A stretch of 64,000 nucleotides of DNA, taken from the NCBI RefSeq assembly GCF_019599465.1, contig NZ_RKLR01000001.1:186001-250000 (forward strand). Direction: 5' to 3'. The notes beneath the pieces were generated by a model. It did not search any database. It had not been told where the DNA came from and worked only from the letters and a program-made list of their open reading frames with translations. The DNA comes from Haloarcula rubra (GTDB taxonomy: Archaea > Halobacteriota > Halobacteria > Halobacteriales > Haloarculaceae). A program made the translations under genes and the position numbers. Positions 1 to 64,000 of this stretch are shown here, in pieces. Positions within the stretch are counted from its first letter, which is position 1; every line of letters starts with the position of its first letter.

Positions 1-47
1 ACGCGTGGATGGGCGAGCACCTCGGCGAGGCGGACGGCGAACAGTGA
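1..47 (+). CDS. C-terminal end of an unidentified protein (partial)
   Basis: One plus-strand frame is open from the window edge to a TGA at 45-47 and encodes about 14 residues ending HLGEADGEQ. The acidic composition and codon choice look haloarchaeal. It ends one base before the stop of the convergent acyl-CoA dehydrogenase gene, a spacing seen at other convergent ends in this window. Too little is visible to name the product. Confidence 0.4.
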   Translation, partial: AWMGEHLGEADGEQ

Positions 48-48
48 C

Positions 49-1191
49 TCAGTCCAGCAACTCGTCGGCGATGGTGTTGCGGAGGACCTCGCTGGTCCCC
101 TCGTATATCTCGTTGAGTTTGGCGTCGCGGTAGAACCGCTCGACGGGGAAGTCCTTCGTGTAGCCGTAGCCGCCGTGAATCTGGATGCCCTCGTTGGCCA
201 CCTCGCGGGACACCTCCGAGGCGTACAGTTTGGCCTGTGCGGCCTCCTTGACGAAGTTCTCGCCGCGCATCTTCAGGTCGGCGGCCTGATGCATCAACAG
301 GCGGGCGGCCTGTGTCTTCGTGTCCATGTCCGCGAGTTTGTGCTGGATGGCCTGAAAGTCGGAGATGGGCTGGTCGAACTGCTCGCGGTCCTGTGCGTAC
401 CGCAGCGCCTCGTCCAGCGCGGCCTGTGCGATGCCGACGCCGCGGGCGGCGATAGTGATGCGCCCGCCGTTGAGCGTCTTCAGCGCGTGGACGAACCCGC
501 GGCCCTCGTCGCCGAGGCGGCGCTCCTCTGGGAGGTACATCTCGTCGAAGCGCAGTTCCGCCGTGGGACAGCCCTTGTCGCCGAGTTTGTGTTCGGTCCC
601 CTCGACGACGAACCCGTCGTCCTCCTCGGGTCGGACGACGAACGAGGAGATGCCCTTGTTGCCCGCCTCGGGGTCCGTCTTCGCGAACAGGACGACGGTG
701 TCGGCGACGGAACCGTTCGAAATCCACAGTTTCCCGCCGTCGACGACGTACCCGTCGCCGTCCGGTTCGGCCGTCGTCGTCATCGCCGGTACGTCACTGC
801 CGGCGCCGGGTTCAGAGAGCGCGAACGCGCCGACGTCCTCGCCCTCGGCCATCGGGGTGAGGTACGTCTCCTTCTGGGCCTCGTCGCCGAACTCGTAGAC
901 CATGTTGCAGGCCAGCGAGATGTGGGCGGCGACGATGGTGCCGAGACCCCCGCTCCCGCGGGATATCTCCTCCAGTGCCATCGCGTAACTGTGGTAGTCG
1001 AGGCCGGCGCCGCCGTACGCTTCGGGGATGGGCATCCCCATCAGCCCCAACTCGGCCATCTGGTCGACGAGGTCCCACGGGAACTCGTCCGACTCGTCTA
1101 TCTCGGCGGCGCGCGGAACGACTTCCTCGTCGACGAACTCCGCGACCATCTCTCGGATCTGGCGCTGTTCCGCTGTGGGACTGAAGTCCAT
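49..1191 (-). CDS. Acyl-CoA dehydrogenase
   Basis: This FAD enzyme of 380 residues introduces the alpha-beta double bond of an acyl-CoA, the first step of beta-oxidation or of branched-chain acid breakdown. The N-terminal helical domain begins MDFSPTAEQ. The middle domain holds the flavin-contact stretch [11 protein letters not shown], and the C-terminal domain has [12 protein letters not shown] and then IYEGTSE, whose Glu is at the usual catalytic-base position. Length is normal for the family. A TATA-like box (reverse of 1215-1223) lies about 27 bases before the ATG, so the mRNA is probably leaderless. A 3-hydroxyacyl-CoA dehydrogenase gene lies directly upstream on the same strand. Chain-length specificity cannot be read from the sequence. 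Confidence 0.93.
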
Positions 1192-1276
1192 GTGACAAGG
1201 TATCGAGGCCCGCGCCTTTACTGTTCGGCAACTGGCGGTCCGTTGTCTGCCATCGTATGCCGGCCGCCACGGCGGG

Positions 1277-2134
1277 TCAGTCGTACTCGTAGAACCCCGC
1301 CCCGGTCTTCTTCCCGAGGTCGCCGGCGGCGACCTTCCGCTTGAGGAGGTACGCCGGCTTGTAGCGGTCCCCGAGTTCCTCGTGGAGCGTCTCGCTCGCG
1401 TCGAGGACGACGTCGAGCCCGATGTGGTCGGCCAGTTCCAGCGGCCCCATCGGGACGTTCGTCCCGAGGGTCATCCCGCGGTCGATGTCGGCCATCTCCG
1501 CGACCCCCTCGTCGTAGGCGCGGATGCCCTCGTTTATCCACGGCATGAGGATACGGTTGACGACGAAGCCGGGTTTGTCGTCGGCCTCCCACGTCTCCTT
1601 CCCGAGGTCTTCGGCGAACGCGTGCCCCAGTGCGAGGGTGTCCTCGCTCGTCTTCTCGCCGACGACCACCTCGACCCCCTTCATCACCGGGACTGGGTTC
1701 ATGAAGTGCAGTCCCAGCACCCGTTCTGGTCGGTCGACGACGCTGGCGATGGTGGTGATAGAGAGCGTGCTGGTGTTCGTCGCGAGCACCGTCTCGGGGG
1801 CACAGGTCTCCGCGAGGTCCTCGAAGACGGACTGCTTGACGTCCATGTCCTCCGTGGCCGCTTCGACCACGATGTCACAGTCGGACAGGTCGGCGAGGTC
1901 GGTCGTCCCATCGATGCGGTCGCGGGCGCGGTCGGCTTCCGGGCGGGTCAGTTCGTCCCGGGCGACGAGTCGGGCGAGGCTCTCGTCCACGTCCTCGAAC
2001 CCCGCGGAGACGAACTGCTGTTCGACGTCGCGCATCACGACGTCGTAGCCCGCGGTGGCGGCGACCTGCGCGATGCCGTTGCCCATCGTGCCGGCACCCA
2101 CGACGCCGACGCGGTCGATGTCGTCGAGTTGCAT
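1277..2134 (-). CDS. 3-hydroxyacyl-CoA dehydrogenase
   Basis: The 285-residue enzyme oxidises 3-hydroxyacyl-CoA to 3-ketoacyl-CoA with NAD. Residues 8-30 carry a Rossmann motif ([14 protein letters not shown]), followed by the N-terminal NAD domain with NTSTLSIT. The C-terminal helical dimerisation domain starts near [13 protein letters not shown] and ends [15 protein letters not shown], as in the short single-function HAD family (about 280-290 residues). It has no fused enoyl-CoA hydratase. It lies upstream of the acyl-CoA dehydrogenase on the same strand with an 85-base gap, so the two probably serve one fatty-acid or butyryl-CoA/crotonyl-CoA route. A TATA-like sequence near 2155-2165 (reverse) fits a short or absent leader. 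Confidence 0.93.
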
Positions 2135-2294
2135 ACCCGGCGGTTCGCCTCCCGTTCGTGTAAGTCTGCCGACCTTAGGAGAACGATAACTAACCTTACC
2201 ATTGTATAAACGTGTGACTAAGTGCCATGCGTAAACCCCACGAGGGCGCGGCTCCTGAATAATTGACTCGCTCCGTAGTAAATGTCAGCAACAA

Positions 2295-2401
2295 GATACT
2301 TATGGTGTGGGCCAGAAGCAGGAGGTGACGAGACACACTGGGAACCGCCGCCGGACGACCCCACACCCGACTCGACCGGCACACCCCCAGCCCCACCATA
2401 G
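2295..2401 (+). promoter_or_regulatory. Promoter and unusual leader of the fructose-bisphosphatase gene
   Basis: A TATA-like element (GATACTTATGG, about 2295-2305) predicts transcription from about 2327, leaving a leader of roughly 75 bases where most genes here look leaderless. At the predicted 5' end sits GGAGGTGA (2321-2328), a near-perfect match to the anti-Shine-Dalgarno sequence, but no start codon follows at the usual distance. An open frame from GTG 2325 ends in a TGA at 2403-2405, overlapping the fbp ATG at 2402. The element is seen; a regulatory role is inference. Confidence 0.4.
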
Positions 2402-3277
2402 ATGAGCAAATCACTCGACGCCTCGGCCGCCCAGGCCGACCGGACGGTCGCACAGGTCATCGACACAATCGCGGATGCGGCGAGCGACGTTCGAACAGCC
2501 ATCGCGACGGAACGCGAACACAGCGGCACGGTCAACCCCAGCGGCGACGAGCAACTGGCCGCCGACCTCCGGGCGGACGAACTGTTCGAGGAGCGCATCC
2601 TCGGCATCGACGGCGTCGCCACCTACGCCAGCGAGGAACGCGAAGAAGTCGCGACCAGCGACGGACGCCTCCACGTCGCGATGGACCCGCTCGACGGGTC
2701 GTCCAATCTGGAACCAAACAGCGGCATGGGGACAATCTTCGGCGTGTACACCGAGCGCCCGCCCACGAAAGGCCGGAACCTGCTGGCCGCCGGGTTCGTC
2801 ATCTACGGTCCGGTCACGTCGATGGTCGTCGCCCGCGACGGCCGCGTCAAGGAGTACGTCCTCGGCGACGAACAGCGACTCGTCGACGACGACGTGACCG
2901 TCCCCGACGACCCGACCGTGTTCGGGTTCGGCGGCGGCGTCGACTCGTGGACCGACGAGTTCCAGACGTTCGCCGAGGCGGTTCGCCACGAACTCAAACT
3001 CCGCTACGGCGGCGCGATGATTGCCGACATCAATCAGGTGCTCACCTACGGCGGCATCTTCGCGTACCCCGCGCTGGAGTCCCGCCCCGAGGGGAAACTC
3101 CGCCTCCAGTTCGAGGGCCAACCGATGGCCTACATCGTCGAGGCGGCCGGGGGTCGGTCCTCGGACGGCGAGCAGTCGCTCCTCGACCTGAACCCCGACG
3201 AACTCCACGAGCGAACGCCCCTCCACCTCGGTAACGCCTCGCTCGTCGACCGCCTCGAGTCCGAGGTCGGTCAGTAA
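2402..3277 (+). CDS. fbp: Fructose-1,6-bisphosphatase, class I type
   Basis: The enzyme hydrolyses fructose 1,6-bisphosphate to fructose 6-phosphate in gluconeogenesis. The protein has 291 residues. DPLDGSSN at residues 95-102 is the metal- and phosphate-binding signature, preceded by ASEEREE (76-82), which supplies metal-binding acids. RYGGAMIADINQVLTYGGIF and the LYxx-less end (FEGQPMAYIVEAAGG) are typical of class I FBPase rather than of inositol monophosphatase. The start codon ATGAGC follows a roughly 75-base leader. The 3' end overlaps the convergent surface-protein gene by seven bases. Confidence 0.9.
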   Translation: MSKSLDASAAQADRTVAQVIDTIADAASDVRTAIATEREHSGTVNPSGDEQLAADLRADELFEERILGIDGVATYASEEREEVATSDGRLHVAMDPLDGSSNLEPNSGMGTIFGVYTERPPTKGRNLLAAGFVIYGPVTSMVVARDGRVKEYVLGDEQRLVDDDVTVPDDPTVFGFGGGVDSWTDEFQTFAEAVRHELKLRYGGAMIADINQVLTYGGIFAYPALESRPEGKLRLQFEGQPMAYIVEAAGGRSSDGEQSLLDLNPDELHERTPLHLGNASLVDRLESEVGQ

Positions 3278-5238
3278 CCGAGGTATATCGCCAGCGCTTT
3301 CAGGATACCGTAGACCACCACGACCAGTCCCACGAGGACACTCAGTATCGTCCCGACGATACCACTGGGCCAGAGGGCAAGCGGGTTCGGGACGCCCGGG
3401 AGTGCGAACCCGCCACCGCCGTTACTGACGTTCGTGACTCGCTGGTTCCCGACTTCGAGAGGGCCACGCTCGGCCACGTCTCTGGCGAACTCCGTCGTCC
3501 GCGTCTCGCCGGCGGGCACCGTCACCTCGCGAGTGGCGAGCGTCGAGTCGTTCAGGAAGACGGCGACGAGGTAATCGCCCGTCGCGGTCCCCCGGTTCGT
3601 CAGCGTCACCGTGAGCACGGCCCGGTCGCCGACCGAGAGGTTGGCGGGGTCGACGGTGACGTTCGTGACCCGAACGTCCGGGGTGCCCTGCTGGGCGGCC
3701 TGCTCGGTCGGTTGTTCTGTCGGTGTCGGCGTCGTGTCGTCACCGGATTCCTCCGTGGTCTGGTCGGTGTCGAGACCCACGGCGAACCGCGAGAGCCCCG
3801 GCGCCGTCGCACGGTAGACGACGCGGGTGTCGCCGCGTTCGACGACGGCCGTCTCGAGCGCCGTCCACCCGCCGTCGTCCCGGTACAGCGTGACCGCGTC
3901 GGGGCCGACCCCGTGACGGTTCAGCGCCGCCCGGTCGACGGCGAACCGAATCGTCACGGCCTCGGCGGGCACGTCGGCGTGGTCGATTTCGAACAGCCCG
4001 AGGCCCGCGTCGCCCGTCGCCGTCGCGAGCGAGGGCGGCGTCCGATTGCGCGCCCTGAGAGCGACCGGAACGGTCCCATCGTCCGGCACCGAGGCCGTCA
4101 CGCGCACCAGCGAGGCGTTCGCTCCCGAGACGAGCGGACCGTCCGGCGCGTCGACGGTCTGTGCGAATCCCGTCCCGTCGACCGTCGCCGTGGCGTGGGT
4201 GGCGTTGTGCCGGGTGAGGGCGACCGCACCGGCGCTCCCGTTGGCCGTCCTGACGGTCACGGTTCGCGTGGCGACGGCGGCGTTGCCGAACGGGTCGGTC
4301 ACTTCCACGGCTATCGCGTGGGTGCCCGGCGTCGCGAACGCCACGCGAATCGACTCGCCCGGGATGATGGTGCCGCCGTCGACGCGCCAGCGGTAGTCCT
4401 CGATTCGCTGGTCGTCGGTGGAGTCGGCCGCGGTGAAGTTCACCGGGTCGCCGACGGTGGCGTTCTCGGGGCCGTCGAGCGTGACGTTCGGCGCGGACCC
4501 GTCGTAGCGGAACTGCTTCAGCCGGCTGAACCTGATGCTGTTGTTGTAGCGGTCGGTGGCCGACATCCAGAGGACCGCGTACTTCCCCTCCTCCGGGAAC
4601 GTGTAGCGGGTCGTGTACACCGCCGTGGAGTCGACCGACTCGTCGAAGTCCGAGCGGTTCAGTTCGTCCGTCGTCGGGCCGCCGATACTGACCCGGAGGC
4701 CGCCGAGGGGTTCGTTCGTCTCCGCCCGTATCTCGACGGTCGACTCGTTCACGCGCCGCAGGGCGAACGAGCGATACCGGGGCGTCACGGTGTCCATCCC
4801 GGAGACGGTGACGGTGCCGTCGGCGAGGGCGTTGCCCGCCTCGTCTTCGATGGTGGCACCGCTCCGGAGCCCGACCGTGACCTCGTTCACGTCGAGCCGG
4901 CCGTCGAGGAACAGCGAGACCCGTGCGCCGGTGCGGTTCTCGCCGCCGACGTCCAGCGGCGTGACGGAGACGTTCTCGACGGTCCCCTCGGTCAGCACGA
5001 AGTCGTCGGCCGAGATGCTCCCCGTGTCGAGGGTCCCGTCGTCGTAGACGGTCACGTCGATAGTGGTCGCGTTCCCCTTCGTCGCGTTCCCCCACTCCGG
5101 GGGCGTCGTATCGGCGGCCGCGACGGGACCGCTCGCGGCGACGGCGAGGGCACCGAGGAGGAGCACGGCGAGGAGGGTGCGCGGAATCCCCCGAGAGGCG
5201 GGCCGACTCCGCTCTTCCCCGGCGCTGGCGACGCTCAT
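3271..5238 (-). CDS. Secreted, membrane-anchored surface protein with PKD, PGF-pre-PGF-like and CARDB-like domains
   Basis: The 655-residue protein is probably exported and exposed on the cell surface. Residues 1-42 are a Sec signal peptide (hydrophobic LLAVLLLGALAVAA). An Ig-like region rich in N-x-S/T sequons follows. A PKD-like domain lies near 250-335, a segment resembling the PGF-pre-PGF domain near 410-495 (VTIRFAVDRAAL to GLSRFAVG), and a T/P/Q-rich linker and a CARDB-like domain near 525-610. A final transmembrane helix (GTILSVLVGLVVVVYGIL) anchors it. There is no PGF motif followed by a charged tail, so archaeosortase processing is doubtful. Ligand unknown. It is transcribed divergently from the carboxyltransferase gene. 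Confidence 0.82.
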   Translation of the reverse strand: MSVASAGEERSRPASRGIPRTLLAVLLLGALAVAASGPVAAADTTPPEWGNATKGNATTIDVTVYDDGTLDTGSISADDFVLTEGTVENVSVTPLDVGGENRTGARVSLFLDGRLDVNEVTVGLRSGATIEDEAGNALADGTVTVSGMDTVTPRYRSFALRRVNESTVEIRAETNEPLGGLRVSIGGPTTDELNRSDFDESVDSTAVYTTRYTFPEEGKYAVLWMSATDRYNNSIRFSRLKQFRYDGSAPNVTLDGPENATVGDPVNFTAADSTDDQRIEDYRWRVDGGTIIPGESIRVAFATPGTHAIAVEVTDPFGNAAVATRTVTVRTANGSAGAVALTRHNATHATATVDGTGFAQTVDAPDGPLVSGANASLVRVTASVPDDGTVPVALRARNRTPPSLATATGDAGLGLFEIDHADVPAEAVTIRFAVDRAALNRHGVGPDAVTLYRDDGGWTALETAVVERGDTRVVYRATAPGLSRFAVGLDTDQTTEESGDDTTPTPTEQPTEQAAQQGTPDVRVTNVTVDPANLSVGDRAVLTVTLTNRGTATGDYLVAVFLNDSTLATREVTVPAGETRTTEFARDVAERGPLEVGNQRVTNVSNGGGGFALPGVPNPLALWPSGIVGTILSVLVGLVVVVYGILKALAIYLGY

Positions 5239-5350
5239 TGCTCGCCAGTTGCCTACGGCCGGTTATCAATCGCCCGGCGACATTACGAGCGATGATAATC
5301 GAACCGCGAGCGGGGTAAGGACTGTGACCCCCGGGGCCGTGGGACACGGT

Positions 5351-7123
5351 ATGAAGGTTCGTATCGCCGCAGACGCCAGCCGCGACGAGGCGTCGGCTAT
5401 CGCCGCCGCCGTCGCCGAACACGTCGGAGAGCGAGTCGAGGTGTACGTCGGCGACAGCGACGACCCCACGTTCGTCGAGGAAGTCGCCGAGGCCGACACG
5501 GACGACGGCGGGACCGTCGACAGCGGCGACGCCGACGACGCCGGCCCCACCGACCGGGAGCGACGGCTCCGCGAGGAGATAGCCGACATCGAGCGCGGCG
5601 GCCCCGAGAAGTACCGCGAGCGCCTCGCCGAACAGGGCAAACTGTTCGTCCGTGACCGACTCGAACTCTGGTTCGGCGAGGACGGACTGGACTTCGAGGA
5701 CGGTCGCTTCGCGAACTTCGACGCGTGGCACGCCGACAGTCCCGAGGTCGACGAGTACGACGACGGGACACGCCTCCCGGCCGACGGGATGCTCACCGGC
5801 GCGGCCACGCTGGACGGCCGCAAGGTCCACGTCGCCGCCAACGACTTCACGGTCAAGGCCGGGTCGATGGCCGAACGCGGCGTCGAGAAGTTCCTCCGCC
5901 TCCAGCAACGGGCTCTGAAGACCGGGCGACCGGCGCTCTATCTGGTCGACTCCTCTGGCGGCCGCATCGACCAACAGACGGGCTTCTTCGCCAACCGAGA
6001 GGGCATCGGGAAGTTCTACTACAATCACTCCATCCTCTCCGGCGCGGTCCCCCAAATCTGCGTGCTGTACGGTCCCTGCATCGCCGGCGCGGCCTACACG
6101 CCCGTCTTCTCCGACTTCACCGTGATGGTCCGCGGGATGAGCGCGCTGGCTATCGCCTCGCCGCGGATGGTCGAGATGGTCACCGGCGAGGACATCGACC
6201 TCGAGACTTTGGGCGGCCCGGACGTCCACGCCCGCCACTCCGGCAGCGCCGACCTCGTGGCCGACGACGAGGAACACGCCCGCGAACTCGTCGCCGACCT
6301 GATAACGTACCTGCCCGACAACGCCGACGAGAAACCGCCGCGTGCCGAGACCGTCGCACCGTCGAAGTCACCGGCGGGACTCGACAGTGTCGTCCCCGAG
6401 GAGCCGAACAAGGGGTACGACATGCACCGCGTGATAGAGCGCGTGGTCGACGGGGACTCCTTCTTCGAGTTGCAACCGGAGTACGGAAAGGAGATTCTGA
6501 CCGGGTTCGCCCGCGTCGACGGCCGCTCTGTCGGCGTCGTCGCCAACCAACCCGCCCAGCGTGCCGGCGCAATCTTCCCCGACGCGGCCCGCAAGGCCGC
6601 CGAGTTCGTCTGGAAGTGCGACGCCTACAACGTCCCCCTGCTGTACCTCTGTGACACGCCGGGGTTCATGGCCGGGTCCGGCGTCGAGAAGGAGGGCATC
6701 CTCGAAGCGGGGAAGAAGATGATCTACGCCACGTCCTCGGCCACCGTCCCGAAGCAGTGCGTCGTCGTCCGCAAGGCGTACGGGGCGGGCATCTACGCCA
6801 TGTCCGGGCCGGCCTACGACCCGGAGGCGACGCTGGCGCTCCCGAGCGGGGAAATCGCCATCATGGGGCCGGAAGCGGCCATAAACGCCGTCTACGCGAA
6901 CAAACTCGACGCCATCGACGACCCCGAAGAACGGGCCGAACGTGAACGCGAACTCCGGGAGGAGTACCGCCGCGACATCGACGTCCATCGGATGGCGAGC
7001 GAAGTGGTCATCGACGAAATCGTCCCGCCGAGCGACCTGCGGGCGGAACTGGCCGCTCGCTTCGAGATGTACGAGACCGTCGAGAAGGACCGCCCCGACA
7101 AGAAACACGGGACGGTCATCTGA
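5351..7123 (+). CDS. Acyl-CoA carboxylase carboxyltransferase (propionyl-CoA carboxylase beta-like) with an N-terminal extension
   Basis: The carboxyltransferase moves CO2 from carboxybiotin to an acyl-CoA. Propionyl-CoA is the likely substrate, giving methylmalonyl-CoA, but methylcrotonyl-CoA is possible. I start it at ATG 5351 (MKVRIAADAS) because upstream sequence in this frame looks non-coding. Residues 1-44 form a small extra domain and 45-66 an acidic linker. The carboxyltransferase core starts near residue 70, with LVDSSGGRIDQQ and YGPCIAGAAY in the first crotonase-like half and LCDTPGFMAGSG and RKAYGAGIYAM in the second, ending KKHGTVI. The 590 residues exceed the usual 510-520. The biotin carboxylase partner is not in the window. 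Confidence 0.88.
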   Translation: MKVRIAADASRDEASAIAAAVAEHVGERVEVYVGDSDDPTFVEEVAEADTDDGGTVDSGDADDAGPTDRERRLREEIADIERGGPEKYRERLAEQGKLFVRDRLELWFGEDGLDFEDGRFANFDAWHADSPEVDEYDDGTRLPADGMLTGAATLDGRKVHVAANDFTVKAGSMAERGVEKFLRLQQRALKTGRPALYLVDSSGGRIDQQTGFFANREGIGKFYYNHSILSGAVPQICVLYGPCIAGAAYTPVFSDFTVMVRGMSALAIASPRMVEMVTGEDIDLETLGGPDVHARHSGSADLVADDEEHARELVADLITYLPDNADEKPPRAETVAPSKSPAGLDSVVPEEPNKGYDMHRVIERVVDGDSFFELQPEYGKEILTGFARVDGRSVGVVANQPAQRAGAIFPDAARKAAEFVWKCDAYNVPLLYLCDTPGFMAGSGVEKEGILEAGKKMIYATSSATVPKQCVVVRKAYGAGIYAMSGPAYDPEATLALPSGEIAIMGPEAAINAVYANKLDAIDDPEERAERERELREEYRRDIDVHRMASEVVIDEIVPPSDLRAELAARFEMYETVEKDRPDKKHGTVI

Positions 7124-7124
7124 G

Positions 7125-7334
7125 TCACTCGGCGTCTATCATCACGTCGCTGGCCTTCACGACGGCGCTGACGTCGTCGCCGGGGACGAGGTCCAGACGC
7201 TCGACCGAGGCCCGCGTGATGGTCGAGGTGACGGTCTGTCCGTCGTCGAGTTCGACCACGACCTCTGCCATCACGCCGTCCATCTCGACGGCCGTCACGG
7301 TGCCGCGCAAGTTGTTTCTGGCACTGAGTACCAT
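7125..7334 (-). CDS. Molbindin-like TOBE/Mop domain protein
   Basis: This is a single 69-residue TOBE (Mop) domain, from MVLSARNNLRGTVTAVE to ASDVMIDAE. SARN(N/Q)LRGTV is the typical start of such domains, which bind molybdate or tungstate as oligomers or act as the ligand-binding part of ModC/ModE. Standing alone it is probably a molybdate buffer or sensor. It is convergent with the carboxyltransferase gene (one base between stops). A TATA-like box lies upstream within 7350-7370. No molybdate transporter genes are adjacent, so the physiological link is open. Confidence 0.85.
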   Translation of the reverse strand: MVLSARNNLRGTVTAVEMDGVMAEVVVELDDGQTVTSTITRASVERLDLVPGDDVSAVVKASDVMIDAE

Positions 7335-7447
7335 GCGAACAGATAGGTTCTCCAACACGTATATCGTGTCGGTCGGCCGCGCCGACCCGTCAGAGTGCCC
7401 CCACGACGGACCGGGACCGCCGTCGCGGCGGAATCGCTCCGGTCGAC

Positions 7448-8293
7448 TCACTCCCCGGCCAGCGTCACCCGGTCTAGCGTCGGCGTCGCTCGAGCGGCGA
7501 GTGCCGCGGCCACGAGGACGAACGCGAGGGCACCCGCGACCCCGACGGGATTGGCGACCAGTTCGTCCAGCGCGGGGTCCTCGGCGACGGCGTAGACGAC
7601 CACGAACCCGGCGGCGGCGTTGAACACGCCGTGGAACAGCGCCGCGGCCACCAGCGACTCGGCACGGACGACGAGATACGTGTACAGCGGGGAGAACGCG
7701 ACGCAGGCGACCACCATCAGCCCCACCCCGACGACGGGAAAGGAGGGGAAGTTGTACCCGTCGAGGATTATCGGCGCGTGCCAGAGCCCCCAGAGGACGC
7801 CGATGGCACCGGACGCCCGCCAGAACCCCAGCGGCGCGAGTTCCCAGAGCAGATAGCCCCGCCAGCCGAACTCCTCGCCGAAGGCGAACGCGGCGTTGAC
7901 CGTCGCCCCCAGTGCGAGGACGACGGCGGCGGTGACGAGGACGCCGACGGCCCCGCCGGGGAGTGTCACCCCGGGGAGAGCGTTCGCGCTCGGGTCGAAG
8001 CCGATACCGGGGACGGCCACCGAGAGGAGCAGCGTCAGGGCGACCATCGGGAGTGCCGACAGCGCCGCGACGGCGAGCCACGTCGGCCGACCGACGCGCA
8101 GGCCGACCGTCCGCAGCGAGACTCCGGAGGTGAGTGTGGCGACGAGGCCCGCCACCATCGGCGTGAACATGTACACCGGCGCCAGCGCGACCATCCGAAC
8201 GCCGGTGGCCAGCGAGACGGCGACGAGCGCCGCGGCGAGGCCGACGAGCGTGACGACGAACCGCGCGAGTCGGCCGCGGTCGGGCGTGGGCAT
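7448..8293 (-). CDS. CPBP family intramembrane metalloprotease-like protein
   Basis: A 281-residue membrane protein with about eight hydrophobic helices. The CPBP (Abi/CAAX protease) motifs are present: EEFGWRGYLLWE (EExxxR), then WGLWHAPIIL, then FHGVFNAAAG, which supply the Glu and His residues thought to bind zinc. Archaeal substrates are unknown; Rce1-type prenyl-protein processing and bacteriocin immunity are family precedents only. The ATG at 8293 is three bases from the stop of the MaoC gene upstream on the same strand, so the two are probably co-transcribed. Confidence 0.85.
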   Translation of the reverse strand: MPTPDRGRLARFVVTLVGLAAALVAVSLATGVRMVALAPVYMFTPMVAGLVATLTSGVSLRTVGLRVGRPTWLAVAALSALPMVALTLLLSVAVPGIGFDPSANALPGVTLPGGAVGVLVTAAVVLALGATVNAAFAFGEEFGWRGYLLWELAPLGFWRASGAIGVLWGLWHAPIILDGYNFPSFPVVGVGLMVVACVAFSPLYTYLVVRAESLVAAALFHGVFNAAAGFVVVYAVAEDPALDELVANPVGVAGALAFVLVAAALAARATPTLDRVTLAGE

Positions 8294-8295
8294 CG

Positions 8296-8745
8296 TCAGT
8301 CCTCGGCGCGCTGGACCAGCGCGGTTCGCTCGAACGAACAGACGAGCGTGTCGTCCTGCTTGTAGACGTCGACGCGCATCGTGACGATACCGCGGTCCCC
8401 GTCGCTCGTCAGTCGTTTGTTCGTGACGGTCGACTCGGCGCGGATGGTGTCGCCGTGGAACACCGGCGCGGGATGCTCCACGTCGTCGTACGAGAGGTTC
8501 GCGACGATGGTGCCGTCCGTCGTGTCCGGGATGGTCAGGCCGACGGCGAGCGACATCGTGTAGAGACCGTTGACGAGGCGCTCGCCGAACTGCGTCTCGC
8601 TCGCGAACTCCGCGTCTAAGTGGAGCGGTTGCTGGTTCATCGTGAGGTCGCAGAACCGCTGGTTGTCGCTCTCGCTTATCGTCCGGCGCTTCTCGTGTTC
8701 GATGGTCTCTCCCTCGGTGAACTCCTCGTAGTACAGGCCGGTCAT
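8296..8745 (-). CDS. MaoC-like acyl-CoA hydratase/dehydratase
   Basis: A single hot-dog domain of 149 residues, of the type that hydrates enoyl-CoA. The motif region reads MNQQPLHLDAEF at residues 36-47. His42 and Pro40 match the (R)-hydratase signature, but Asn37 replaces the catalytic Asp five residues before the His. This Asn form may mark a different substrate class. It starts 90 bases from a divergent CitE-like lyase gene. MaoC and CitE-like proteins also pair in bacterial itaconate/mesaconate-type pathways, so a hydroxyacyl-CoA intermediate shared by the two is a reasonable inference. Confidence 0.82.
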   Translation of the reverse strand: MTGLYYEEFTEGETIEHEKRRTISESDNQRFCDLTMNQQPLHLDAEFASETQFGERLVNGLYTMSLAVGLTIPDTTDGTIVANLSYDDVEHPAPVFHGDTIRAESTVTNKRLTSDGDRGIVTMRVDVYKQDDTLVCSFERTALVQRAED

Positions 8746-8835
8746 ACCGGGAGATGGCCCGCCGCGGCCTTATCCCTGCGGGACGGGTGCGACCGAGCGC
8801 CGACACTTACGGGCCGGGGCGACGAACGGGGGCGT

Positions 8836-9699
8836 ATGCCCCGCAGAAGCGTCCTGTTCTCCCCCGGTGACGAACCCGAGAAGCTACGGAAGGCGCCGCG
8901 GAGCGACGCCGACGTGGTCGTCTTCGACCTCGAAGACGCCGTCGTCCCCGACGCCAAACCCGCCGCCCGCGAGGCCGTTCGGGACGCCCTCGCCGCGATA
9001 CTGCCGGCCGACTGCGAGGTCTGTGTCCGCGTCAACCCCGTCGGCGCGGGGGCGGCCGACGACCTCGCCGTCGTACTGGCGGGTCCGGCCCCGGACAGCG
9101 TGATGCTCCCGAAGACGAGCGACGCCGACGACGTGCGACTGCTCGCGGAGTCGCTCGACGAGGCCGGCGTCGACTGTCCGATTCTCTCGCTCGTCGAGTC
9201 GGCCGCGGGCGTCCTCCACGCCGAGGCCATCGCGGCCGTCGAGGCGACGGACGCCCTCGTGTTCGGGGCCGAGGACCTCGCCGGCGACATCGGCGCGACA
9301 GGGAGCGAGGACCGGAGCGAAGTCGCCCACGCCCGTCAGCACGTCGTCCTCGCGGCGCGGGCGGCCGGAGTGACCCCCATCGACACCCACTTCCCCAACT
9401 TCACCGACGACGCCGGCCTCCGCCGGGACGCCCGCCGAGCGCTCCAGTTGGGCTACGACGGCAAACTCGCCATCCACCCGGCACAGGCGACGGTCCTCAA
9501 CGACGTGTTCACGCCCGACGCGGACCGAATCGAGTGGGCCGAGCGGATTCTCTCGGCCCGCGACGAGGCCGACGGCGGCGTCTTCGTCGTCGGCGGCGAG
9601 ATGATAGACGCCCCGCAGATTCGACAGGCCGAGCGCGTCCTCGAACGGGCGGGCGTCGACGGCCCGCCCCCGGACGATACCCACGACGGCACCACGTGA
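8836..9699 (+). CDS. CitE-like HpcH/HpaI family acyl-CoA lyase or thioesterase
   Basis: A 287-residue TIM-barrel protein of the citrate lyase beta/malyl-CoA lyase family. MPRRSVLFSPGDEPEKLRKA at the N-terminus, VVFDLEDAV with metal-binding and Arg-contacting residues, VRVNPVG, LVESAAGV and FGAEDLAGDIGA are all family hallmarks. A second, longer family member (beta-methylmalyl-CoA lyase) is encoded at 55.7 kb. In methylaspartate-cycle haloarchaea the short paralogue has been linked with malyl-CoA turnover; citramalyl-CoA lyase is another possibility. The neighbouring divergent gene is a MaoC hydratase. Substrate is inference. Confidence 0.82.
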   Translation: MPRRSVLFSPGDEPEKLRKAPRSDADVVVFDLEDAVVPDAKPAAREAVRDALAAILPADCEVCVRVNPVGAGAADDLAVVLAGPAPDSVMLPKTSDADDVRLLAESLDEAGVDCPILSLVESAAGVLHAEAIAAVEATDALVFGAEDLAGDIGATGSEDRSEVAHARQHVVLAARAAGVTPIDTHFPNFTDDAGLRRDARRALQLGYDGKLAIHPAQATVLNDVFTPDADRIEWAERILSARDEADGGVFVVGGEMIDAPQIRQAERVLERAGVDGPPPDDTHDGTT

Positions 9700-9746
9700 C
9701 CATGGCCGGCGGCACCCTTTTGTCTCCGGTCGGCTACTGAGTACGT

Positions 9747-11003
9747 ATGTCTGACGAGGTGAATCCGTTCGAGAGCTTGCAGGAGCAAATCGACGACGCC
9801 GCCGCCTACCTCGAGTACTCCACGGACGTTCTCGAACGCCTCAAACACCCCGAGCGCGTCCTCGAGACGACCCTCTCCGTCGAGATGGACGACGGCTCGG
9901 TCGAGGTGTTCGAAGCCTTCCGCTCGCAGTTCAACGGCGACCGCGGCCCGTACAAGGGCGGTATCCGCTACCACCCGCAGGTCTCCCGCGACGAAGTGAA
10001 GGCCCTCTCCGGCTGGATGGTGTACAAGTGCGCCGCCGTCAACATCCCCTACGGCGGCGGGAAGGGCGGTATCAAGTTCGACCCGCGCCAGTACTCCGCC
10101 AGCGAGGTCGAGCGCATCACCCGCTCGTTCGCGAAGGAACTCCGGCCCCTCATCGGCGAGGACCGGGACATCCCCGCGCCGGACGTCAACACCGGCCAGC
10201 GGGAGATGAACTGGATAAAGGACACCTACGAGACGCTGGAGAACACGACCGAACCCGGCGTCATCACCGGGAAGGCACCCGAGTCCGGCGGGAGCGCCGG
10301 CCGGGTCGAGGCGACGGGCCGGTCGGTGATGCTCACCACTCGAGAGGCCTTCGACTATCTCGGGAAGGACATCGAGAGAGCGACCGTCGCCGTGCAGGGG
10401 TACGGCAACGCTGGCTCGGTCGCCGCGAAACTCATCGACGATCTGGGCGCGAACGTCGTCGCCGTCTCGGACTCCTCCGGGGCCGTCCACAACCCCGACG
10501 GCTTCGACGCCCGCGCCGCGAAAGACCACAAGAACGAGACTGGCTCCCTCGCCGGATTCGAGGGGGCGACGGAGGAACTCTCGAACGAGGAACTGCTGAC
10601 GATGGACGTCGACCTGCTCATCCCGGCGGCGCTGGAGAACGCCATCGACGGCGACATCGCCAACCACGTGCAGGCCGATATCATCGTGGAGGCGGCCAAC
10701 GGGCCGCTGACGCCGCGCGCCGACGACGTGCTCTCTGAGCGCGACGTGGCCGTCTTCCCCGACATCCTCGCGAACGCCGGCGGCGTGACCGTGTCGTACT
10801 TCGAGTGGGTCCAGAACCGCCAGCGCTTCTACTGGGAGGAAGAGCGCGTCAACGACGAACTCGAACGGGTCATCACGACGGCCTTCGAGGACCTCGTCGA
10901 CACCTACGAGCGCACCGACGCCGAGGACTTCCGCACGGCGATGTACGTCGTCGCCATCGAACGCGTCGTCGACGCCGCCGAAGAGGGCGGCATCTGGCCC
11001 TGA
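9747..11003 (+). CDS. gdhA: Glutamate dehydrogenase
   Basis: The 418-residue hexameric-type enzyme interconverts glutamate with 2-oxoglutarate and ammonia. The substrate domain holds [22 protein letters not shown] and the catalytic-lysine loop [25 protein letters not shown] follows, and the coenzyme domain has a Rossmann stretch [12 protein letters not shown]. Glu or Asp/Ser residues that choose NAD or NADP cannot be judged safely. A TATA-like box at about 9714-9722 fits a leaderless ATG at 9747. Glutamate is the substrate of the glutamate mutase encoded at 59-61 kb, so this enzyme could feed the methylaspartate cycle as well as nitrogen assimilation. Confidence 0.95.
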
Positions 11004-11035
11004 ACGCCCGCCGGCAGTCGCCTCGCTGACACCGC

Positions 11036-11049
11036 CGGGGTTTTCCCCG
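11036..11049 (+). terminator. Short hairpin with T loop after glutamate dehydrogenase
   Basis: CGGGG, TTTT, CCCCG forms a perfect five-base-pair hairpin 33 bases after the gdhA stop and 20 bases before the next ATG. Position fits a terminator or processing site, but there is no T-run after the stem. Confidence 0.3.
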
Positions 11050-11068
11050 TGTCTCCCCAAGTCCGGGT

Positions 11069-11554
11069 ATGCCCGTCTTCGAGCGAGAGGTCCGTGTGTC
11101 GGCGCCGCTGTCCGAGGTCTGGGAGTTCCACTCGACGGCCGACGGTCTCGTCGCCCTCACGCCCGACTGGATGCACCTCAGAGTCGAGGAGACGCGCGGG
11201 CCGGACGGCGACCCGGACCCCGAGGTGCTGGAAGCGGGGTCGGTCGTCGTCTCCTCGGTCAAGCCGTTCGGCGTCGCGCCGCGCCAGCGCTGGGTCTCCG
11301 AAATCGTCGCCCGCGAGGAGAGCGAGGCGGAGGCGATGTTCCGTGACGTGATGACCGAGGGGCCGTTCCCCGAGTGGGAACACACTCACCGGTTCCGGGC
11401 CGACGGCGACGACGCCACCATCGTCCACGACCGGGTGGAGTACGAACTCCCCGGCGGTCCGCTCGGCCGGGCGGTCGGTCCCATCGGGTTCCTCGGCATG
11501 GAACCGATGTTCCGCTACCGCCACCGCGAGACGAGGGCGTTACTCGAAGCCTAA
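11069..11554 (+). CDS. SRPBCC (START-like) family protein
   Basis: The 161-residue protein starts MPVFEREVRVSAPLSEVWEFHSTADGLVALTP, the standard opening of polyketide cyclase/ligand-binding SRPBCC proteins. A helix-grip fold with a central hydrophobic cavity is expected from the conserved order (TEGPFPEWEHTHRF, then DRVEYELPGGPLG). These proteins bind lipids or small hydrophobic ligands, and no ligand can be named here. It follows gdhA on the same strand behind a hairpin. Its 3' end overlaps the convergent hypothetical gene by four bases. Confidence 0.8.
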   Translation: MPVFEREVRVSAPLSEVWEFHSTADGLVALTPDWMHLRVEETRGPDGDPDPEVLEAGSVVVSSVKPFGVAPRQRWVSEIVAREESEAEAMFRDVMTEGPFPEWEHTHRFRADGDDATIVHDRVEYELPGGPLGRAVGPIGFLGMEPMFRYRHRETRALLEA

Positions 11555-12093
11555 CCGTCCTGGTACTGGGCTTCGGTCTTCTCGACGGCGACCGGGGCCA
11601 CACGGACCGCCGAGCGACCGGCGAGTTCGACGGTCACGGTCACCGTCCGGGGAGCCACCGACACCACCCGGTCGAGCGGGACGGTCGGTTCGCTCACGAC
11701 CGCCCCGTCGCGATTCCGGGTGATGGCGTAGTCGACAGTGGCGACGAGTCCGAACACGAGGCTCCGTATCCCCCGGCCGAGGCCGGCGTCGGGTTCGTCG
11801 AGTCGGTCCTCGACGACCGGGACCACCGTCTCGGCGGCGCGTTCGAACGCCGTCCAGCGGACCCACTCGTCGAACGGTCGCGTCTCGCCGTCTTCGCGCA
11901 CGGCGTCGCGGTCGGGGAGGTACGTGACTACGTCCCGATCGACGGTCACCGTCGTCTCGACCGGAGCACCGCCGGGGCGGTGGAGGTTACCGTCCAAGGC
12001 GACGTCCGCTCTGGTCGCGTCCGCGACGGCGGTGGCACCGACCAGCGCCGCGAGGCCGCCGCCGACGCCGGCGAGGTACTGTCGTCGATTCAC
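11551..12093 (-). CDS. Uncharacterised protein with an N-terminal Tat-like signal
   Basis: I do not recognise this 180-residue protein. It begins MNRRQYLAGVGGGLAALVGA, an RR-containing signal with a hydrophobic stretch, as in Tat-exported haloarchaeal proteins, and a small-residue cleavage region near ADA. The rest is beta-rich and acidic, with no cysteines or obvious metal site. It ends convergent with the SRPBCC gene and is transcribed away from the small flavoprotein gene at 12.2 kb. An exported or membrane-attached role is likely; function unknown. Confidence 0.7.
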   Translation of the reverse strand: MNRRQYLAGVGGGLAALVGATAVADATRADVALDGNLHRPGGAPVETTVTVDRDVVTYLPDRDAVREDGETRPFDEWVRWTAFERAAETVVPVVEDRLDEPDAGLGRGIRSLVFGLVATVDYAITRNRDGAVVSEPTVPLDRVVSVAPRTVTVTVELAGRSAVRVAPVAVEKTEAQYQDG

Positions 12094-12226
12094 GTCTGTA
12101 CAGTGGACGAATCGGGGAATAAGCCTTCAGATGGGTTCGACGGCGTTTGTAGCGTCGGCGTCGCCGGGACCGGCACCGACCATTCACGGGCGTACATTTA
12201 TCCACCACTGTGACCCAATGCCACCC

Positions 12227-12778
12227 ATGACTGACGTACTGGTCGTCGGCGGGGGTCCCGCCGGCCTGAGCGCCGCACTGTTCACAGCCAAGAACGGTCT
12301 CGACACGGTGGTCTACGACACCGACGAGACGTGGCTTCACAACGCACACCTGTTCAACTACCTCGGTATCGAGTCCAGAGACGGGACCGAGTTCCTCGGG
12401 GACGCTCGCGACCAGGTCGAGGGGTTCGGCGCCGACCTGCGCGAGGGGGAAGTAACGGCCGTCGAGCAGTCCGACGACGGGTTCGTCGCCACCACCGAGG
12501 ACGGCGAGACGGAGGCGACGTACCTCGTCCTCGCGACCGGCACCGACCGCTCGCTGGCCGAGGAACTGGGCTGTGCGTTCGACGGCGACGTGGTGGACGT
12601 CACCGTCTCGATGGAGACGAGCGTCGACGACGCCTACGCCACCGGGGCGATGGTCCGGGACCAGGAGTGGCAGGCCATCATCTCGGCGGGCGACGGCGGC
12701 GCGGCCGCACTCGACGTCCTCTCGAAGGAAGAGGGCGAACACTTCCACGACTTCGACACCCCGGACGACGCCGAGTGA
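12227..12778 (+). CDS. Short FAD-dependent oxidoreductase (thioredoxin-reductase-like)
   Basis: A 183-residue flavoprotein with VVGGGPAGLSAALF at the N-terminus and a C-terminal FAD-contact segment (ATGAMVRDQEWQAIISAGDGGAAA). It lacks the CxxC redox pair and most of the NADPH domain of true thioredoxin reductases (about 310 residues), so it is a compact relative. Two ATGs are possible, 12218 and 12227. I prefer 12227 because a TATA-like box (CATTTATCC, 12195-12203) is centred about 27 bases before it. The stop overlaps the GTG start of the next gene. Confidence 0.8.
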   Translation: MTDVLVVGGGPAGLSAALFTAKNGLDTVVYDTDETWLHNAHLFNYLGIESRDGTEFLGDARDQVEGFGADLREGEVTAVEQSDDGFVATTEDGETEATYLVLATGTDRSLAEELGCAFDGDVVDVTVSMETSVDDAYATGAMVRDQEWQAIISAGDGGAAALDVLSKEEGEHFHDFDTPDDAE

Positions 12779-13665
12779 GCGACTCGGAGCTAGACCCCCG
12801 AATCGCCCTCGTCGTCGCGGTTCTCGCGGTCAGTACCAGCGCGATTCTGGTCCGGGCCAGCGACGCGCCCGCCAGCGTCGCGGCGCTCCACCGGGTCGTC
12901 GCGACGACGCTCGTCGTCGCACCGCTGGCGCTGGGCCACGACCCCGGAGCCTTCACGCGACTCGCTCCGCGTGACGTCGTCGCGGCGGCGGCGACAGGCG
13001 TGGCGCTGGCCGTCCACTTCGCGACGTGGTTCGAGAGCCTCGCGTGGACCAGCGTGGCGGCCTCGGTGACGCTCGTCCAGTCGCAACCGCTGTTCGTGGC
13101 GCTCGGGGCGTGGGCGCTACTTGACGAACGCGTCACGCGGGGGACGACGGCCGGTATCCTGGTGGCCGTCGTCGGCATCGTGGTGATGTCGCTCGGCGAA
13201 CTGCTCGGCGGCGGTGGCGTCGGCCCGAACCCGCTGTACGGGAACGCGCTGGCGCTCGTCGGCGGGGTGATGGCCGCCGCCTACGTACTCGCCGGCCGGT
13301 CGCTCCGACAGCGGTTCCCGCTGCTCCCGTACGTCACCATCGTCTACGCCGTCGCCGGCGTCTGCTTGCTCGTCTTCGTCGTCGGGAGCGGGCACCCGGT
13401 CCTCGACTACCCCCCGCGGGAGTGGCTCCTGTTCTTCCTGATGGCCGTCGGGCCGGGACTGTTCGGTCACACGGTGTTGAACTGGGCGCTGGGTCACCTC
13501 GACTCGAGTCTGGTGAGCGTCTCCCTACTGGGTGAACCAGTCGGGAGCGCACTGCTGGCCCTGTTCTTGCTCGCCGAGGTCCCCGGGTCGTGGACGCTCG
13601 CCGGCGGCGTCGTCGTCCTCGCCGGCATCGGCGTCACGGCCCGGTCGCGGAACGCGGTCAGTTAG
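12775..13665 (+). CDS. EamA/DMT family transporter
   Basis: A 296-residue integral membrane protein with ten predicted helices in two EamA repeats. Repeat 1 ends LLDERVTRGTTAGILVAVVGIVVM and repeat 2 ends FLLAEVPGSWTLAGGVVVLAGI, the typical internal duplication of drug/metabolite exporters. The start is GTG 12775, which overlaps the TGA of the flavoprotein gene, so translation is probably coupled. The gene overlaps the convergent kinase gene by eight bases. Substrate unknown. Confidence 0.88.
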   Translation: MSDSELDPRIALVVAVLAVSTSAILVRASDAPASVAALHRVVATTLVVAPLALGHDPGAFTRLAPRDVVAAAATGVALAVHFATWFESLAWTSVAASVTLVQSQPLFVALGAWALLDERVTRGTTAGILVAVVGIVVMSLGELLGGGGVGPNPLYGNALALVGGVMAAAYVLAGRSLRQRFPLLPYVTIVYAVAGVCLLVFVVGSGHPVLDYPPREWLLFFLMAVGPGLFGHTVLNWALGHLDSSLVSVSLLGEPVGSALLALFLLAEVPGSWTLAGGVVVLAGIGVTARSRNAVS

Positions 13666-14455
13666 CGCGCTGTTCGACGGCCCCGCGGATGGCGGCGGCG
13701 TCGAAGTCGTGGTCCGGCCGGATGTTGACGAAGTCGAGGAACTCCTCGGCGCCGAGGAGTTCGTCGGTGGTGTAGTACCGCGCCGCGGCCGCGACGGCCC
13801 GGCGGCCGCCGACCAGCGGTTCCAGCGCCCCCAGCGCACAGGCGAGGTCGTACGCTCGCGCGTCGTCGATGGCGTCCTCGCGGACGCTGGTCGCGTCGAT
13901 GAAGTACACCGCGTCGTCGGCGACGAGGACGTTCTCACACCGGAAGTCGCCGTGGGCGAGGCCCGCCTCGTGCATCCGGTGGAGGTAGTCGAACACCGTC
14001 TCGGCGTGGCGGTCGACGGCCTCGGCCGGTAACTCGTCGAGCGTCTCGAACTCCCGCAGGTACTCGAAGACGAGGACGCCCATCCCCTCGTACTCGAAGG
14101 CCTCGATGGGTTCCGGCGCGTTCACGCCCAGTTCGCGCATCCGCTCGGTGGCTTCGAGTTCGTGTTCGGCCATCTGGGCCGGCGTCCCGAAGTGCTCGAA
14201 GAAGCCCTCGGTGCCCGAGGAGAACGCGCCGAGGTTCCGGCCCGTCGTCAGGAGGGCGTGGACCAGCGAGTTCTGCTGGGTGATGACCTTCACGAACCAG
14301 CGGTCGGAGACGACGAACGGCGTCGACAGCCAGTTGTCGGCGTCCAGAAACACCACGCGGCCCGATGGCTCGTCGTACCGGTCGAGGACCGCGCGGGCGA
14401 CGCCCTCCAGTCGGTCCCACGGGACCGTCCCCCGGAGGAGTCGTCGAAACGCCAT
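13658..14455 (-). CDS. RIO/Bud32-like protein kinase
   Basis: The 265-residue protein has the lower lobe of a small protein kinase: LAHGDFRCENVLV is the catalytic loop (HGD with a following Asn) and VYFIDATSV holds the DFG-equivalent Asp. VVSDRWFVKVITQQNSL supplies the ATP-anchoring Lys. It resembles RIO-type and phosphotransferase-like kinases of haloarchaea. Targets are unknown. Start MAFRRLLRG is chosen because sequence upstream in the frame is not protein-like. It is divergent from the acyl-CoA dehydrogenase at 14.5 kb. Confidence 0.8.
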   Translation of the reverse strand: MAFRRLLRGTVPWDRLEGVARAVLDRYDEPSGRVVFLDADNWLSTPFVVSDRWFVKVITQQNSLVHALLTTGRNLGAFSSGTEGFFEHFGTPAQMAEHELEATERMRELGVNAPEPIEAFEYEGMGVLVFEYLREFETLDELPAEAVDRHAETVFDYLHRMHEAGLAHGDFRCENVLVADDAVYFIDATSVREDAIDDARAYDLACALGALEPLVGGRRAVAAAARYYTTDELLGAEEFLDFVNIRPDHDFDAAAIRGAVEQRAN

Positions 14456-14533
14456 CGACCGGACGGAGGCGGGGCGGCCGGATAGGGCTTGTGTCCCCCA
14501 TGGTATTTGATGACAGGATGCGTACCCGGTGGT

Positions 14534-15673
14534 ATGGACTTCACCCTCCCAGCGGAGCACCGCATGATTCGGGACTCGGTCCGGGAGTTCTGTGACGAGG
14601 AGATAGCGCCCATCGCACAGGACATCGAGGACGAACACCGGTTCCCCGCCGAGGTGTTCGACGAACTCGCCGAGTTGGACGTGATGGGCGTCCCCATCGA
14701 CGAGACGTGGGGCGGCCTCGGCGGCGACCAGTTGATGTACGCGCTGGTCTGTGAGGAACTGGGCCGTGTTTCCGGGTCCATCGGGCTCTCGTACGCTGCG
14801 CACGTCTCGCTGGGGTCGAAGCCCATCGAACTGTTCGGCACCGATGCCCAGAAGGAGCGATGGCTCGAACCGCTGGCGACGGGCGACCACCTCGGCGCGT
14901 GGGCGCTGACCGAACCCGGGAGCGGGAGCGACGCCAGCGACATGGACACCACCGCCGAAAAAGACGGCGACGAGTGGGTGCTGAACGGCACCAAGCAGTT
15001 CATCACCAACGCCTCCGTCGCCGGGTCCATCCTCGTCAAAGCCGTCACCGACCCCGGCGCCGGCTACGACGGCATCTCGACGTTCGTCGTCGGCCCCGAG
15101 GACGACGGCTGGGAGGTGACGACGGAGTGGGACAAGATGGGACTGAACGCCTCGCCGACGTGCGAACTGCTGTTCGACGACTGCCGGATTCCCGAGGACC
15201 GACTACTCGGCGCGGAAGGCGAGGGCTGGGAACAGACGCTCAAGACGCTCGACGGCGGCCGCATCTCCATCGCCGCGCTCTCGGTGGGGCTGGCACAGGG
15301 CGCCTTCGAGGCCGCGAAGTCCTACGCCACCGAACGCGAGCAGTTCGGCCAGCCCATCTCGAAGTTCGACGCCGTGCGGGACAAGATAGTCGAGATGGAC
15401 CGCAAGATAGAGCGCGCGCGACTGCTCACCCACAAGGCCGCGACGATGTACGACGCGGGCGAAGACACGACGCGGATGTCCTCGCTCGCGAAACTCGACG
15501 CGAGCGAGATATGCCGCGAAGTCGCCGAAGACGCCGTCCAGGTGCTCGGCGGCTACGGCTACACCACCGACTTCGCGCCCCAGCGGTTCTACCGCGACGC
15601 CAAACTGATGGAGATAGGCGAGGGGACCAGCGAGATTCAGCGACTGGTCCTCGGTCGCGAGTTGGGCCTCTAG
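14534..15673 (+). CDS. Acyl-CoA dehydrogenase (second copy)
   Basis: This 379-residue flavoenzyme is of the same family as the protein encoded at 49-1191. Domains in order: MDFTLPAEHRMIRDSVREF, WALTEPGSGSDASD (FAD contact), QVLGGYGYTTDFAPQRFYRDAK and IGEGTSEIQ with the catalytic Glu. The isovaleryl-CoA or short-chain dehydrogenase subgroup is likely from the C-terminus, but this is inference. A TATA-like box (TATTTGA, 14504-14510) lies 27 bases before ATG 14534, so the message is probably leaderless. The two copies differ enough to imply different acyl-CoA preferences. Confidence 0.93.
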   Translation: MDFTLPAEHRMIRDSVREFCDEEIAPIAQDIEDEHRFPAEVFDELAELDVMGVPIDETWGGLGGDQLMYALVCEELGRVSGSIGLSYAAHVSLGSKPIELFGTDAQKERWLEPLATGDHLGAWALTEPGSGSDASDMDTTAEKDGDEWVLNGTKQFITNASVAGSILVKAVTDPGAGYDGISTFVVGPEDDGWEVTTEWDKMGLNASPTCELLFDDCRIPEDRLLGAEGEGWEQTLKTLDGGRISIAALSVGLAQGAFEAAKSYATEREQFGQPISKFDAVRDKIVEMDRKIERARLLTHKAATMYDAGEDTTRMSSLAKLDASEICREVAEDAVQVLGGYGYTTDFAPQRFYRDAKLMEIGEGTSEIQRLVLGRELGL

Positions 15674-15749
15674 TACGTACCACCTACGTCCGGGTTCTAT
15701 CGCGTTCCCTGCGGTCGGTTCTCGGTAAGTTCCCACAAGAGGAACGCCT

Positions 15750-16028
15750 ATGTCGGTAGCCGTGACCTACCTCGGCATGGACCTGCCGGACATCGCACGA
15801 CCGAGCGCAGACACCCTCGACCAACTCGCAGGCGTCACCGGACTCGGCTGGACGACGTCGCTGCTGGGGTTTCTCACCACGCTCGTCGGGTACGGCCACA
15901 GCGTACTCAGTCGGTTCGCCGCGGAACCACAGACGCTCCTGTACCTCGGCGTCGCGTTCTTCGTGGCGACGCTCGGCCTCGACAGACTCGCCGCGTCGAT
16001 GCGAGAACGACGGCCGCGTTCGGAGTAG
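15750..16028 (+). CDS. Small membrane protein of unknown function
   Basis: A 92-residue protein with two likely transmembrane helices (about 34-55 and 61-80) and a basic tail (MRERRPRSE), giving a C-in prediction. I recognise no family. It lies 76 bases after the acyl-CoA dehydrogenase on the same strand and convergent with a UspA gene. The acidic soluble part and normal codon choice support a real gene. Confidence 0.6.
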   Translation: MSVAVTYLGMDLPDIARPSADTLDQLAGVTGLGWTTSLLGFLTTLVGYGHSVLSRFAAEPQTLLYLGVAFFVATLGLDRLAASMRERRPRSE

Positions 16029-16049
16029 GGGTCCGCGCCCGCGAGAGAG

Positions 16050-16460
16050 TCACGAACTCGAGTTCGGGACGATAGTGACCGGCACGGACGCCGCGTCGAC
16101 GACGGAGAAGGCCGCGTCGCCTGACGCGAGTCGCCCCCTGAGGCCCTTCGGTTCGTGGCCCATGACGATGTGGGAGATGTCGACGTCGGTGGCGACTTCC
16201 AGCAGTTCCTCCCCGATACGGGTCCCTTTGCGGGTGCTCGACCGGCCGACGTGTTCCAGCGCTACCGTCGCGACCACTGTCTCGTCCGCGAGACGCTCTC
16301 TGAGCATATCACGGACCCGTTTCGCCTCGGCGTCGGCGAGTTGGTCGTCCAGCAGGTGGACCACGTACAGTTCCTCGTCGAGTGCCTCACCGAGTCTGAC
16401 GGCGGTATCGATGACTCCGTCGGACACCGCGTCGTTGGCGACGGCCACGAGGATGGTCAT
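16050..16460 (-). CDS. Universal stress protein (UspA family)
   Basis: A 136-residue single Usp domain. It begins MTILVAVANDAVSDGVIDTAV and ends with MGHEPKGLRGRLASGDAAFSVV, a relaxed form of the G-x2-G-x9-G-S ATP-binding motif. Nucleotide binding is therefore possible but the motif is imperfect. I start at ATG 16460. A TATA-like element (reverse of about 16483-16491) lies 27 bases upstream, so the longer MPSRPMPSH start is less likely. Role in stress response by family only. Confidence 0.85.
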   Translation of the reverse strand: MTILVAVANDAVSDGVIDTAVRLGEALDEELYVVHLLDDQLADAEAKRVRDMLRERLADETVVATVALEHVGRSSTRKGTRIGEELLEVATDVDISHIVMGHEPKGLRGRLASGDAAFSVVDAASVPVTIVPNSSS

Positions 16461-16517
16461 GTGCGAAGGCATGGGCCGAGACGGCATAGTAGCTTTCGGA
16501 TGGCTAACACGAGCGCG

Positions 16518-18053
16518 TCACGAGGTGGCCTTCAGATTGTGGACGGCGTCTAGCCACTCGACGACCTCGGCGGTGGGTTCGAGTGCGTCGACGATTCGCT
16601 GGGCGTCCTTGTAGGCCATCGGGGCCTCGTCGCGGACGCTCTCGACGACGGACTCGGAGTAGACGTCCGCCATCGCGTCGGCGAACGCGTCCATGTCGAC
16701 CACGTCGTGGGCCTCGCTCCGACTCATCACCCGGCCGGCGCCGTGCGGGGCGGTCTGGTGGTACGCGTCGTTGCCCTTCCCACGGGCGAGGACCGACCCC
16801 TCGGCCATGTTGAACGGGACGACGAGACGCTGTCCCTCGCGGGCAGGGGTCGCCCCCTTGCGGACGGTCAGGTCCCGGAAGTCGACGTAGTTGTGGACGC
16901 TCTGGAACCGGTCGACCGGGTCGACGCCCAACGTCTCGCAGATGGCGTCGCTCATCAACTCGCGGTTCCAGCGGGCGTACTGCTGGGCGAACAGCATGTC
17001 GACGTAGTAGCCGTGGGCCTCCCGTCCCTCCAGCCAGTCGAGGTCGTTGTCCCGGTCCCCGTCGTCCGGACCCACGTGCGGGCCGAGCGACCCGAGGGCG
17101 TCGAAGGCGTCCTCGATGTCCCGGCCGTCGAGTTCCCGGCGCAGGCGGTCTTTGTCGATGTGGGACTCGCCCTTCCCGCCGGTGACCCACTCGTAGAGGT
17201 CGGCGTCGCTCACCGTCTCGGGGTCGAACTGCAGGTACGCCGCGTACTGCTCGGGAATCTCCTCGCGGATGGCCCCGATAGCCCGGCGGTCCGTCGCTTT
17301 CGACTGCCAGTACTCGGCGACGGACTTCCCGAGGTAGCGCGACCCACTGTGGACGACCAGCCAGTAGTCACCGCCGTCGCGTGCGCGGGCGAACTCCACG
17401 AAGTGGTTGCCGCCGCCCAGCGTCCCGGCGCTCTGGATGACGTGGCCCATCCCCTGTCGTTGGTCGGCCAGAACGCGGTCACAGAGGGTCTCAAAGTAGT
17501 CGCCGTCGTAGCCGTCGAAGTCGAACTCGATGGGGTCGATGCGCTCGCCGAACCGCTCGGCGAAGGCGTCGTCGAACTGGTCGAACACGCGGTTCGCACG
17601 CTCGAACGGGAACTCGTCGACGAGGTGGGGCGCGTCGTCGTAGTCGTGGACGTCACGCCCCATCGGAACGGCCTCGCGGACGCGGCGCTCTCGCTCGGCG
17701 TCCGAGAGCGGGAGGTCCGGGCCGAGGTCGGTCGCCGCCATCCCACACCCGACGTCGACGCCGACGACGTTGGGGACGATGCGGTCACCCAGCGGCATCG
17801 TGAAGCCGATGGGCGCGCCGGCGCCCCAGTGCGTGTCGGGCATCACGCGGACCGATTCGGTGAACGCGGGGTGGTCGACGAGGCGCTGAATCTGGTCGCG
17901 ACACCCGGCCTCGACCAGCGACTCGTCCTCGACCATCACCTGCGCCGTCGTGTACGCCCCGTCCAACTCCAGTACCATCTCGGTGCTGGGTAGTCGGGTC
18001 GGTGTGTTGAAGGTCACGGTGGGGTGACGACCGGTCGCGTCCGCGTTCGACAT
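16518..18053 (-). CDS. rtcB: RtcB family RNA ligase
   Basis: The 511-residue protein belongs to the GTP- and Mn-dependent RNA ligases that join 2',3'-cyclic phosphate and 5'-OH ends. Visible active-site elements are HWGAGAPIG, VGVDVGCGM with metal-binding Asp100 and Cys103, SAGTLGGGNHFVEF, VVHSGSRYLG and, near the C-terminus, TAPHGAGRVMSR with the His that carries GMP. The GVDVGCGM form resembles the bacterial-type subgroup rather than the DINCG form of tRNA-splicing archaeal RtcB, so it may be a repair paralogue. The start is the ATG at 18053. Confidence 0.92.
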   Translation of the reverse strand: MSNADATGRHPTVTFNTPTRLPSTEMVLELDGAYTTAQVMVEDESLVEAGCRDQIQRLVDHPAFTESVRVMPDTHWGAGAPIGFTMPLGDRIVPNVVGVDVGCGMAATDLGPDLPLSDAERERRVREAVPMGRDVHDYDDAPHLVDEFPFERANRVFDQFDDAFAERFGERIDPIEFDFDGYDGDYFETLCDRVLADQRQGMGHVIQSAGTLGGGNHFVEFARARDGGDYWLVVHSGSRYLGKSVAEYWQSKATDRRAIGAIREEIPEQYAAYLQFDPETVSDADLYEWVTGGKGESHIDKDRLRRELDGRDIEDAFDALGSLGPHVGPDDGDRDNDLDWLEGREAHGYYVDMLFAQQYARWNRELMSDAICETLGVDPVDRFQSVHNYVDFRDLTVRKGATPAREGQRLVVPFNMAEGSVLARGKGNDAYHQTAPHGAGRVMSRSEAHDVVDMDAFADAMADVYSESVVESVRDEAPMAYKDAQRIVDALEPTAEVVEWLDAVHNLKATS

Positions 18054-18090
18054 AAAAACCCGCAACCGAACGGGACCGCTTCGCCGAACA

Positions 18091-18104
18091 TGTACAATTC
18101 TACA
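18091..18104. promoter_or_regulatory. Palindromic candidate operator between rtcB and doxX
   Basis: TGTACAATTCTACA has mirrored half-sites TGTA...TACA around a central AATT. It lies in the 144-base divergent region, 38 bases before the rtcB start and 48 bases before the doxX TATA box. A regulator site is inference from symmetry and place. Confidence 0.35.
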
Positions 18105-18151
18105 TTCTCAGGCCGTCAGAACCGTTTTCACGGGTTGGGAACGCACTTCTG

Positions 18152-18158
18152 TTTATAT
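18152..18158 (+). promoter_or_regulatory. TATA box of the doxX operon
   Basis: TTTATAT is followed about 25 bases later by a predicted start site and a short leader. The leader contains GAGGT (18186-18190), seven bases before the doxX ATG, so this operon seems to use Shine-Dalgarno-led translation, unlike most neighbours. Confidence 0.55.
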
Positions 18159-18197
18159 GGGGTTGCCCCGCACAGATTCACATGTGAGGTAACGACG

Positions 18198-18722
18198 ATG
18201 TCCTACCAAGCAACCAACCCACTGGCCGACGAGTTCGAGCTCGCGCTGGACGGGCCGTTGACGGCGTACTGGCTGGCGTTCCTGCGAGTGGTCACCGGAT
18301 GGTGGTTCTTCCACGCCGGTGTCACCAAGCTCATTGAGGACGGACTGGCCTTCGGATACGGCCCGGCCTACCTCCAGCAGATGACCGGCACCGCGCTGGG
18401 GCCCATCCCGGTCTGGATGGGGAACAACCTCGCGTGGCTCATCAGGCCGGGCGTCCCGCTGTTCGAGACGCTCATCGGACTGGCCCTGATGGTCGGCGTC
18501 CTGACCCGACTGGCGGCCTTCGGCGGGGTCATCTTCATGACCCTGTTCTGGGTCGGCAACGCGGGCTTCGGACACGGCCTGGTCAACGGCGACCTGATGG
18601 GCCTGCTCCTGTTCGCCACGGTGATGGTCGTCGGTGCCGGCCGGTACTACGGCCTCGACGCCATCCTCGAGAAACTGGAGTTCGTCCAGAAGCGCCCGAA
18701 ACTCCGCTACCTACTCGGTTAA
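18198..18722 (+). CDS. DoxX family membrane protein
   Basis: A 174-residue protein with about four transmembrane helices. The DoxX signature WLAFLRVVTGWWFFHAGVTKL leads helix 1, and later helices contain LFETLIGLALMVGVLTRLAAFGG and the C-terminal VVGAGRYYGLDA. In Acidianus DoxX (with DoxD) is a subunit of thiosulfate:quinone oxidoreductase, but most DoxX-like proteins have unknown or other redox roles. The next gene, 16 bases downstream, encodes a small membrane partner. Both have strong SD sequences. Confidence 0.85.
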   Translation: MSYQATNPLADEFELALDGPLTAYWLAFLRVVTGWWFFHAGVTKLIEDGLAFGYGPAYLQQMTGTALGPIPVWMGNNLAWLIRPGVPLFETLIGLALMVGVLTRLAAFGGVIFMTLFWVGNAGFGHGLVNGDLMGLLLFATVMVVGAGRYYGLDAILEKLEFVQKRPKLRYLLG

Positions 18723-18738
18723 CGAGGTGACAAAGAAC

Positions 18739-19026
18739 ATGACTGACATCATCGACAAGGCGGCAATGGCACTGAGCGGCGGACTGATGCTCCTGGGCAT
18801 CGTCGGCCTCGGCATCGTGGAGATACTCGCCGGCCCGCCCTACGGGGCGGCCCCGGTGACGAACGACGCGGGCGAAATCGTGGCGACGCCGATGGTCGAC
18901 CCGACCCTCCGGACCGGGCTGGTCGTCGCCGGACTGGTCGTACTGGGCCTGTACGCGGCCTACAAGCTAGCGACCCCGGTCGAGGAGGTCGACACGGCGA
19001 AGGGCCACGAGACGATGGCCGACTGA
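18739..19026 (+). CDS. Small membrane protein, partner of DoxX-like protein
   Basis: A 95-residue protein with two hydrophobic helices (about 9-29 and 58-78) linked by a short extracellular-type loop (AGPPYGAAPVTNDAGE). An SD sequence GAGGTGA (18724-18730) sits eight bases before the ATG and decides this start. Gene order and spacing imply a complex or shared pathway with the DoxX-like protein. I recognise no family. Confidence 0.7.
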   Translation: MTDIIDKAAMALSGGLMLLGIVGLGIVEILAGPPYGAAPVTNDAGEIVATPMVDPTLRTGLVVAGLVVLGLYAAYKLATPVEEVDTAKGHETMAD

Positions 19027-19152
19027 GAACCGGACGAACCGACCGCGGCCCCTGATTCTCCGCCCTTATCGCGACGGCGACGAGCGACCGCTGTCCGCCG
19101 ACCGAGCACCACCCGCCCGTAGACTTTTCTCGCCGACGCGCGTCCGGCCGGT

Positions 19153-19617
19153 ATGCTCGACGCAGGTGACCCGGCACCGGACTTCGACCTCGACGGCACT
19201 GCGGGTGCCGGGGTCGGTTCGTACCGCCTCTCCGCCGCGAGCGAGCAGGTTCCCGTGGTCGTCGCGTTCTACACCGAGGACTTCGCGCCGGCCTGCACCA
19301 CCTACCTCGAAGCGCTCCGCGACACGGAGTGGGGGTCGCTGACCGACGCTATCGCCGTCTTCGGCGTCGCGCCCGGCACGCTGGACGACCATCGGGCGTT
19401 CGCTGCGGACCTCGACCTCCCGTTCCCGTTGCTGGTCGACCACGCGGGCGTCGACGCCCAGTTCGGCGTCCAGCGACCGGACGGCACGACCCGCCGTTCG
19501 GCGTTCCTCGTCGACGAGCGCTGTCGCGTCCAGTTCGCGTGGGCCGACGACCCGGAGCGGTCACCGGACGCGCCGCCGGACGTCGGCCCGGTGCAGGACG
19601 CCGTCGCGTCGCTCTAG
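19153..19617 (+). CDS. Peroxiredoxin-like redoxin (AhpC/TSA family)
   Basis: A 154-residue thioredoxin-fold protein starting MLDAGDPAPDFDLDGT. FYTEDFAPACTTYLEAL places a peroxidatic Cys where BCP-type peroxiredoxins have PxxCT, with the upstream Thr replaced. No clear resolving Cys close by (a later Cys occurs in DERCRVQF), so it may be an atypical or one-Cys enzyme that reduces peroxides with an external thiol. TATA-like ACTTTTC (about 19122-19129) fits a leaderless ATG. Its stop overlaps the convergent GNAT gene. Confidence 0.82.
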   Translation: MLDAGDPAPDFDLDGTAGAGVGSYRLSAASEQVPVVVAFYTEDFAPACTTYLEALRDTEWGSLTDAIAVFGVAPGTLDDHRAFAADLDLPFPLLVDHAGVDAQFGVQRPDGTTRRSAFLVDERCRVQFAWADDPERSPDAPPDVGPVQDAVASL

Positions 19618-20156
19618 CCGTCCCACTCCCCTTCGAGCAGGCCGTACAGGTGGACGTCCGCGTGGCCGCCGCGACGGTACCAGTGGTCCCGGAGCACGCC
19701 CTCGTGCTCGAACCCGACCTTCTCAAGCACCCGCCGGGACCCCTCGTTGTCCGCGAACGCCCTCGCGTGGACCCGGTGCAGACGAAGTTCGGTGAAGGCG
19801 TACTCGACGAGGGTCCGTGCCGCGTCGGTGGCGTAGCCGTGGCCCCACGCGTCGGCGGCGAGGTAGTACCCGAGTTCGCCCGTGCCGGCCCGACTGTCGA
19901 CGCCGCGCAGGCCGACGGTGCCGACCGGGGCACCGTCGGCACATATCAGGAAGTGCACGTCGTCGGCGTCGGGGTCGGTGACGGACTCGACCCACTCGCG
20001 CTCTTCGCGCTCGGTCTTCGGGCGGGCGAAGGTGAGGCCCGCGCGGACGTCGGGGTCGTTGATCGTCTCGTAGAGGAACGCGACGTCGTCGTCCTCGACG
20101 ACGTGCAGCGTCACGTCCTCGCCGTGGAGGAAGGCTGGACCGGGCATACGCCCCAT
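19614..20156 (-). CDS. GNAT family N-acetyltransferase (RimJ/RimL type)
   Basis: A 180-residue acetyltransferase. GELGYYLAADAWGHGYATDAARTLVEYAF contains the acetyl-CoA loop, and VLEKVGFEHEGVLRDHWYRRGGHADVHLYGLL is the typical C-terminal part of RimJ/RimL-like enzymes. Starts at 20156 (MGRMPGP) or 20147 (MPGP) are both possible. Acceptor could be a protein N-terminus or a small molecule. Confidence 0.85.
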   Translation of the reverse strand: MGRMPGPAFLHGEDVTLHVVEDDDVAFLYETINDPDVRAGLTFARPKTEREEREWVESVTDPDADDVHFLICADGAPVGTVGLRGVDSRAGTGELGYYLAADAWGHGYATDAARTLVEYAFTELRLHRVHARAFADNEGSRRVLEKVGFEHEGVLRDHWYRRGGHADVHLYGLLEGEWDG

Positions 20157-20259
20157 CTCGGTGGTCTCAGCCAACAACGTTTCGATGGGATGACACGGTG
20201 ACACACACCCGCCTGCCGGGAGCGATAGCGCAAAGAGTGGCCCGCCCCGTCGTGTGGAC

Positions 20260-20946
20260 ATGGGAACACCGCTGGCGAGTCGCGAGGCACAGGCCGAGGC
20301 AGTCGTCGAGCGCCTCCACGAGGAGTATCCGGACTCGACCATCTCGCTGAACTACTCGAACCGGTTGGAACTGCTCGTCGCCGTCGTCCTCTCGGCACAG
20401 TGTACCGACGAGCGAGTGAACGAAGTCACGGCGGACCTCTTCGAGAAGTACCAGACGCCGGAGGACTACGCCGACGCCAGCGAGGCGGAACTCGCCGACG
20501 ACATCTACGGCATCACGTTCCACAACAACAAGGGTGGCTACCTCAAGGGCATCGGCGAGAAAATCGTCGCCGAACACGACGGCGAGGTGCCCGACGAGAT
20601 GGGCGCGCTGACCGACCTGCCCGGCGTCGGCCGCAAGACGGCCAACGTCGTCCTGCAACACGGCCACGACGTCGTCGAGGGCATCGTCGTCGACACCCAC
20701 GTCCAACGGCTCTCCCGTCGGCTCGGGCTGACGGAAGAAGAACGACCCGAAGCCATCGAACAGGACCTGCTCGACGTGGTGCCCGAGTCGGAGTGGCAGC
20801 AGTTCACCCACCTGCTCATCGACCACGGCCGCGCCGTGTGTGGCGCTCGCTCGGCCGACTGTGGCGAGTGCGTACTGGCCGACATCTGTCCCTCCGAGAA
20901 GGGCGACAGCGACGTGGACCTCGCCTCGGGCGAGCCGTGGGCCTAG
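20260..20946 (+). CDS. nth: Endonuclease III
   Basis: The 228-residue DNA glycosylase/AP lyase removes oxidised pyrimidines. VLSAQCTDERVNEV is the classic N-terminal motif. LPGVGRKTANVVLQHG is the helix-hairpin-helix with the catalytic Lys (GRKTAN), and VDTHVQRLSRRLGL carries the catalytic Asp. CGARSADCGECVLADIC gives the C-x6-C-x2-C-x5-C [4Fe-4S] cluster. I start at ATG 20260; a GTG two codons upstream is possible. Confidence 0.95.
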   Translation: MGTPLASREAQAEAVVERLHEEYPDSTISLNYSNRLELLVAVVLSAQCTDERVNEVTADLFEKYQTPEDYADASEAELADDIYGITFHNNKGGYLKGIGEKIVAEHDGEVPDEMGALTDLPGVGRKTANVVLQHGHDVVEGIVVDTHVQRLSRRLGLTEEERPEAIEQDLLDVVPESEWQQFTHLLIDHGRAVCGARSADCGECVLADICPSEKGDSDVDLASGEPWA

Positions 20947-20967
20947 TCGGCAGCGACGGCCGGGTGG

Positions 20968-21489
20968 CTACTCCGCCTCGTCCTCGCTGTCGCCGAGTCG
21001 AACGGTCAGGACCGGCGGTCGTGCCGTCCGAACGACCTTTTCCGTGACGCTGCCCAGCAGATACCGGTCGATACCGCGTCGGCCGTGAGTCGGCATCACG
21101 ACGAGGTCCACGTCGGCCTCGTCTGCGTAGTTGACGATGGCCCGGTACGGGTTCCCCTCTCTGACCTCCGTAACGGTCTCGACGTCGTGCGCTGCGAACT
21201 CGTCGGCGACGGCGGCGACGAGTTCCTGTCCCGCCGTCTCCAGTCGTTGCATCCCACCGGTATCCGGGGCAGTCATTCCCGACCCCATCTCGACGTCGTC
21301 GGGTTTGACCATCCCCGAGAACCCGGTGTCGTCGTCGCGCATCACCATGTGCGAGAGTTCGTTCTCGCTGTCTGCGACGTAGAGTACGTGCACGGTCGCG
21401 CCGTAGGTCGACGCGAGGTCGACGACGTGGCCCATCGCTGCCTCGGACCCAGCACTCCCGTCCGTCGGAAAGAGGATTCGTTGGTACAT
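20968..21489 (-). CDS. Universal stress protein (UspA family), second copy
   Basis: A 173-residue Usp protein starting MYQRILFPTDGSAGSEAAM. The C-terminal MPTHGRRGIDRYLLGSVTEKVV is a complete G-x2-G-x9-G-S ATP-binding motif, unlike the relaxed one in the Usp protein encoded at 16 kb, so ATP binding is well supported. An insert of about 35 residues (near 55-90, methionine- and acid-rich) makes it longer than usual. Confidence 0.9.
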   Translation of the reverse strand: MYQRILFPTDGSAGSEAAMGHVVDLASTYGATVHVLYVADSENELSHMVMRDDDTGFSGMVKPDDVEMGSGMTAPDTGGMQRLETAGQELVAAVADEFAAHDVETVTEVREGNPYRAIVNYADEADVDLVVMPTHGRRGIDRYLLGSVTEKVVRTARPPVLTVRLGDSEDEAE

Positions 21490-21577
21490 GGCCTCACGTA
21501 CCCGTACGTCCAGCAGTATTGTCAAACTATCTGTACTTCTCGCCCAGTGAGAGGCTAGGGCCGGACTACACAGTGGC

Positions 21578-22066
21578 CTACCCACCGACGACGTAGCGCA
21601 GGACGTACCGGGAGACGCCCACGACGTACGCCAGCATCCAGAAGACGACGTAGCCGAACACGCCGATACGGAGGCGCGAGCGCCAGTGGCTCATCTGGTC
21701 GCCGCCGATCTCGTCCAGCAACAGGTCCTCGTCGTAGTCGTTGTACAGGTCGTGTTCGCGTTTGGCCCGGAAGATACGGACGATTCCGGTGCCGCCGAAC
21801 AGCAGGAGGGCGTAGGCCTGCAAGCCGAGGTAGGCGTGGACTGCCGACAACCCGCCCAGTTGCTCGGGAAGTCGTGGCGCCATCCAGAACAGCATCGGCA
21901 CCGTCGTCAGGACGAGTCCGGTGACGACGAACTTCAGGTGGTGCAACAGGACGTCCCACGTGACCGGTTCCGTCTCGATGATGTAGTACGCGCCGTAGAC
22001 GAAACAGGGGAAACTCAGGCTCACCGACACGAGTACGACAGAGGCCACGACGCCGTCCGACACCAT
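21578..22066 (-). CDS. Four-helix membrane protein beside the b6-like complex genes
   Basis: A 162-residue protein with four transmembrane helices (about 4-28, 41-66, 77-100 and 133-157) and a charged cytoplasmic loop (RAKREHDLYNDYDEDLLLDEIGG). Two adjacent histidines at the start of helix 2 (LLHHLKF) and another in helix 3 (VHAYLG) could bind haem, but this is only a possibility. It is divergent from the accessory gene at 22.15 kb and flanks the Rieske/cytochrome b cluster. I know no function. Confidence 0.7.
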   Translation of the reverse strand: MVSDGVVASVVLVSVSLSFPCFVYGAYYIIETEPVTWDVLLHHLKFVVTGLVLTTVPMLFWMAPRLPEQLGGLSAVHAYLGLQAYALLLFGGTGIVRIFRAKREHDLYNDYDEDLLLDEIGGDQMSHWRSRLRIGVFGYVVFWMLAYVVGVSRYVLRYVVGG

Positions 22067-22152
22067 ATCGCGGCGTTAGGACAGGACGCGCTAAAACGTG
22101 CCGGATACGGGAGGTCAGAAGGCGTAAGTCGGAGGAAACCCTACTCTCGACA

Positions 22153-23022
22153 ATGGCAGACTCCGACTCGACGTCGCCCGAGGCGGACGCTGACACGGAC
22201 AGCGACGCCGACCGGTCGCGGCCCGCGCAGGCGGCGAGCGAGGGGCGGGAGACGGACGACCTCGACACCGAGGCGCTCCGCAAACAGGTCGAGGAGAAGT
22301 ACGACTTCGACGACTTCGGTCCGGCCGACATGGCCGAGATGACCGCCGAGGAGTGGGACGTCGCCTTCGACGAGGACTCGTGGATAACCGGCGACGAACT
22401 GCTCGACCGGGTGGCCCGGGACCTCCGAAACCGCGTCTCGACCCGCGACGTCTTCGCCCGCGTGGAGCGCCACCAGAACCCGCCGCGGGTGCTGGCGTAC
22501 TCCGACGAGGGGTACGCCATCGTCTATCCCGACGGGAGTGTCGAGGGCGAGGGGACGGTCCTCCGTGACGTCAAACCGACCGTCGCGCTCTGCTCGATGG
22601 ACTCCTACGACGTGCCCGAGTCGGTGCCCGACAACCCGCTCCCCGAACCCGAAGCCGTCCCCGAGGGCGGCGGCGAACTGGGCAACCGGATGTTGCAGGT
22701 CATCGCCGGGGCCCAACTGCTCGCCGGACTCGGTCTCCTCGCCGGCGGCGTCCTCGCCGTCGCCGGTGTCGTCGGCGGCCCGGGGGCGAACGTCGTCGCC
22801 CTGTTCGTCGCCGGCCTCGCGTTCGTCGGCATCGCGCTCGTACTCTTCTTCACCGTCGCGAACGCGCGACTTTCCGACAAGTTCCGGGCCGAGGAGTACC
22901 GCGACCGACTCAGGGCGGTCGGTCTCGAAGACGGCGAGCGACCCGACTTCGTTCCGGAGCTAACCCCCCAGAACGGAGGGGACGAGACGGAGCGCGACGA
23001 ACCCGACGAAGCCGGGGCGTGA
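22153..23022 (+). CDS. Accessory protein of unknown function, first gene of the b6-like cluster
   Basis: A 289-residue protein. Residues 1-45 are acidic and disordered, 50-165 form a soluble domain (KYDFDDFGPADMAEMTAEEWDV, then a beta-rich part with DEGYAIVYPDGSVEGEGTV), and two helices at about 178-205 and 210-240 cross the membrane; the acidic tail follows. It lies 61 bases before the halocyanin gene on the same strand. Position suggests an assembly or stabilising role for the complex. No cofactor motif is visible. Confidence 0.7.
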   Translation: MADSDSTSPEADADTDSDADRSRPAQAASEGRETDDLDTEALRKQVEEKYDFDDFGPADMAEMTAEEWDVAFDEDSWITGDELLDRVARDLRNRVSTRDVFARVERHQNPPRVLAYSDEGYAIVYPDGSVEGEGTVLRDVKPTVALCSMDSYDVPESVPDNPLPEPEAVPEGGGELGNRMLQVIAGAQLLAGLGLLAGGVLAVAGVVGGPGANVVALFVAGLAFVGIALVLFFTVANARLSDKFRAEEYRDRLRAVGLEDGERPDFVPELTPQNGGDETERDEPDEAGA

Positions 23023-23048
23023 CGGTGCCTGCGGGCGGTATCCGGTGG

Positions 23049-23056
23049 GTTTATAC
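23049..23056 (+). promoter_or_regulatory. TATA box before the halocyanin gene
   Basis: GTTTATAC is centred about 31 bases before ATG 23084, so a transcript with a leader of only a few bases is predicted. This is probably the main promoter of the halocyanin-Rieske-cytochrome b operon. Confidence 0.6.
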
Positions 23057-23083
23057 AAACACAGTCCTGACTTCGGGACGTAC

Positions 23084-23749
23084 ATGAACAGGCGGGAGTT
23101 CGTCCGGACTGCAGGGGGTGCCGCAGGCGCTGCGGCCACCCTCGGCGCCGCCGGCACAGCCGCTGCCCAGGAAGAGGGCGGCGGTGGCGGCGGCCAGACA
23201 GCCCCGGACTACGGCGGCTACCTCGATCAGGTCGGGAACTTCTCCGGCCCCACGAGCACTGTCGACGCGACTGGACAGGACACTGCTACAGTCGAGGTCG
23301 GTGTCAACGCGAACGGCGGGGCCTACGGGTTCGGCCCGCCGGCTATCCACGTCGACAACGGCGCGACCGTCCAGTTCGAGTGGACCGGCAACGGTGGCGG
23401 ACACAACGTCGTCTCCGACGGCGACGGACCGCTGGACTCCGGGTCGCCAGTGGCCTCCTCCGGCGTCAACTACGAACACACGTTCGAGAGCGACGGCATC
23501 TACCCGTACTACTGCGCCCCACACGAGGGGCTCCAGATGAAAGGCGCCATCGTCGTCGGCGAGGAGTTCCCGACCCAGACCATCGGTGGCGGCGGGCCAC
23601 AAGAGGTCAACCCGCACGAAGCAGGGGTGCCGATTCAGCCCCACTACGTCGGCTTCGGTGCCGGGCTGGCGGTCGTCATCCCGCTCGTCTTCACCTTCTT
23701 CCAGTTGAAGTACGGTGAATCACCACACACCAGCGGAGGGAACAACTGA
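23084..23749 (+). CDS. Halocyanin with C-terminal membrane anchor
   Basis: A 221-residue blue copper protein. NRREFVRTAGGAAGAAATLGAAG is a Tat-type signal. The plastocyanin-like domain (about 65-160) has all four copper ligands: His107 (GGGHNVV), Cys144, His147 and Met152 (YYCAPHEGLQMKG). After a linker a single helix (about 187-208) anchors it, facing outward. It is the first gene of the core operon; the next ATG overlaps its stop (ATGA). In place of cytochrome c1 or f, it is the likely electron acceptor of the Rieske protein. Confidence 0.93.
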   Translation: MNRREFVRTAGGAAGAAATLGAAGTAAAQEEGGGGGGQTAPDYGGYLDQVGNFSGPTSTVDATGQDTATVEVGVNANGGAYGFGPPAIHVDNGATVQFEWTGNGGGHNVVSDGDGPLDSGSPVASSGVNYEHTFESDGIYPYYCAPHEGLQMKGAIVVGEEFPTQTIGGGGPQEVNPHEAGVPIQPHYVGFGAGLAVVIPLVFTFFQLKYGESPHTSGGNN

Positions 23750-24168
23750 TGGCGTCCGAAGGCTCCACCTACGGCGACATCCACCGCTACGAACCGCCGC
23801 GAGAGAGCACCGCGGCGGCGGTCGGCATCGTCCTCCTGACGGTCATCCAGGTCGTCCTCGTCGGCCTGTTCACCTACGGGATGCTCACTGGCTGGGCGTC
23901 CGGTATCGGGACGACGCTGACGGTCCGCCTCATCGAGGCCAACATGTTCCTCGGCGGCGTCCTGACCGCCATCTTCCTCGATCTGGCGTTCATCATGCTC
24001 CTCTACCGCAAGGAGTTCCTCCCGGACGTGATGATAGTCAAGAAGCGCCGTCGCAAGTGGGAGGACCTCTACATCCGACAGGAGGACGTCGACGGGAAGA
24101 AGCTCGCGGACGAGGACCAGCTAGTCGAGACAATCAAACGCGCAGTCTACCCCTACTACAAGAAGTAA
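23749..24168 (+). CDS. Two-helix membrane subunit between halocyanin and Rieske genes
   Basis: A 139-residue protein with helices at about 22-46 and 62-86 and a highly charged cytoplasmic tail (VKKRRRKWEDLYIRQEDVDGKK). No redox motif. Translation is coupled to halocyanin by an ATGA overlap, and the Rieske ATG follows the stop by one base, which strongly implies a subunit of the same complex. Family unknown to me outside haloarchaea. Confidence 0.75.
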   Translation: MASEGSTYGDIHRYEPPRESTAAAVGIVLLTVIQVVLVGLFTYGMLTGWASGIGTTLTVRLIEANMFLGGVLTAIFLDLAFIMLLYRKEFLPDVMIVKKRRRKWEDLYIRQEDVDGKKLADEDQLVETIKRAVYPYYKK

Positions 24169-24169
24169 T

Positions 24170-25030
24170 ATGCCACTAGACGAAGACAAGTATCCAGCCG
24201 AGACGGGTCGACGTCGCTTCGTAAAGGGCGTCGTCGGCAGCGCGGCCCTCTCCAGCGTCGGTGTCGGCGGGGCCGCCGCCGTCGACGCGACGACCGACGC
24301 CGCCGGCGAAGGTGGCGGGACGACCACGTTCGTCGGTGTGGAGAACACCGACGGGCCAGCACCGCGCGGGATGCCCATCATCCCCATCGAGATAAACGGC
24401 GGCGAGATATCGGGCCTCTGGCCCGAGTTCGACCCCGAGGCCGGCGTCGCCATCGCACGGGACTTCGGCGGCAGCGGCATCGACTACTCGTCGGCCTGGT
24501 TCCAGTACTGCGGTATCCAGAGTTCGTCGGGTATCTACCCGCAGGCCGAGCGTAACAACACCTTCCTCAACAGCCCCGGCTCCTTCACCTGGCAGGGCGA
24601 GATAGAGCAGGGCGCGCCCCTCACCGTGGACATGTTCGAGGACTACCAGGAGTGGGGCAACGGCATCGGGAAGGCCGGCCTCGGCAAGCCCGCCAGCGCG
24701 AACTGGCGGGACGGCGAGGGCGGCGGCGTTCCGGTCCAGATTCTCCGCTCCGTCGAAATCGAGAAGATGGCCAACGGCGAGGGGAAGTACTCGGAACTGC
24801 CCAACAGCATCAAGAACTTCGTCTCCGAGGCCACGCAGGACGGGTTCATCGCCTGGCTCAACAAGTGTACGCACTTCTGCTGTGTCCCCGGCTTCAAGAC
24901 ACAGGAGGGGAGCGTGAACTTCGGCGCCGAGGACCGAATCTACTGCCAGTGCCACCAGTCGGTGTACAACCCGTTCAGCCCGGTGCAAAAGCAGTTCGTG
25001 GCGCTCCCACGCCCGCCACAGGAGGGGTGA
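24170..25030 (+). CDS. Rieske iron-sulfur protein of the b6-like complex
   Basis: A 286-residue protein that passes electrons from quinol to the mobile acceptor. RRRFVKGVVGSAALSS near residue 14 is a Tat signal that also serves as an anchor. Cluster ligands are Cys233 and His235 (CTHFCC) and Cys259 and His262 (CQCH), with Cys238 and Cys261 placed for the usual disulfide. The domain between 60 and 230 is longer than in short Rieske proteins. The start lies one base after the upstream stop, and the cytochrome b gene follows after three bases. Confidence 0.92.
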   Translation: MPLDEDKYPAETGRRRFVKGVVGSAALSSVGVGGAAAVDATTDAAGEGGGTTTFVGVENTDGPAPRGMPIIPIEINGGEISGLWPEFDPEAGVAIARDFGGSGIDYSSAWFQYCGIQSSSGIYPQAERNNTFLNSPGSFTWQGEIEQGAPLTVDMFEDYQEWGNGIGKAGLGKPASANWRDGEGGGVPVQILRSVEIEKMANGEGKYSELPNSIKNFVSEATQDGFIAWLNKCTHFCCVPGFKTQEGSVNFGAEDRIYCQCHQSVYNPFSPVQKQFVALPRPPQEG

Positions 25031-25033
25031 CCC

Positions 25034-25837
25034 ATGAGCTTAGAACGCAAAGACGAACACGACCACAAAGGCTGGATGGAATCGCGCGAGCTGTCGCCAC
25101 TCGAATCGATATACCTGACCACGCTCATCTGGCTCGACAAGCGTCTGCGTGTCGTCGACTACCTCGAAATCCTCGAAGACCTGTACTACAAGGTCAACAT
25201 GCAGATGCCGAAGAGCCACACCGAGCAGTACAACCTCGACAACAAGTTCTGGTACTGGTACCCGCTGTACGCACTCGGGTCGTTCTCGACTATCGCGTAC
25301 GTCGTCGCCGCCATCTCCGGCGCGTTGCTCGGGTTCTACTACGCCCCGGCCGCGGCGGCCGCCGACGGCTCCCCGACCGTGGCGTACGACTCGGTGATGC
25401 TCATCATGGGGCAGTTGAACCTCGGCTACTTCCTGCGTTCGGTCCACCGCTGGGCCGCGCAGGTCATGGTCGCGGCGGTGTTCCTCCACATGCTCCGTGT
25501 CTACTTCACGGGCGCGTACAAGGAACCCCGCGAACTCAACTGGCTCATCGGTATCATCCTCATCTCGCTGACGCTCGTCTTCGGGTACACGGGGTACCTG
25601 CTCCCGTGGAGCCAGCTTTCCTTCTGGGCCGGACAGATCGGCGTCGAGATGTCGCTGTCCATTCCGCTCATCGGCGAGTGGGTCGCACAGCTGATGTTCG
25701 GGGGGTTCACCCTCTCACAGTCCACGTTGCAACGGATGTACATCCTGCACGTGTTCTTCCTCCCGTTCATCACGACGGCGCTCATCGCCGTCCACATCGG
25801 CATCGTCTGGATGCAGGGCATCGCGGAACCACACTGA
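25034..25837 (+). CDS. Cytochrome b6-like subunit (N-terminal half of cytochrome b)
   Basis: A 267-residue protein with four core helices that carries both b haems. Haem ligands are His138 and His152 (RSVHRW, FLHMLR) and His239 and His254 (LHVFFLP, VHIGIVW). Fourteen residues separate the second pair, as in cytochrome b6 of b6f complexes. GYTGYLLPWSQLSFWAGQIG is the quinol-site signature. The first 70 residues form a hydrophilic extension that is not part of typical cytochrome b6. It is four bases upstream of the C-terminal half gene. Confidence 0.92.
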   Translation: MSLERKDEHDHKGWMESRELSPLESIYLTTLIWLDKRLRVVDYLEILEDLYYKVNMQMPKSHTEQYNLDNKFWYWYPLYALGSFSTIAYVVAAISGALLGFYYAPAAAAADGSPTVAYDSVMLIMGQLNLGYFLRSVHRWAAQVMVAAVFLHMLRVYFTGAYKEPRELNWLIGIILISLTLVFGYTGYLLPWSQLSFWAGQIGVEMSLSIPLIGEWVAQLMFGGFTLSQSTLQRMYILHVFFLPFITTALIAVHIGIVWMQGIAEPH

Positions 25838-25841
25838 TACA

Positions 25842-26615
25842 ATGAGCGACAACGACACCAACGACGACGAGGTTCGCACAGACGGCTCGGGCGGCGGCGG
25901 TATCGTCGCACCGGACGACGAGACGCCGACGTGGTCCGAGCGCAAGCAGCGGTCGCAGGGCCTCTCGCGGCTCACTTACGAGTACTTCGAGCGGGCCCGC
26001 CGCGAGGATCAGGACCTGCGCCAGCAGTCCGACTACGTCGAGCGCGACGTGCTGGCGTTCCCGGCGTGGCCCCACGAGATGATTCGGAATCTGGCCCTGA
26101 CGAGCTTCTTCGTCGGGATGATCCTGTTCCTCTCGGCGACGCTCCCGCCGGAGATGCCGAACCCGGCGAACTCCGCCGTGACGCCGGCCATCATCCTGCC
26201 GGACTGGTACCTCTACTGGTCGTTCGGCCTGCTCAAGCTCGGCCCGCTGAACCCCAACCTCGCTATCCTCGGCGGGGCGAAACTGATGGCGGACCGGACC
26301 TACGGTGTGCTGGCGAACGTCGTCGTCGTCGGCTTCGTCGCCATCGTCCCGTTCATCAACAAGGGGTCGGCGCGCCGTCCCGTCGAGCAGCCGTTCTGGG
26401 CCGCCGTCGGCATGGCCGGCGTCATATTCAGCCTGACCATCGCCGCGCTGTCCATCAAGAACCTCATCCCGATGGACTCCCACCTGCTGTTCGACCTGAC
26501 GTTCCTCGTCCCCATCGTCGCCGGGACCATCACCTACGCGGTGCTGAAGACGATGCGCGAGGGCTACATGTTCGACCTCAACCGCCGGTACTACCGGCTC
26601 CGACCGCCGAAGTAA
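25842..26615 (+). CDS. Cytochrome b C-terminal half (subunit IV-like)
   Basis: A 257-residue protein with an acidic N-terminal tail (1-70) and then helices matching E to G of cytochrome b. Residues 120-123 read PDWY, the variant of the PEWY quinol-oxidation motif seen in low-potential (menaquinone-type) complexes; haloarchaea use menaquinones. The extra C-terminal helices extend past the three of subunit IV. The following 135 bases are T-rich on the coding strand (GTCTTTCTCCCGCTTTCG) and may end transcription. Confidence 0.9.
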   Translation: MSDNDTNDDEVRTDGSGGGGIVAPDDETPTWSERKQRSQGLSRLTYEYFERARREDQDLRQQSDYVERDVLAFPAWPHEMIRNLALTSFFVGMILFLSATLPPEMPNPANSAVTPAIILPDWYLYWSFGLLKLGPLNPNLAILGGAKLMADRTYGVLANVVVVGFVAIVPFINKGSARRPVEQPFWAAVGMAGVIFSLTIAALSIKNLIPMDSHLLFDLTFLVPIVAGTITYAVLKTMREGYMFDLNRRYYRLRPPK

Positions 26616-26753
26616 GGCGCCGTCTTTCTCCCGCTTTCGTCGTCGTGTCGCCGATTCCCCCAGCGGTCGCTGTCCCTTCGTTCGTAGCGACGACGGGACC
26701 CGACACGTCCGCGTCTCGCCGCAGTAAAGTATCTCGCGCCCCTAGCTGTCGTG

Positions 26754-27104
26754 ATGACCGAGGACCAGTCGGGCGTGCCGACGGAGGCCGAGGCCACGGA
26801 GGAGGCGGGCGCGCCGGACGGCGGACGCTCTCGTGACGTCGTGGTCCCCCTCCGCGTCTACAAGACCGTCACGGTGTTCTCGACGCTCATCGCGGTGTTC
26901 AGCGTCGTGGGCGGGTTCATCCTCGTCGACGTCGCGACCAACAGAGCGTCGGCGCCGGCCTCGGAGATAGACGTCCCGGTGGCCATCGCCGGCGTCGGCC
27001 TCATCCTCATCGGGGCCGTCGTGTACGCCTTTTCGACGCGATTCCGCACCGAGGAGATGGGAAAGTCTAAAGACGACGCTGACGAACTGTCCGATAATGG
27101 CTGA
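26754..27104 (+). CDS. Two-helix membrane protein in the b6-like cluster
   Basis: A 116-residue protein with an acidic tail (1-32) and helices at about 39-60 and 75-98. TATA-like CAGTAAAGTATC (26721-26732) lies 27 bases before ATG 26754, which makes this start better than the GTG at 26751 and suggests its own promoter. Its end overlaps the next start by eight bases. Function unknown. Confidence 0.7.
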   Translation: MTEDQSGVPTEAEATEEAGAPDGGRSRDVVVPLRVYKTVTVFSTLIAVFSVVGGFILVDVATNRASAPASEIDVPVAIAGVGLILIGAVVYAFSTRFRTEEMGKSKDDADELSDNG

Positions 27105-27369
27105 CGAGTTCATCAAAGGGTTCGGCGCGCTGATGGTCGGCGGACTCGGCTGGATGACCATCGCTGGATGGTACCGGACACCGAGCTTCGAGGGCGCACA
27201 GCTCATCGGCGAACTGCCACCGGCCGAGTCGCGAACCGTCTTCGACAGCATGGCCATCGCGATGATGGACGTGTTCTTCTGGTTCGCCGTCTTCGGCGCG
27301 CTCACGTTCTGGGTACTCATCCCCCTCGTCGGTGAGCTTCGCGAGTACCTCGACGAGCGGTCCGCCTGA
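27097..27369 (+). CDS. Small two-helix membrane protein in the b6-like cluster
   Basis: A 90-residue protein with helices near 9-26 and 52-76. The loop between is WYRTPSFEGAQLIGELPPAESRTVFDS. The start overlaps the previous gene (ATGGCTGA), so the two are translationally coupled. It is convergent with the four-helix gene at 27.5 kb. No family known to me. Confidence 0.7.
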   Translation: MADEFIKGFGALMVGGLGWMTIAGWYRTPSFEGAQLIGELPPAESRTVFDSMAIAMMDVFFWFAVFGALTFWVLIPLVGELREYLDERSA

Positions 27370-27525
27370 GCGACCGGTCGGTCTCTTTCTGCTTCGAGTC
27401 ACGCGCTCCGTCTCGTAGCGACGGGTGCGCTCGGCTTCGGCCAGCGTGCAGCGAGACGTGTCTGCTCGGACACGAACGAGGCCACGGCGAGAGGTAGCGA
27501 AGACGGAAAAACGACGACGGCCCGC

Positions 27526-27987
27526 TTAGACGATAGCGGACCAGGGGCCCTTGATGACCCAGAAGAGGCTCTGGTAGCCGGCGTACATGAAGACGACCAT
27601 CGCGGCGACGAGTGCGCCCTTCGGTCGTTCGAGGGCGAGGTCACGGCGCGCTTCGACTTTCCGGGACTCGAACTCGAAGAAGTCGGTGATGACCAACCCG
27701 AGGACGAGCACCGAGAGGACCATCCCGCCGTGGTGAGCGAGGGTCATGTAGTAGAACGACGTGACGACCAACAGGACGTTGCTCGCGACGTGGACCGGAT
27801 GCCGGCTGATGGCTTCGGCCCCACCGTCGTCGTACTGGGTAGTGTAGCGCCTGTGTGCCACCATACGCGTCAGGAAGTTGCCAACCACCAGCGCCAGGAG
27901 GAGGTACTCGACGACGAGCACGTCCCCCGGACCGGTGGCCCCCATGATGGTGTCCAGTGGCCCGAAGAGGGTTACGGATGGCTGCAT
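27526..27987 (-). CDS. Four-helix membrane protein closing the b6-like cluster
   Basis: A 153-residue protein with four helices (about 22-42, 68-86, 88-106 and 127-148). MVAHRRYTTQYDD and SRHPVHVASN are histidine-containing loops beside helices. FYYMTLAHHGGMVLSV places two more histidines in a helix. I start at ATG 27987; a TTG two codons upstream is unlikely. The 156 bases before its stop, shared with the convergent operon end, show no gene. Function unknown, location suggests a link with the complex. Confidence 0.7.
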   Translation of the reverse strand: MQPSVTLFGPLDTIMGATGPGDVLVVEYLLLALVVGNFLTRMVAHRRYTTQYDDGGAEAISRHPVHVASNVLLVVTSFYYMTLAHHGGMVLSVLVLGLVITDFFEFESRKVEARRDLALERPKGALVAAMVVFMYAGYQSLFWVIKGPWSAIV

Positions 27988-28038
27988 ACGCAAACCTCTG
28001 TCCGAGGGCCATTAGTGTCTTTCCAATCTCGGCAGGAA

Positions 28039-28758
28039 TCAGGCGAAGCGGGACCGACTCTCGTCGACGACGGCGACGCGCATCGGCCCGCTCCGCGAGA
28101 GGGTGACGGTCTGTCCACAGGCGACGGTGCCCTCGTGGACACCGTCCACGTACAGCGCGACGGTGGCTTCGTCGCGCTCGACGGAGACGGTGAGGTCGTC
28201 GAGCGGCAGCACCCAGTGGTCGGGGTTGGTCGCGAACGGGGCGATGGGCGCGGCGACGCCGACCCCGGCCACGGGGGCCAGCACGGGGCCGCCGACGCGG
28301 CGGGCGTACTCCGGCGACCCGGCGGGGGTCGCGACGGTGATACCGTCGGCGCGGAACTGTCCCACCGAATCGCTCGGCGTCTCGACGGCGTACTCCGAGA
28401 TGCGAGCGGCGTCAGCGGTGACGGCGGTCACGTCCCACACCGCCCGCCCGACGGTGTCGCCGGCGGTCGTGACCGCCACCACCGGGTGTCGGTCGACGTG
28501 GGCGTCGTCCAGCCCCCGTACGGCCGCCAGCACGGCGTCCCGTGTCACCGACCGGACGCCGCGTCCGGCGTCGACGGGGAGCAAGAGCGGGTCGTGGTCG
28601 CTCGCACCGACTCCGGCGACGGCCGTCTGACCGACGGCGACGACTCGCTCGGTCGTCGGGGGGTCCGCCGGTGAGCCGACATCGACGGAGACGCCGGCGT
28701 CGCGGAGTCGGTCGGCCACGCTCTCGTCGCCGACGACACCGAGCGCGCTGTCGCTCAT
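28039..28758 (-). CDS. NAD kinase-like protein lacking the catalytic motif
   Basis: A 239-residue relative of ATP-NAD kinase. The C-terminal beta domain is clear: RADGITVATPAGSPEYARRVGGPVLAP at 136-162 matches the NAD-binding segment (DGxxxATPTGSTAY...GGP). The GGDGT phosphate loop is missing; the equivalent place reads VAVGQTAVAG (40-49). The NE motif is also gone (RAVWDVTAV). Kinase activity is therefore unlikely; NAD(P) binding or regulation is possible. It begins 70 bases upstream of the geranylgeranyl reductase stop. Confidence 0.75.
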   Translation of the reverse strand: MSDSALGVVGDESVADRLRDAGVSVDVGSPADPPTTERVVAVGQTAVAGVGASDHDPLLLPVDAGRGVRSVTRDAVLAAVRGLDDAHVDRHPVVAVTTAGDTVGRAVWDVTAVTADAARISEYAVETPSDSVGQFRADGITVATPAGSPEYARRVGGPVLAPVAGVGVAAPIAPFATNPDHWVLPLDDLTVSVERDEATVALYVDGVHEGTVACGQTVTLSRSGPMRVAVVDESRSRFA

Positions 28759-28827
28759 TGTCGGACGGTTCGGGCGGCCGGAGAAAAAGTTGCCGCACTG
28801 GGCCACGGCGTCGCCGGGCGGCCGCGG

Positions 28828-30063
28828 TCAGTTCGACAGTCGCTGTCGGGCGTACTTCGCGAGGAGCGGGACGTCAGAGAGGTGTGCGAGCTTCGTGATG
28901 GCCCGCCGGTCACCGTTGTTTATCTGCGTGAGCGTGTCCGCGTCGGTGCTCCGGAGGTCGGCCATCAACTGGTCGTACCGTTCGTTCGGTGCGAGATACA
29001 GCAGTTCGGTCATCATCAGGCGAGAGCGGTGTTTCGGGGCGACCTGACTGTGCCAGAGTTGGTCGTAGACGGAGAGCGACTCCGCGGAGGTGTCCGGCGT
29101 CTCCGGGGTGAGCGCCGCGTCCACCGTCGCGGCGGCGGCCCGGGCCGACTTCATCCCCTTGTGGATGCCTTCACCCCACAGAGGGTCGATACTCGGGACG
29201 GTGTCGCCGATGGCCATGAAGTTGTCCGTGCTGAGTGACTTCGGCGGCTGGATGTGGGCGGAGCCACGGTGGGCCTGGGTCCCCTCGATCTTCTCGGCGT
29301 CCTCGAAGCGCGGGTCCGAGTCGAGCCAGTACTCGAGATAGTCGTCGATACCCATCCCGTCTTTGGCGTACTGGTGGTGGGAGGCGTTCTGGATGTAACA
29401 GAGGCCGACCTTCGCGGTGTCTTCGCCGGTGTGGAAGATCCACGAGTAGCCGCCGGGCGCGAGGTCGTGGTCCAGTCGGAGCATCATCGTGTCGCGCAGG
29501 TCGGCGTAGCCGTCGTGGTTCAGGTCGACGTTCTCGAACTCGTACTCGATGCCGATGGCCTGCTTCTCCCGCTGGAGGTCACAGACGCCGAGTTTCTTCG
29601 CCAGCGGTGCCGCGGGGCCGGTGGCGTCGATGATGACGTCGGCGTACACCTCCTCGTCACCGTCGTACCGGACACCGACGATGTCGCCGTCCTCCATGAT
29701 GGGGGCAGAGACCCGCGAGTCGAACCGATACGTCGCCCCCTTCTCGCGACTGTCACGGACGAGGAACCGCTTGAAGTCGGCGAACTCCAGAACGGCCCCG
29801 GTCTGGGTGCGGACGTAGTGGTCGTTCGGCGATTCGAGGACCACCTCCTCCGTGTACTGCATGACGACGTCGTCCGGGATGGCGAAGGCGGTCATCGCGG
29901 AGGGGAAGGTCCCGGCGGTCGATTTGTTGCTCTGACGTGGGAACTCCGATTCCTCTTCCGTCTCGAGTACCAGCACGTCGTAGTTCCGCTCGGCCAGGTC
30001 ACGGGCACACTGCCCACCCGCGGGCCCAGCCCCGGCTATCACCACGTCAAAGCGGTCGCGCAT
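28828..30063 (-). CDS. Geranylgeranyl reductase family flavoprotein
   Basis: A 411-residue enzyme that reduces isoprenoid double bonds, probably in archaeal diether lipids or menaquinone side chains. VVIAGAGPAGGQCARDLAERNYDVLVLE at the N-terminus binds FAD. FADFKRFLVRD follows, and MAIGDTVPSIDPLWGEGIHKGMKSARAAA is the second FAD motif of the GGR family. NAD-kinase-like gene lies downstream and the DDxxD protein is divergent. Haloarchaea carry several paralogues, so the exact lipid substrate is uncertain. Confidence 0.85.
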   Translation of the reverse strand: MRDRFDVVIAGAGPAGGQCARDLAERNYDVLVLETEEESEFPRQSNKSTAGTFPSAMTAFAIPDDVVMQYTEEVVLESPNDHYVRTQTGAVLEFADFKRFLVRDSREKGATYRFDSRVSAPIMEDGDIVGVRYDGDEEVYADVIIDATGPAAPLAKKLGVCDLQREKQAIGIEYEFENVDLNHDGYADLRDTMMLRLDHDLAPGGYSWIFHTGEDTAKVGLCYIQNASHHQYAKDGMGIDDYLEYWLDSDPRFEDAEKIEGTQAHRGSAHIQPPKSLSTDNFMAIGDTVPSIDPLWGEGIHKGMKSARAAAATVDAALTPETPDTSAESLSVYDQLWHSQVAPKHRSRLMMTELLYLAPNERYDQLMADLRSTDADTLTQINNGDRRAITKLAHLSDVPLLAKYARQRLSN

Positions 30064-30188
30064 GGTTGTGGGTTACTCGTATCCGTAATCAGTCTTGCTT
30101 TATCCACTGCCTGCGACGGCGGCGGTGTCTCTCGAAAGGGTAAAGGAGCCACCAGTCACACCAGTTGCCAGACGCGGGGAGACGATAC

Positions 30189-31343
30189 ATGGTTCTCAAA
30201 ACAGGTGCTGGTGTGCTGGCCGATAGGCCGAGGTTACCGACCGCCGTCCGGTCGGTGCTGGGGTACTACGCCGACTCCGGCGTGTTCGACTACGCCAGCC
30301 TCGCACTCAAGTCCGAAATCGACGACCGAACCGAGCGGATGATGGCCGACGTGTACGACCGCGTCGAGGCCGCGCTCGAAGACGAGTTCGGTCGGCCGGT
30401 GTCGTTCAGTTACGACACCAAACTCATCCTGCCCGCACAGTTGACGCTGGGGTACGTCTACCGCGAGGCCCGCCGAGAGGCCGACGGCGACCCGGTCACC
30501 GAGGAGATAGCGACCGGCGTTCCCCCCGTCGAGAGCGGCGCACTGGACGGCGACACGCCCGACCTCTCGCCCCGCGAGATGGTCGTCCGGGCCGAGCAGA
30601 TGACCCGCCTCTCCATCGAGGCGCTCGTCGACGGCGACATGCGTGACGCTATCAACGACGACGAGTTCGAGGACTTCGAGACGGACGTCGACGTCGACCC
30701 TCGACGGGTGGCCGAGACGGCACAGGCCGCGCTCCAGTCCCACCTCGACGGCCTCTTGGACGAGATGCCGTCCATCGTCGCGGACGCGTACCAGTGGGCC
30801 GTCGACTACTCCGAGGCTCATCAGGACCGGGACGAACACTTCCGGGAACTGCTGGAAGCGGCCGAAGACGGCGACGAGAGCGCACGGGAGGCGATCCGCG
30901 AGGAGTACAAGTTCGCCGACTACGACGAGGAACCGGCGACGCTCACCGACGCCGAGAAGGACCTGCCGTACAGCAAGACCCAGTACGCCCGCGTCGGCGT
31001 CATCTACGACGGGATGTTGGACCTCTACCGACTCGCCGGACTGGATATTGACGACGACTTCGCGAAGGCCATCGTCCTCGCCATCATCGGCGCGCAGGTG
31101 TGGCTGGACGACGTGGACGACTACGCCGACGACCGGGCCGAGGGCCAGTTGACGCCCGTCACCGCCGAGTACGTCCTCGCACCGGACGACAGAGCGGCGT
31201 ACAACCGCGTCGTCGACGTCACCGAGCAGTACCTCGACCTCGCGAAGGAGTACGCGACGGCCGCGGACTCGCCGCTGACGGGCATCGCCGTCGAGTACAT
31301 CTACCGCTCCGGTGACCCGAGCGTGTTGCCCGGGCATCACTGA
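30189..31343 (+). CDS. Uncharacterised alpha-helical protein with a DDxxDYxxDD motif
   Basis: A 384-residue soluble protein, predicted nearly all helical. Residues 303-318 read QVWLDDVDDYADDRAE, with Asp307, Asp308, Asp310, Asp311, Asp314 and Asp315. This resembles the metal-diphosphate motif of class I isoprenoid synthases (QxxDDxxDYxxDxxxG). A second acidic stretch lies at 156-170. I cannot assign a family. It is divergent from the geranylgeranyl reductase gene, which gives weak contextual support for an isoprenoid link. Start ATG 30189 follows GGGGAGACGATAC. Confidence 0.7.
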   Translation: MVLKTGAGVLADRPRLPTAVRSVLGYYADSGVFDYASLALKSEIDDRTERMMADVYDRVEAALEDEFGRPVSFSYDTKLILPAQLTLGYVYREARREADGDPVTEEIATGVPPVESGALDGDTPDLSPREMVVRAEQMTRLSIEALVDGDMRDAINDDEFEDFETDVDVDPRRVAETAQAALQSHLDGLLDEMPSIVADAYQWAVDYSEAHQDRDEHFRELLEAAEDGDESAREAIREEYKFADYDEEPATLTDAEKDLPYSKTQYARVGVIYDGMLDLYRLAGLDIDDDFAKAIVLAIIGAQVWLDDVDDYADDRAEGQLTPVTAEYVLAPDDRAAYNRVVDVTEQYLDLAKEYATAADSPLTGIAVEYIYRSGDPSVLPGHH

Positions 31344-31356
31344 CCGCCCTGCCGGA

Positions 31357-32727
31357 CTACCGTTTGCCGAGCGCTCGCTCGAACACCCGCTGGGCCCGTT
31401 CGTACGCCGCGTTCCGGTCGACGATAGGGTGGGGATAGTCGGGCGCCAGTTCCTGTCGCTCGGCGTCGGAAAGGGTCGGCCAGTCGACGATTTTCGACGC
31501 CGGCACCCCACGGAGTTCGGGCACGTACTCGGTGACGTAGTCGGCGCTGCTGTCGTACTTGTGCATCTGGGCGACGGGGTCGAAGATGCGCACGTCGACG
31601 GAGTCGGTCCCCGTCGAGGCCGTCCACTGCCAACTGGCGTAGTTCGAGGCCGGGTCGTGGTCGACCAACTGCTTCGTGAAGTAGCGCGCCCCCTTCCGCC
31701 AGTCGACGAGGAGGTGCTTGGTGAGGAAGGAGGCGACGTTCTGCCGGGGGCGGTTGTGGACGTACCCCTCCGCGTCTAGCTGGCGCATCCCGGCGTCGAC
31801 GAGCGGATACCCTGTCTCGCCGCGTTGCCACGCCGCGAACGTCTCCGGGTCGTTCTCCCACTCGATAGGGTTGGGGAAGGACTTGTAGTTCTCCGTCAGC
31901 AGCGTCGGGGTGTAGTACAGCAGGTGGTAGCTCTGCTCGCGCCACGAGAGTTCGTAGCGGTACTTCTGGACCTGTCGCTTCTGGTCGGGCCCAACTTCGG
32001 CGTGGCGTTCGCTCGCGTCGCGCCACAGTTCACGGACGCCTATCATCCCAGCGGCGATGTACGGGGACATCCGGGAGACGGCCCCCACGGGTTGCTCGAC
32101 GGCCGCACGCATGTCGTCGCGCGTGTCGCTGTACGTCTCGATGCCGTCGGCGAGGAACCGGTCCCACCGCTCGCGTGCGCCCTCGTAGCCCGGCGTCGGG
32201 AGGTCGACGGCGACGTCGATAGCGGGTACCGTCTTGGAGTCCGAGAAGTCGGCCAGCGCGTCCTCGTCGGGTGGCTCTGCGGGCGGGCGTTTCTGGTGGG
32301 CCTGCCAGTCGTCGTAGAACCGACTGTGGTTCTCGTAGCGGTCGTCGAGGGCGGCAGGGTCGACCAGCAAGAGGTCCGTCAGCGACGTCGTCGGCACGGC
32401 GTCGTCGACCCGACGCTGGCGGTTCCGACGGGCCGGGCGGTAGTGCTCGTTGTAGAACACCCGGTCGGCGTCGTACTCGTCAACCACGTCTGCGAGTACG
32501 TCGGCGGCCGGACCGGACCGAACCAGCAGGTCGCTCCCGCGCGCTCGATAGGCGCGTTGCAACGCCCGGACGCCCTCCGCGAAGAACGCTCGCTGTCGCT
32601 TCCCGACCTTGTGCAGAACGTCCGTGTCCACGACGTAGACCGGGAGGACGGTGTCCTCGTCCGCGGCGGCCGTCAGCCCCCGGTTGTCCGGGATTCGCAG
32701 GTCCCGCTGGTGCCAGAAGACGTGCAT
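31357..32727 (-). CDS. phr: Deoxyribodipyrimidine photolyase
   Basis: A 456-residue flavoenzyme that repairs UV pyrimidine dimers with blue light. The N-terminal antenna domain starts MHVFWHQRDLRIPDN. The FAD domain has ELSWREQSYHLLYY, DAGMRQLDAEGYVHNRPRQNVASFL, LLVDWRKGARYF and NYASWQWTASTGTD, the conserved class I CPD photolyase sequence. Length is normal. It ends convergent with the DDxxD protein gene. A palindrome lies 36-50 bases upstream. Confidence 0.95.
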   Translation of the reverse strand: MHVFWHQRDLRIPDNRGLTAAADEDTVLPVYVVDTDVLHKVGKRQRAFFAEGVRALQRAYRARGSDLLVRSGPAADVLADVVDEYDADRVFYNEHYRPARRNRQRRVDDAVPTTSLTDLLLVDPAALDDRYENHSRFYDDWQAHQKRPPAEPPDEDALADFSDSKTVPAIDVAVDLPTPGYEGARERWDRFLADGIETYSDTRDDMRAAVEQPVGAVSRMSPYIAAGMIGVRELWRDASERHAEVGPDQKRQVQKYRYELSWREQSYHLLYYTPTLLTENYKSFPNPIEWENDPETFAAWQRGETGYPLVDAGMRQLDAEGYVHNRPRQNVASFLTKHLLVDWRKGARYFTKQLVDHDPASNYASWQWTASTGTDSVDVRIFDPVAQMHKYDSSADYVTEYVPELRGVPASKIVDWPTLSDAERQELAPDYPHPIVDRNAAYERAQRVFERALGKR

Positions 32728-32762
32728 ACTGCGGGTACGGAACAGGGGCGTATGGGTGCAAG

Positions 32763-32777
32763 CCCAACGCTGTTGGG
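32763..32777. promoter_or_regulatory. Palindrome upstream of the photolyase gene
   Basis: CCCAAC, GCT, GTTGGG is a perfect six-base inverted repeat 36 bases before the phr start, within a 201-base gap between korB and phr. It overlaps the expected promoter region, so a regulator site is plausible. The rest of the gap holds no gene. Confidence 0.35.
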
Positions 32778-32914
32778 TGTGTCAGATTGTGGCAAACTAT
32801 CGGCCGAGAAATCGCACAGTAGACGGAATCGCCGTGGCTGTGCCGAGCCACGAGTTCGTCCCCCTACGAAAACCGCGTTTTTCGAGGTGTGGGTCGCACG
32901 AAGCGCGAACCCGA

Positions 32915-32927
32915 CGCCGAAAAGGCG
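32915..32927 (-). terminator. Hairpin terminator after the 2-oxoacid oxidoreductase genes
   Basis: CGCC, GAAAA, GGCG (read as CGCC-TTTTC-GGCG on the minus strand) lies two bases after the beta-subunit stop. A second AT-flanked hairpin (CGAAAA ... TTTTCG) follows near 32870-32888. Together they look like the transcription end. Confidence 0.45.
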
Positions 32928-32928
32928 G

Positions 32929-33792
32929 TTAGTAGAACTCGCGGACGAGGTCCATCGCACCCTCGGGTGCGCCGTCGGGAATCTCGGCCATCGAGTCCTC
33001 AATGCCCTCACGCTTCTCGAACGGCACCGACTCCTCGTCCTGGTACAGGACGCCCATGTACTCCTTCTCGCTCTCCAGAATCTTGTCCTTCGCCTGGTCG
33101 CGGTTGCCCGCGTCGTGGTCCGTCTCGTCTAGGTCCACGATGGTGTCCCGGAAGTAGTCGTACGTGTCGACGTCGTTGAACGTCACGCAGGGACTGTAGA
33201 CGTTGACGAAGCCGAAGCCGTCGTGCTCGATGGCCTGCTGGACGATTTCGGCGTGTCGCTGAGAGTTCGAACTGAACGACTGGGCGATGAACGTCGCGCC
33301 GGAGGCCAGCGCCAGTGCCTTCGGGTTGACCGGTGGCTGTTTCGGGCCGTCCGGGGTGGTGCCCGTCTCGAAGTCCTCGCGCGACGTCGGCGAGGCCTGC
33401 CCCTTCGTCAGCCCGTAGATGCGGTTGTCCATCACGACGTAGCTCATGTCGACGTTCCGGCGCACTGCGTGGATGAAGTGGCCCGCGCCGATGGAGTAGC
33501 CGTCGCCGTCGCCGCCGGCGACCATCACTTCCAGATTGGGATTGGCCATCTTCACGCCGATGCCCACGGGCAGCGCGCGGCCGTGGACGCCGTGCAGCGC
33601 GTAGCTGTGCATGTAGGTCCCGATTTTGCCGGAACAGCCGATGCCGGCGACCACGAACGTGTTGTCCGGGTCGTTGCCCGTCTCGGCCAGGGCCTTCATC
33701 ATGCCGTTCATCGTCCCGAAGTCGCCGCAGCCGGGACACCACGTCGGTTGCTTGTCGGACTTGAAGTCTGTGAATCTAACGTCTGAGCTCAT
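32929..33792 (-). CDS. korB: 2-oxoacid:ferredoxin oxidoreductase, beta subunit
   Basis: A 287-residue subunit that binds thiamine diphosphate and decarboxylates a 2-oxoacid, passing electrons to ferredoxin. WCPGCGDFG near the N-terminus and GIGCSGKIG carry conserved cysteines, and MVAGGDGDGYSIGAGHFIHAVRR with VMDNRIYGLTKGQ is the diphosphate-Mg motif. It overlaps the alpha gene by four bases (ATGA). 2-Oxoglutarate is the likely substrate from subunit sizes (pyruvate enzymes of haloarchaea are longer), making it part of the oxidative TCA cycle. Confidence 0.9.
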   Translation of the reverse strand: MSSDVRFTDFKSDKQPTWCPGCGDFGTMNGMMKALAETGNDPDNTFVVAGIGCSGKIGTYMHSYALHGVHGRALPVGIGVKMANPNLEVMVAGGDGDGYSIGAGHFIHAVRRNVDMSYVVMDNRIYGLTKGQASPTSREDFETGTTPDGPKQPPVNPKALALASGATFIAQSFSSNSQRHAEIVQQAIEHDGFGFVNVYSPCVTFNDVDTYDYFRDTIVDLDETDHDAGNRDQAKDKILESEKEYMGVLYQDEESVPFEKREGIEDSMAEIPDGAPEGAMDLVREFY

Positions 33793-35567
33793 TCTGCTTC
33801 GACCTCCGTTGTCGTGCCCGCGTCGCCAGCGAGCGTCTGTTTGATTTCGTCTGCGAGTTCGTCGGCCTTGAACCGCACGCCGGTGTACTTGTTGATGCGC
33901 TCGACCCGTTCGAGGACGTCGTGTTCGACGACGTCGGCGAACTGGCCGGTGGCGTTACACTCGACGACGATGACGTCGTCGGCCGCCTCGACCTCCTCCG
34001 TGAGGTCCGGTCGCGGGAAGATGTACGGCACCGAGATGAAGCGGATGTCGTAGCCGTCTTCTTCGAGGAACTCCAGTCCCTCACGCATCGCGCCCTCGTT
34101 GGACCCCCACGAGATGACCAGCGTGTCGGCGTCGGGGTCGCCGTACTCGCGGTAGTCGAACTCCTCTTGCTCGCGGGCGGTCTCGACCTTCCGCTGGCGC
34201 TTGTCGACCTGTTCGACGCGGACGTCCGTGTCCTCCGTCCGGCGGCCGAGTTCGTCGTGTTCGAGGCCCGTGGTCATGTGTGCGCCGTCGGCCGTGCCGG
34301 GGAACGCCCGCGGCGAGACGCCATCGGCGGCAGGGAAGTGCGCCTGGAAACGGCCCTTCTCGTCCAGCCACGTGTCGATGTCGTTCTCGTCGACGACCTT
34401 GCCGCGGTCGACCTCGACCTCGTCCATGTCGAAGGTCTCCGGGGAGAACGTCTGTTCGGTGACCGCCATCGCGAGGTCCGAGACGAGGAACACGGGCGTC
34501 TGGTACTTCTCGGCGAGGTTGAACGCCTCGACGGTCTTCCAGAAACACTCGGAGATGCTCGTCGGCGCGAGGACGAAGCGCGGAATCTCGCCGTGCCCGC
34601 CGTACAGCGTCATGTTGAGGTCGCCCTGTTCCTGTTTCGTGGGCATCCCCGTCGAGGGACCGCTACGCATCACGTCACAGATGACCAGCGGCGTCTCGCT
34701 GGTCGCGACGAGGCCGAACGTCTCGGTCATCAGGTCGATACCCGGTCCGGAGGTGGCGGTCATCGACCGTGCGCCGGCACGGGCCGCACCCAGCGCCATG
34801 TTGATGGCCGACAGTTCGTCTTCGGCCTGGACGACTTTGCCGCCGAACTGGTCGATGCGGCCGGTGAGGTACTCCATCACGTCTGTGGCCGGTGTGATGG
34901 GGTAGCCGGCGTAGAACCGGCAGCCAGCGGCGATGGCACCCATCCCGATGGCCTCGTCGCCGTTCAGGAGGACGTAGTCCTCGTCGGTCGTCTCTAAGTC
35001 GTAGCCGAACTCGTAGTCGAACTCCTCCTGGACGTACTCCTGTCCCATCCGAGCGGCCTGCTTGTTGTTCTCGACGATGGCCTCGCCCTTGTCGCCGAAG
35101 CGCTTCTGGAGGCTCTCGTCCAGGTTCTCGATGGGGAAGTTCGTCACCTCACACGCCGCGCCCAGCGCGACGACGTTGAGCATGATAGCGCCGCCGGCGT
35201 CCTCGGCGAGGCGCTTGAGCGGGACCTCCAGCGCGGTGGCGTCGCCGGGCACCTCGACGTCCTGCATGGTGGTGCGCTCGGCGTCGTAGATAATGACGGA
35301 GTCGTCGTGCAGTTCGTCCTCGTTCTCGTGGATGGTGCGCTCGGTCAGCGCGATGAGGATGTCGAGGCGGTCGACGACGCTCTCGACGCGGTCCACCGAG
35401 GTCCGGACCTTGTAGGCGGTGTAGCCGCCGCGAATCCGTGAGGCGAAGTCCTTCGACGTGAAGACGTGTCGACCGGCCCGGGAGAGCGCCTGTGCGAAGA
35501 TCTTCCCGGTCGAGTCGATTCCATCGCCGGCCTCCCCGCCGATGGCCCAGTTGAGGTCGTCTGGCAT
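33789..35567 (-). CDS. korA: 2-oxoacid:ferredoxin oxidoreductase, fused gamma-alpha subunit
   Basis: A 592-residue subunit. The gamma-like domain comes first (MPDDLNWAIGGEAGDGIDSTGKIFAQALSRAG), and the alpha domain follows (FYAGYPITPATDVMEYLTGR, SGPGIDLMTETFGL, QEQGDLNMTLYGGHGE). Fusion and size are normal for haloarchaeal Kor/Por. I start at ATG 35567 because the upstream frame is not protein-like. TATA-like CCTTTTCAC (reverse, about 35596-35604) fits a near-leaderless message. Substrate assignment to 2-oxoglutarate is inference. Confidence 0.9.
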   Translation of the reverse strand: MPDDLNWAIGGEAGDGIDSTGKIFAQALSRAGRHVFTSKDFASRIRGGYTAYKVRTSVDRVESVVDRLDILIALTERTIHENEDELHDDSVIIYDAERTTMQDVEVPGDATALEVPLKRLAEDAGGAIMLNVVALGAACEVTNFPIENLDESLQKRFGDKGEAIVENNKQAARMGQEYVQEEFDYEFGYDLETTDEDYVLLNGDEAIGMGAIAAGCRFYAGYPITPATDVMEYLTGRIDQFGGKVVQAEDELSAINMALGAARAGARSMTATSGPGIDLMTETFGLVATSETPLVICDVMRSGPSTGMPTKQEQGDLNMTLYGGHGEIPRFVLAPTSISECFWKTVEAFNLAEKYQTPVFLVSDLAMAVTEQTFSPETFDMDEVEVDRGKVVDENDIDTWLDEKGRFQAHFPAADGVSPRAFPGTADGAHMTTGLEHDELGRRTEDTDVRVEQVDKRQRKVETAREQEEFDYREYGDPDADTLVISWGSNEGAMREGLEFLEEDGYDIRFISVPYIFPRPDLTEEVEAADDVIVVECNATGQFADVVEHDVLERVERINKYTGVRFKADELADEIKQTLAGDAGTTTEVEAE

Positions 35568-35709
35568 ACTACCGCAAGGGTAGCAAACCGGGGGTGAAAA
35601 GGCTTCTGTGTGCGCCCGCGCGCGTGGCTGTCCGATTTTGTAACGACGGTCGCTGCATCCGGCAGAATCAACCGAAATCCCCTTGTCCGGCCCCGACTTC
35701 GACCGTGAT

Positions 35710-36345
35710 ATGGACGAACGTTCACTCTCCGTCACTGCGGTCAGGTCTGTCGGGCCGGACGCCATCGCCGTCGACATCGAGACGCCGCCGGCGTTCGACG
35801 CGCAACCGGGCCAGTTCGTCAAACTGACCCTCACCGTCGACGGGGAAGACGAGTCCCGCTTCTACACTATCTCCTCGCCCGACGTCGAGGACGAGTTCGA
35901 GATTACCGTCGGTATCGACCCCGAGGGAGCGGTCGCACCCCTGCTTGCGGACCTCGAAGCCGGGGATTCGGTCCGCATCGCCGGCCCCTTCGGGTCGGAC
36001 TACTACGAGGGCGAGGAGCGAGCGGTGCTACTGGCGGGCGGCCCCGGTATCGGCCCCGCCGTCGGCATCGCCGAGCGCGCGCTGGCCGACGGCAACGAGG
36101 CCGCTATCGTCTATCAGGACGCGTCGCCCATCCACGAGGACCGGTTAGAGGCGCTCGAGGCGGCCGGTGCCGTCGTCCACGTCCTCGACGCCGACGCGGC
36201 CCTGACCGACGCCGTCGCGGACGCCGTCGTGGACGGTGGACAGGTGTTCGTCTACGGGTTCGCCGACTTCCTCGACGCCGCGACGAGTGCACTGGAGGCC
36301 GCCGGCGTCGGTACCGACGACGCGAAGGTCGAGAACTTCGGCTGA
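35710..36345 (+). CDS. Ferredoxin reductase-type FAD-binding oxidoreductase
   Basis: A 211-residue protein. The beta-barrel FAD domain has QPGQFVKLTL, then ESRFYTISSP (RxYS-type FAD motif), and the nucleotide domain has LLAGGPGIGPAVGIAERAL. It lacks the usual C-terminal CGPxxM but has VFVYGFADF in that place. No iron-sulfur domain. It is divergent from korA (142 bases apart), so it might move electrons between ferredoxin and NAD(P)H, which is an inference. Confidence 0.82.
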   Translation: MDERSLSVTAVRSVGPDAIAVDIETPPAFDAQPGQFVKLTLTVDGEDESRFYTISSPDVEDEFEITVGIDPEGAVAPLLADLEAGDSVRIAGPFGSDYYEGEERAVLLAGGPGIGPAVGIAERALADGNEAAIVYQDASPIHEDRLEALEAAGAVVHVLDADAALTDAVADAVVDGGQVFVYGFADFLDAATSALEAAGVGTDDAKVENFG

Positions 36346-36422
36346 CCTCCCTTTTCAGCGCCGGAATCACGCCGCTCTCGGTCGGTCTCGCGGGTCGGAG
36401 TGCGAACGCGACGCAGTCGGTG

Positions 36423-36617
36423 CTACGACAGCGAGCGGCTAGCTCGGAAGCCCAGATACCCCGCGACCACGAGCAGGGCGAGGCCGGGGAGCGTGGTCGC
36501 GAAGTTGCCGTACCCGAGCCATCCCGCCGCGGTGAGAACCACGACGACGGCCGCGGCCACGAACAGCGCGGTTCGGAACTGCCGTCGTCGGACGGCGTCC
36601 ATCAGGGGGCGCGTCAT
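36423..36617 (-). CDS. Small two-helix membrane protein
   Basis: A 64-residue protein: MTRPLMDAVRRRQFRTA, then two hydrophobic helices split by GYGNFATTLPG, and a basic end (FRASRSLS). Topology follows the positive-inside rule. No family recognised. Convergent with the FAD reductase gene. Confidence 0.5.
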   Translation of the reverse strand: MTRPLMDAVRRRQFRTALFVAAAVVVVLTAAGWLGYGNFATTLPGLALLVVAGYLGFRASRSLS

Positions 36618-36669
36618 ACTCGAACACACTATCGCACGGATTGTAAACTTCGTGTCGGTGGCGTCGGTG

Positions 36670-37113
36670 TCACACCTCTCGCGTCCGTCTGGTCGTCAGT
36701 TCGTCGGGCACGAGGCGGCGGAGTTCGAACGACACCCGGGAGAGGGGTCGCTCGAAGACGTCGACGGCCGGGACGTCGACGTTCTGGAGGCCCGCCAGCG
36801 ACCGGTCGGCCACGTCCTCGATGCGAACCGGTTCCAGTCGTCCGGTAGCGACCACGCTCCTGAAATCGCCGTCGTCGCCGTCGTAGGTGACGAACGTGAC
36901 GGCGCGCCCCTCCAGTCGTCCCTTCCTGCTGTCGGTTTCCTGTGCTAACCGGAAGTAGAAGGTCGTCTCACCGGGGTCGTAGCCGTACGAGACCGGAACC
37001 GCGTGTGGAGACGCGTCGTCGGCCTCGCCGAAGGCGAGGACCCCCGTCCCGCCGACACCGAGGAACGCGTCTCGCTCGTCGGCGCCCATCTCTACCGGTG
37101 TCGTGTCTGCCAT
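36670..37113 (-). CDS. Pyridoxamine 5'-phosphate oxidase-like flavin-binding protein
   Basis: A 147-residue split-barrel protein. GTGVLAFGEADDASPHAVPVSYGYD and TTFYFRLAQETDSRKGRLEGRAVTFVTYD follow the pattern of the small haloarchaeal PNPOx-like family that binds FMN, F420 or haem. Whether it is an enzyme is unknown. A TATA box (reverse of 37135-37144) 27 bases upstream implies a leaderless message. It is divergent from the HTH/zinc-ribbon gene. Confidence 0.8.
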   Translation of the reverse strand: MADTTPVEMGADERDAFLGVGGTGVLAFGEADDASPHAVPVSYGYDPGETTFYFRLAQETDSRKGRLEGRAVTFVTYDGDDGDFRSVVATGRLEPVRIEDVADRSLAGLQNVDVPAVDVFERPLSRVSFELRRLVPDELTTRRTREV

Positions 37114-37134
37114 ACACGGACTTTTTGTTGGATG

Positions 37135-37144
37135 GCTAATAAAT
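37135..37144 (-). promoter_or_regulatory. TATA box of the PNPOx-like gene
   Basis: TTTATTAGCC on the minus strand is centred 27 bases before ATG 37113 and flanked by a T-run. It lies in an 84-base region shared with the divergent regulator gene. Confidence 0.6.
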
Positions 37145-37197
37145 CTCCGCGGCGACGGCGGGGGAAAACTGATTGTCGGCGGCCGCCAAGGTATCGC

Positions 37198-37488
37198 ATG
37201 CGCGAGGCAAGTCGCACGACGCGCCAGCGCATCGCCGACCGATTACGCGACGAGGCGATGGCCGCAGGGACGATTGCGAACACGTTCGAGATACAGACCA
37301 GCACCGCGCTCACACACGTCGAGCACATCGCGAAGTCGCTCGACGCGACAGACGAGCAACTACTCGTCGCGCCGCCAGAGTGCGAGCGCTGTGGCTTCAC
37401 GGACTTCGACGACCTGACGAACCGACCGAGTCGCTGCCCGGAGTGTAAGTCCGAGAGCGTCGCCGAACCCGCCTATCGAATCGGCTAG
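37198..37488 (+). CDS. Winged-helix/zinc-ribbon protein, probable transcription regulator
   Basis: A 96-residue protein. Residues 1-55 look like a winged helix (TTRQRIADRLRDEAMAAGTIANTF then TALTHVEHIAKSL), and 60-87 hold CERCGF and CPECKS, a four-cysteine zinc ribbon. Such small HTH-zinc proteins are common haloarchaeal regulators. TATA-like AAAACTGATTG about 27 bases upstream gives a leaderless start. It is divergent from the PNPOx-like gene, which it might control. Confidence 0.75.
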   Translation: MREASRTTRQRIADRLRDEAMAAGTIANTFEIQTSTALTHVEHIAKSLDATDEQLLVAPPECERCGFTDFDDLTNRPSRCPECKSESVAEPAYRIG

Positions 37489-37534
37489 GCGAGTCACCGA
37501 TGGACCGCTGGACCGCTGGAGTTTCGGGGCCGGC

Positions 37535-37951
37535 TTACTGGCCCGAGAAGCCGATGCGCCCTCGCGAGGAGCGGTCGTACTCCCCGGACGGCCCCTGCTG
37601 TTCGAACTCGTAGCGGTCGTCGGTCAGGTACACCACGCCGTCGTCGACGGCGACGGCTATCTCTTCGAGGACCGCCCCCTCACACGGCCCGAACGTACAG
37701 GTCCCGGTGTCGGACTCGAACGTCGCGCCGTGTTTCTCACAGACCAGTTCGTCCGCTCGCATCGTCGCCCCGCTACCCTTGTCGAGACGGATGTCGCGCC
37801 AGTGGGGGCAGTAGTTCTCGAAGGCGACGACGCCGTCGGTGAGTCGCACCAGAATCGCCTCTTCGGTGTCGAACCCGTCCCGGACGGTAAAGAGGAAACT
37901 GCCGTCCTCGGGGACGTCGCTGACTGCCGCAATCCGACTGTCCTCGTCCAT
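37535..37951 (-). CDS. Stand-alone Rieske-type ferredoxin
   Basis: A 138-residue soluble protein with one Rieske domain. NYCPHWRDIRLD (Cys-x-His) and VCEKHGATF (Cys-x2-His) bind the [2Fe-2S] cluster. The extra disulfide cysteines of bc-type Rieske proteins are absent, as in dioxygenase-type ferredoxins. No signal or membrane helix. It starts 98 bases from a divergent saccharopine-dehydrogenase-like gene with a palindrome between them. Confidence 0.85.
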   Translation of the reverse strand: MDEDSRIAAVSDVPEDGSFLFTVRDGFDTEEAILVRLTDGVVAFENYCPHWRDIRLDKGSGATMRADELVCEKHGATFESDTGTCTFGPCEGAVLEEIAVAVDDGVVYLTDDRYEFEQQGPSGEYDRSSRGRIGFSGQ

Positions 37952-37990
37952 GCTGAGTCAGGGTACGTGAGTCGTCGGTTTCAATTCCTC

Positions 37991-38024
37991 GGTCAGACAA
38001 CTGACCACACCGCCAACGTTTATC
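37991..38024 (+). promoter_or_regulatory. Palindrome and TATA box of the saccharopine-dehydrogenase-like gene
   Basis: GGTCAG, ACAA, CTGACC (37991-38006) is a perfect six-base inverted repeat directly upstream of GTTTATC (38018-38024). That TATA box is about 28 bases before ATG 38050. The palindrome is where an activator or the BRE would lie. Confidence 0.45.
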
Positions 38025-38049
38025 CGAACCTCCGCCGAACACCGCTGGC

Positions 38050-39108
38050 ATGGGCGAGTTCGTCGTCTACAGGTCCTACGGCTACACCGGGTCGCTCGTC
38101 GCGGACGCGGCCGTCGACCGGGGTCTCGACCCAGTACTGGTCGGGCGCGACCGCGAGAAGGTCGACAGACAGGCCGCCGAACTCCGGTGTGACTTCGAGG
38201 TGGTCGGACTGGACGAACCGAAAGTCCTCGACATGGTGCTGGAAGACGCGACGGCGGTACTGCACTGTGCGGGTCCGTTCACCCGGACGTGGGAACCGAT
38301 GGTCGACGCGTGTCTGCGGACCGGGACCCACTATCTGGACATCACCGGCGAACTCGACGTGTTCGAGGCCATCCACGCACGGGACGACGAGGCCGAGGAC
38401 GCGGACGTGATGCTAATGCCGGGTGTCGGGTTCGACGTCGTCCCGACCGACTGCATCGCCGCCCATCTGGCGGGCCGACTCCCCGACGCCGACACGCTCG
38501 AACTCGCCTTCCACGCCGACGTCGGCCTCTCCCGTGGGACGCTGAAGACAGTCGTCGAACACCTCGACGCGGGCGGTGCGGTCCGCCGCGACGGCCACAT
38601 CGAGCGGGTCGACCCGGCCCACGAGTCGCGAACTATCGACTTCGGGTGGGGCCACGACGGACTCCACGCCGCCGCGATGCCGTGGGGCGACGTCTCGACG
38701 GCCTACTACACCACCGGCATCCCGAACGTCACGGTGTACATGTCGATGCCCGAGAGCGCGGCACGGATGCAACGACTCACCGGGGCGCTCTCGCCGCTCC
38801 TCGGCCTGCCACCGGTGAAAGCCGCGCTGAAGTGGTACGTCGAGCAGACCACCGACGGACCCGACGCCGAGGAACGGGCGAGCGAACAGAGCTACGTCTG
38901 GGGCGCGGCGACGACGCCGGACGGTGACAGGGCGGTCAGCCGGCTCCGTGGCCCACACACCTACGACCTCACCGTCGAGACGGCGCTGGCCGCGCTGGAC
39001 CGCGTCCTCGACGGCGACGCGCCGACCGGGTTCCAGACGCCCGCCGGAGCCTACGGCGCCGACCTGATTCTGGACGTCGACGGCGTCGAGCGGGAAGACG
39101 TAGTCTGA
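38050..39108 (+). CDS. Saccharopine dehydrogenase-like (trans-acting enoyl reductase type) oxidoreductase
   Basis: A 352-residue NAD(P)-binding protein. YGYTGSLVADAAVDRGLDPVLVGRDREKV is the diverged Rossmann start of the family, with CAGPFTRTWEPMVDACLRTGTHYLDITGE and MPGVGFDVVPTDCIAAHLAGRLP as the conserved core. Related proteins reduce polyketide or lipid enoyl groups in mycobacteria; the archaeal substrate is unknown. Probably leaderless. Confidence 0.85.
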   Translation: MGEFVVYRSYGYTGSLVADAAVDRGLDPVLVGRDREKVDRQAAELRCDFEVVGLDEPKVLDMVLEDATAVLHCAGPFTRTWEPMVDACLRTGTHYLDITGELDVFEAIHARDDEAEDADVMLMPGVGFDVVPTDCIAAHLAGRLPDADTLELAFHADVGLSRGTLKTVVEHLDAGGAVRRDGHIERVDPAHESRTIDFGWGHDGLHAAAMPWGDVSTAYYTTGIPNVTVYMSMPESAARMQRLTGALSPLLGLPPVKAALKWYVEQTTDGPDAEERASEQSYVWGAATTPDGDRAVSRLRGPHTYDLTVETALAALDRVLDGDAPTGFQTPAGAYGADLILDVDGVEREDVV

Positions 39109-39133
39109 GAGAGACGGCGAGCATCGGCCGGTC

Positions 39134-39166
39134 GGAGACGAGTCTCCTCCCGAATTATTCTCGGGA
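39134..39166 (+). terminator. Two adjacent hairpins after the saccharopine-dehydrogenase-like gene
   Basis: GGAGAC-GA-GTCTCC (39134-39147) is followed at once by TCCCGA-ATTATTC-TCGGGA (39148-39166), both perfect. They begin 25 bases after the stop. The second has an AT-rich loop. A terminator or RNA-processing role fits; an operator for the amylase promoter 100 bases on is less likely. Confidence 0.4.
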
Positions 39167-39252
39167 CGTCGACAGTCGACCGTTCACGATTCGGAGAACG
39201 GGCGTTCGGGAGCCTCTCGTCGACCTACAGGCGAGTCTGGAGCATCCGTTTG

Positions 39253-39303
39253 TTACGTTCGGCGACGAATATATTACGTTTCGACAACATCCTCATCTTT
39301 AAT
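39253..39303 (+). promoter_or_regulatory. Amylase promoter with two direct repeats
   Basis: TTACGTT occurs at 39253-39259 and 39274-39280, 21 bases apart (two helical turns), each followed by a related CG..CGAC or CGAC string. A TATA-like TTTAATG starts about 39298. The predicted leader is about 55 bases. The repeats sit where a dimeric activator would bind. The whole region is AT-rich for this genome. Confidence 0.5.
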
Positions 39304-39381
39304 GTTATGTAGTAATTCATCATAGTTCGTGGCTTGTGAGAGCGGACCACACGCGACTGGCGACAAAGGGAAACCACGCAG

Positions 39382-40686
39382 ATGACACGACAGTTCAGCA
39401 GGGGAAGCGAGAACTTCTCCCGACGCGACGTACTCAGAGGTATGGGCGCACTCGGCGCGGCGGCGACGGGTGCCTCGGTAGCGACCGGCGGTGCCGAAGC
39501 GGTCGGTTCCAGCGCGGTGTACCAGTACTACCACACCGACTGGAATCAGGTCGAGAGCGACCTCTCGACCATCGCGGACCAGGGCTACGACACGGTTCAG
39601 GTCCCGCCGGCGCAGTACAGCCGTCTCGACCGGAGCCATCAGGAGGGCGTCACCGACCCGCCACTGGGCTACCAGCCAATTGACCTGAAGAACTTCAACA
39701 GCGTGTTCGGCACGGAGTCGGAGTACAAGGCCATGGTCGACGAAGCCCACGCACAGGGGCTGGACGTCGTCGCCGACGCCGTCATAAACCACATGGCGGC
39801 GGCCGACGACTTCCGCGGGGCCGAACCGGTGTACTACAGCGACCTGCCGTACTTCAGCGAGGCCGACTTCCACGCCAAGGACTGTATCGACTACAGCGAC
39901 CCCGACTCCGTCGAGAACGACTGGCTGACCTGCGAGCTCAAGGACCTCAAGCAGGAGTCGTCCTACGTCCGGGGTCAGCTGTACGACTACGTCGAGAAGT
40001 ACGCCGACATGGGCGTCGACGGCATCCGGTGGGACGCCGTCAAGCACGTTCCAGAGTGGTTCTTCAGCGACTACGCCAACCAGTGGGCCGACGACCTCGG
40101 CCTCTGGACGGTGGGGGAGTGCCTGCAAGGGAGCGTCGACTACTGTCAGGGCTACGCGGACACGGGAATGTCCGTCACCGACTACCCGCTGTACTACACG
40201 ATGAAAGACGACGCGTTCAACGAGAACGGCGACCTGCGGGCGCTCGACGGCGCCGGACTGGTGGACCAGTCGCCGTTCCAGTCGCTGACGTTCGTCTCTA
40301 ACCACGACAGCGGCCCGCCACAGTACGAGAAACTGGCCTACGCGTACATCCTCACGTACGAGGGGTACCCGCGCGTCTACAGCAACCGCATCGGCATCAG
40401 CGACGACGACATCCGGAACCTGTTGTGGATTCGCAACAACCTCGCGGGCGACACCGCCTACCAGCGCCACGCCGACCAGAACCTCTACGCCTTCGAGCGG
40501 TACAACAACCTGCTCGTCGGGCTGAACCGGTCGACGAGCTGGCAGTCTACCACCGTCTACACGTCTTGGGCGAACACGACGCTCAACGACTACAGCGGCA
40601 ACGCCGGCGACGTGACGACCGACGGCAACGGCTACGTCGACATCTCCGTCCCACCGACGGGCTGGGTCTGTTACGCCCCGTACTGA
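39382..40686 (+). CDS. Secreted alpha-amylase (GH13)
   Basis: A 434-residue Tat-exported hydrolase of starch. SRRDVLRGMGALGAAATG is the Tat signal. GH13 regions are present: AVINHM (His137), GIRWDAVKH (nucleophile Asp218), WTVGECLQ (acid/base Glu246) and FVSNHDS (Asp309). An all-beta C-terminal domain follows (350-434). Length matches haloarchaeal amylases. The acidic surface suits high salt. A ~55-base leader separates the promoter repeats from the ATG. Confidence 0.93.
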   Translation: MTRQFSRGSENFSRRDVLRGMGALGAAATGASVATGGAEAVGSSAVYQYYHTDWNQVESDLSTIADQGYDTVQVPPAQYSRLDRSHQEGVTDPPLGYQPIDLKNFNSVFGTESEYKAMVDEAHAQGLDVVADAVINHMAAADDFRGAEPVYYSDLPYFSEADFHAKDCIDYSDPDSVENDWLTCELKDLKQESSYVRGQLYDYVEKYADMGVDGIRWDAVKHVPEWFFSDYANQWADDLGLWTVGECLQGSVDYCQGYADTGMSVTDYPLYYTMKDDAFNENGDLRALDGAGLVDQSPFQSLTFVSNHDSGPPQYEKLAYAYILTYEGYPRVYSNRIGISDDDIRNLLWIRNNLAGDTAYQRHADQNLYAFERYNNLLVGLNRSTSWQSTTVYTSWANTTLNDYSGNAGDVTTDGNGYVDISVPPTGWVCYAPY

Positions 40687-40749
40687 ACCGACGACCACGG
40701 TTGCACCGACCGTCTCGCTCGACCGCCATATCCGTTGGCGGTCGCTTTC

Positions 40750-41622
40750 TCAGTAGTGTTCGGCCTCGACGCGTTCGTCGTAGAGCCGCTGGAGGAGTTT
40801 CGTCATCGGTCCCGCTCCCACCTCGATGCCGTCGACGGTGGCGACGGGGCGAATCTCCCACGTGGAGTTCGTGAGGAACGCCTCGTCGGCGTCTCGCACG
40901 ACGTCTAGCGAGTAGTGGCCCGTCTCCATCGGGAGGTCCTCCTCGCGAGCCAGTTCCATCACGACGTCACGGGTCACGCCCGGCAGGAGGTCCAAGTCCT
41001 CGCTGGGCGTCCGCAGGCCGTTCTCGGTCACGAAGAAGAGGTTGCTCGTCGCCCCCTCCGCGACGTGTCCCGCCGTCGTTCGCATCAGGCACTCGTCGGC
41101 GGCGTCGCCGTCGACGGCCGCCCGCCGGAGTTCGAGTTTGCCGAGGATGCCGTTGAGGTAGTTGTGCGTCTTCACGTCCGCCGGAATCGCCTCGCTCGGG
41201 ACGCGGCGGGTCCGCACCGTCTGCACGTCGGCGGGACTGTCCCACACTCGCTCGCCATCGCGACCGCCGCGGGGCAGTTCCTTCACGACGACGACTACCG
41301 TCGGGTCGACGTCGGGGTCCGGCGTGAGTTTCCCGGGCTGGACCCCTCGCGTCACCGAGACTTTGACGTACGCCTCGGTGAGGTCGTTCGCGTCGAGCGT
41401 CTCGTCGACCCGCGCTCGCAGGTCCTCGGGGACGGCGTCGGCGAACCCCAGCGTCTCGGCGGTGTGCTGGAGTCGCTCGCGGTGGGCGTCCCACGCGAAC
41501 GGGTCGCCGCCGTACGCCCGGAGCGTCTCGAACCCCGCGTCGCCGTACATGAACCCGCGGTCGAGTACCGATACCGTGGCCTCGTCGGCCGGGACCAGGT
41601 CGCCGTCTACGTGGTAGTGCAT
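40750..41622 (-). CDS. pabC: Aminodeoxychorismate lyase (PLP class IV)
   Basis: A 290-residue fold-type IV PLP enzyme. FMYGDAGFETLRAYGG begins it. KTHNYLNGILGKLELRRA holds the PLP lysine (Lys of VKTHNYLN), and ATSNLFFVTENGLRTP and LLPGVTRDVVMELAR bind the cofactor phosphate. Branched-chain aminotransferases are similar, but the operon with pabA and pabB makes 4-aminobenzoate formation the best call. It overlaps pabA by 16 bases. Confidence 0.88.
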   Translation of the reverse strand: MHYHVDGDLVPADEATVSVLDRGFMYGDAGFETLRAYGGDPFAWDAHRERLQHTAETLGFADAVPEDLRARVDETLDANDLTEAYVKVSVTRGVQPGKLTPDPDVDPTVVVVVKELPRGGRDGERVWDSPADVQTVRTRRVPSEAIPADVKTHNYLNGILGKLELRRAAVDGDAADECLMRTTAGHVAEGATSNLFFVTENGLRTPSEDLDLLPGVTRDVVMELAREEDLPMETGHYSLDVVRDADEAFLTNSTWEIRPVATVDGIEVGAGPMTKLLQRLYDERVEAEHY

Positions 41623-42263
41623 GTGAGACAGAAGTTCTCGACCATCGTCTTCCCGTGGTCGGTCAGGATGCTCTCGGGGTGGAACTGGACGCCGACGTGG
41701 GGGTACTCACCGTGGCGGACGCCCATCACGATGCTCGCCTCCTCTTCGGTGTAGGCCGTCTCTTCGAGGGCGTCGGGTACGTCGTCTCGCCGGACTGCCA
41801 GCGAGTGGTAGCGGCCCACCTTCACGGGGTCTGGGACGCCCTCGAAGATGCCGTCGCCGTCGTGGGTCACGAGCGAGGACTTGCCGTGGACGACGTCCTC
41901 GGCGTGGCTCACGGTCGAGCCGTTGGCGGCACACAGCGCCTGATGGCCCAGACAGACGCCCAGCGTCGGATACCGGAGTTCGGCGAACGTCGGCATCGAG
42001 ACGCCGGCCTCGTCGGGCGTCCCCGGCCCGGGCGAGACGACGATGCCGTCGGGGTCGATATCGTGTATCTCCTCTACGGTGACGGCGTCGTTGCGGCGGA
42101 CGACCACGTCGTCGTCGTCGCCGCCCAACCGGAGGACCACCTCGCCGACGTACTGGACGAGGTTGTACGCGAACGAGTCGTAGTTGTCGACGACGAGGAC
42201 GGTGGGTGCCAGCGAGTCGCTGGACGGTGGGCCGCGGCCGCGACGAGCGTCGCGTTCGTTCAT
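41607..42263 (-). CDS. pabA: Aminodeoxychorismate/anthranilate synthase glutamine amidotransferase subunit
   Basis: A 218-residue class I glutamine amidotransferase. VVDNYDSFAYNLVQY opens the domain; the catalytic triad is Cys in GVCLGHQAL and His/Glu in VQFHPES. It delivers ammonia to PabB. The first 20 residues (MNERDARRGRGPP...) are an extra tail, and a later start is possible. It overlaps pabB by four bases (ATGA). Confidence 0.9.
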   Translation of the reverse strand: MNERDARRGRGPPSSDSLAPTVLVVDNYDSFAYNLVQYVGEVVLRLGGDDDDVVVRRNDAVTVEEIHDIDPDGIVVSPGPGTPDEAGVSMPTFAELRYPTLGVCLGHQALCAANGSTVSHAEDVVHGKSSLVTHDGDGIFEGVPDPVKVGRYHSLAVRRDDVPDALEETAYTEEEASIVMGVRHGEYPHVGVQFHPESILTDHGKTMVENFCLTCTTT

Positions 42264-43732
42264 CGCGACTCCTCCACGGAGAGGTCAGCCCGCCGGCCCA
42301 GCGCCTCGTCGACGGCCGTGACGAGCGCCCGACCCTTGTCGAGCGTCTCGTCGTACTCGCTGTCGGGGTCCGAGTCGTGGACGATACCCGCGCCGACCCG
42401 GAGATGGTACTCCTCGGCGTACCGTACCAGCGTCCTGATGACGATGTTCAGCGTCGCTCGGCCGTCGAATCCGAAGATACCGATAGAGCCGGTGTAGGGG
42501 CCACGGCGAGTCTGCTCGACCTCGTCGATTATCTCCATCGTCCGGGGTTTGGGCGCGCCGGTGATGGTGCCGCCGGGGAACACCGCCGCGACGGCGTCTT
42601 CGAGGGTCGCACGCTCGCGCATCTCGCCGGTGACCTCCGAGACGAGATGCATCACCTCCGAGTAGCGGTCGACGCGGCGGTAGTCGGTCACCTCAACGGT
42701 GCCGAACCGGCTCACCTTCCCGAGGTCGTTGCGTTCTAGGTCGACCAGCATCGCGTGTTCGGCCCGTTCCTTCTCGTCGTCGAGCAGGTCGGCTTCGAGT
42801 CGCTCGTCGGCCGCGGGCGTCTCGCCGCGGGGTCGCGTGCCCGCAATCGGTTCCGTGACGAGGTGGTCGCCGTCGCGGTGGAGGAGGAGTTCCGGACTCG
42901 CGCTGACGAGGTCCACGCCCGGGAACTCCACGAGGGCGGAGTAGGGGGCGGGGTTGACCGCCCGGAGCGCGTCGAACGCCTCGACCGGGTGGACCGCCGC
43001 CGGCGCGCTCAGTCGCTGGGAGACGTTCGCCTGAAAGGTGTCGCCGTCGCGGATATACTGTTTGACGGTCCGCACGCGGTCGGCGAACGATTCGCGGGTG
43101 CAGTCGCTCTCGAACTTGGCGGAGTCCGTCTCGACCGGCGGGTCCCCGACGCCCGGGTCACCCTCGGTGGCCGCGCGAGCGAGGTCCAGCGCGTGTTGCT
43201 TGCCGAACTCGTAGGCCAGTCCGGCGTCGTCGTGGTCGTCGAGTCGGGGGCACGCGGTCACGGTGAGTTCGACCGGGCCGTCCCCACGCGGTTCCTCCCA
43301 CGCCGCGACGCGGTCGTAGGTCGCCATCTGCATCCGTGGGAGGGCGCGGTCCGCGACGGCGCTGTCCGGGAGCGTCTCCAGTTCCCGGGCCACGTCGTAC
43401 GAGAGCCATCCGACGGCGCCACAGGGGTACGGCACGTCGCAGTCCCCCCGAACGAGCGTCTCCTCGTCGAGCAGGCCGGCGAGCGTCCCGAGCGTGTCGC
43501 TCTCGTCGGGAGCCACCTCGGTGAACTCGGCGGGCGCCGTCGCGAAGTACCCCCAGCCGGACTGCCCCCCGGTCGTCGCCAGATAGACGCCGCCAGTGGG
43601 GTCACGGGCCCGCCGGTAGGCCTCGAACGGGTCGTCGACGGTGACTCGGACCGCGACGGGAATCCGAGCGGTCGGTGGTGCCTCCGCTGCCAGCCGCTCG
43701 AAGGCGGTCCGGTCGGTCTCGACCGTTGCCAT
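42260..43732 (-). CDS. pabB: Aminodeoxychorismate synthase component I
   Basis: A 490-residue chorismate-binding enzyme. The N-terminal TrpE-like domain holds the GWLSYDVARELE stretch. The catalytic domain has GDTFQANVSQRL, SPELLLHRDGDHLVTEPIAGTRPRG, DEKERAEHAMLVDLERNDLG and FPGGTITGAPKPRTMEIIDE. TrpE and PabB are close; the pabC gene downstream favours PabB. First gene of the operon and probably leaderless. The product feeds 4-aminobenzoate for methanopterin- or folate-type C1 carriers. Confidence 0.88.
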   Translation of the reverse strand: MATVETDRTAFERLAAEAPPTARIPVAVRVTVDDPFEAYRRARDPTGGVYLATTGGQSGWGYFATAPAEFTEVAPDESDTLGTLAGLLDEETLVRGDCDVPYPCGAVGWLSYDVARELETLPDSAVADRALPRMQMATYDRVAAWEEPRGDGPVELTVTACPRLDDHDDAGLAYEFGKQHALDLARAATEGDPGVGDPPVETDSAKFESDCTRESFADRVRTVKQYIRDGDTFQANVSQRLSAPAAVHPVEAFDALRAVNPAPYSALVEFPGVDLVSASPELLLHRDGDHLVTEPIAGTRPRGETPAADERLEADLLDDEKERAEHAMLVDLERNDLGKVSRFGTVEVTDYRRVDRYSEVMHLVSEVTGEMRERATLEDAVAAVFPGGTITGAPKPRTMEIIDEVEQTRRGPYTGSIGIFGFDGRATLNIVIRTLVRYAEEYHLRVGAGIVHDSDPDSEYDETLDKGRALVTAVDEALGRRADLSVEESR

Positions 43733-43780
43733 TACCGAGAGAGAACAGGCGGGGGAGTAATTCGCTTGCGGTTCGAGCAG

Positions 43781-44299
43781 TCAGTACGCCTCGGCGCGCT
43801 CTATCCAGCCGTCGACGCGACTCTCCGAGAGGTCCGTCTCGGCCGCTATCTCGGCGGCGTCGGCCACCGCGAGTTCGCCGACCGTCTCGATGCCGAGCCC
43901 CGAGAGACGCTTCGCGTACGCCGGGCCGATACCCTTGATCTCGGTGACCGGGTCGTCGCTCCCCTCGGGTGCCTCGGGTTCCGGCACTGGTTCCGGTTCC
44001 GACTCGGCTTCGGCGTCCGCTGCAGCGTCCGGTTCTGCTTCGGGGACCGTCGCGTCGACGTCGTCCTCGTCCGTCTCGGCGTCGCCCGCGTCGGGTTCGG
44101 TCGCCGCCCCGGCGTCGGCGTCGGACACGTCCGTTTCGGGTTCGGTCGCCGCCGTCCCGGTCCCTTTGACCGCGTCTTCGCTCTCTGTAGATGGTTCGCG
44201 CTCGACGGTGACGTCTACGTCACCGGACGACCCCGACCCAGACGTAGATTCTGCCCCGTTGAGCCCGAGTGCAGACTTCAGTTTCTGAAGGAGACCCAT
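43781..44299 (-). CDS. Helix-hairpin-helix protein with a long acidic linker
   Basis: A 172-residue protein. MGLLQKLKSALGLNG is an amphipathic N-terminal helix. Residues 18-112 are Asp/Glu/Ala/Pro-rich and disordered (repeated EPDA/EPE units). The last 60 residues are a HhH domain (ITEIKGIGPAYAKRLSGLGIETVGEL-like). Related haloarchaeal proteins have no known role; DNA or protein binding by the HhH is likely. It is upstream of pabB on the same strand. Confidence 0.75.
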   Translation of the reverse strand: MGLLQKLKSALGLNGAESTSGSGSSGDVDVTVEREPSTESEDAVKGTGTAATEPETDVSDADAGAATEPDAGDAETDEDDVDATVPEAEPDAAADAEAESEPEPVPEPEAPEGSDDPVTEIKGIGPAYAKRLSGLGIETVGELAVADAAEIAAETDLSESRVDGWIERAEAY

Positions 44300-44349
44300 G
44301 CCTGACGATACTGCCCCCCGGCACTAATCTCTTGCTGGTACGCTATCGG

Positions 44350-45147
44350 TTACAGGCCGCTTCGTAACGCCTCGTTCATGGGGTCGACCGGGGCGTCCTC
44401 GCCGGTCCATCGCTCGAACGCCTCGACACCTTGATACAGTAACATCCACGCGCCGTCGACGGTCGTCGCGCCCACGCTGGCGGCGTCGCGCAACAGGCGC
44501 GTCTCGATGGGGGAGTACACCGCGTCGAGGACCGCGAGGTCGGGGGTGAGCGCCGCCTTCGGGACCGGCGTCTCGTCCTCGTCCATGCCGACGCTCGTGC
44601 AGTTGACGAGGACGTCGGCGTCCGCCAGTAGTGCGTCGAAGTCGCCGAGGCCGTGGCCGGTGGCGTTCGGCACCTCGTCGGCCAGCGCGTGGGCCTTCGA
44701 CGCCGTTCGGTTGGCGATACGGACCGACATCCCCTCGTCGGCGAGGCCGAACGCGACTGCTCGGCCCGCCCCGCCCGCACCGACGACGACGGCCGTCCCC
44801 GACAACTCGACGCCGTGGTGGTCGAGGGCTCGCACGGCGCCCACAGCGTCCGTGTTGTACCCCCGAGGCGTCTCCCCGGAGAAGTCGACGGTGTTGACGG
44901 CGCCGATTCGCTCGGCCAGCGGGTCCGGGTCGACGGCGTCGAGGACGTCCTGCTTGAAGGGGATGGTGACGTTCAGGCCGGCGACGCCGAGCCTGTCGGC
45001 CGCCTCGACGGCGGCGGCCCCCTCGTCCGCCGGTGGTTCGAACGTGACGTACGTCGCGTCCAGTCCGAGCGCCTCGTACCCCGCCTCGTGCATCGGCGGC
45101 GACAGCGAGTGCCCGACCGGGTTGCCGATGAGACCGTAGACGTCCAT
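44350..45147 (-). CDS. aroE: Shikimate dehydrogenase
   Basis: A 265-residue enzyme that reduces 3-dehydroshikimate with [37 protein letters not shown] (with the catalytic Lys) and GAVNTVDF are the substrate motifs, and [18 protein letters not shown] with ANRTASKA binds NADPH. It makes chorismate precursors, so its place near the pab operon is meaningful. The start MDVYGLIG is set by family alignment. Confidence 0.94.
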
Positions 45148-45261
45148 ACACCCGCCAGCGCGCGCCTCGGATATGAACGCCACGCTCCCGTGCCGACACG
45201 GTCGGGCCACCGGCCCCGACTTTCGCAAGCTTTTCACGCTGACCTGTGCTGTCACCACCTA

Positions 45262-46647
45262 GTGAGTCGTCTACGTCATCCCCTGGTGCAGGTGGCCCTC
45301 GCGGTGTCGCTGACCGCGGGTTGGGTCGGTGCTGTCCTCCTCGGCGTCGGCTTCGACACGGTCGCGACCGTCGCTGTGAGTGGACTGGCCGTTCTCGGTG
45401 CCTCCTTCCTGCTGGCGTGGGGTGCGGAGACGGCAGAGAAAGACGTCCCCCGTGCGTTCGCAATCGCCGTCCTCGCGGTTCTCGCCGTCGCGCCGGAGTA
45501 CGCCGTCGACGCACTGTTCGCGTGGAACGCGGGGGCCGGCGGGGCGACGACGGAGGCGTGTGCCAGACTCTCGGCGGCCGCGATCGAGGCCGGCGAGACA
45601 CCGCTCGCACAGGCCTGTCACGACGCCAACCTCGCCATCGCGAACATGACCGGTGCCAACCGCATCCTCATCGGTATCGGGTGGGCCGGCATCGCCGTGT
45701 TCACCATCCTCCGGTCCACGTCGACGCAGGACCCCGCCGTCCAGAAGCGCGAGGGCTTCATGGCCGACGTGGTCCAACTCGACACGGACATCGCGACGGA
45801 GATTACGTTCCTGCTGGCGGCCACCGCGTGGGCGTTCGCCGTGCCGCTGGGCGGCGGCATCGGTGCGCTCGACACGCTGTTCCTCGTAGGGCTGTACGTG
45901 GCCTACATCGGCCTCGTCCTTAAGTCCGACATCGAGGCACACGACCACACCGTCGGCGTCCCGCAGTACTTCCAGACGTGGTCGCTGCCGTGGCGGCCGC
46001 TCGTCGTCCTCGTGCTCTTTGGCTACTCCGGGGTGATGATATTCACCGCCGTCGAGCCGTTCGCCCACGGCCTGGAGGAGATCGGCCTGCAAATCGGCGT
46101 CCCCTCGTTCTTCATGATTCAGTGGATAGCGCCGCTGGCGAGCGAGTCGCCGGAGCTCATCGTCGTCGCCGTCCTCGTCAACAAGGCCCGGTCGACGGCG
46201 GGGTTCAACGCGCTCATCTCCTCGAAGCTCAACCAGTGGACGCTCCTCATCGGGACCATCGCCGTCGTCTACTCCATCGCGCTGGGGCGGTACGGCGTCC
46301 TCCCGTTCGACGCTCGACAGGCCGCCGAGATATGGATTACGGCGGGCCAGTCGTTCTTCGCGCTGGCACTGCTCTGTAACTTCGAGATATCCGTCCGCGA
46401 GGCCGTCTTGCTGTTCGTGCTGTTCATCAGTCAGGTGCTCGTCGAGTTCGCGCTCATCCGGGACCTGATAGTGCTCCCGATATCGAGCCACGACCTCCTG
46501 CTGGGGTACACGGCGCTGTACATCGTCGCCGGCGTCGTGCTGTTCGCCCTGCGGTGGCAGTCGCTGAAACGCCTCCTCGGACTGGCCGGCGACGCCTTCC
46601 GGACGGCGTTGGGTAACGAACCGGTCCACGTGGACAAGGCCGACTGA
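45262..46647 (+). CDS. CaCA family sodium/calcium antiporter-like protein
   Basis: A 461-residue protein with about 11 transmembrane helices. Two alpha repeats are visible: APEYAVDALFAW plus IANMTGANRILIGIGW, and LASESPELIVVAVLVNKARSTAGFNALISSKLNQWTLLIG. The PE(L/Y) and G-N/S-K residues fit the ion site. The second repeat is closer to the consensus. GTG 45262 is the start; TATA-like AGCTTTTCAC lies about 27 bases upstream. The ATG of the next gene overlaps its stop. Ion specificity is inference. Confidence 0.82.
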   Translation: MSRLRHPLVQVALAVSLTAGWVGAVLLGVGFDTVATVAVSGLAVLGASFLLAWGAETAEKDVPRAFAIAVLAVLAVAPEYAVDALFAWNAGAGGATTEACARLSAAAIEAGETPLAQACHDANLAIANMTGANRILIGIGWAGIAVFTILRSTSTQDPAVQKREGFMADVVQLDTDIATEITFLLAATAWAFAVPLGGGIGALDTLFLVGLYVAYIGLVLKSDIEAHDHTVGVPQYFQTWSLPWRPLVVLVLFGYSGVMIFTAVEPFAHGLEEIGLQIGVPSFFMIQWIAPLASESPELIVVAVLVNKARSTAGFNALISSKLNQWTLLIGTIAVVYSIALGRYGVLPFDARQAAEIWITAGQSFFALALLCNFEISVREAVLLFVLFISQVLVEFALIRDLIVLPISSHDLLLGYTALYIVAGVVLFALRWQSLKRLLGLAGDAFRTALGNEPVHVDKAD

Positions 46648-48002
46648 TGCTCGCTATCGCCGTCTCACGGGCGGACGAAGCGTCGACACACGTCGGCGAG
46701 CACCTCCTCGAACTCGAAGCGTGGTCGGAGACGACGGACGACGGCCGACCGGACGGCGAGGGTGGCGGGACCGTCTACCGGACCGAGGGTGCCGAACTCC
46801 GCGAGTTCGACGCGCTCCACCTCGAACTCGACGGCGTCGCCGAGGCCTTCGACGACCCCGACTGTCTCGCGTTCGCCTCCCGGCACGCCGGAGAGACCGA
46901 CGAGTTGCTGACCGCCCACCACACCGGCAACTTCGGCGCGGCGGAGTTCGGCGGCGAGGCGGGGCAGTTCGCCAGGGCGTGTCCGAACGCCCACCGCGCC
47001 GTCGTCCACGCCCTGACGGAGCACGCGCCCGACGACTACGAGGTGGGGATGGAGTGTACGCACCACGGCCCGACGGACGTCGGCGTGCCTTCGATGTTCG
47101 TCGAAGTCGGGAGTGCCGAGGCACAGTGGCGCGACCCCGACGCCGCCCGCGCCGTGGCGCAGGCCATCCTCGACGTCCGCGGCGTCGCGGCCGACGCCCC
47201 GCGGGAGAACGGCACGCGTCGGCACCTCGTGGGCTTCGGCGGCGGTCACTACGCACCCCGGTTCGAACGGGTCGTCCGCGAGACTGACTGGTCGGTCGGC
47301 CACGTCGCCGCCGACTGGTTACTCGACGCCCTCGACGAGTGGGCCGACGACGAGACCGAGCGGAGAGCGGTCCTCGACCGCGCTTTCGCCGCCAGCGAGG
47401 CCGACTACGCGCTACTGGAAGACGACCGCCCCGACCTCGTCGCGACGCTGGAGTCGCTCGGCTACCGCGTGGTCGACGAGACGTTCGTCCGGGAGACCAG
47501 CGGTATCTCGCTGGCCCTCGTCGAAGCGCTGGAGGCGGCGGTGACGCCCGTCGACGCCGGTCTGCGGTTCGGTGACCCGGCGAGGGGCGACACGGACGAG
47601 TGGGCCGTCGTCGACCTCCCAGACGGTTTGCTCTCGGAGGCCGTCGGCATCGACGAGGCGACGGTACGGTCGTGGCTCGAGGACCACGCACTCGCGTTCG
47701 ACACGGAACAGAACGGCACCGTCGTCACCGGGCCCGTCGTGTTGCCGGCCGGTCGCTCGCGCGACGACGCCGTCGCGGCGTTGGCCGACGTCCTCCGCCA
47801 GCGCTACGACAGCGTCGAACGCGAGGACGGTGCCCTCGTCGCTCGCGAGGAGCGGTTCGACCCGGACCTCGCACGCACCGCGGGCGTGCCCGAAGGACCG
47901 AAGTTCGGAAAGCTCTCCGCGGGCCAGTCTGTCGAGGTCGATGGTGAAGAAATCGGGCCCGAGCGGTTCCAACGGGAACGTATACGCCGATTTACGTTGT
48001 AG
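46647..48002 (+). CDS. dtdA: D-aminoacyl-tRNA deacylase (archaeal DtdA type)
   Basis: A 451-residue enzyme that frees tRNA of D-amino acids. LLTAHHTGNFGAAEFGG, MECTHHGPTDVGVPSMFVEVGS and HLVGFGGGHYAPRF, the conserved metal/catalytic blocks of the DTD2/GEK1 family, lie within the first 245 residues. Residues 270-451 are an extension. Its end (VPEGPKFGKLSAGQSVEVDG) resembles the C-terminal part of tRNase Z. It overlaps the antiporter gene by one base. Confidence 0.9.
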   Translation: MLAIAVSRADEASTHVGEHLLELEAWSETTDDGRPDGEGGGTVYRTEGAELREFDALHLELDGVAEAFDDPDCLAFASRHAGETDELLTAHHTGNFGAAEFGGEAGQFARACPNAHRAVVHALTEHAPDDYEVGMECTHHGPTDVGVPSMFVEVGSAEAQWRDPDAARAVAQAILDVRGVAADAPRENGTRRHLVGFGGGHYAPRFERVVRETDWSVGHVAADWLLDALDEWADDETERRAVLDRAFAASEADYALLEDDRPDLVATLESLGYRVVDETFVRETSGISLALVEALEAAVTPVDAGLRFGDPARGDTDEWAVVDLPDGLLSEAVGIDEATVRSWLEDHALAFDTEQNGTVVTGPVVLPAGRSRDDAVAALADVLRQRYDSVEREDGALVAREERFDPDLARTAGVPEGPKFGKLSAGQSVEVDGEEIGPERFQRERIRRFTL

Positions 48003-48105
48003 AAAACGGCCCGCAAAACGCCCGAAGGCGGCGACCAAATCGTCAGACGAGTGTCAGACACAGGGGGAAAACTAATGAGTGTTCGTCTGCAACGGGGATT
48101 TAAAT

Positions 48106-49266
48106 ATGGACTCGATTATCGACGACGCCATCGACGAGGCCGAGGAGGAACAGGACGCGGCCTCCGACGGCGAGACGGCAACCGAGACGACGCCGAGCAG
48201 AGAGGACATGTCGACGTCGGGGACGATGACCGACGACGAACTCGCGAGCGTCGTCAAAGACCTCGAGACGAAGATTACCGTCGTCGGTGCCGGGGGGGCG
48301 GGCGGCAACACCGTCACCCGGATGATGGAGGAGGGTATCCACGGGGCGAAACTCGTGGCCGCCAACACGGACGCCCAGCACCTCGCCGACGAGGTGAAAG
48401 CCGACACGAAGATTCTCATCGGCCGCAAGCGCACCGGTGGTCGCGGTGCCGGCTCGGTCCCCAAAATCGGCGAAGAGGCCGCACAGGAAGACATCGAGGA
48501 CATCCAGCAGTCCATCGACGGCTCAGACATGGTGTTCGTCACCGCCGGTCTCGGTGGCGGCACCGGGACGGGGTCGGCCCCCGTCATCGCGCAGGCCGCA
48601 CAGGAGGCCGGCGCTCTCACTATCTCTATCGTCACTATCCCGTTCACTGCGGAGGGTGAGCGCCGCCGGGCCAACGCCGACGCCGGCCTCGAACGGCTCC
48701 GCGCAGTTTCGGACACGGTTATCGTCGTCCCGAACGACCGACTGCTCGACTACGCGCCGTCGATGCCCCTGCAGGACGCGTTCAAAATCTGTGACCGCGT
48801 CCTGATGCGCTCGGTCAAGGGGATGACCGAACTCATCACCAAGCCCGGCCTCGTCAACGTCGACTTCGCCGACGTCCGCACCATCATGGAGAACGGCGGC
48901 GTCGCGATGATAGGGCTCGGCGAGTCCGACTCCGAGAACAAGGCACAGGACTCCATCCGCTCGGCGCTCCGCTCGCCGCTACTCGACGTGGAGTTCGACG
49001 GCGCGAACTCCGCCTTGGTCAACGTCGTCGGCGGTCCCGACATGAGCATCGAGGAGGCCGAGGGCGTCGTCGAGGAGATATACGACCGCATCGACCCCGA
49101 CGCCCGCATCATCTGGGGCGCGTCCATCAACAACGACTTCGAGGGCAAGATGGAGACCATGATAGTCGTCACCGGCGTCGAGTCCCCGCAGATATACGGC
49201 CAGAGCGAGGCCGAACAGGAGAAGGCCGCCCAGCAACTGGGCGACGACATCGACTACGTCGACTGA
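48106..49266 (+). CDS. ftsZ1: Cell division protein FtsZ (FtsZ1 type)
   Basis: A 386-residue tubulin-like GTPase. [15 protein letters not shown] is the haloarchaeal FtsZ1-type N-terminus. [29 protein letters not shown] (GTP signature), [15 protein letters not shown] and [12 protein letters not shown] (T7 loop) are all complete. Start ATG 48106 lies after GGGATTTAAAT. In other haloarchaea ftsZ1 stands just before secE and nusG; here a transducer gene separates them. Confidence 0.96.
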
Positions 49267-49352
49267 GTGGACCCGTCACGGGCGGCGCAGTTCTCGTCGT
49301 AACCGGTCCGCCGTCGAACGACCCGCTCGACTTCCTGTTGGTGAGTAAAGAT

Positions 49353-49363
49353 AAGTATTATAG
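49353..49363 (+). promoter_or_regulatory. TATA box of the soluble transducer gene
   Basis: AAGTATTATAG is centred about 30 bases before ATG 49390, and the surrounding 50 bases are AT-rich. It gives the inserted transducer its own promoter. Confidence 0.55.
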
Positions 49364-49389
49364 GAGTAGATTTGGCTTTGTTCAGGTAT

Positions 49390-50937
49390 ATGGGAACAGG
49401 TCGGCCGGCATCTCACGAACAATCGAATGCGGAAGTCGAGACAGAGGAGACAGACGAGACGCGAATCGGCGGTGGCGGGACAGGCGGCGGTCCGTTGGAC
49501 TATCAGCTCATTCTGGACCACGTCGATACACCGATTTTCGTCCTCGACGGCGACGGCGCCATCACGCACTGGAACAGGTCTATCGCGGCCCTCACCGGCG
49601 AGTCACAGGCCGAAGCCGTCGAACTCGCCGAGGAACACGGCGTCGTCGGACCGGCGTTCTACCACGACGGACGCCGGTCGATGACCCTCGCGGAGAAGGT
49701 CATCGAGGCGCCCGAGTCCGCCGACGAGGAGTACGGCGTCCCGCGAATCGAAGACGTCGACTACACGCTCTACGCCGACCAGAGCGTGATGAAAGACGCC
49801 CACGGGGAGGACCGCCACATCCGGTTCAGCGCGGCCCCGATGTACGACGAGGACGGCACGCTCACCGGCGTCGTCGAGATGATACAGGACCGGACCGAAG
49901 ACGCGCGCCGGCAGGACCAACTCCGAGGGATGGTCGCGGAACTGCAGGGGACGATGGCCGACATCGAAGCCGGGAACCTGCAGGCCCGCGCCTCCGTCAC
50001 CGAGACCGACTACGTCGACGACGAACTGCTAGACGTCGTCGACTCGCTGAACCAGATGGCCGAGCGACTGGACGACATCGTCACCGACGTCGCCGGACGG
50101 ACCGACAGCCTCCACGACTCCGTCGAGTCGGTCGCCGACAGCAGTCAGCGGGTCTCCGAACTGTCGACGGAGCAGTCGGAGACGCTCGCCACCGTCAGTC
50201 AGGAGGTCGAATCGCTCTCGGCCACGATAGAGGAGATAGCCTCGACGAGCGACGAGGTGGCCTCCACGGCCCGGAACGCAGACGACGCCGCCACGGAGGT
50301 GCAAGAGACCGCGGAGGAGACGGAACGGGTCATGCAGGACGTCGGCGAGTCCACGGAGCGGGTCGCCGAGGACGTGTCCGCACTCCGTGACCGCGTCGAC
50401 GAGATAGACGAAATCGTCGCCGTCATCGACGACATCGCCGACGAGACGAACATGCTGGCGCTGAACGCATCCATCGAGGCCGCGCGGGCGGGCGAGGCCG
50501 GCGAAGGGTTCGCCGTCGTCGCCGACGAAGTCAAGAACCTCGCCGAGGAGTCACAGGAACGTGCGTCCGAAATCGAGGCGATGGTCGGGCGAATCAAGGC
50601 GGACACGCAGGACACCGTCGAGAACCTCGAGGCGACGAACGAACAGGTCAAGCGTGGTATCGAACAGGTCGAGAACTCGACCGAGGCCCTGACCGACATC
50701 GTCGCCGCCATCGAGGAGACGGCGAGGGGCATCGAACAGGTCTCGGAGGCCACCGACGACCAGGCCGCGAGCACCGAGGAGATAGCGAGCATGTTGGACG
50801 AAGTCGTGCGCCGGGCGGAGGAGGTCTCGACCGAGATGCAGGACGCCGCGGCCAACACGCGCGAGCAGACCCGGCAGGTCGAGGAGATCAACGAGACCGT
50901 CAGTCGTCTCTCCGGCGGACAGTCGATGAACCGCTGA
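49390..50937 (+). CDS. Soluble PAS-containing methyl-accepting transducer
   Basis: A 515-residue cytoplasmic transducer without transmembrane helices. A PAS domain spans about 38-155 ([22 protein letters not shown]). The signalling domain covers about 230-500 with the conserved hairpin tip [35 protein letters not shown] at about 353-388. ATG 49390 is chosen over a TTG at 49372 from the TATA spacing. Senses an unknown internal cue and should control CheA. It sits between ftsZ1 and secE. Confidence 0.9.
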
Positions 50938-50955
50938 CTGGGTCTGCCACCCGTT

Positions 50956-50975
50956 CCTAACTTGTTAGGTATCCA
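50956..50975 (+). promoter_or_regulatory. Palindrome overlapping a TATA-like element
   Basis: CCTAAC, TT, GTTAGG (50956-50969) is a perfect inverted repeat. It overlaps TTAGGTATCC, which would be the TATA region for a start near 50997-51000. A repressor bound here would block the promoter of the small gene at 51007. It starts 18 bases after the transducer stop, so a terminator role is the other option. Confidence 0.4.
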
Positions 50976-51006
50976 AGCGAGGTTCGACGACCGTATAGTA
51001 CCGTGT

Positions 51007-51273
51007 ATGTCCGAAACCGGCACGAACGGCGATACCGACGTCAGCGATGCGCTATCGGCACTCGGCGACTCGATGGAGCGACTCAGCACCAACACCACAG
51101 GTCTCGGGGCCGCCGTCAAGCAGTTGCAGGCCTCCACACAGCGACTGAGCGCCCAGCAGTCCGCCGTCGCCGAGCGGATGACCGAGACGGCCGACACGCT
51201 CGGTCGAGACGACACGGCCCGACAGCCGTCGGCGACGCGTCGGTCCGGTCGGTCGGCGGTTGCGGACGACTGA
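51007..51273 (+). CDS. Small helical protein of unknown function
   Basis: An 88-residue protein with a likely coiled coil at 15-68 (LSALGDSMERLSTNTTGLGAAVKQLQ) and a basic tail. It resembles a transducer-like helical segment in composition only. It lies between the transducer and secE genes; no family recognised. Confidence 0.6.
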   Translation: MSETGTNGDTDVSDALSALGDSMERLSTNTTGLGAAVKQLQASTQRLSAQQSAVAERMTETADTLGRDDTARQPSATRRSGRSAVADD

Positions 51274-51296
51274 CACCCGCAGGCCGTCGCGCACCA

Positions 51297-51304
51297 CAAT
51301 ATAG
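51297..51304 (+). promoter_or_regulatory. TATA box of secE
   Basis: CAATATAG lies about 31 bases before ATG 51332, predicting a message with a leader of a few bases that also covers the spt5 gene. Confidence 0.55.
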
Positions 51305-51331
51305 AAAAGCCACCAGTGGGTACGCCTCGGT

Positions 51332-51511
51332 ATGGACGTTCCGTACGACCTCACCTCCTACGTTCGCGTACTCAAACTGGCGAGTACGCCGTCGTGGGAG
51401 GAGTTCTCGCAGATCGCAAAGATTGCCGGTGCCGGCATCATGCTCGTCGGCCTCGTCGGCTTCATCATCTTCGCCATAATGACCTTCGTCCCCGGCAGCA
51501 AACCGGTGTAA
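51332..51511 (+). CDS. secE: Protein translocase subunit SecE (Sec61 gamma)
   Basis: A 59-residue single-span subunit of the SecYEG channel. [24 protein letters not shown] is the amphipathic surface helix (RxxxLAxKP/TPxxEEFxxIxKxxG pattern) and [17 protein letters not shown] the membrane helix. Adjacent spt5/nusG, four bases downstream, confirms it. Confidence 0.93.
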
Positions 51512-51515
51512 ACAG

Positions 51516-51953
51516 ATGGGTATCTACGCAGTCAAGACGACGGCGAGCCAGGAGCGCACCGTCGCAGACATGATTATCAACCGCGAGGAACCGGACATCC
51601 ACGCGGCGCTGGCACCGGACTCGCTGACGAGTTACGTGATGGTCGAGGCGGACGACCACGCCGTCTTCGACCGCATCCTGGACGAGATCCCCCACGCCAA
51701 CGGCGTGGTGCAGGGCGAGTCCTCCATCGCGGAGGTCGAACACTTCCTGTCGCCGAAACCCGACGTCGAGGGCATCGCCGAAGGGGACATCGTCGAACTC
51801 ATCGCCGGGCCGTTCAAAGGCGAGAAGGCGCAGGTCCAGCGCATCGACGAGGGGAAAGACCAGGTCACCGTCGAACTGTACGAGGCTACGGTCCCGATTC
51901 CGGTCACCGTCCGTGGCGACCAGATTCGGGTGCTGGACAGCGAGGAACGGTAG
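51516..51953 (+). CDS. spt5: Transcription elongation factor Spt5 (NusG)
   Basis: A 145-residue factor that clamps RNA polymerase on DNA. The NGN domain (1-85) starts [20 protein letters not shown], and the KOW domain (88-120) reads [19 protein letters not shown]. Length is normal for archaeal Spt5. It overlaps nothing and follows secE at four bases; an intrinsic-type terminator lies 68 bases after the stop. Confidence 0.95.
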
Positions 51954-52020
51954 GCCAGTTACGGTCGAGGGGGAGCGTAGCGATCCCTGAGACGACGAAG
52001 AGCGGGGCCCGACCGTCTGA

Positions 52021-52041
52021 CGGCGTCACCGCCGCGTTTTT
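52021..52041 (+). terminator. Intrinsic-type terminator after spt5
   Basis: CGGCG, TCAC, CGCCG forms a perfect stem, followed by CG and TTTTT (52037-52041). This is the clearest terminator in the window. Confidence 0.65.
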
Positions 52042-52086
52042 GTAACGGGGGTCGCGCCGCAGCGTACCGAGGTGAGAGGTGGCCTC

Positions 52087-52377
52087 TCAGCCTTCCAGTC
52101 TGTCGATGACTTCGCTCATGTCGGCGGTGGACTCGACGGACTCCTTGATGTTCTCCCGACGCCTGACCTCGGCGGCGGAGGCGTCGTAGGCGCGGACGTA
52201 CTCCGCGCGCGAGTGTTCGTCGAAGGCGTGTTTGATAGCGAAGTACCCGTCGGGGACGACGGTCCCGCACACCTTACACGAGACGCGGTCGTGTTCGGTC
52301 GACTGGTGGACGATGAGGTCCTCGACGCGGTCGAACTGGCTGTCGTCGCCCTCGATAGCACACTCCCAGCGTGACAT
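52087..52377 (-). CDS. C2H2 zinc-finger-like protein
   Basis: A 96-residue protein. Cys34, Cys37, His50 and His55 make C-x2-C-x12-H-x4-H, a classical C2H2 spacing (CKVCGTVVPDGYFAIKHAFDEH). The helical tail (57-96) is acidic. It may bind DNA, RNA or protein; no function is known to me. It is divergent from the PHP gene. Confidence 0.75.
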   Translation of the reverse strand: MSRWECAIEGDDSQFDRVEDLIVHQSTEHDRVSCKVCGTVVPDGYFAIKHAFDEHSRAEYVRAYDASAAEVRRRENIKESVESTADMSEVIDRLEG

Positions 52378-52478
52378 TGCTGAGAGGCAGGCCGTGCGAC
52401 ACCAAAAGCGTTCGCCACGACGCCGGACGACTCCCGTAAATGGAAACCTCTAATTGTGACACCGGGATAGCGAAAGCC

Positions 52479-53240
52479 GTGACGAGTGAGGGGTTCCACG
52501 TCGACCTACACGTCAAGATTCTGGACGAGCGTGTCGTCCAGCGAGCGAAGGCACGGGGGCTCGACGCCCTCGTGTACGCCCCGCACTTCACGCGGTTGCC
52601 GGACATCCGTGCGAGAGCCGAGCGGTTCTCCGACGACGAGTTGACCGTCTTCCCGGGCCGAGAACTGTTCACGGGGACGTGGCAGCGACGCCGACACGTC
52701 CTCGCCGTCGGTTTAGACGAACAGGTCCCGGACTTTCTGACCCTCGACGGGACGATGGCCGAGTTACAGCGACAGGAAGCGGCGGTACTCGTCCCCCACC
52801 CCGGATTCCTGAGTGTGAGCCTCGGTATCGAGGCGTTGCGGACGTACAACAGCACCATCGACGCCGTCGAAGTGTACAACCCCAAACACCTCCCGCACCA
52901 CAATCGGCGGGCCCGGCGGTTCGCCCGCGAGACGGGACTGTCGACGTTCGCCTCGTCGTACGCCCACCTCACCGGGAGCATCGGCGAGGCGTGGACGGCG
53001 TTCGACGAGGCGTTCGAGACGGCAGACGAGTTGGCGCAGGCGCTACGAGACGAGGTCCCGCGGCGAATCGTCCACCGCGACGGACTGAGCCACACGCTCC
53101 GCCGTGGGCTGGAGTTCGCGCATCTGGGCTACGAGAACAGTTGGGAGAAGTTCGACCGGGTGATGCTCCAGGGGACGGCGCCGACCCACCCGGACCACGT
53201 CGCCTACGACGGCCAGTTCGACGACGTGAAAGTGTACTAA
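52479..53240 (+). CDS. PHP domain metal-dependent phosphoesterase-like protein
   Basis: A 253-residue protein (266 if the ATG at 52440 is used). GFHVDLHVKILD is motif 1 with the first His pair, DALVYAPHFTRL motif 2, FPGRELFTGTW carries a Glu, LVPHPGF motif 3, and a PHP-associated C-terminal part follows. I prefer GTG 52479: TATA-like CTAATTGTG lies 27 bases upstream, inside the longer frame, and the PHP motif then begins a few residues in. Substrate unknown. Confidence 0.8.
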   Translation: MTSEGFHVDLHVKILDERVVQRAKARGLDALVYAPHFTRLPDIRARAERFSDDELTVFPGRELFTGTWQRRRHVLAVGLDEQVPDFLTLDGTMAELQRQEAAVLVPHPGFLSVSLGIEALRTYNSTIDAVEVYNPKHLPHHNRRARRFARETGLSTFASSYAHLTGSIGEAWTAFDEAFETADELAQALRDEVPRRIVHRDGLSHTLRRGLEFAHLGYENSWEKFDRVMLQGTAPTHPDHVAYDGQFDDVKVY

Positions 53241-53743
53241 GCGACGAGCGCCGTGTTCTCGGCGAGTGTCTGCGTTATCTCTGGCGGGAGGTACTGCGGC
53301 AGGACGTGGACCAGCGCCGCGATGGCGACGAGTTCGAATATCGTGACGGCAACAGTGACGATTTCGGCCCTGTCGCTGGACGTGGTGACCCCCGAGGGGA
53401 ACCCGTACTCGGTGTCCGAGAGCGGGTAGAACAGCGCGATGCCCCGTTTCGACCCCAGATAGTCGAGGACGTAGTGGGTCAGGACGCCGAGCCACACCCA
53501 CTGGAGGTTGCCGCCGTGGTAGATTGGGTGGGCGACGAAGACGAGGAGAACCGGGAGATTGTGGAGCGTCTTCCGGTGTTTCCCGAAGGCCGTGTCGACG
53601 TCGGGGAACAGCGCCCCCAGCACCACCGGGAGGAACACCTCCGCGATGGTCGCGAACGTCGAGACGTCCCCGGAGGGGTCGAGGACGTACCCCAGCCCGA
53701 TGCTCAACAGGACCGCGTTCAGAACGTGGCCGCGTTTGTCCAT
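53237..53743 (-). CDS. YdjM-like membrane-bound metal-dependent hydrolase
   Basis: A 168-residue protein of the LexA-binding/YdjM hydrolase family. KRGHVLNAVLLSIGLGYV, LGALFPDVDTAFGKHRKTLHNLP and VLTHYVLDYLGSKRG give the His/Asp residues (GxLxPDxD, HRxxxH, HxxxD). Three to four membrane helices. Actual reaction unknown. Convergent with the PHP gene by four bases. Confidence 0.82.
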   Translation of the reverse strand: MDKRGHVLNAVLLSIGLGYVLDPSGDVSTFATIAEVFLPVVLGALFPDVDTAFGKHRKTLHNLPVLLVFVAHPIYHGGNLQWVWLGVLTHYVLDYLGSKRGIALFYPLSDTEYGFPSGVTTSSDRAEIVTVAVTIFELVAIAALVHVLPQYLPPEITQTLAENTALVA

Positions 53744-53780
53744 CTACGCGGTTCGATGGACGGCCACCCGATAGGTTTTG

Positions 53781-54290
53781 CTACTCCTCCTGTGTGGCGT
53801 CTAACAGGTCCGTGAGCGCCTGTCTGGCGATGCGTGTCTTGACCTCCGTTCGGGACCCGTCGAACTCGTAGTGAGTGACCGTACAGTCGGAGTCGTTCGT
53901 CTCCCACGGCGCGGCGTGTGCGACGGCGACGTAGACGGTCCCGACCGGCGTCTCCGGAGAGCCTCCGGTGGGGCCGGCGACGCCCGTGGTAGCGACGCCC
54001 CAGTCGGTCCCCGCGGTGTCTCGGACGGCCCGAGCCATCTCGCGGGCGACCGGTTCGGAGACGGCGCCGTGGGCGTCCAGAGCCTCGCGGGAGACGGCCA
54101 GCAGTTCCTGTTTCGCACGGTAGGAGTACGAGACGATGGCGCGGTCGAAGTAGTCGCTAGAGCCCGGGACGTCGGTCAACAGCGACCCGACGAGGCCGCC
54201 GGTACAGGACTCGGCGACGGCGACTGTCTCCCCGCGGTCGCGGAGTTCGTCGCCGACGCGTTCCTCGATAGGTGTCTCGTCGTCGGTCAT
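53781..54290 (-). CDS. CinA-like nicotinamide-nucleotide amidase
   Basis: A 169-residue CinA C-terminal domain protein. TVAVAESCTGGLVGSLLTDVPGSSDYFDRAIVSYSYRAKQELLAVSREALDAHGAVSEPVA is the family core with the catalytic Ser, and GVATTGVAGPTGGSPETPVGTVYVAV follows. It deamidates NMN to nicotinate mononucleotide in NAD recycling. No fused N-terminal COG1058 domain. I start at ATG 54290. Confidence 0.9.
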   Translation of the reverse strand: MTDDETPIEERVGDELRDRGETVAVAESCTGGLVGSLLTDVPGSSDYFDRAIVSYSYRAKQELLAVSREALDAHGAVSEPVAREMARAVRDTAGTDWGVATTGVAGPTGGSPETPVGTVYVAVAHAAPWETNDSDCTVTHYEFDGSRTEVKTRIARQALTDLLDATQEE

Positions 54291-54370
54291 GGCCGGTCGT
54301 TGCACGCGGGCGTGGATAAGCGTTCAGTCGCGGGGCTCGGACCTTTCCGTCTGGGTCACCAACACGTCCT

Positions 54371-54514
54371 ATGGCCTACCAGACCACCCTCGGTTGGTCG
54401 CTCGTCTCCTCGGGTATCGTCACGCTCGTCCTCGGGTTCCTGCCCGGGTCGGACCTCCTGTGGGGGGCGTTGCTCCTCGCACTCGGCGTCCTGACCCTCT
54501 ACGTCAGGCAGTAA
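54371..54514 (+). CDS. Small two-helix membrane protein
   Basis: A 47-residue protein: MAYQTTLGWSLVSSGIVTLV, then LGFLPGSD, then LLWGALLLALGVLTLYVRQ. Codons and composition are normal. It ends 37 bases before the aminotransferase gene. No family recognised. Confidence 0.55.
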   Translation: MAYQTTLGWSLVSSGIVTLVLGFLPGSDLLWGALLLALGVLTLYVRQ

Positions 54515-54551
54515 CGGAAAGAAAGACGGCCGCGGAGCGCCGACCGCTGGT

Positions 54552-55670
54552 ATGGACTACGAGACGCCGCAGTTCTTCCGGGTGATGCAGTACGCGGCCC
54601 GGGCCGACCGGGACGTGGTCGACATGGTATCGGGCAACCCCGACTGGGACCCGCCGGATGGACTCCGGGACGGTCTCCGAGACTACGCCGAGGCCGACGC
54701 CGACGAGTACCAGTACGCGCCCAGCCGTGGCCTCAAGTCGCTCCGCGAGGAGATAGCCGCCAGACGCGACGTCACCGTCGACCGCGTCGTCGTCACGAAC
54801 GGGACGGGCGAGGCCAACCACCTCGCGATGACCGGCGGATTGGACCACTTCTCGGGCGACGAGATTGTGCTGACCGACCCCGTCTACCCCTACTACGCCG
54901 GCCGGGCGAACTTCCTCGACGCGGAGACGACGTTCGTCGCCGCGGGCGATGACGGCCGCCTCGACCCGGAGACCGTGCGGGCCGCCGCCAGCGACGAGAC
55001 GAGCGTCATCGTCGTCAACTCGCCGAACAACCCGACCGGTGCCATCTACGACGCCGACGCGATGGCCGAGTTCGTCGCTATCGCCGAGGACCACGACGCG
55101 CTGTTGGTCAGCGACGAGGTGTACGACCACTTCGACTACGCCGGCCGGTTCGCGTCGGCGCTGGAACACGACTCGCCGAACGTCGTCGCCACGAACGCCT
55201 TCTCGAAGTCGATGGCGATAACCGGACTGCGGGTGGGCTACGCCGTCTTCCCGTCGCCCGACGGGCCGAGTGGTGACCTCGTCGACCGCGCAGCGACACG
55301 ACACATGCTGACCAACGTCAGCGGGAGTCGCCCCGCCCAGTACGCGGTCGAACGAGCCTTACAGACCACCTCGCCGGAGTACTACGCCGAGTGTCGGCGC
55401 CGCCTCGAACGGCGCATCGACACGTTCTGTGCGGCGCTGGACGCCGCAGGCGCCGAGTACAACCGGCCGGAGGGCGGGTTCTACGTGATGGCGCGGTTCC
55501 CCGACTTCGCCGGCAGTTTCGAGAACGTCTACGAACTCGTCGACGAGGCCGGCGTCGCCGGGATGCCCGGGGAGGCGTTCGGCGAGTCCCGGTCGGACTG
55601 GATACGGTTCGCCCTCGTGACGCCCCGCGTCGAGGAGGCGGCCGAGCGACTAGGGAACTTCTTCGAGTAG
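54552..55670 (+). CDS. Class I/II pyridoxal-phosphate aminotransferase
   Basis: A 372-residue fold-type I aminotransferase. VSGNPDWDPP, NGTGEANHLA, VNSPNNPTGAIYD, SDEVYDHF and NAFSKSMAITGLRVGY (PLP Lys in FSKS) are in the standard order. Substrate might be aspartate or an aromatic amino acid. The methylaspartate-cycle operon is convergent with it (52 bases between stops), but a pathway link is not shown. Confidence 0.9.
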   Translation: MDYETPQFFRVMQYAARADRDVVDMVSGNPDWDPPDGLRDGLRDYAEADADEYQYAPSRGLKSLREEIAARRDVTVDRVVVTNGTGEANHLAMTGGLDHFSGDEIVLTDPVYPYYAGRANFLDAETTFVAAGDDGRLDPETVRAAASDETSVIVVNSPNNPTGAIYDADAMAEFVAIAEDHDALLVSDEVYDHFDYAGRFASALEHDSPNVVATNAFSKSMAITGLRVGYAVFPSPDGPSGDLVDRAATRHMLTNVSGSRPAQYAVERALQTTSPEYYAECRRRLERRIDTFCAALDAAGAEYNRPEGGFYVMARFPDFAGSFENVYELVDEAGVAGMPGEAFGESRSDWIRFALVTPRVEEAAERLGNFFE

Positions 55671-55722
55671 GTCAGACGGACTCGACCCGTCGGAACGGCG
55701 CCGCACCGAGCACCACCGTCAG

Positions 55723-56769
55723 TCAGTTGAACTGTAACTCGACGTTCAGCGCCCGCTCTAACAGACTGTCGTCGTAGTACTGGCCGGTCTGGTCCGGGTG
55801 CGAGTCGTCGATGGCTCGCACCGTCAGAACCGTGTTGGCGAAGTTCTTGTACGTCGCCTCGTCGACCATCTGGCCGTCGACGACGACGGCGCCAGTCCCC
55901 TCGCGCTTGGCCTCGTTGAAGGCCTCTATCTTCGAGAGGTCCCGGTCCAGTTCGTCGCTACTGGGCATGTGAATGCGGTTGGCCTGCGCGGTCTGTTTGG
56001 GGTGGAGCGACCACGACCCGTCGATGCCGATGGTCGCCTCGTGTTCGACCTGGTCGGCGTACCCCTCGGCGTTGTAGTAGGTGACGCCGGCGCGTTCGTG
56101 GAACAACTGGTCGAACGGGCCGCCGATGGAGACGATGCCCGCGGCGCTCGTCTCGTTGGACATCGCTTCGAGCAGGCCGTCCCAGCGCGGTCGCTCGCCG
56201 TGGAGCGCCCGACCGCCCAGTTCGGCCGTGTAGTCGACGGGACCGAAGACGATACCCGAGAGTCTGGAGTCGGTGGCGAACTGGCAAATCTCTCGGAGGT
56301 CCGAGCGGGCGGCCGCCGTCTCGAGGATGATGGCCATCTCCAGCGACCCGTCGTCGAGGCCGGCGTCGCGTTCGGCGTCGGCCAGCACCCCAGCGGCCTC
56401 GCGCACGTCGTCGAGACGGCCGACCTTCGGGAAGACGACGCCGTCGAGATGCTCGCCCACCTCGCTCGCGAGGCGGCGGACCTGTTCGGTCCCGCGCTCG
56501 CGGAACTGAGCGCCGTCGTAGGCCCACTCGACGCGCGGGAGAATCTTCCCGGCGAAGTCGGGGGCGTGGTCGGGCACTCGCTCGACGATGTTGTCGACGG
56601 CCTCCTCCTTCATCGACGGCGCGGTGCCGTCCTCGATGTCCGGCACCAGCCAATCGGGGGTCTGGAACCCCTCGCTGGTGAGGCCGGAGTCGAGGAACTT
56701 CGCGCTGTCGTCACGCGGGACGGCAGCGGGTGCGGTCTGGAACGTGCGGCAGAGTCGTGTGTCTGTCAT
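55723..56769 (-). CDS. citE1: Beta-methylmalyl-CoA lyase (CitE1 type)
   Basis: A 348-residue CitE/HpcH family lyase. FLDSGLTSEGFQTPDWLVPDIEDGTAPSMKEEAVDN is the start, followed by LPRVEWAYDG, VFPKVGRLDDV, IILETAAARSDL and IGIDGSWSLHPKQTAQANRI. It cleaves beta-methylmalyl-CoA to glyoxylate and propionyl-CoA and may also act on malyl-CoA. Last gene of a five-gene operon, overlapping mch by four bases. Confidence 0.92.
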   Translation of the reverse strand: MTDTRLCRTFQTAPAAVPRDDSAKFLDSGLTSEGFQTPDWLVPDIEDGTAPSMKEEAVDNIVERVPDHAPDFAGKILPRVEWAYDGAQFRERGTEQVRRLASEVGEHLDGVVFPKVGRLDDVREAAGVLADAERDAGLDDGSLEMAIILETAAARSDLREICQFATDSRLSGIVFGPVDYTAELGGRALHGERPRWDGLLEAMSNETSAAGIVSIGGPFDQLFHERAGVTYYNAEGYADQVEHEATIGIDGSWSLHPKQTAQANRIHMPSSDELDRDLSKIEAFNEAKREGTGAVVVDGQMVDEATYKNFANTVLTVRAIDDSHPDQTGQYYDDSLLERALNVELQFN

Positions 56770-57851
56770 TGGGAGCGCTGAACGAGTGCGGTTCGCCGGC
56801 CGCTGTAGACCGGGGTGCTGTCCTGATTGAACGCGACGTGTTCGAAGGTGACCGCGCCGGCCTCTTCGGGGCCGTCGTCGGCGTCACAGTCGAGGACTCG
56901 AGTGAAGCCGTATATCGTGTCGCCGAGCGTGACGAACGAGTGGAACCGCTCGTCCTCGAAGCGTCGCTCGCGGTACGTCGCTTCGTCCGAGCGGGCGTGA
57001 GCCAGCGCGATGGAGCGCGTCACGTCGCCGTAGGCGACGATGTCGCCCGAGGGCGAGTCGGCCATCTCGTCGCGGTTGTGGTGCTGACGGGCGGTGTTGA
57101 GCGTCGCCAGCGGTAGGCCCGCGACCAATTGGTCGTCCATGGTGCGACCGCGTTCGTGGCGGTAGGCGACGGCGGCCTGTTCCTCGCGGGCGCGTTCGAG
57201 GGCGTCACGGAAGTCCTCGAAGTGGCCGCCGTCCGGCGTGAGGAGCGTGTCGGGGATGTCGGGCGCTTCGGGGTCTGCTTCGCCGTCGGCCATCGACCCG
57301 CTGCCGTCCGTCGCCGCTGGCTCCCGGCGCGGAATCATGTTCGTCCGCTCGTAGGAGACGAGCGTCTCGCCCGTCTCGCGGTCCCGGCCCTCCGTCGCCC
57401 ACGTCACGATGCCGTAGGCCGGCCGGGACGAGGAGGTCCGGGTGTCGACGACGCGGGAGGTGACGGCGAGTTCGGTGCCCGGCCGTGCGGGCCGGTGGAA
57501 TTCGACGTCTGTCCGGCCGAGGAAGTAGCCGCCCTTCTCCGAGAGGTCCTCGACCGTGATACCCATCACGCAGGCCAGCAGGTAGTCCGGGTGGACGGGC
57601 ACGCCGTCGAACCCGCGCTCGCGGGCCGTGTCGGAACGCCAGTACGCCGGGTCGTGGTTCAGGGTCTGGCCCATCCACTGCTCGCTCCCGTGCCGGGAGA
57701 GGCGGAGTCCGGGGTCGTGAGTGAGTTCGTCGCCCTCCGCGAAGAACTCGAAGTAGTGGCCCTTCTCGCGGGTGTCGGCACGGTCCAGTAAGGCGTCGAA
57801 CGTCGTCTCGTCCGAGCAGTCGAGGGCGTCGGGGTCGCTCCAGTCAGTCAT
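56766..57851 (-). CDS. mch: Mesaconyl-CoA hydratase
   Basis: A 361-residue double hot-dog hydratase of the MaoC superfamily. The N-terminal half holds GQTLNHDPAYW and GVPVHPDYLLACVMGITVEDLSEKGGYFLGRTDVEFHRPARPGTEL, and the C-terminal half starts near GRTMDDQLVAGLPLATLNTARQHHNRDEM. It hydrates mesaconyl-CoA to beta-methylmalyl-CoA. ATG 57851 overlaps the mal gene by eight bases. Name follows the Haloarcula cluster. Confidence 0.9.
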   Translation of the reverse strand: MTDWSDPDALDCSDETTFDALLDRADTREKGHYFEFFAEGDELTHDPGLRLSRHGSEQWMGQTLNHDPAYWRSDTARERGFDGVPVHPDYLLACVMGITVEDLSEKGGYFLGRTDVEFHRPARPGTELAVTSRVVDTRTSSSRPAYGIVTWATEGRDRETGETLVSYERTNMIPRREPAATDGSGSMADGEADPEAPDIPDTLLTPDGGHFEDFRDALERAREEQAAVAYRHERGRTMDDQLVAGLPLATLNTARQHHNRDEMADSPSGDIVAYGDVTRSIALAHARSDEATYRERRFEDERFHSFVTLGDTIYGFTRVLDCDADDGPEEAGAVTFEHVAFNQDSTPVYSGRRTALVQRSQ

Positions 57852-59115
57852 CGGCCTGCACCTCCTGTCGGCCGCCGCGCTGACGGGCGAGCGCCCGTCG
57901 CATCTCGTTGGTGACGACCATGAACCCCTCGTCGAAGCCCATGCCAGGCTTGGCCAGCACCTGTGCGGCGTCCGTCGCGAGGGCGACGTGGGCACAGGCC
58001 CGCGCGGAGGTGACCGTCTCGTTGCAGGTCCCGCCGAGGTACGCGCGAGTGTCCGTCCCGTCGCAGTACAGCACCGCCTCGGCGGAGCGCTGGACGCCGC
58101 CGAGGTCCGGCGTCTTCACCTGCACCACGTCGGCCGCGCCCGCGTCGACGAACGCCTGAACGTCCTCGAAGGTGTTGCACCACTCGTCGGCGACGATGTC
58201 GACGTCGACACCGGCGCTCCGTAACCCTTCGCGCAACTCGGCCATCTGCTCGATCTGCTCGGTGCGGCCGCCGGCGTCCATCGGCCCTTCGACCTGCAGC
58301 GGGTACGGCGCGGCGGCCTCCCGGAGCGTCTCGAAGTAGTCGGTGACCTCGGTGCGGTCGTACGGCGGGCCGAACACCTTCCCGAGGATGCCGTAGACGT
58401 CGACGTGGAACCGCGGCGCGTAGTTCTCGGGGCCGAGTTCGCCCGCGCGGTCCGAGAGCCACGCGAGGTACTCGCGTAATCCTTTGCCGTCCTCACCCAC
58501 CTTCTCGACGCTGTTGAACAGGCCGTGGGGGAGGACGGGGACGCCCTTTATGAGCATCTTCTCGGCGTTGGTCCGGCGCTCGTCGCCCGACTGGCCGAAC
58601 ACCGGGACCGGCGACGTGGCCGGCGTGGTGTCGTAGGCCGCCGCGAGGACGGCCGTCGGCGTCTGTCCGCGGGCGCGAGCGGCGGCGTTCAGGAGCGCCT
58701 GCGAGACGCCGTAGCGGACCGCCGTGTGCAGGCGGTCACCGCCGGAGCGCTCCGGGTCGATGGCCTCCAGCGTCTCGGCGTTCTCCCGGAACAGCGTCGC
58801 GTCCCGGCCCCGCAGCGTGTCGGCGACGGTCCCCTCGACGACCGGACGGTACTCGTCGGCGCGGAAGAGCGGGTCCCGGCCGCCGGCGCCGGAGTACTGC
58901 ACCGCGGCGCAGTCGCCCGTCACGACTGAGCCGTCGGCGAGTTCGAGTTCCACGATGAGACACTCGCCGGCCTCTCGGACTCGCTCGAAGCCGTCGGTCA
59001 CCGGTTGGCCGTCGTAGGCGAACCCTCGCTGGGTCGCGCCGTCCTTGATAGCGCGCTGGTCGTCGAAGAAGAACCCGGAGAGGCCCGGCACCGCACGGAC
59101 CTCCTCAATCCGCAT
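57844..59115 (-). CDS. mal: Methylaspartate ammonia-lyase
   Basis: A 423-residue enolase-superfamily lyase that converts methylaspartate to mesaconate and ammonia. Lys334 (VQVKTPDLGG) and His197 (LPHGLF) match the two bases known in bacterial enzymes. Asp239, Glu276 and Asp310 are at metal-ligand positions. I start at ATG 59115 (MRIEEVRAVPG), overlapping the glutamate mutase gene by 11 bases. Length is close to the bacterial 413. Confidence 0.95.
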   Translation of the reverse strand: MRIEEVRAVPGLSGFFFDDQRAIKDGATQRGFAYDGQPVTDGFERVREAGECLIVELELADGSVVTGDCAAVQYSGAGGRDPLFRADEYRPVVEGTVADTLRGRDATLFRENAETLEAIDPERSGGDRLHTAVRYGVSQALLNAAARARGQTPTAVLAAAYDTTPATSPVPVFGQSGDERRTNAEKMLIKGVPVLPHGLFNSVEKVGEDGKGLREYLAWLSDRAGELGPENYAPRFHVDVYGILGKVFGPPYDRTEVTDYFETLREAAAPYPLQVEGPMDAGGRTEQIEQMAELREGLRSAGVDVDIVADEWCNTFEDVQAFVDAGAADVVQVKTPDLGGVQRSAEAVLYCDGTDTRAYLGGTCNETVTSARACAHVALATDAAQVLAKPGMGFDEGFMVVTNEMRRALARQRGGRQEVQADD

Positions 59116-60559
59116 CGCTGGCACCTCCCCGTTTCCCGGTCGGTCGCCCGATGAGTTTGCCGTCGCTGATGGCGTCGACGTCGTCGGCGACCATCCGGAA
59201 CGACTGGTCACGGCCCTCCGTCCGCGCGCGTTCGCCGAGTCGAGCCTTGTGCGTCTCCTTGATGTCGTCGGGGAGGGCGAGGTCGGCGAACTCGAAGATG
59301 CGCACCCGGCCGTCGTCGTCCCGGGCTGGGAGGACCGCACCGGCGGCGGCGTCGCTCGGCGCGAACGGCACGTCCATCGCGCCCGAGTCGAACGCCCGGA
59401 CGACCCCCTGCGCTACGTCGCCGTCGCCGGCCTCGTAGATTGCGTCCATCAGCGCGCGGGTCGCGCGCTCGATGAGGCGCTGTTCCTCGTCGATGCCGTT
59501 CAGGTCGATGTCTTGCTCTATCATCATGTCGATGAGCTGTCTCGTCGTGCGCAACCCGGAGGCGTTGGCCTCCTTCGTCGGGACGCCCTGGAACTCCTGT
59601 GGGGACTTCGTGATGACCTTGTCCGGTTTGGCGACGGCCGCCGTCGCGCCGCCGAGACTGATGACACCGTTGGCGCGGGCCTCGTCCGGCGGGAACCCGC
59701 CCATCCACTCGTGGAAGACGGTGGTGACGGTGACCGAATCGGGGAGGAACTCCTCGCCGAGTTCACGGAGCGCGCGCAGGGCGGCGACGTCCTGCACGAC
59801 GTTGCCGACCTGTCCGTAGCCCAGCGTGAGCGAGCGGACCCCCTGCGTGGCCGCGAGTTGGCCCTCCACGAGCATCACCGCGATGGCGATGCACGGCGGC
59901 ACCAAGGTGCCGGTCAGCGGGCCGAACGGTTCGCGGTTGATCGTGACGCCGCGTTCGGTGTAGGCACCGCAGAGCCGGTCGACGAACTGCCAGTGTTCGA
60001 TGGTCGTCTCCAGGTCGTGACGCTTCGTGTAGGGGATGTTGTAGGATATCGGGCCGCCCTCGAAGGACTGGAACCCGCCCGCGAGGGTGACCATCGCCAG
60101 CAGGCGCGCGTCGGGCGTCCCGTGGCGCACCTCTATCGGTGCGTCCAGCGCGCGCACGAGGCGACGACAGTCCTCGACGCCGTGGTTCACGGCCGGGAAG
60201 CCGTTGAGTTCGTCGGCGTCGCCGTTGCGAGAGGCCGCGAGGCCCTCCTCCGCTTTCTCGTACTCGTTGTCACGCGTGTAGGAGTCGATGGTGGTGGGCA
60301 ACAGGTCTGCACCGCCCTCGTCCTGTAAGTACCGGAGGAGGTCTATCTGGTCTTCGAGCAGGGGGACGCCGGCACGGGGCTGTAACAGCGGCTGGTCGGC
60401 GGATTCGAGAACCGGCGCGAACTGCTTGCTCGCGGGGAGGGACTCGTGGAAGGCGATTGCTTCCTCGAAGTCGACCTGCCGGCCCGTGTGCCAGTTGTCC
60501 CGCAAGTCGTTCGCGATGTGCTGTAGCTCGTCGGCGGCGAGCCTCGTGTCCGTGAGCAT
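59105..60559 (-). CDS. glmE: Glutamate mutase, large subunit E
   Basis: A 484-residue TIM-barrel subunit (clostridial MutE is about the same length). QPRAGVPLLEDQIDLLRYLQDEGGADLLPTTIDSYTRDNEYEKA, LINGFPAVNHGVEDCR-type sequence, GPISYNIPYTKRHDLETTIEHWQFVDRLCG and RANGVISLGGATAAVAKPDKVI are family blocks. With the B12 subunit it rearranges L-glutamate to (2S,3S)-3-methylaspartate. Two bases separate it from the upstream glmS. Confidence 0.95.
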   Translation of the reverse strand: MLTDTRLAADELQHIANDLRDNWHTGRQVDFEEAIAFHESLPASKQFAPVLESADQPLLQPRAGVPLLEDQIDLLRYLQDEGGADLLPTTIDSYTRDNEYEKAEEGLAASRNGDADELNGFPAVNHGVEDCRRLVRALDAPIEVRHGTPDARLLAMVTLAGGFQSFEGGPISYNIPYTKRHDLETTIEHWQFVDRLCGAYTERGVTINREPFGPLTGTLVPPCIAIAVMLVEGQLAATQGVRSLTLGYGQVGNVVQDVAALRALRELGEEFLPDSVTVTTVFHEWMGGFPPDEARANGVISLGGATAAVAKPDKVITKSPQEFQGVPTKEANASGLRTTRQLIDMMIEQDIDLNGIDEEQRLIERATRALMDAIYEAGDGDVAQGVVRAFDSGAMDVPFAPSDAAAGAVLPARDDDGRVRIFEFADLALPDDIKETHKARLGERARTEGRDQSFRMVADDVDAISDGKLIGRPTGKRGGASDAD

Positions 60560-60561
60560 GG

Positions 60562-61002
60562 TCAGCTGTCGACCCTGACCTGCTCGCCCTCGGTGGCCGT
60601 GAGTTCGAGGTCACGACGGAGGTCCGCGATGGCGTCTTCGGGGTCGGTCTCCGCGTCGAAGACCCGGTCGAAGCCCATCTCGCGGAACGTCTCGCGGGTG
60701 GACTCGAAGTCGTCCTGCCCGACGGCGAGGTTGCCGCCGACGTAGGTCAGGACGTCGAGCCCTTCGGACTCCAGGAGGTCGTGGAACCCCTCACAGTCCT
60801 GCCGGGCGTGCCCGTACAGCGAGGAGACCAGTACAGCCTCGGCGCCGTGAGCTTTCGCTGCGTCGACGAACTCGGCCTGTGAGGTCTGGACGCCGAGGTT
60901 GACGACCTCGAAGCCAGCGGCCGAGAGCGCCTGCTCGAGAATCGTGATACCGACGACGTGAGCGTCGGAACCAATCACGCCGAGAATGACGGTCCGGGGC
61001 AT
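60562..61002 (-). CDS. glmS: Glutamate mutase, cobalamin-binding subunit S
   Basis: A 146-residue B12-binding Rossmann protein. Asp13-x-His15-x-x-Gly18 in GSDAHVVGITILEQAL is the base-off cobalamin motif, followed by VSSLYGH and YVGGNL, which contact the nucleotide tail. First gene of the operon; TTTATA (reverse of about 61030-61035) gives a near-leaderless start. No glmL/MutL-type reactivator is present nearby. Confidence 0.95.
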   Translation of the reverse strand: MPRTVILGVIGSDAHVVGITILEQALSAAGFEVVNLGVQTSQAEFVDAAKAHGAEAVLVSSLYGHARQDCEGFHDLLESEGLDVLTYVGGNLAVGQDDFESTRETFREMGFDRVFDAETDPEDAIADLRRDLELTATEGEQVRVDS

Positions 61003-61123
61003 GTACTACACGGTGCTCGCGGCGACAGTATAAACTTAATGGTCTTTCATGATAATACGCCCCTAGAGAATATATAATGATTTATCACCAAGATTTATGC
61101 CGTCGCCGTCGGTCCGTCTCGAC
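61003..61123. promoter_or_regulatory. AT-rich divergent promoter of the methylaspartate-cycle genes
   Basis: This region drives glmS to the left and mct to the right. TTTATACTG (minus strand, about 61026-61036) is placed 27-31 bases before the glmS ATG. On the plus strand, AATATATAATG (61069-61079), TTTATC (61081-61086) and GATTTATG (61092-61099) are TATA-like; the last is 27 bases from ATG 61124. The AT content is far above the surroundings. Several overlapping boxes suggest regulated switching. Confidence 0.6.
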
Positions 61124-62314
61124 ATGGGTGCGCTTGCCGACCTGCGGGTGCTCGACCTGACGCAGGTCCTGTCCGGACCGTACTGCACGATGTTGCTCGC
61201 GGACATGGGCGCGGACGTCGTAAAAGTCGAGCGACCCGGCGGCGACATGATTCGCTCGAACCCGCCCTTCGTCGACGACCCCGAGGCGGAGGCCTACGGC
61301 GGGTACTTCCAGAGCGTCAACCGCGGCAAGCGCTCGCTGGAACTCGACCTGCGGACCGACGAGGACCGCGAGGCGTTCCTCTCGCTGGTCGACCGCGCGG
61401 ACGTCGTCGTCGAGAACTTCAAAGCCGGGACGATGGAGAAGTTCGACCTCGGCTACGAGACCCTGCGCGAGCGGAACTCCCAGCTAATCTACTCCTCGAT
61501 TCGGGGCTTCGGCGACCCCCGAACCGGCGAGACGCACCGACAGGGCCAGCCCTCCTTCGACCTCATCGCACAGGCGTTGGGCGGCGTCATGGAGATAACC
61601 GGCCCCGAGGACGGCCCGCCGACGAAAGTGGGGCCGGGCGTCGGCGACATCTTCACCGCGGCGCTGAACGCCGTCGGCATCCTCGCGGCCGTCCACCACC
61701 GCGAGCGAACCGGCGAGGGCCAGTACGTCGACACGGCGATGTACGACGCGATGGTGTCGCTGGCCGAGCGGACCGTCTACCAGTACTCCTGTGACGGGGA
61801 GGCACCGACCCGGCAGGGCAACTCCCACCCGACGCTGTTCCCCTACGACGCCTTCGAGGCGGCGGACGGTTACGTCGTCGTCGCCGCGTTCAACGACCGC
61901 CACTGGCAGACGCTGTGCGAGGCGATGGACCGACCGGACCTCGCCGCCGACTACCCGGAGACGCCGGACAGACTCCGCAACCGCGAGGCGTTGCGCGCCG
62001 AGATAGCCGACTGGACGCGCCAGCAGACGACCGACGAACTCGTGGCGCGACTCGACGGGCGCGTCCCGGCGGCACCCGTCCAAGACGCGAGTGACGTCTT
62101 CGCTGACTCGCACGTCCGAGACCGGGAGATGCTCGCCGACATCTCCCAACCGGGCGTGGACGACGAGATGACCGTCGCCGGCAGTCCCATCAAGATGACC
62201 GAGACGAACCCCCGGCCCCGCGGCCGTGCCCCCCTGCTGGACGAACACCGGGAGGAACTGCTCGGCGACGAGGAACCGACGAGCGACCGCCAACCCGCGG
62301 AAAGCGACGACTAA
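61124..62314 (+). CDS. mct: Succinyl-CoA:mesaconate CoA-transferase
   Basis: A 396-residue class III (Frc/CaiB) CoA-transferase. LRVLDLTQVLSGPYCTMLLADMGADVVKVE is the signature start. Asp175 in GVGDIFTAALNAVG is where the acyl-enzyme Asp of formyl-CoA transferases lies. It moves CoA from succinyl-CoA to mesaconate. ATG 61124 is chosen over 61097, as the earlier one overlaps a TATA-like box and adds a non-family tail (MPSPSVRLD). Confidence 0.92.
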   Translation: MGALADLRVLDLTQVLSGPYCTMLLADMGADVVKVERPGGDMIRSNPPFVDDPEAEAYGGYFQSVNRGKRSLELDLRTDEDREAFLSLVDRADVVVENFKAGTMEKFDLGYETLRERNSQLIYSSIRGFGDPRTGETHRQGQPSFDLIAQALGGVMEITGPEDGPPTKVGPGVGDIFTAALNAVGILAAVHHRERTGEGQYVDTAMYDAMVSLAERTVYQYSCDGEAPTRQGNSHPTLFPYDAFEAADGYVVVAAFNDRHWQTLCEAMDRPDLAADYPETPDRLRNREALRAEIADWTRQQTTDELVARLDGRVPAAPVQDASDVFADSHVRDREMLADISQPGVDDEMTVAGSPIKMTETNPRPRGRAPLLDEHREELLGDEEPTSDRQPAESDD

Positions 62315-62363
62315 CCGCGTTCAGACTCCATACTTTACTGTCCGGCGGGAGTGCCGACGGCCG

Positions 62364-62576
62364 ATGCTCGTCGAGGCCGCACTGTTCGTCTCCGGACTCG
62401 CCGCCCTCGTCGTCGGTGCCGACCGCGCCGTCACCGCCGCCATCGTGCCCTCGCTGTGGTACATGCTCGGCGTCTCCATCGCCGTCCTCGCGCTGTTCTA
62501 CTGGCGACGGGGTATCGACCGGCGTGCGGCCGTCGTCTGTCTGGCGCTGTACCTCCCGAGTTTCGCCCTCGTGTGA
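62364..62576 (+). CDS. Small two-helix membrane protein
   Basis: A 70-residue protein with helices at about 5-28 (LFVSGLAALVVGADRAVTAAIV) and 31-47, a short WRRGIDRRAAVV loop, and a third short hydrophobic end. No family recognised. It lies 49 bases after mct on the same strand. Confidence 0.5.
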   Translation: MLVEAALFVSGLAALVVGADRAVTAAIVPSLWYMLGVSIAVLALFYWRRGIDRRAAVVCLALYLPSFALV

Positions 62577-62661
62577 GTGCCGTTACCGGTACACTTCCGT
62601 CGATTACAACGTTTGATACTGTGAGGCGAGCGCTTTTCTCCGACTAGGTTTCCCATCTCGT

Positions 62662-64000
62662 ATGGCCGATGCGAACGTGAGTTCCGGCGACGCGCTCGTC
62701 CGGGGTTCCAAGTGGGAGCAAGCGCTCCGTGATTTCGTCAAGTACACGCCGAGCGGCGATTCGATTCCCGAAGAGACGTGGCGGGCCCGCCACCGGAAGA
62801 TTATCTTCCTCGTGCTCGCTCACGTGCCGTTCCTCTTCGCTCTCGGGATGTTCGAGGGGACCGAGTCGCTCGTCACGGGGGCGACGGTGCCGTCGATTCC
62901 ACTGGGGACCGTCCTGTTCGAACTGGGCGTCGTGGTCGCACTCGTCGCCGCCGCCAGCGTGTCGCGGCTACCACTCCGGGTTCGGACGGCACTCGCGACG
63001 ACGGGGCTCCTGTCGTGTTCGGTCGTCCTCGTCCACTTCTCGGGCGGGTTCATCGAGGCGCACTTCCACTTCTTCGTCGGGATGGCCGTCGTCGCCGTCT
63101 ACGAAGACTGGGTCCCGTTCGCGCTGGGCATCGGCTACGTCGTGCTCACGCACGGCGTCTTCGGGATGATAAATCCCAGCCGCGTCTACAACCACACGGC
63201 CGCTATCGACAACCCGTGGGTCTGGGGGCTCATCCACGGCGTGTTCGTCCTCGCGCTCGCCATGGCGCTGATGGCACACTGGTACTCGACCGAGCGGTCG
63301 CGCGAAGAAGCGGCCGAACAGTTAGCGCAGGCACGAGCGAAGAGCGAGGAGATCGCCGACCTCGAGGCGAAGCAGGCCGAGATAGAGGAGGCCAGAGCCG
63401 AGGCCGAGGAGCTGAAGGCCGAGGCCGAGGCGAAACAGCGAGCGGTCGAGGAGGCCAACCAGCACCTCGAAGCGACGGCCGACGCCTACAGCGAGACCAT
63501 GGCGCGGGCCGCCGAGGGCGACCTCGGCGTCAGGTTGGACGCCGACAGCGAGAGCGACGCCATGACCCAGATCGCCGCGTCGTTCAACGAGATGATGGAC
63601 GAGACGGAGTCGGCGATGCGGGAGATTCAGTCGTTCGCAGAGGAGGTCACGGCCACGACGACGGAGGCGAGTGCGGGCACCGGCGAAGCGAAGCAGGCCA
63701 GCGAGGAGGTGAGCCGGGCGATTCAGGAGATAGCCGCCGGCGCGAGCGACCAGCGGGAGATGCTCGAGACCGTCTCGGGGGAGATGACCGACCTCTCGGC
63801 GACCGTCGAGGAAGTCGCGGCGTCGGCCGAGACCGTCGCCGAGCGGTCCCGCGAGACGACCGAAATCGCGGAGTCGGGCGAGTCGACGGCTCGACGGGCC
63901 ATCGAGGACTCGCGGGAGGTGCAGTCGGCCATCGACGCGACGGTCGACAGCGTCGAGGTGCTGGACGACCAGATGGCCGAAATCGGCGACATCGTGGAAC
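62662..64000 (+). CDS. Membrane-bound methyl-accepting transducer (partial at window end)
   Basis: At least 446 residues, cut by the window edge. Residues 45-210 hold about six transmembrane helices, with GGFIEAHFHFFVGMAVVAVYEDWVPF, a His-rich helix also seen in bacterial sensors of unknown ligand. A charged coiled coil (210-285), a HAMP-like part with MARAAEGDLGVRLDADSES, and the first half of the methyl-accepting domain follow. It should pass a membrane or extracellular cue to CheA. The tip and C-terminus lie beyond the edge. Confidence 0.88.
   Translation, partial: MADANVSSGDALVRGSKWEQALRDFVKYTPSGDSIPEETWRARHRKIIFLVLAHVPFLFALGMFEGTESLVTGATVPSIPLGTVLFELGVVVALVAAASVSRLPLRVRTALATTGLLSCSVVLVHFSGGFIEAHFHFFVGMAVVAVYEDWVPFALGIGYVVLTHGVFGMINPSRVYNHTAAIDNPWVWGLIHGVFVLALAMALMAHWYSTERSREEAAEQLAQARAKSEEIADLEAKQAEIEEARAEAEELKAEAEAKQRAVEEANQHLEATADAYSETMARAAEGDLGVRLDADSESDAMTQIAASFNEMMDETESAMREIQSFAEEVTATTTEASAGTGEAKQASEEVSRAIQEIAAGASDQREMLETVSGEMTDLSATVEEVAASAETVAERSRETTEIAESGESTARRAIEDSREVQSAIDATVDSVEVLDDQMAEIGDIVE

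Follow-up and report, generated by a model that had tools for sequence, protein, structure and literature searches.

A haloarchaeal gene cluster probably encoding a b6-type complex III with a membrane-anchored halocyanin and six co-distributed DUF proteins

Ten adjacent genes in a Haloarcula genome probably encode complex III of haloarchaea, a menaquinol:halocyanin oxidoreductase of the b6 type in which DUF7318 would be a structural subunit resembling part of the actinobacterial Rieske protein QcrA, with five further DUF proteins functionally tied to the enzyme. The genes span positions 21578 to 27987 of the window (the whole 64,000-nucleotide stretch of DNA analyzed), where all ten open reading frames were confirmed at the coordinates given by an earlier note made from the sequence alone. 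The source genome is 4.67 Mb, and its PetB shares 99% identity with the Haloarcula pellucida protein. The genes are, in order:

21578..22066, minus strand: DUF7321 (PF24007), oriented divergently from the cluster; a membrane protein whose model is a four-helix bundle (Pfam)
22153..23022, plus strand: DUF7319 (PF24003), N-terminal soluble region followed by two transmembrane (TM) helices, with a VANARLSD motif conserved after TM2 (Pfam)
23084..23749, plus strand: cluster halocyanin, with a Tat-like signal (MNRREFV), a type-1 copper site (CAPHEGLQM) and a C-terminal TM anchor
23749..24168, plus strand: DUF7318 (PF24002), two-TM hairpin similar to the Sec-inserted hairpin at the N terminus of QcrA, the Rieske subunit of Actinobacteria
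24170..25030, plus strand: Rieske [2Fe-2S] protein (PetA), with a twin-arginine signal/anchor and CTHFCC and CQCHQS boxes
25034..25837, plus strand: PetB, cytochrome b6-type N-terminal half, with invariant His pairs 138/152 and 239/254 and Ala at the c(i)-heme Cys site of b6
25842..26615, plus strand: PetD, C-terminal half of the split cytochrome b, with a PDWY Qo motif
26754..27104, plus strand: DUF7315 (PF23997), two-TM protein
27097..27369, plus strand: DUF7314 (PF23996), small membrane protein whose gene shares 8 bp with that of DUF7315
27526..27987, minus strand: DUF7313 (PF23995), membrane protein in convergent orientation to the cluster, scored with three hydrophobic segments

The halocyanin reading frame reaches upstream to a GTG at 23045, and its likely start is the ATG at 23084. 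Its stop overlaps the DUF7318 start by 1 base, and the gaps from DUF7318 through Rieske and PetB to PetD are 1, 3, and 4 bp, so that the earlier description of these genes as coupled by overlaps holds loosely up to PetD, but a 138-bp gap then precedes DUF7315. DUF7321 and DUF7313 lie on the strand opposite to the other cluster genes and are therefore neighbors rather than members of the same transcript. A sigma-70 promoter scan of the locus was uninformative, as expected for an archaeon. Of 58 long haloarchaeal loci, 53 have an endonuclease III gene, nth (window 20254-20946, plus strand), near the cluster, and 48 have an NAD-kinase-C-like gene (28039-28806, minus strand), which sits beside DUF7313 and could be a further cluster neighbor. 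An upstream DoxX/DoxD-family membrane protein (18183-18722, plus strand) recurs in only 4.

Profile searches identified each of the redox proteins named in the earlier note. The halocyanin scored above cutoff with both Copper-bind and TIGR03102 halo_cynanin (157.9 bits against a cutoff of 93.8 for the latter). The Rieske protein is too divergent to reach the Pfam Rieske cutoff but matches TIGR01416, and its two Cys-His boxes (CTHFCC or CSHFCC, followed by CQCHQS or CPCHQS) are present in 72 of 73 hits. PetB and PetD belong to Pfam Cytochrome_B and Cytochrom_B_C, respectively. The best PDB relatives of PetB are cytochromes b6, and the four heme ligands of this split cytochrome b (H138/H152 and H239/H254, with b6-like spacing of the second pair) are invariant in the alignment. 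PetB also carries a conserved N-terminal extension of about 75 residues, and the position of b6 Cys35, which would bind the c(i)/c' heme, is occupied by Ala, Thr, or Ser in all 80 sequences. The six remaining proteins matched Pfam DUF7321, DUF7319, DUF7318, DUF7315, DUF7314, and DUF7313 far above gathering score (E values from 7e-33 to 1e-95). The earlier statement that six proteins lack a known function thus stands for families whose function is unassigned; the families were already catalogued, and DUF7318 now has a lead in the QcrA hairpin.

The reported lack of a cytochrome c1 or f at the cluster was borne out when the ten proteins were read, since none contains a CxxCH c-heme motif and a halocyanin fills the slot in all 80 loci compared. 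These cluster halocyanins have a C-terminal TM segment in 80/80 loci, the copper-ligand motif C..PH..M in 78/80, and a Tat-like signal, scored by a simple pattern, in 57/80.

The 80 named loci, which represent many haloarchaeal genera, came from a scan with PetB and were then searched with profiles of all ten proteins. Gene order, and strand for most genes, was recovered in nearly all of those with long enough contigs, as the earlier note had proposed checking, and the recurrence of this order across so many genera, in about 80 loci, argues that the cluster is not a chance arrangement. The strand of DUF7313 varies among loci, and in Haloferax, Halogeometricum, Haloplanus, Halobellus, and Halegenticoccus the Rieske gene is missing from the cluster, leaving DUF7318 abutting PetB.

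Co-distribution was surveyed in 116 genomes of the class, each at least 90% complete. PetB, Rieske, DUF7318, DUF7315, DUF7314, and DUF7313 were each found in 83 genomes, and these were the identical 83. DUF7321 and DUF7319 were present in 82, both being absent only from G021 among the genomes with PetB, and in none of the 116 did the DUFs occur without PetB. Three families (f1, f2, and f3) each mix presence and absence of the gene set, which implies that it switched state as a block at least three times. Such co-absence is weaker than it appears, because a single deletion can remove linked genes together, and unlinked copies that are retained are therefore more telling.

Unlinked cases were judged by eye from coordinates. 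The Rieske gene is distant from PetB, or lies on a separate contig, in 45 genomes, namely all 44 of the Haloferax-type family f4 and G021. DUF7313 lies at least 65 kb from PetB in seven genomes (G063, G109, G026, G088, G045, G069, and G073) and 30 to 60 kb away in three (G054, G047, and G075). A few further genomes have it on a separate contig, and among these G044, G097, and possibly G008 may reflect assembly breaks. In total DUF7313 is unlinked in at least 10 genomes and always retained, the DUF7315-DUF7314 pair has moved to another contig in G075, and no unlinked cluster gene was lost in these genomes. Scattering of the accessory genes, which the earlier note had named as grounds for abandoning its proposal, thus does occur in some genomes, but the genes never appear without PetB, and PetB appears without DUF7321 and DUF7319 only once. 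That fidelity, together with the retention of unlinked copies, makes it very improbable that the DUFs are functionally unrelated bystanders held by linkage in a frozen neighborhood, as nth (53/58 long loci) and the NAD-kinase-like gene (48/58) may be, both of them nearby without an obvious link to respiration.

Two side observations emerged from the survey. G106, G102, G016, G051, G084, G056, G100, G109, G012, and G003 carry a second Rieske paralogue outside the cluster, at about 50% identity (partial in G003). An apparent second DUF7318 in G063 was unsupported, with nothing found at L092.

DUF7318 is conserved nearly as strongly as PetB, with YGxIHRYEP near its start and LYRKEFLPDVMxVKKRRRKWEDLY after the second helix. 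The window protein gave a weak match to the QcrA model of Actinobacteria (E = 0.002; its residues 29-104 align with model positions 28-99), and all 29 of 29 diverse family members matched that model (NF050121; best E = 1.4e-5), compared with 1 of 25 (E = 0.09) and 0 of 25 for two small-membrane families from the same cluster used as controls. Pfam QcrA_N (PF19297) was matched by 18 of the 29 (best E = 0.0052), with none shown above gathering score. When DUF7318 and the hairpins described below were combined in one profile, its best match in the PDB was QcrA of C. glutamicum (E = 0.026), with YRKEFLPDVMIVKKR aligned to YVKKFIPEEIAVQRR.

Short TM hairpins are prone to spurious profile matches, and DUF7318 might instead be a generic two-TM protein whose resemblance to QcrA is driven by composition. 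All of its matches fall below the curated cutoffs of the QcrA and QcrA_N models, a profile built from DUF7318 alone did not retrieve QcrA from the PDB, and neither the nar hairpins nor the G311 hairpin, taken alone, matched the NCBIfam QcrA model. Set against these points, 29/29 members match compared with 1/50 controls, the combined profile ranks QcrA first in the PDB, and a hairpin adjoining Rieske recurs in other clusters, so we regard a chance resemblance as unlikely and the link between DUF7318 and QcrA as probable, short of proven.

Part of this evidence comes from hairpins beside other Rieske genes. Weak second matches to DUF7318 in several genomes traced to the nitrate reductase (nar) cluster, where a hairpin protein is followed by Rieske and then by a fused cytochrome b, and profile-profile comparison (hhalign) of DUF7318 with these nar hairpins gave 92% probability (E = 6e-7). 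The same system in the window's own genome (L093) shares the order of hairpin gene, Rieske, and cytochrome b, but differs in its fused cytochrome b, longer hairpin protein, adjacent nitrate reductase, and lack of a halocyanin in that order. Outside the class but within the phylum, a 73%-complete genome, G311, encodes a DUF7318 member (E = 2.8e-10) directly 5' of Rieske in the order monoheme cytochrome c, hairpin, Rieske, PetB, PetD (L087, G311:C117). An archaeal-type shikimate kinase on this contig argues against bacterial contamination. The G311 PetB is the closest outgroup found, at about 50% identity, and keeps the N-terminal extension along with a b6-type Cys (FYCLGG) that is absent in haloarchaea. 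The G311 PetD bears a C-terminal [4Fe-4S] dicluster ferredoxin-like domain, and nth adjoins this related cluster as well (L087:2242-2970, minus strand).

The G311 cytochrome c is anchored at its C terminus, the same architecture as that of the cluster halocyanin in the same gene position. An anchored cytochrome c in the slot of the halocyanin suggests that the halocyanin is probably an anchored acceptor replacing cytochrome c1/f, a comparison that rests on this one 73%-complete genome.

In Actinobacteria, QcrA has three TM segments, of which TMD1-2 are inserted by Sec, followed by a twin-arginine motif and then TMD3 and the Rieske domain, which depend on Tat (PMC5449189). The haloarchaeal Rieske protein begins with its own twin-arginine signal, RRRFVKGVVGS, and outside family f4 the hairpin gene precedes this RR-motif Rieske gene, so that a two-TM hairpin ahead of a Tat-dependent Rieske domain is found in trans. 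Haloarchaea thus seem to encode QcrA as two genes split near the Sec/Tat boundary, and either the fused or the split state may be ancestral. The f4 genomes, where Rieske has left the cluster and DUF7318 still lies by PetB, count against this reading.

Fewer leads were obtained for the other five DUF proteins. The DUF7321 model (pLDDT 87) is a four-helix membrane bundle that retrieved only generic four-helix bundles in structure searches, with Z scores of at most 12.3 (rmsd 2.8 over 124 aligned residues), in the range common for helical bundles. A shared bis-His heme in DUF7321 was considered and is unlikely, because the conserved residues H43 and H77 sit close to the N termini of successive antiparallel helices and hence on opposite sides of the membrane. 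The DUF7319 model (pLDDT 81) combines a soluble region with a hairpin of TM helices, and its structure search gave no convincing match, the soluble domain being barely covered. Sequence-profile searches of solved structures returned no significant relative for DUF7318, DUF7321, or DUF7319, and profile comparison detected no relatedness between DUF7321 and DUF7313 or between DUF7315 and DUF7314. DUF7321 with DUF7319, both absent from G021, and DUF7315 with DUF7314, which moved together in G075, form two likely submodules. G021 (L094) is a small 1.9-Mb haloarchaeal genome with halocyanin, DUF7318, petBD, DUF7315, and DUF7314 in order.

We propose from these distributions that the five proteins belong functionally to the complex, as either supernumerary subunits or dedicated assembly factors. 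A broader alternative makes all six DUFs mainly assembly or maturation factors, acting in Rieske insertion or in heme b or copper loading, rather than subunits of the mature complex. The opposite strands of DUF7321 and DUF7313, the frequent unlinking of DUF7313, and the persistence of PetB without DUF7321 and DUF7319 in G021 would fit such roles. For DUF7318, however, a core motif about as conserved as PetB, a match to a structural part of QcrA, and similar hairpins adjoining Rieske in two other clusters point the other way, and these are small proteins without an enzyme-like domain; as an account of the whole set, this alternative appears unlikely.

The sequence itself shows the split cytochrome b, the Rieske protein, and a halocyanin whose exported copper domain is tethered by its C-terminal anchor. 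In the preferred reading, a complex III with DUF7318 as a structural subunit, menaquinol would be oxidized at the Qo site of PetB/PetD, one electron passing through hemes bL and bH and the other through Rieske to the anchored halocyanin. The halocyanin, in the role of cytochrome f/c1, would then deliver electrons to a terminal oxidase or a mobile halocyanin. Operation of a Q cycle, the partner of the acceptor, and the status of individual proteins as subunits are here predicted from the known biochemistry of bc complexes. DUF7318 would most likely supply, from a separate gene, the N-terminal helix pair of a Rieske subunit of the QcrA type, with the hairpin inserted by Sec and the Rieske protein by Tat. 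A stronger version, which we advance tentatively and consider somewhat less likely to be right than wrong, is that these genes define a distinct class of complex III in which an anchored copper protein replaced c1/f in place, the Rieske subunit was split into a Sec hairpin (DUF7318) and a Tat Rieske protein, and at least three more membrane subunits, specific to the lineage, became obligatory.

The cluster itself is not claimed as new, and parts of it may be shown in a 2012 study on the phylogeny of haloarchaeal Rieske/cytb enzymes. A haloarchaeal petABD complex III has been described in Haloferax volcanii (HVO_2620/HVO_0842/HVO_0841; PMC8305020), and halocyanin as its likely acceptor is already published (PMC8305020, PMC3403918). 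The earlier suggestion of new subunits or assembly factors for a copper-protein-dependent b6 complex is therefore upheld in the strict tie of six genes to a b6-type, probably copper-protein-dependent complex, but not in the novelty of the complex. The papers searched contain no mention of any of the six DUFs and no description of the resemblance of DUF7318 to QcrA, the strict co-distribution of all six, or the exchange of cytochrome c and halocyanin in one slot. Haloarchaeal complex III has not been matched to any purified enzyme; the bc cytochrome purified from Natronomonas, with subunits of only 14 and 18 kDa, is thought to be something else (PMC8305020). The present result provides a concrete ten-gene parts list, makes DUF7318 testable as a Rieske partner, and suggests why a cytochrome c1/f need not be sought in this complex, which bears on the "haloarchaea paradox," the quest for a cytochrome c not evident from sequence (PMC4429474).

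Among known systems, the petABD complex of Haloferax is the same complex, with a b6-like split cytochrome b, a Rieske protein, and halocyanin suggested as acceptor. The location of petA (HVO_2620) away from HVO_0841/0842 agrees with the unlinking of Rieske from petBD in Haloferax loci, and neither the anchored halocyanin of the cluster nor the six DUF genes are discussed in the petABD passages of that source (PMC8305020). Cytochrome b6f of cyanobacteria and chloroplasts shares the split cytochrome b, the b6-type spacing of the second heme His pair (239/254), and the closest PDB relatives of PetB, whereas the haloarchaeal cluster lacks cytochrome f and the c(i)-heme Cys, extends PetB by about 75 residues, and has different small subunits. 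In the actinobacterial bcc complex (C. glutamicum, 7q21 and 7qhm; PMC8795186, PMC5449189), the TM1/TM2 hairpin of QcrA resembles DUF7318, and the Tat motif stands ahead of TM3 and the Rieske domain, an arrangement also seen in the separate haloarchaeal Rieske protein. QcrA is one fused three-TM protein in Actinobacteria and two genes in haloarchaea, and the acceptor is a diheme QcrC in the former and probably halocyanin in the latter. Haloarchaea may provide a natural case in which the QcrA targeted by both Sec and Tat is divided between two genes.
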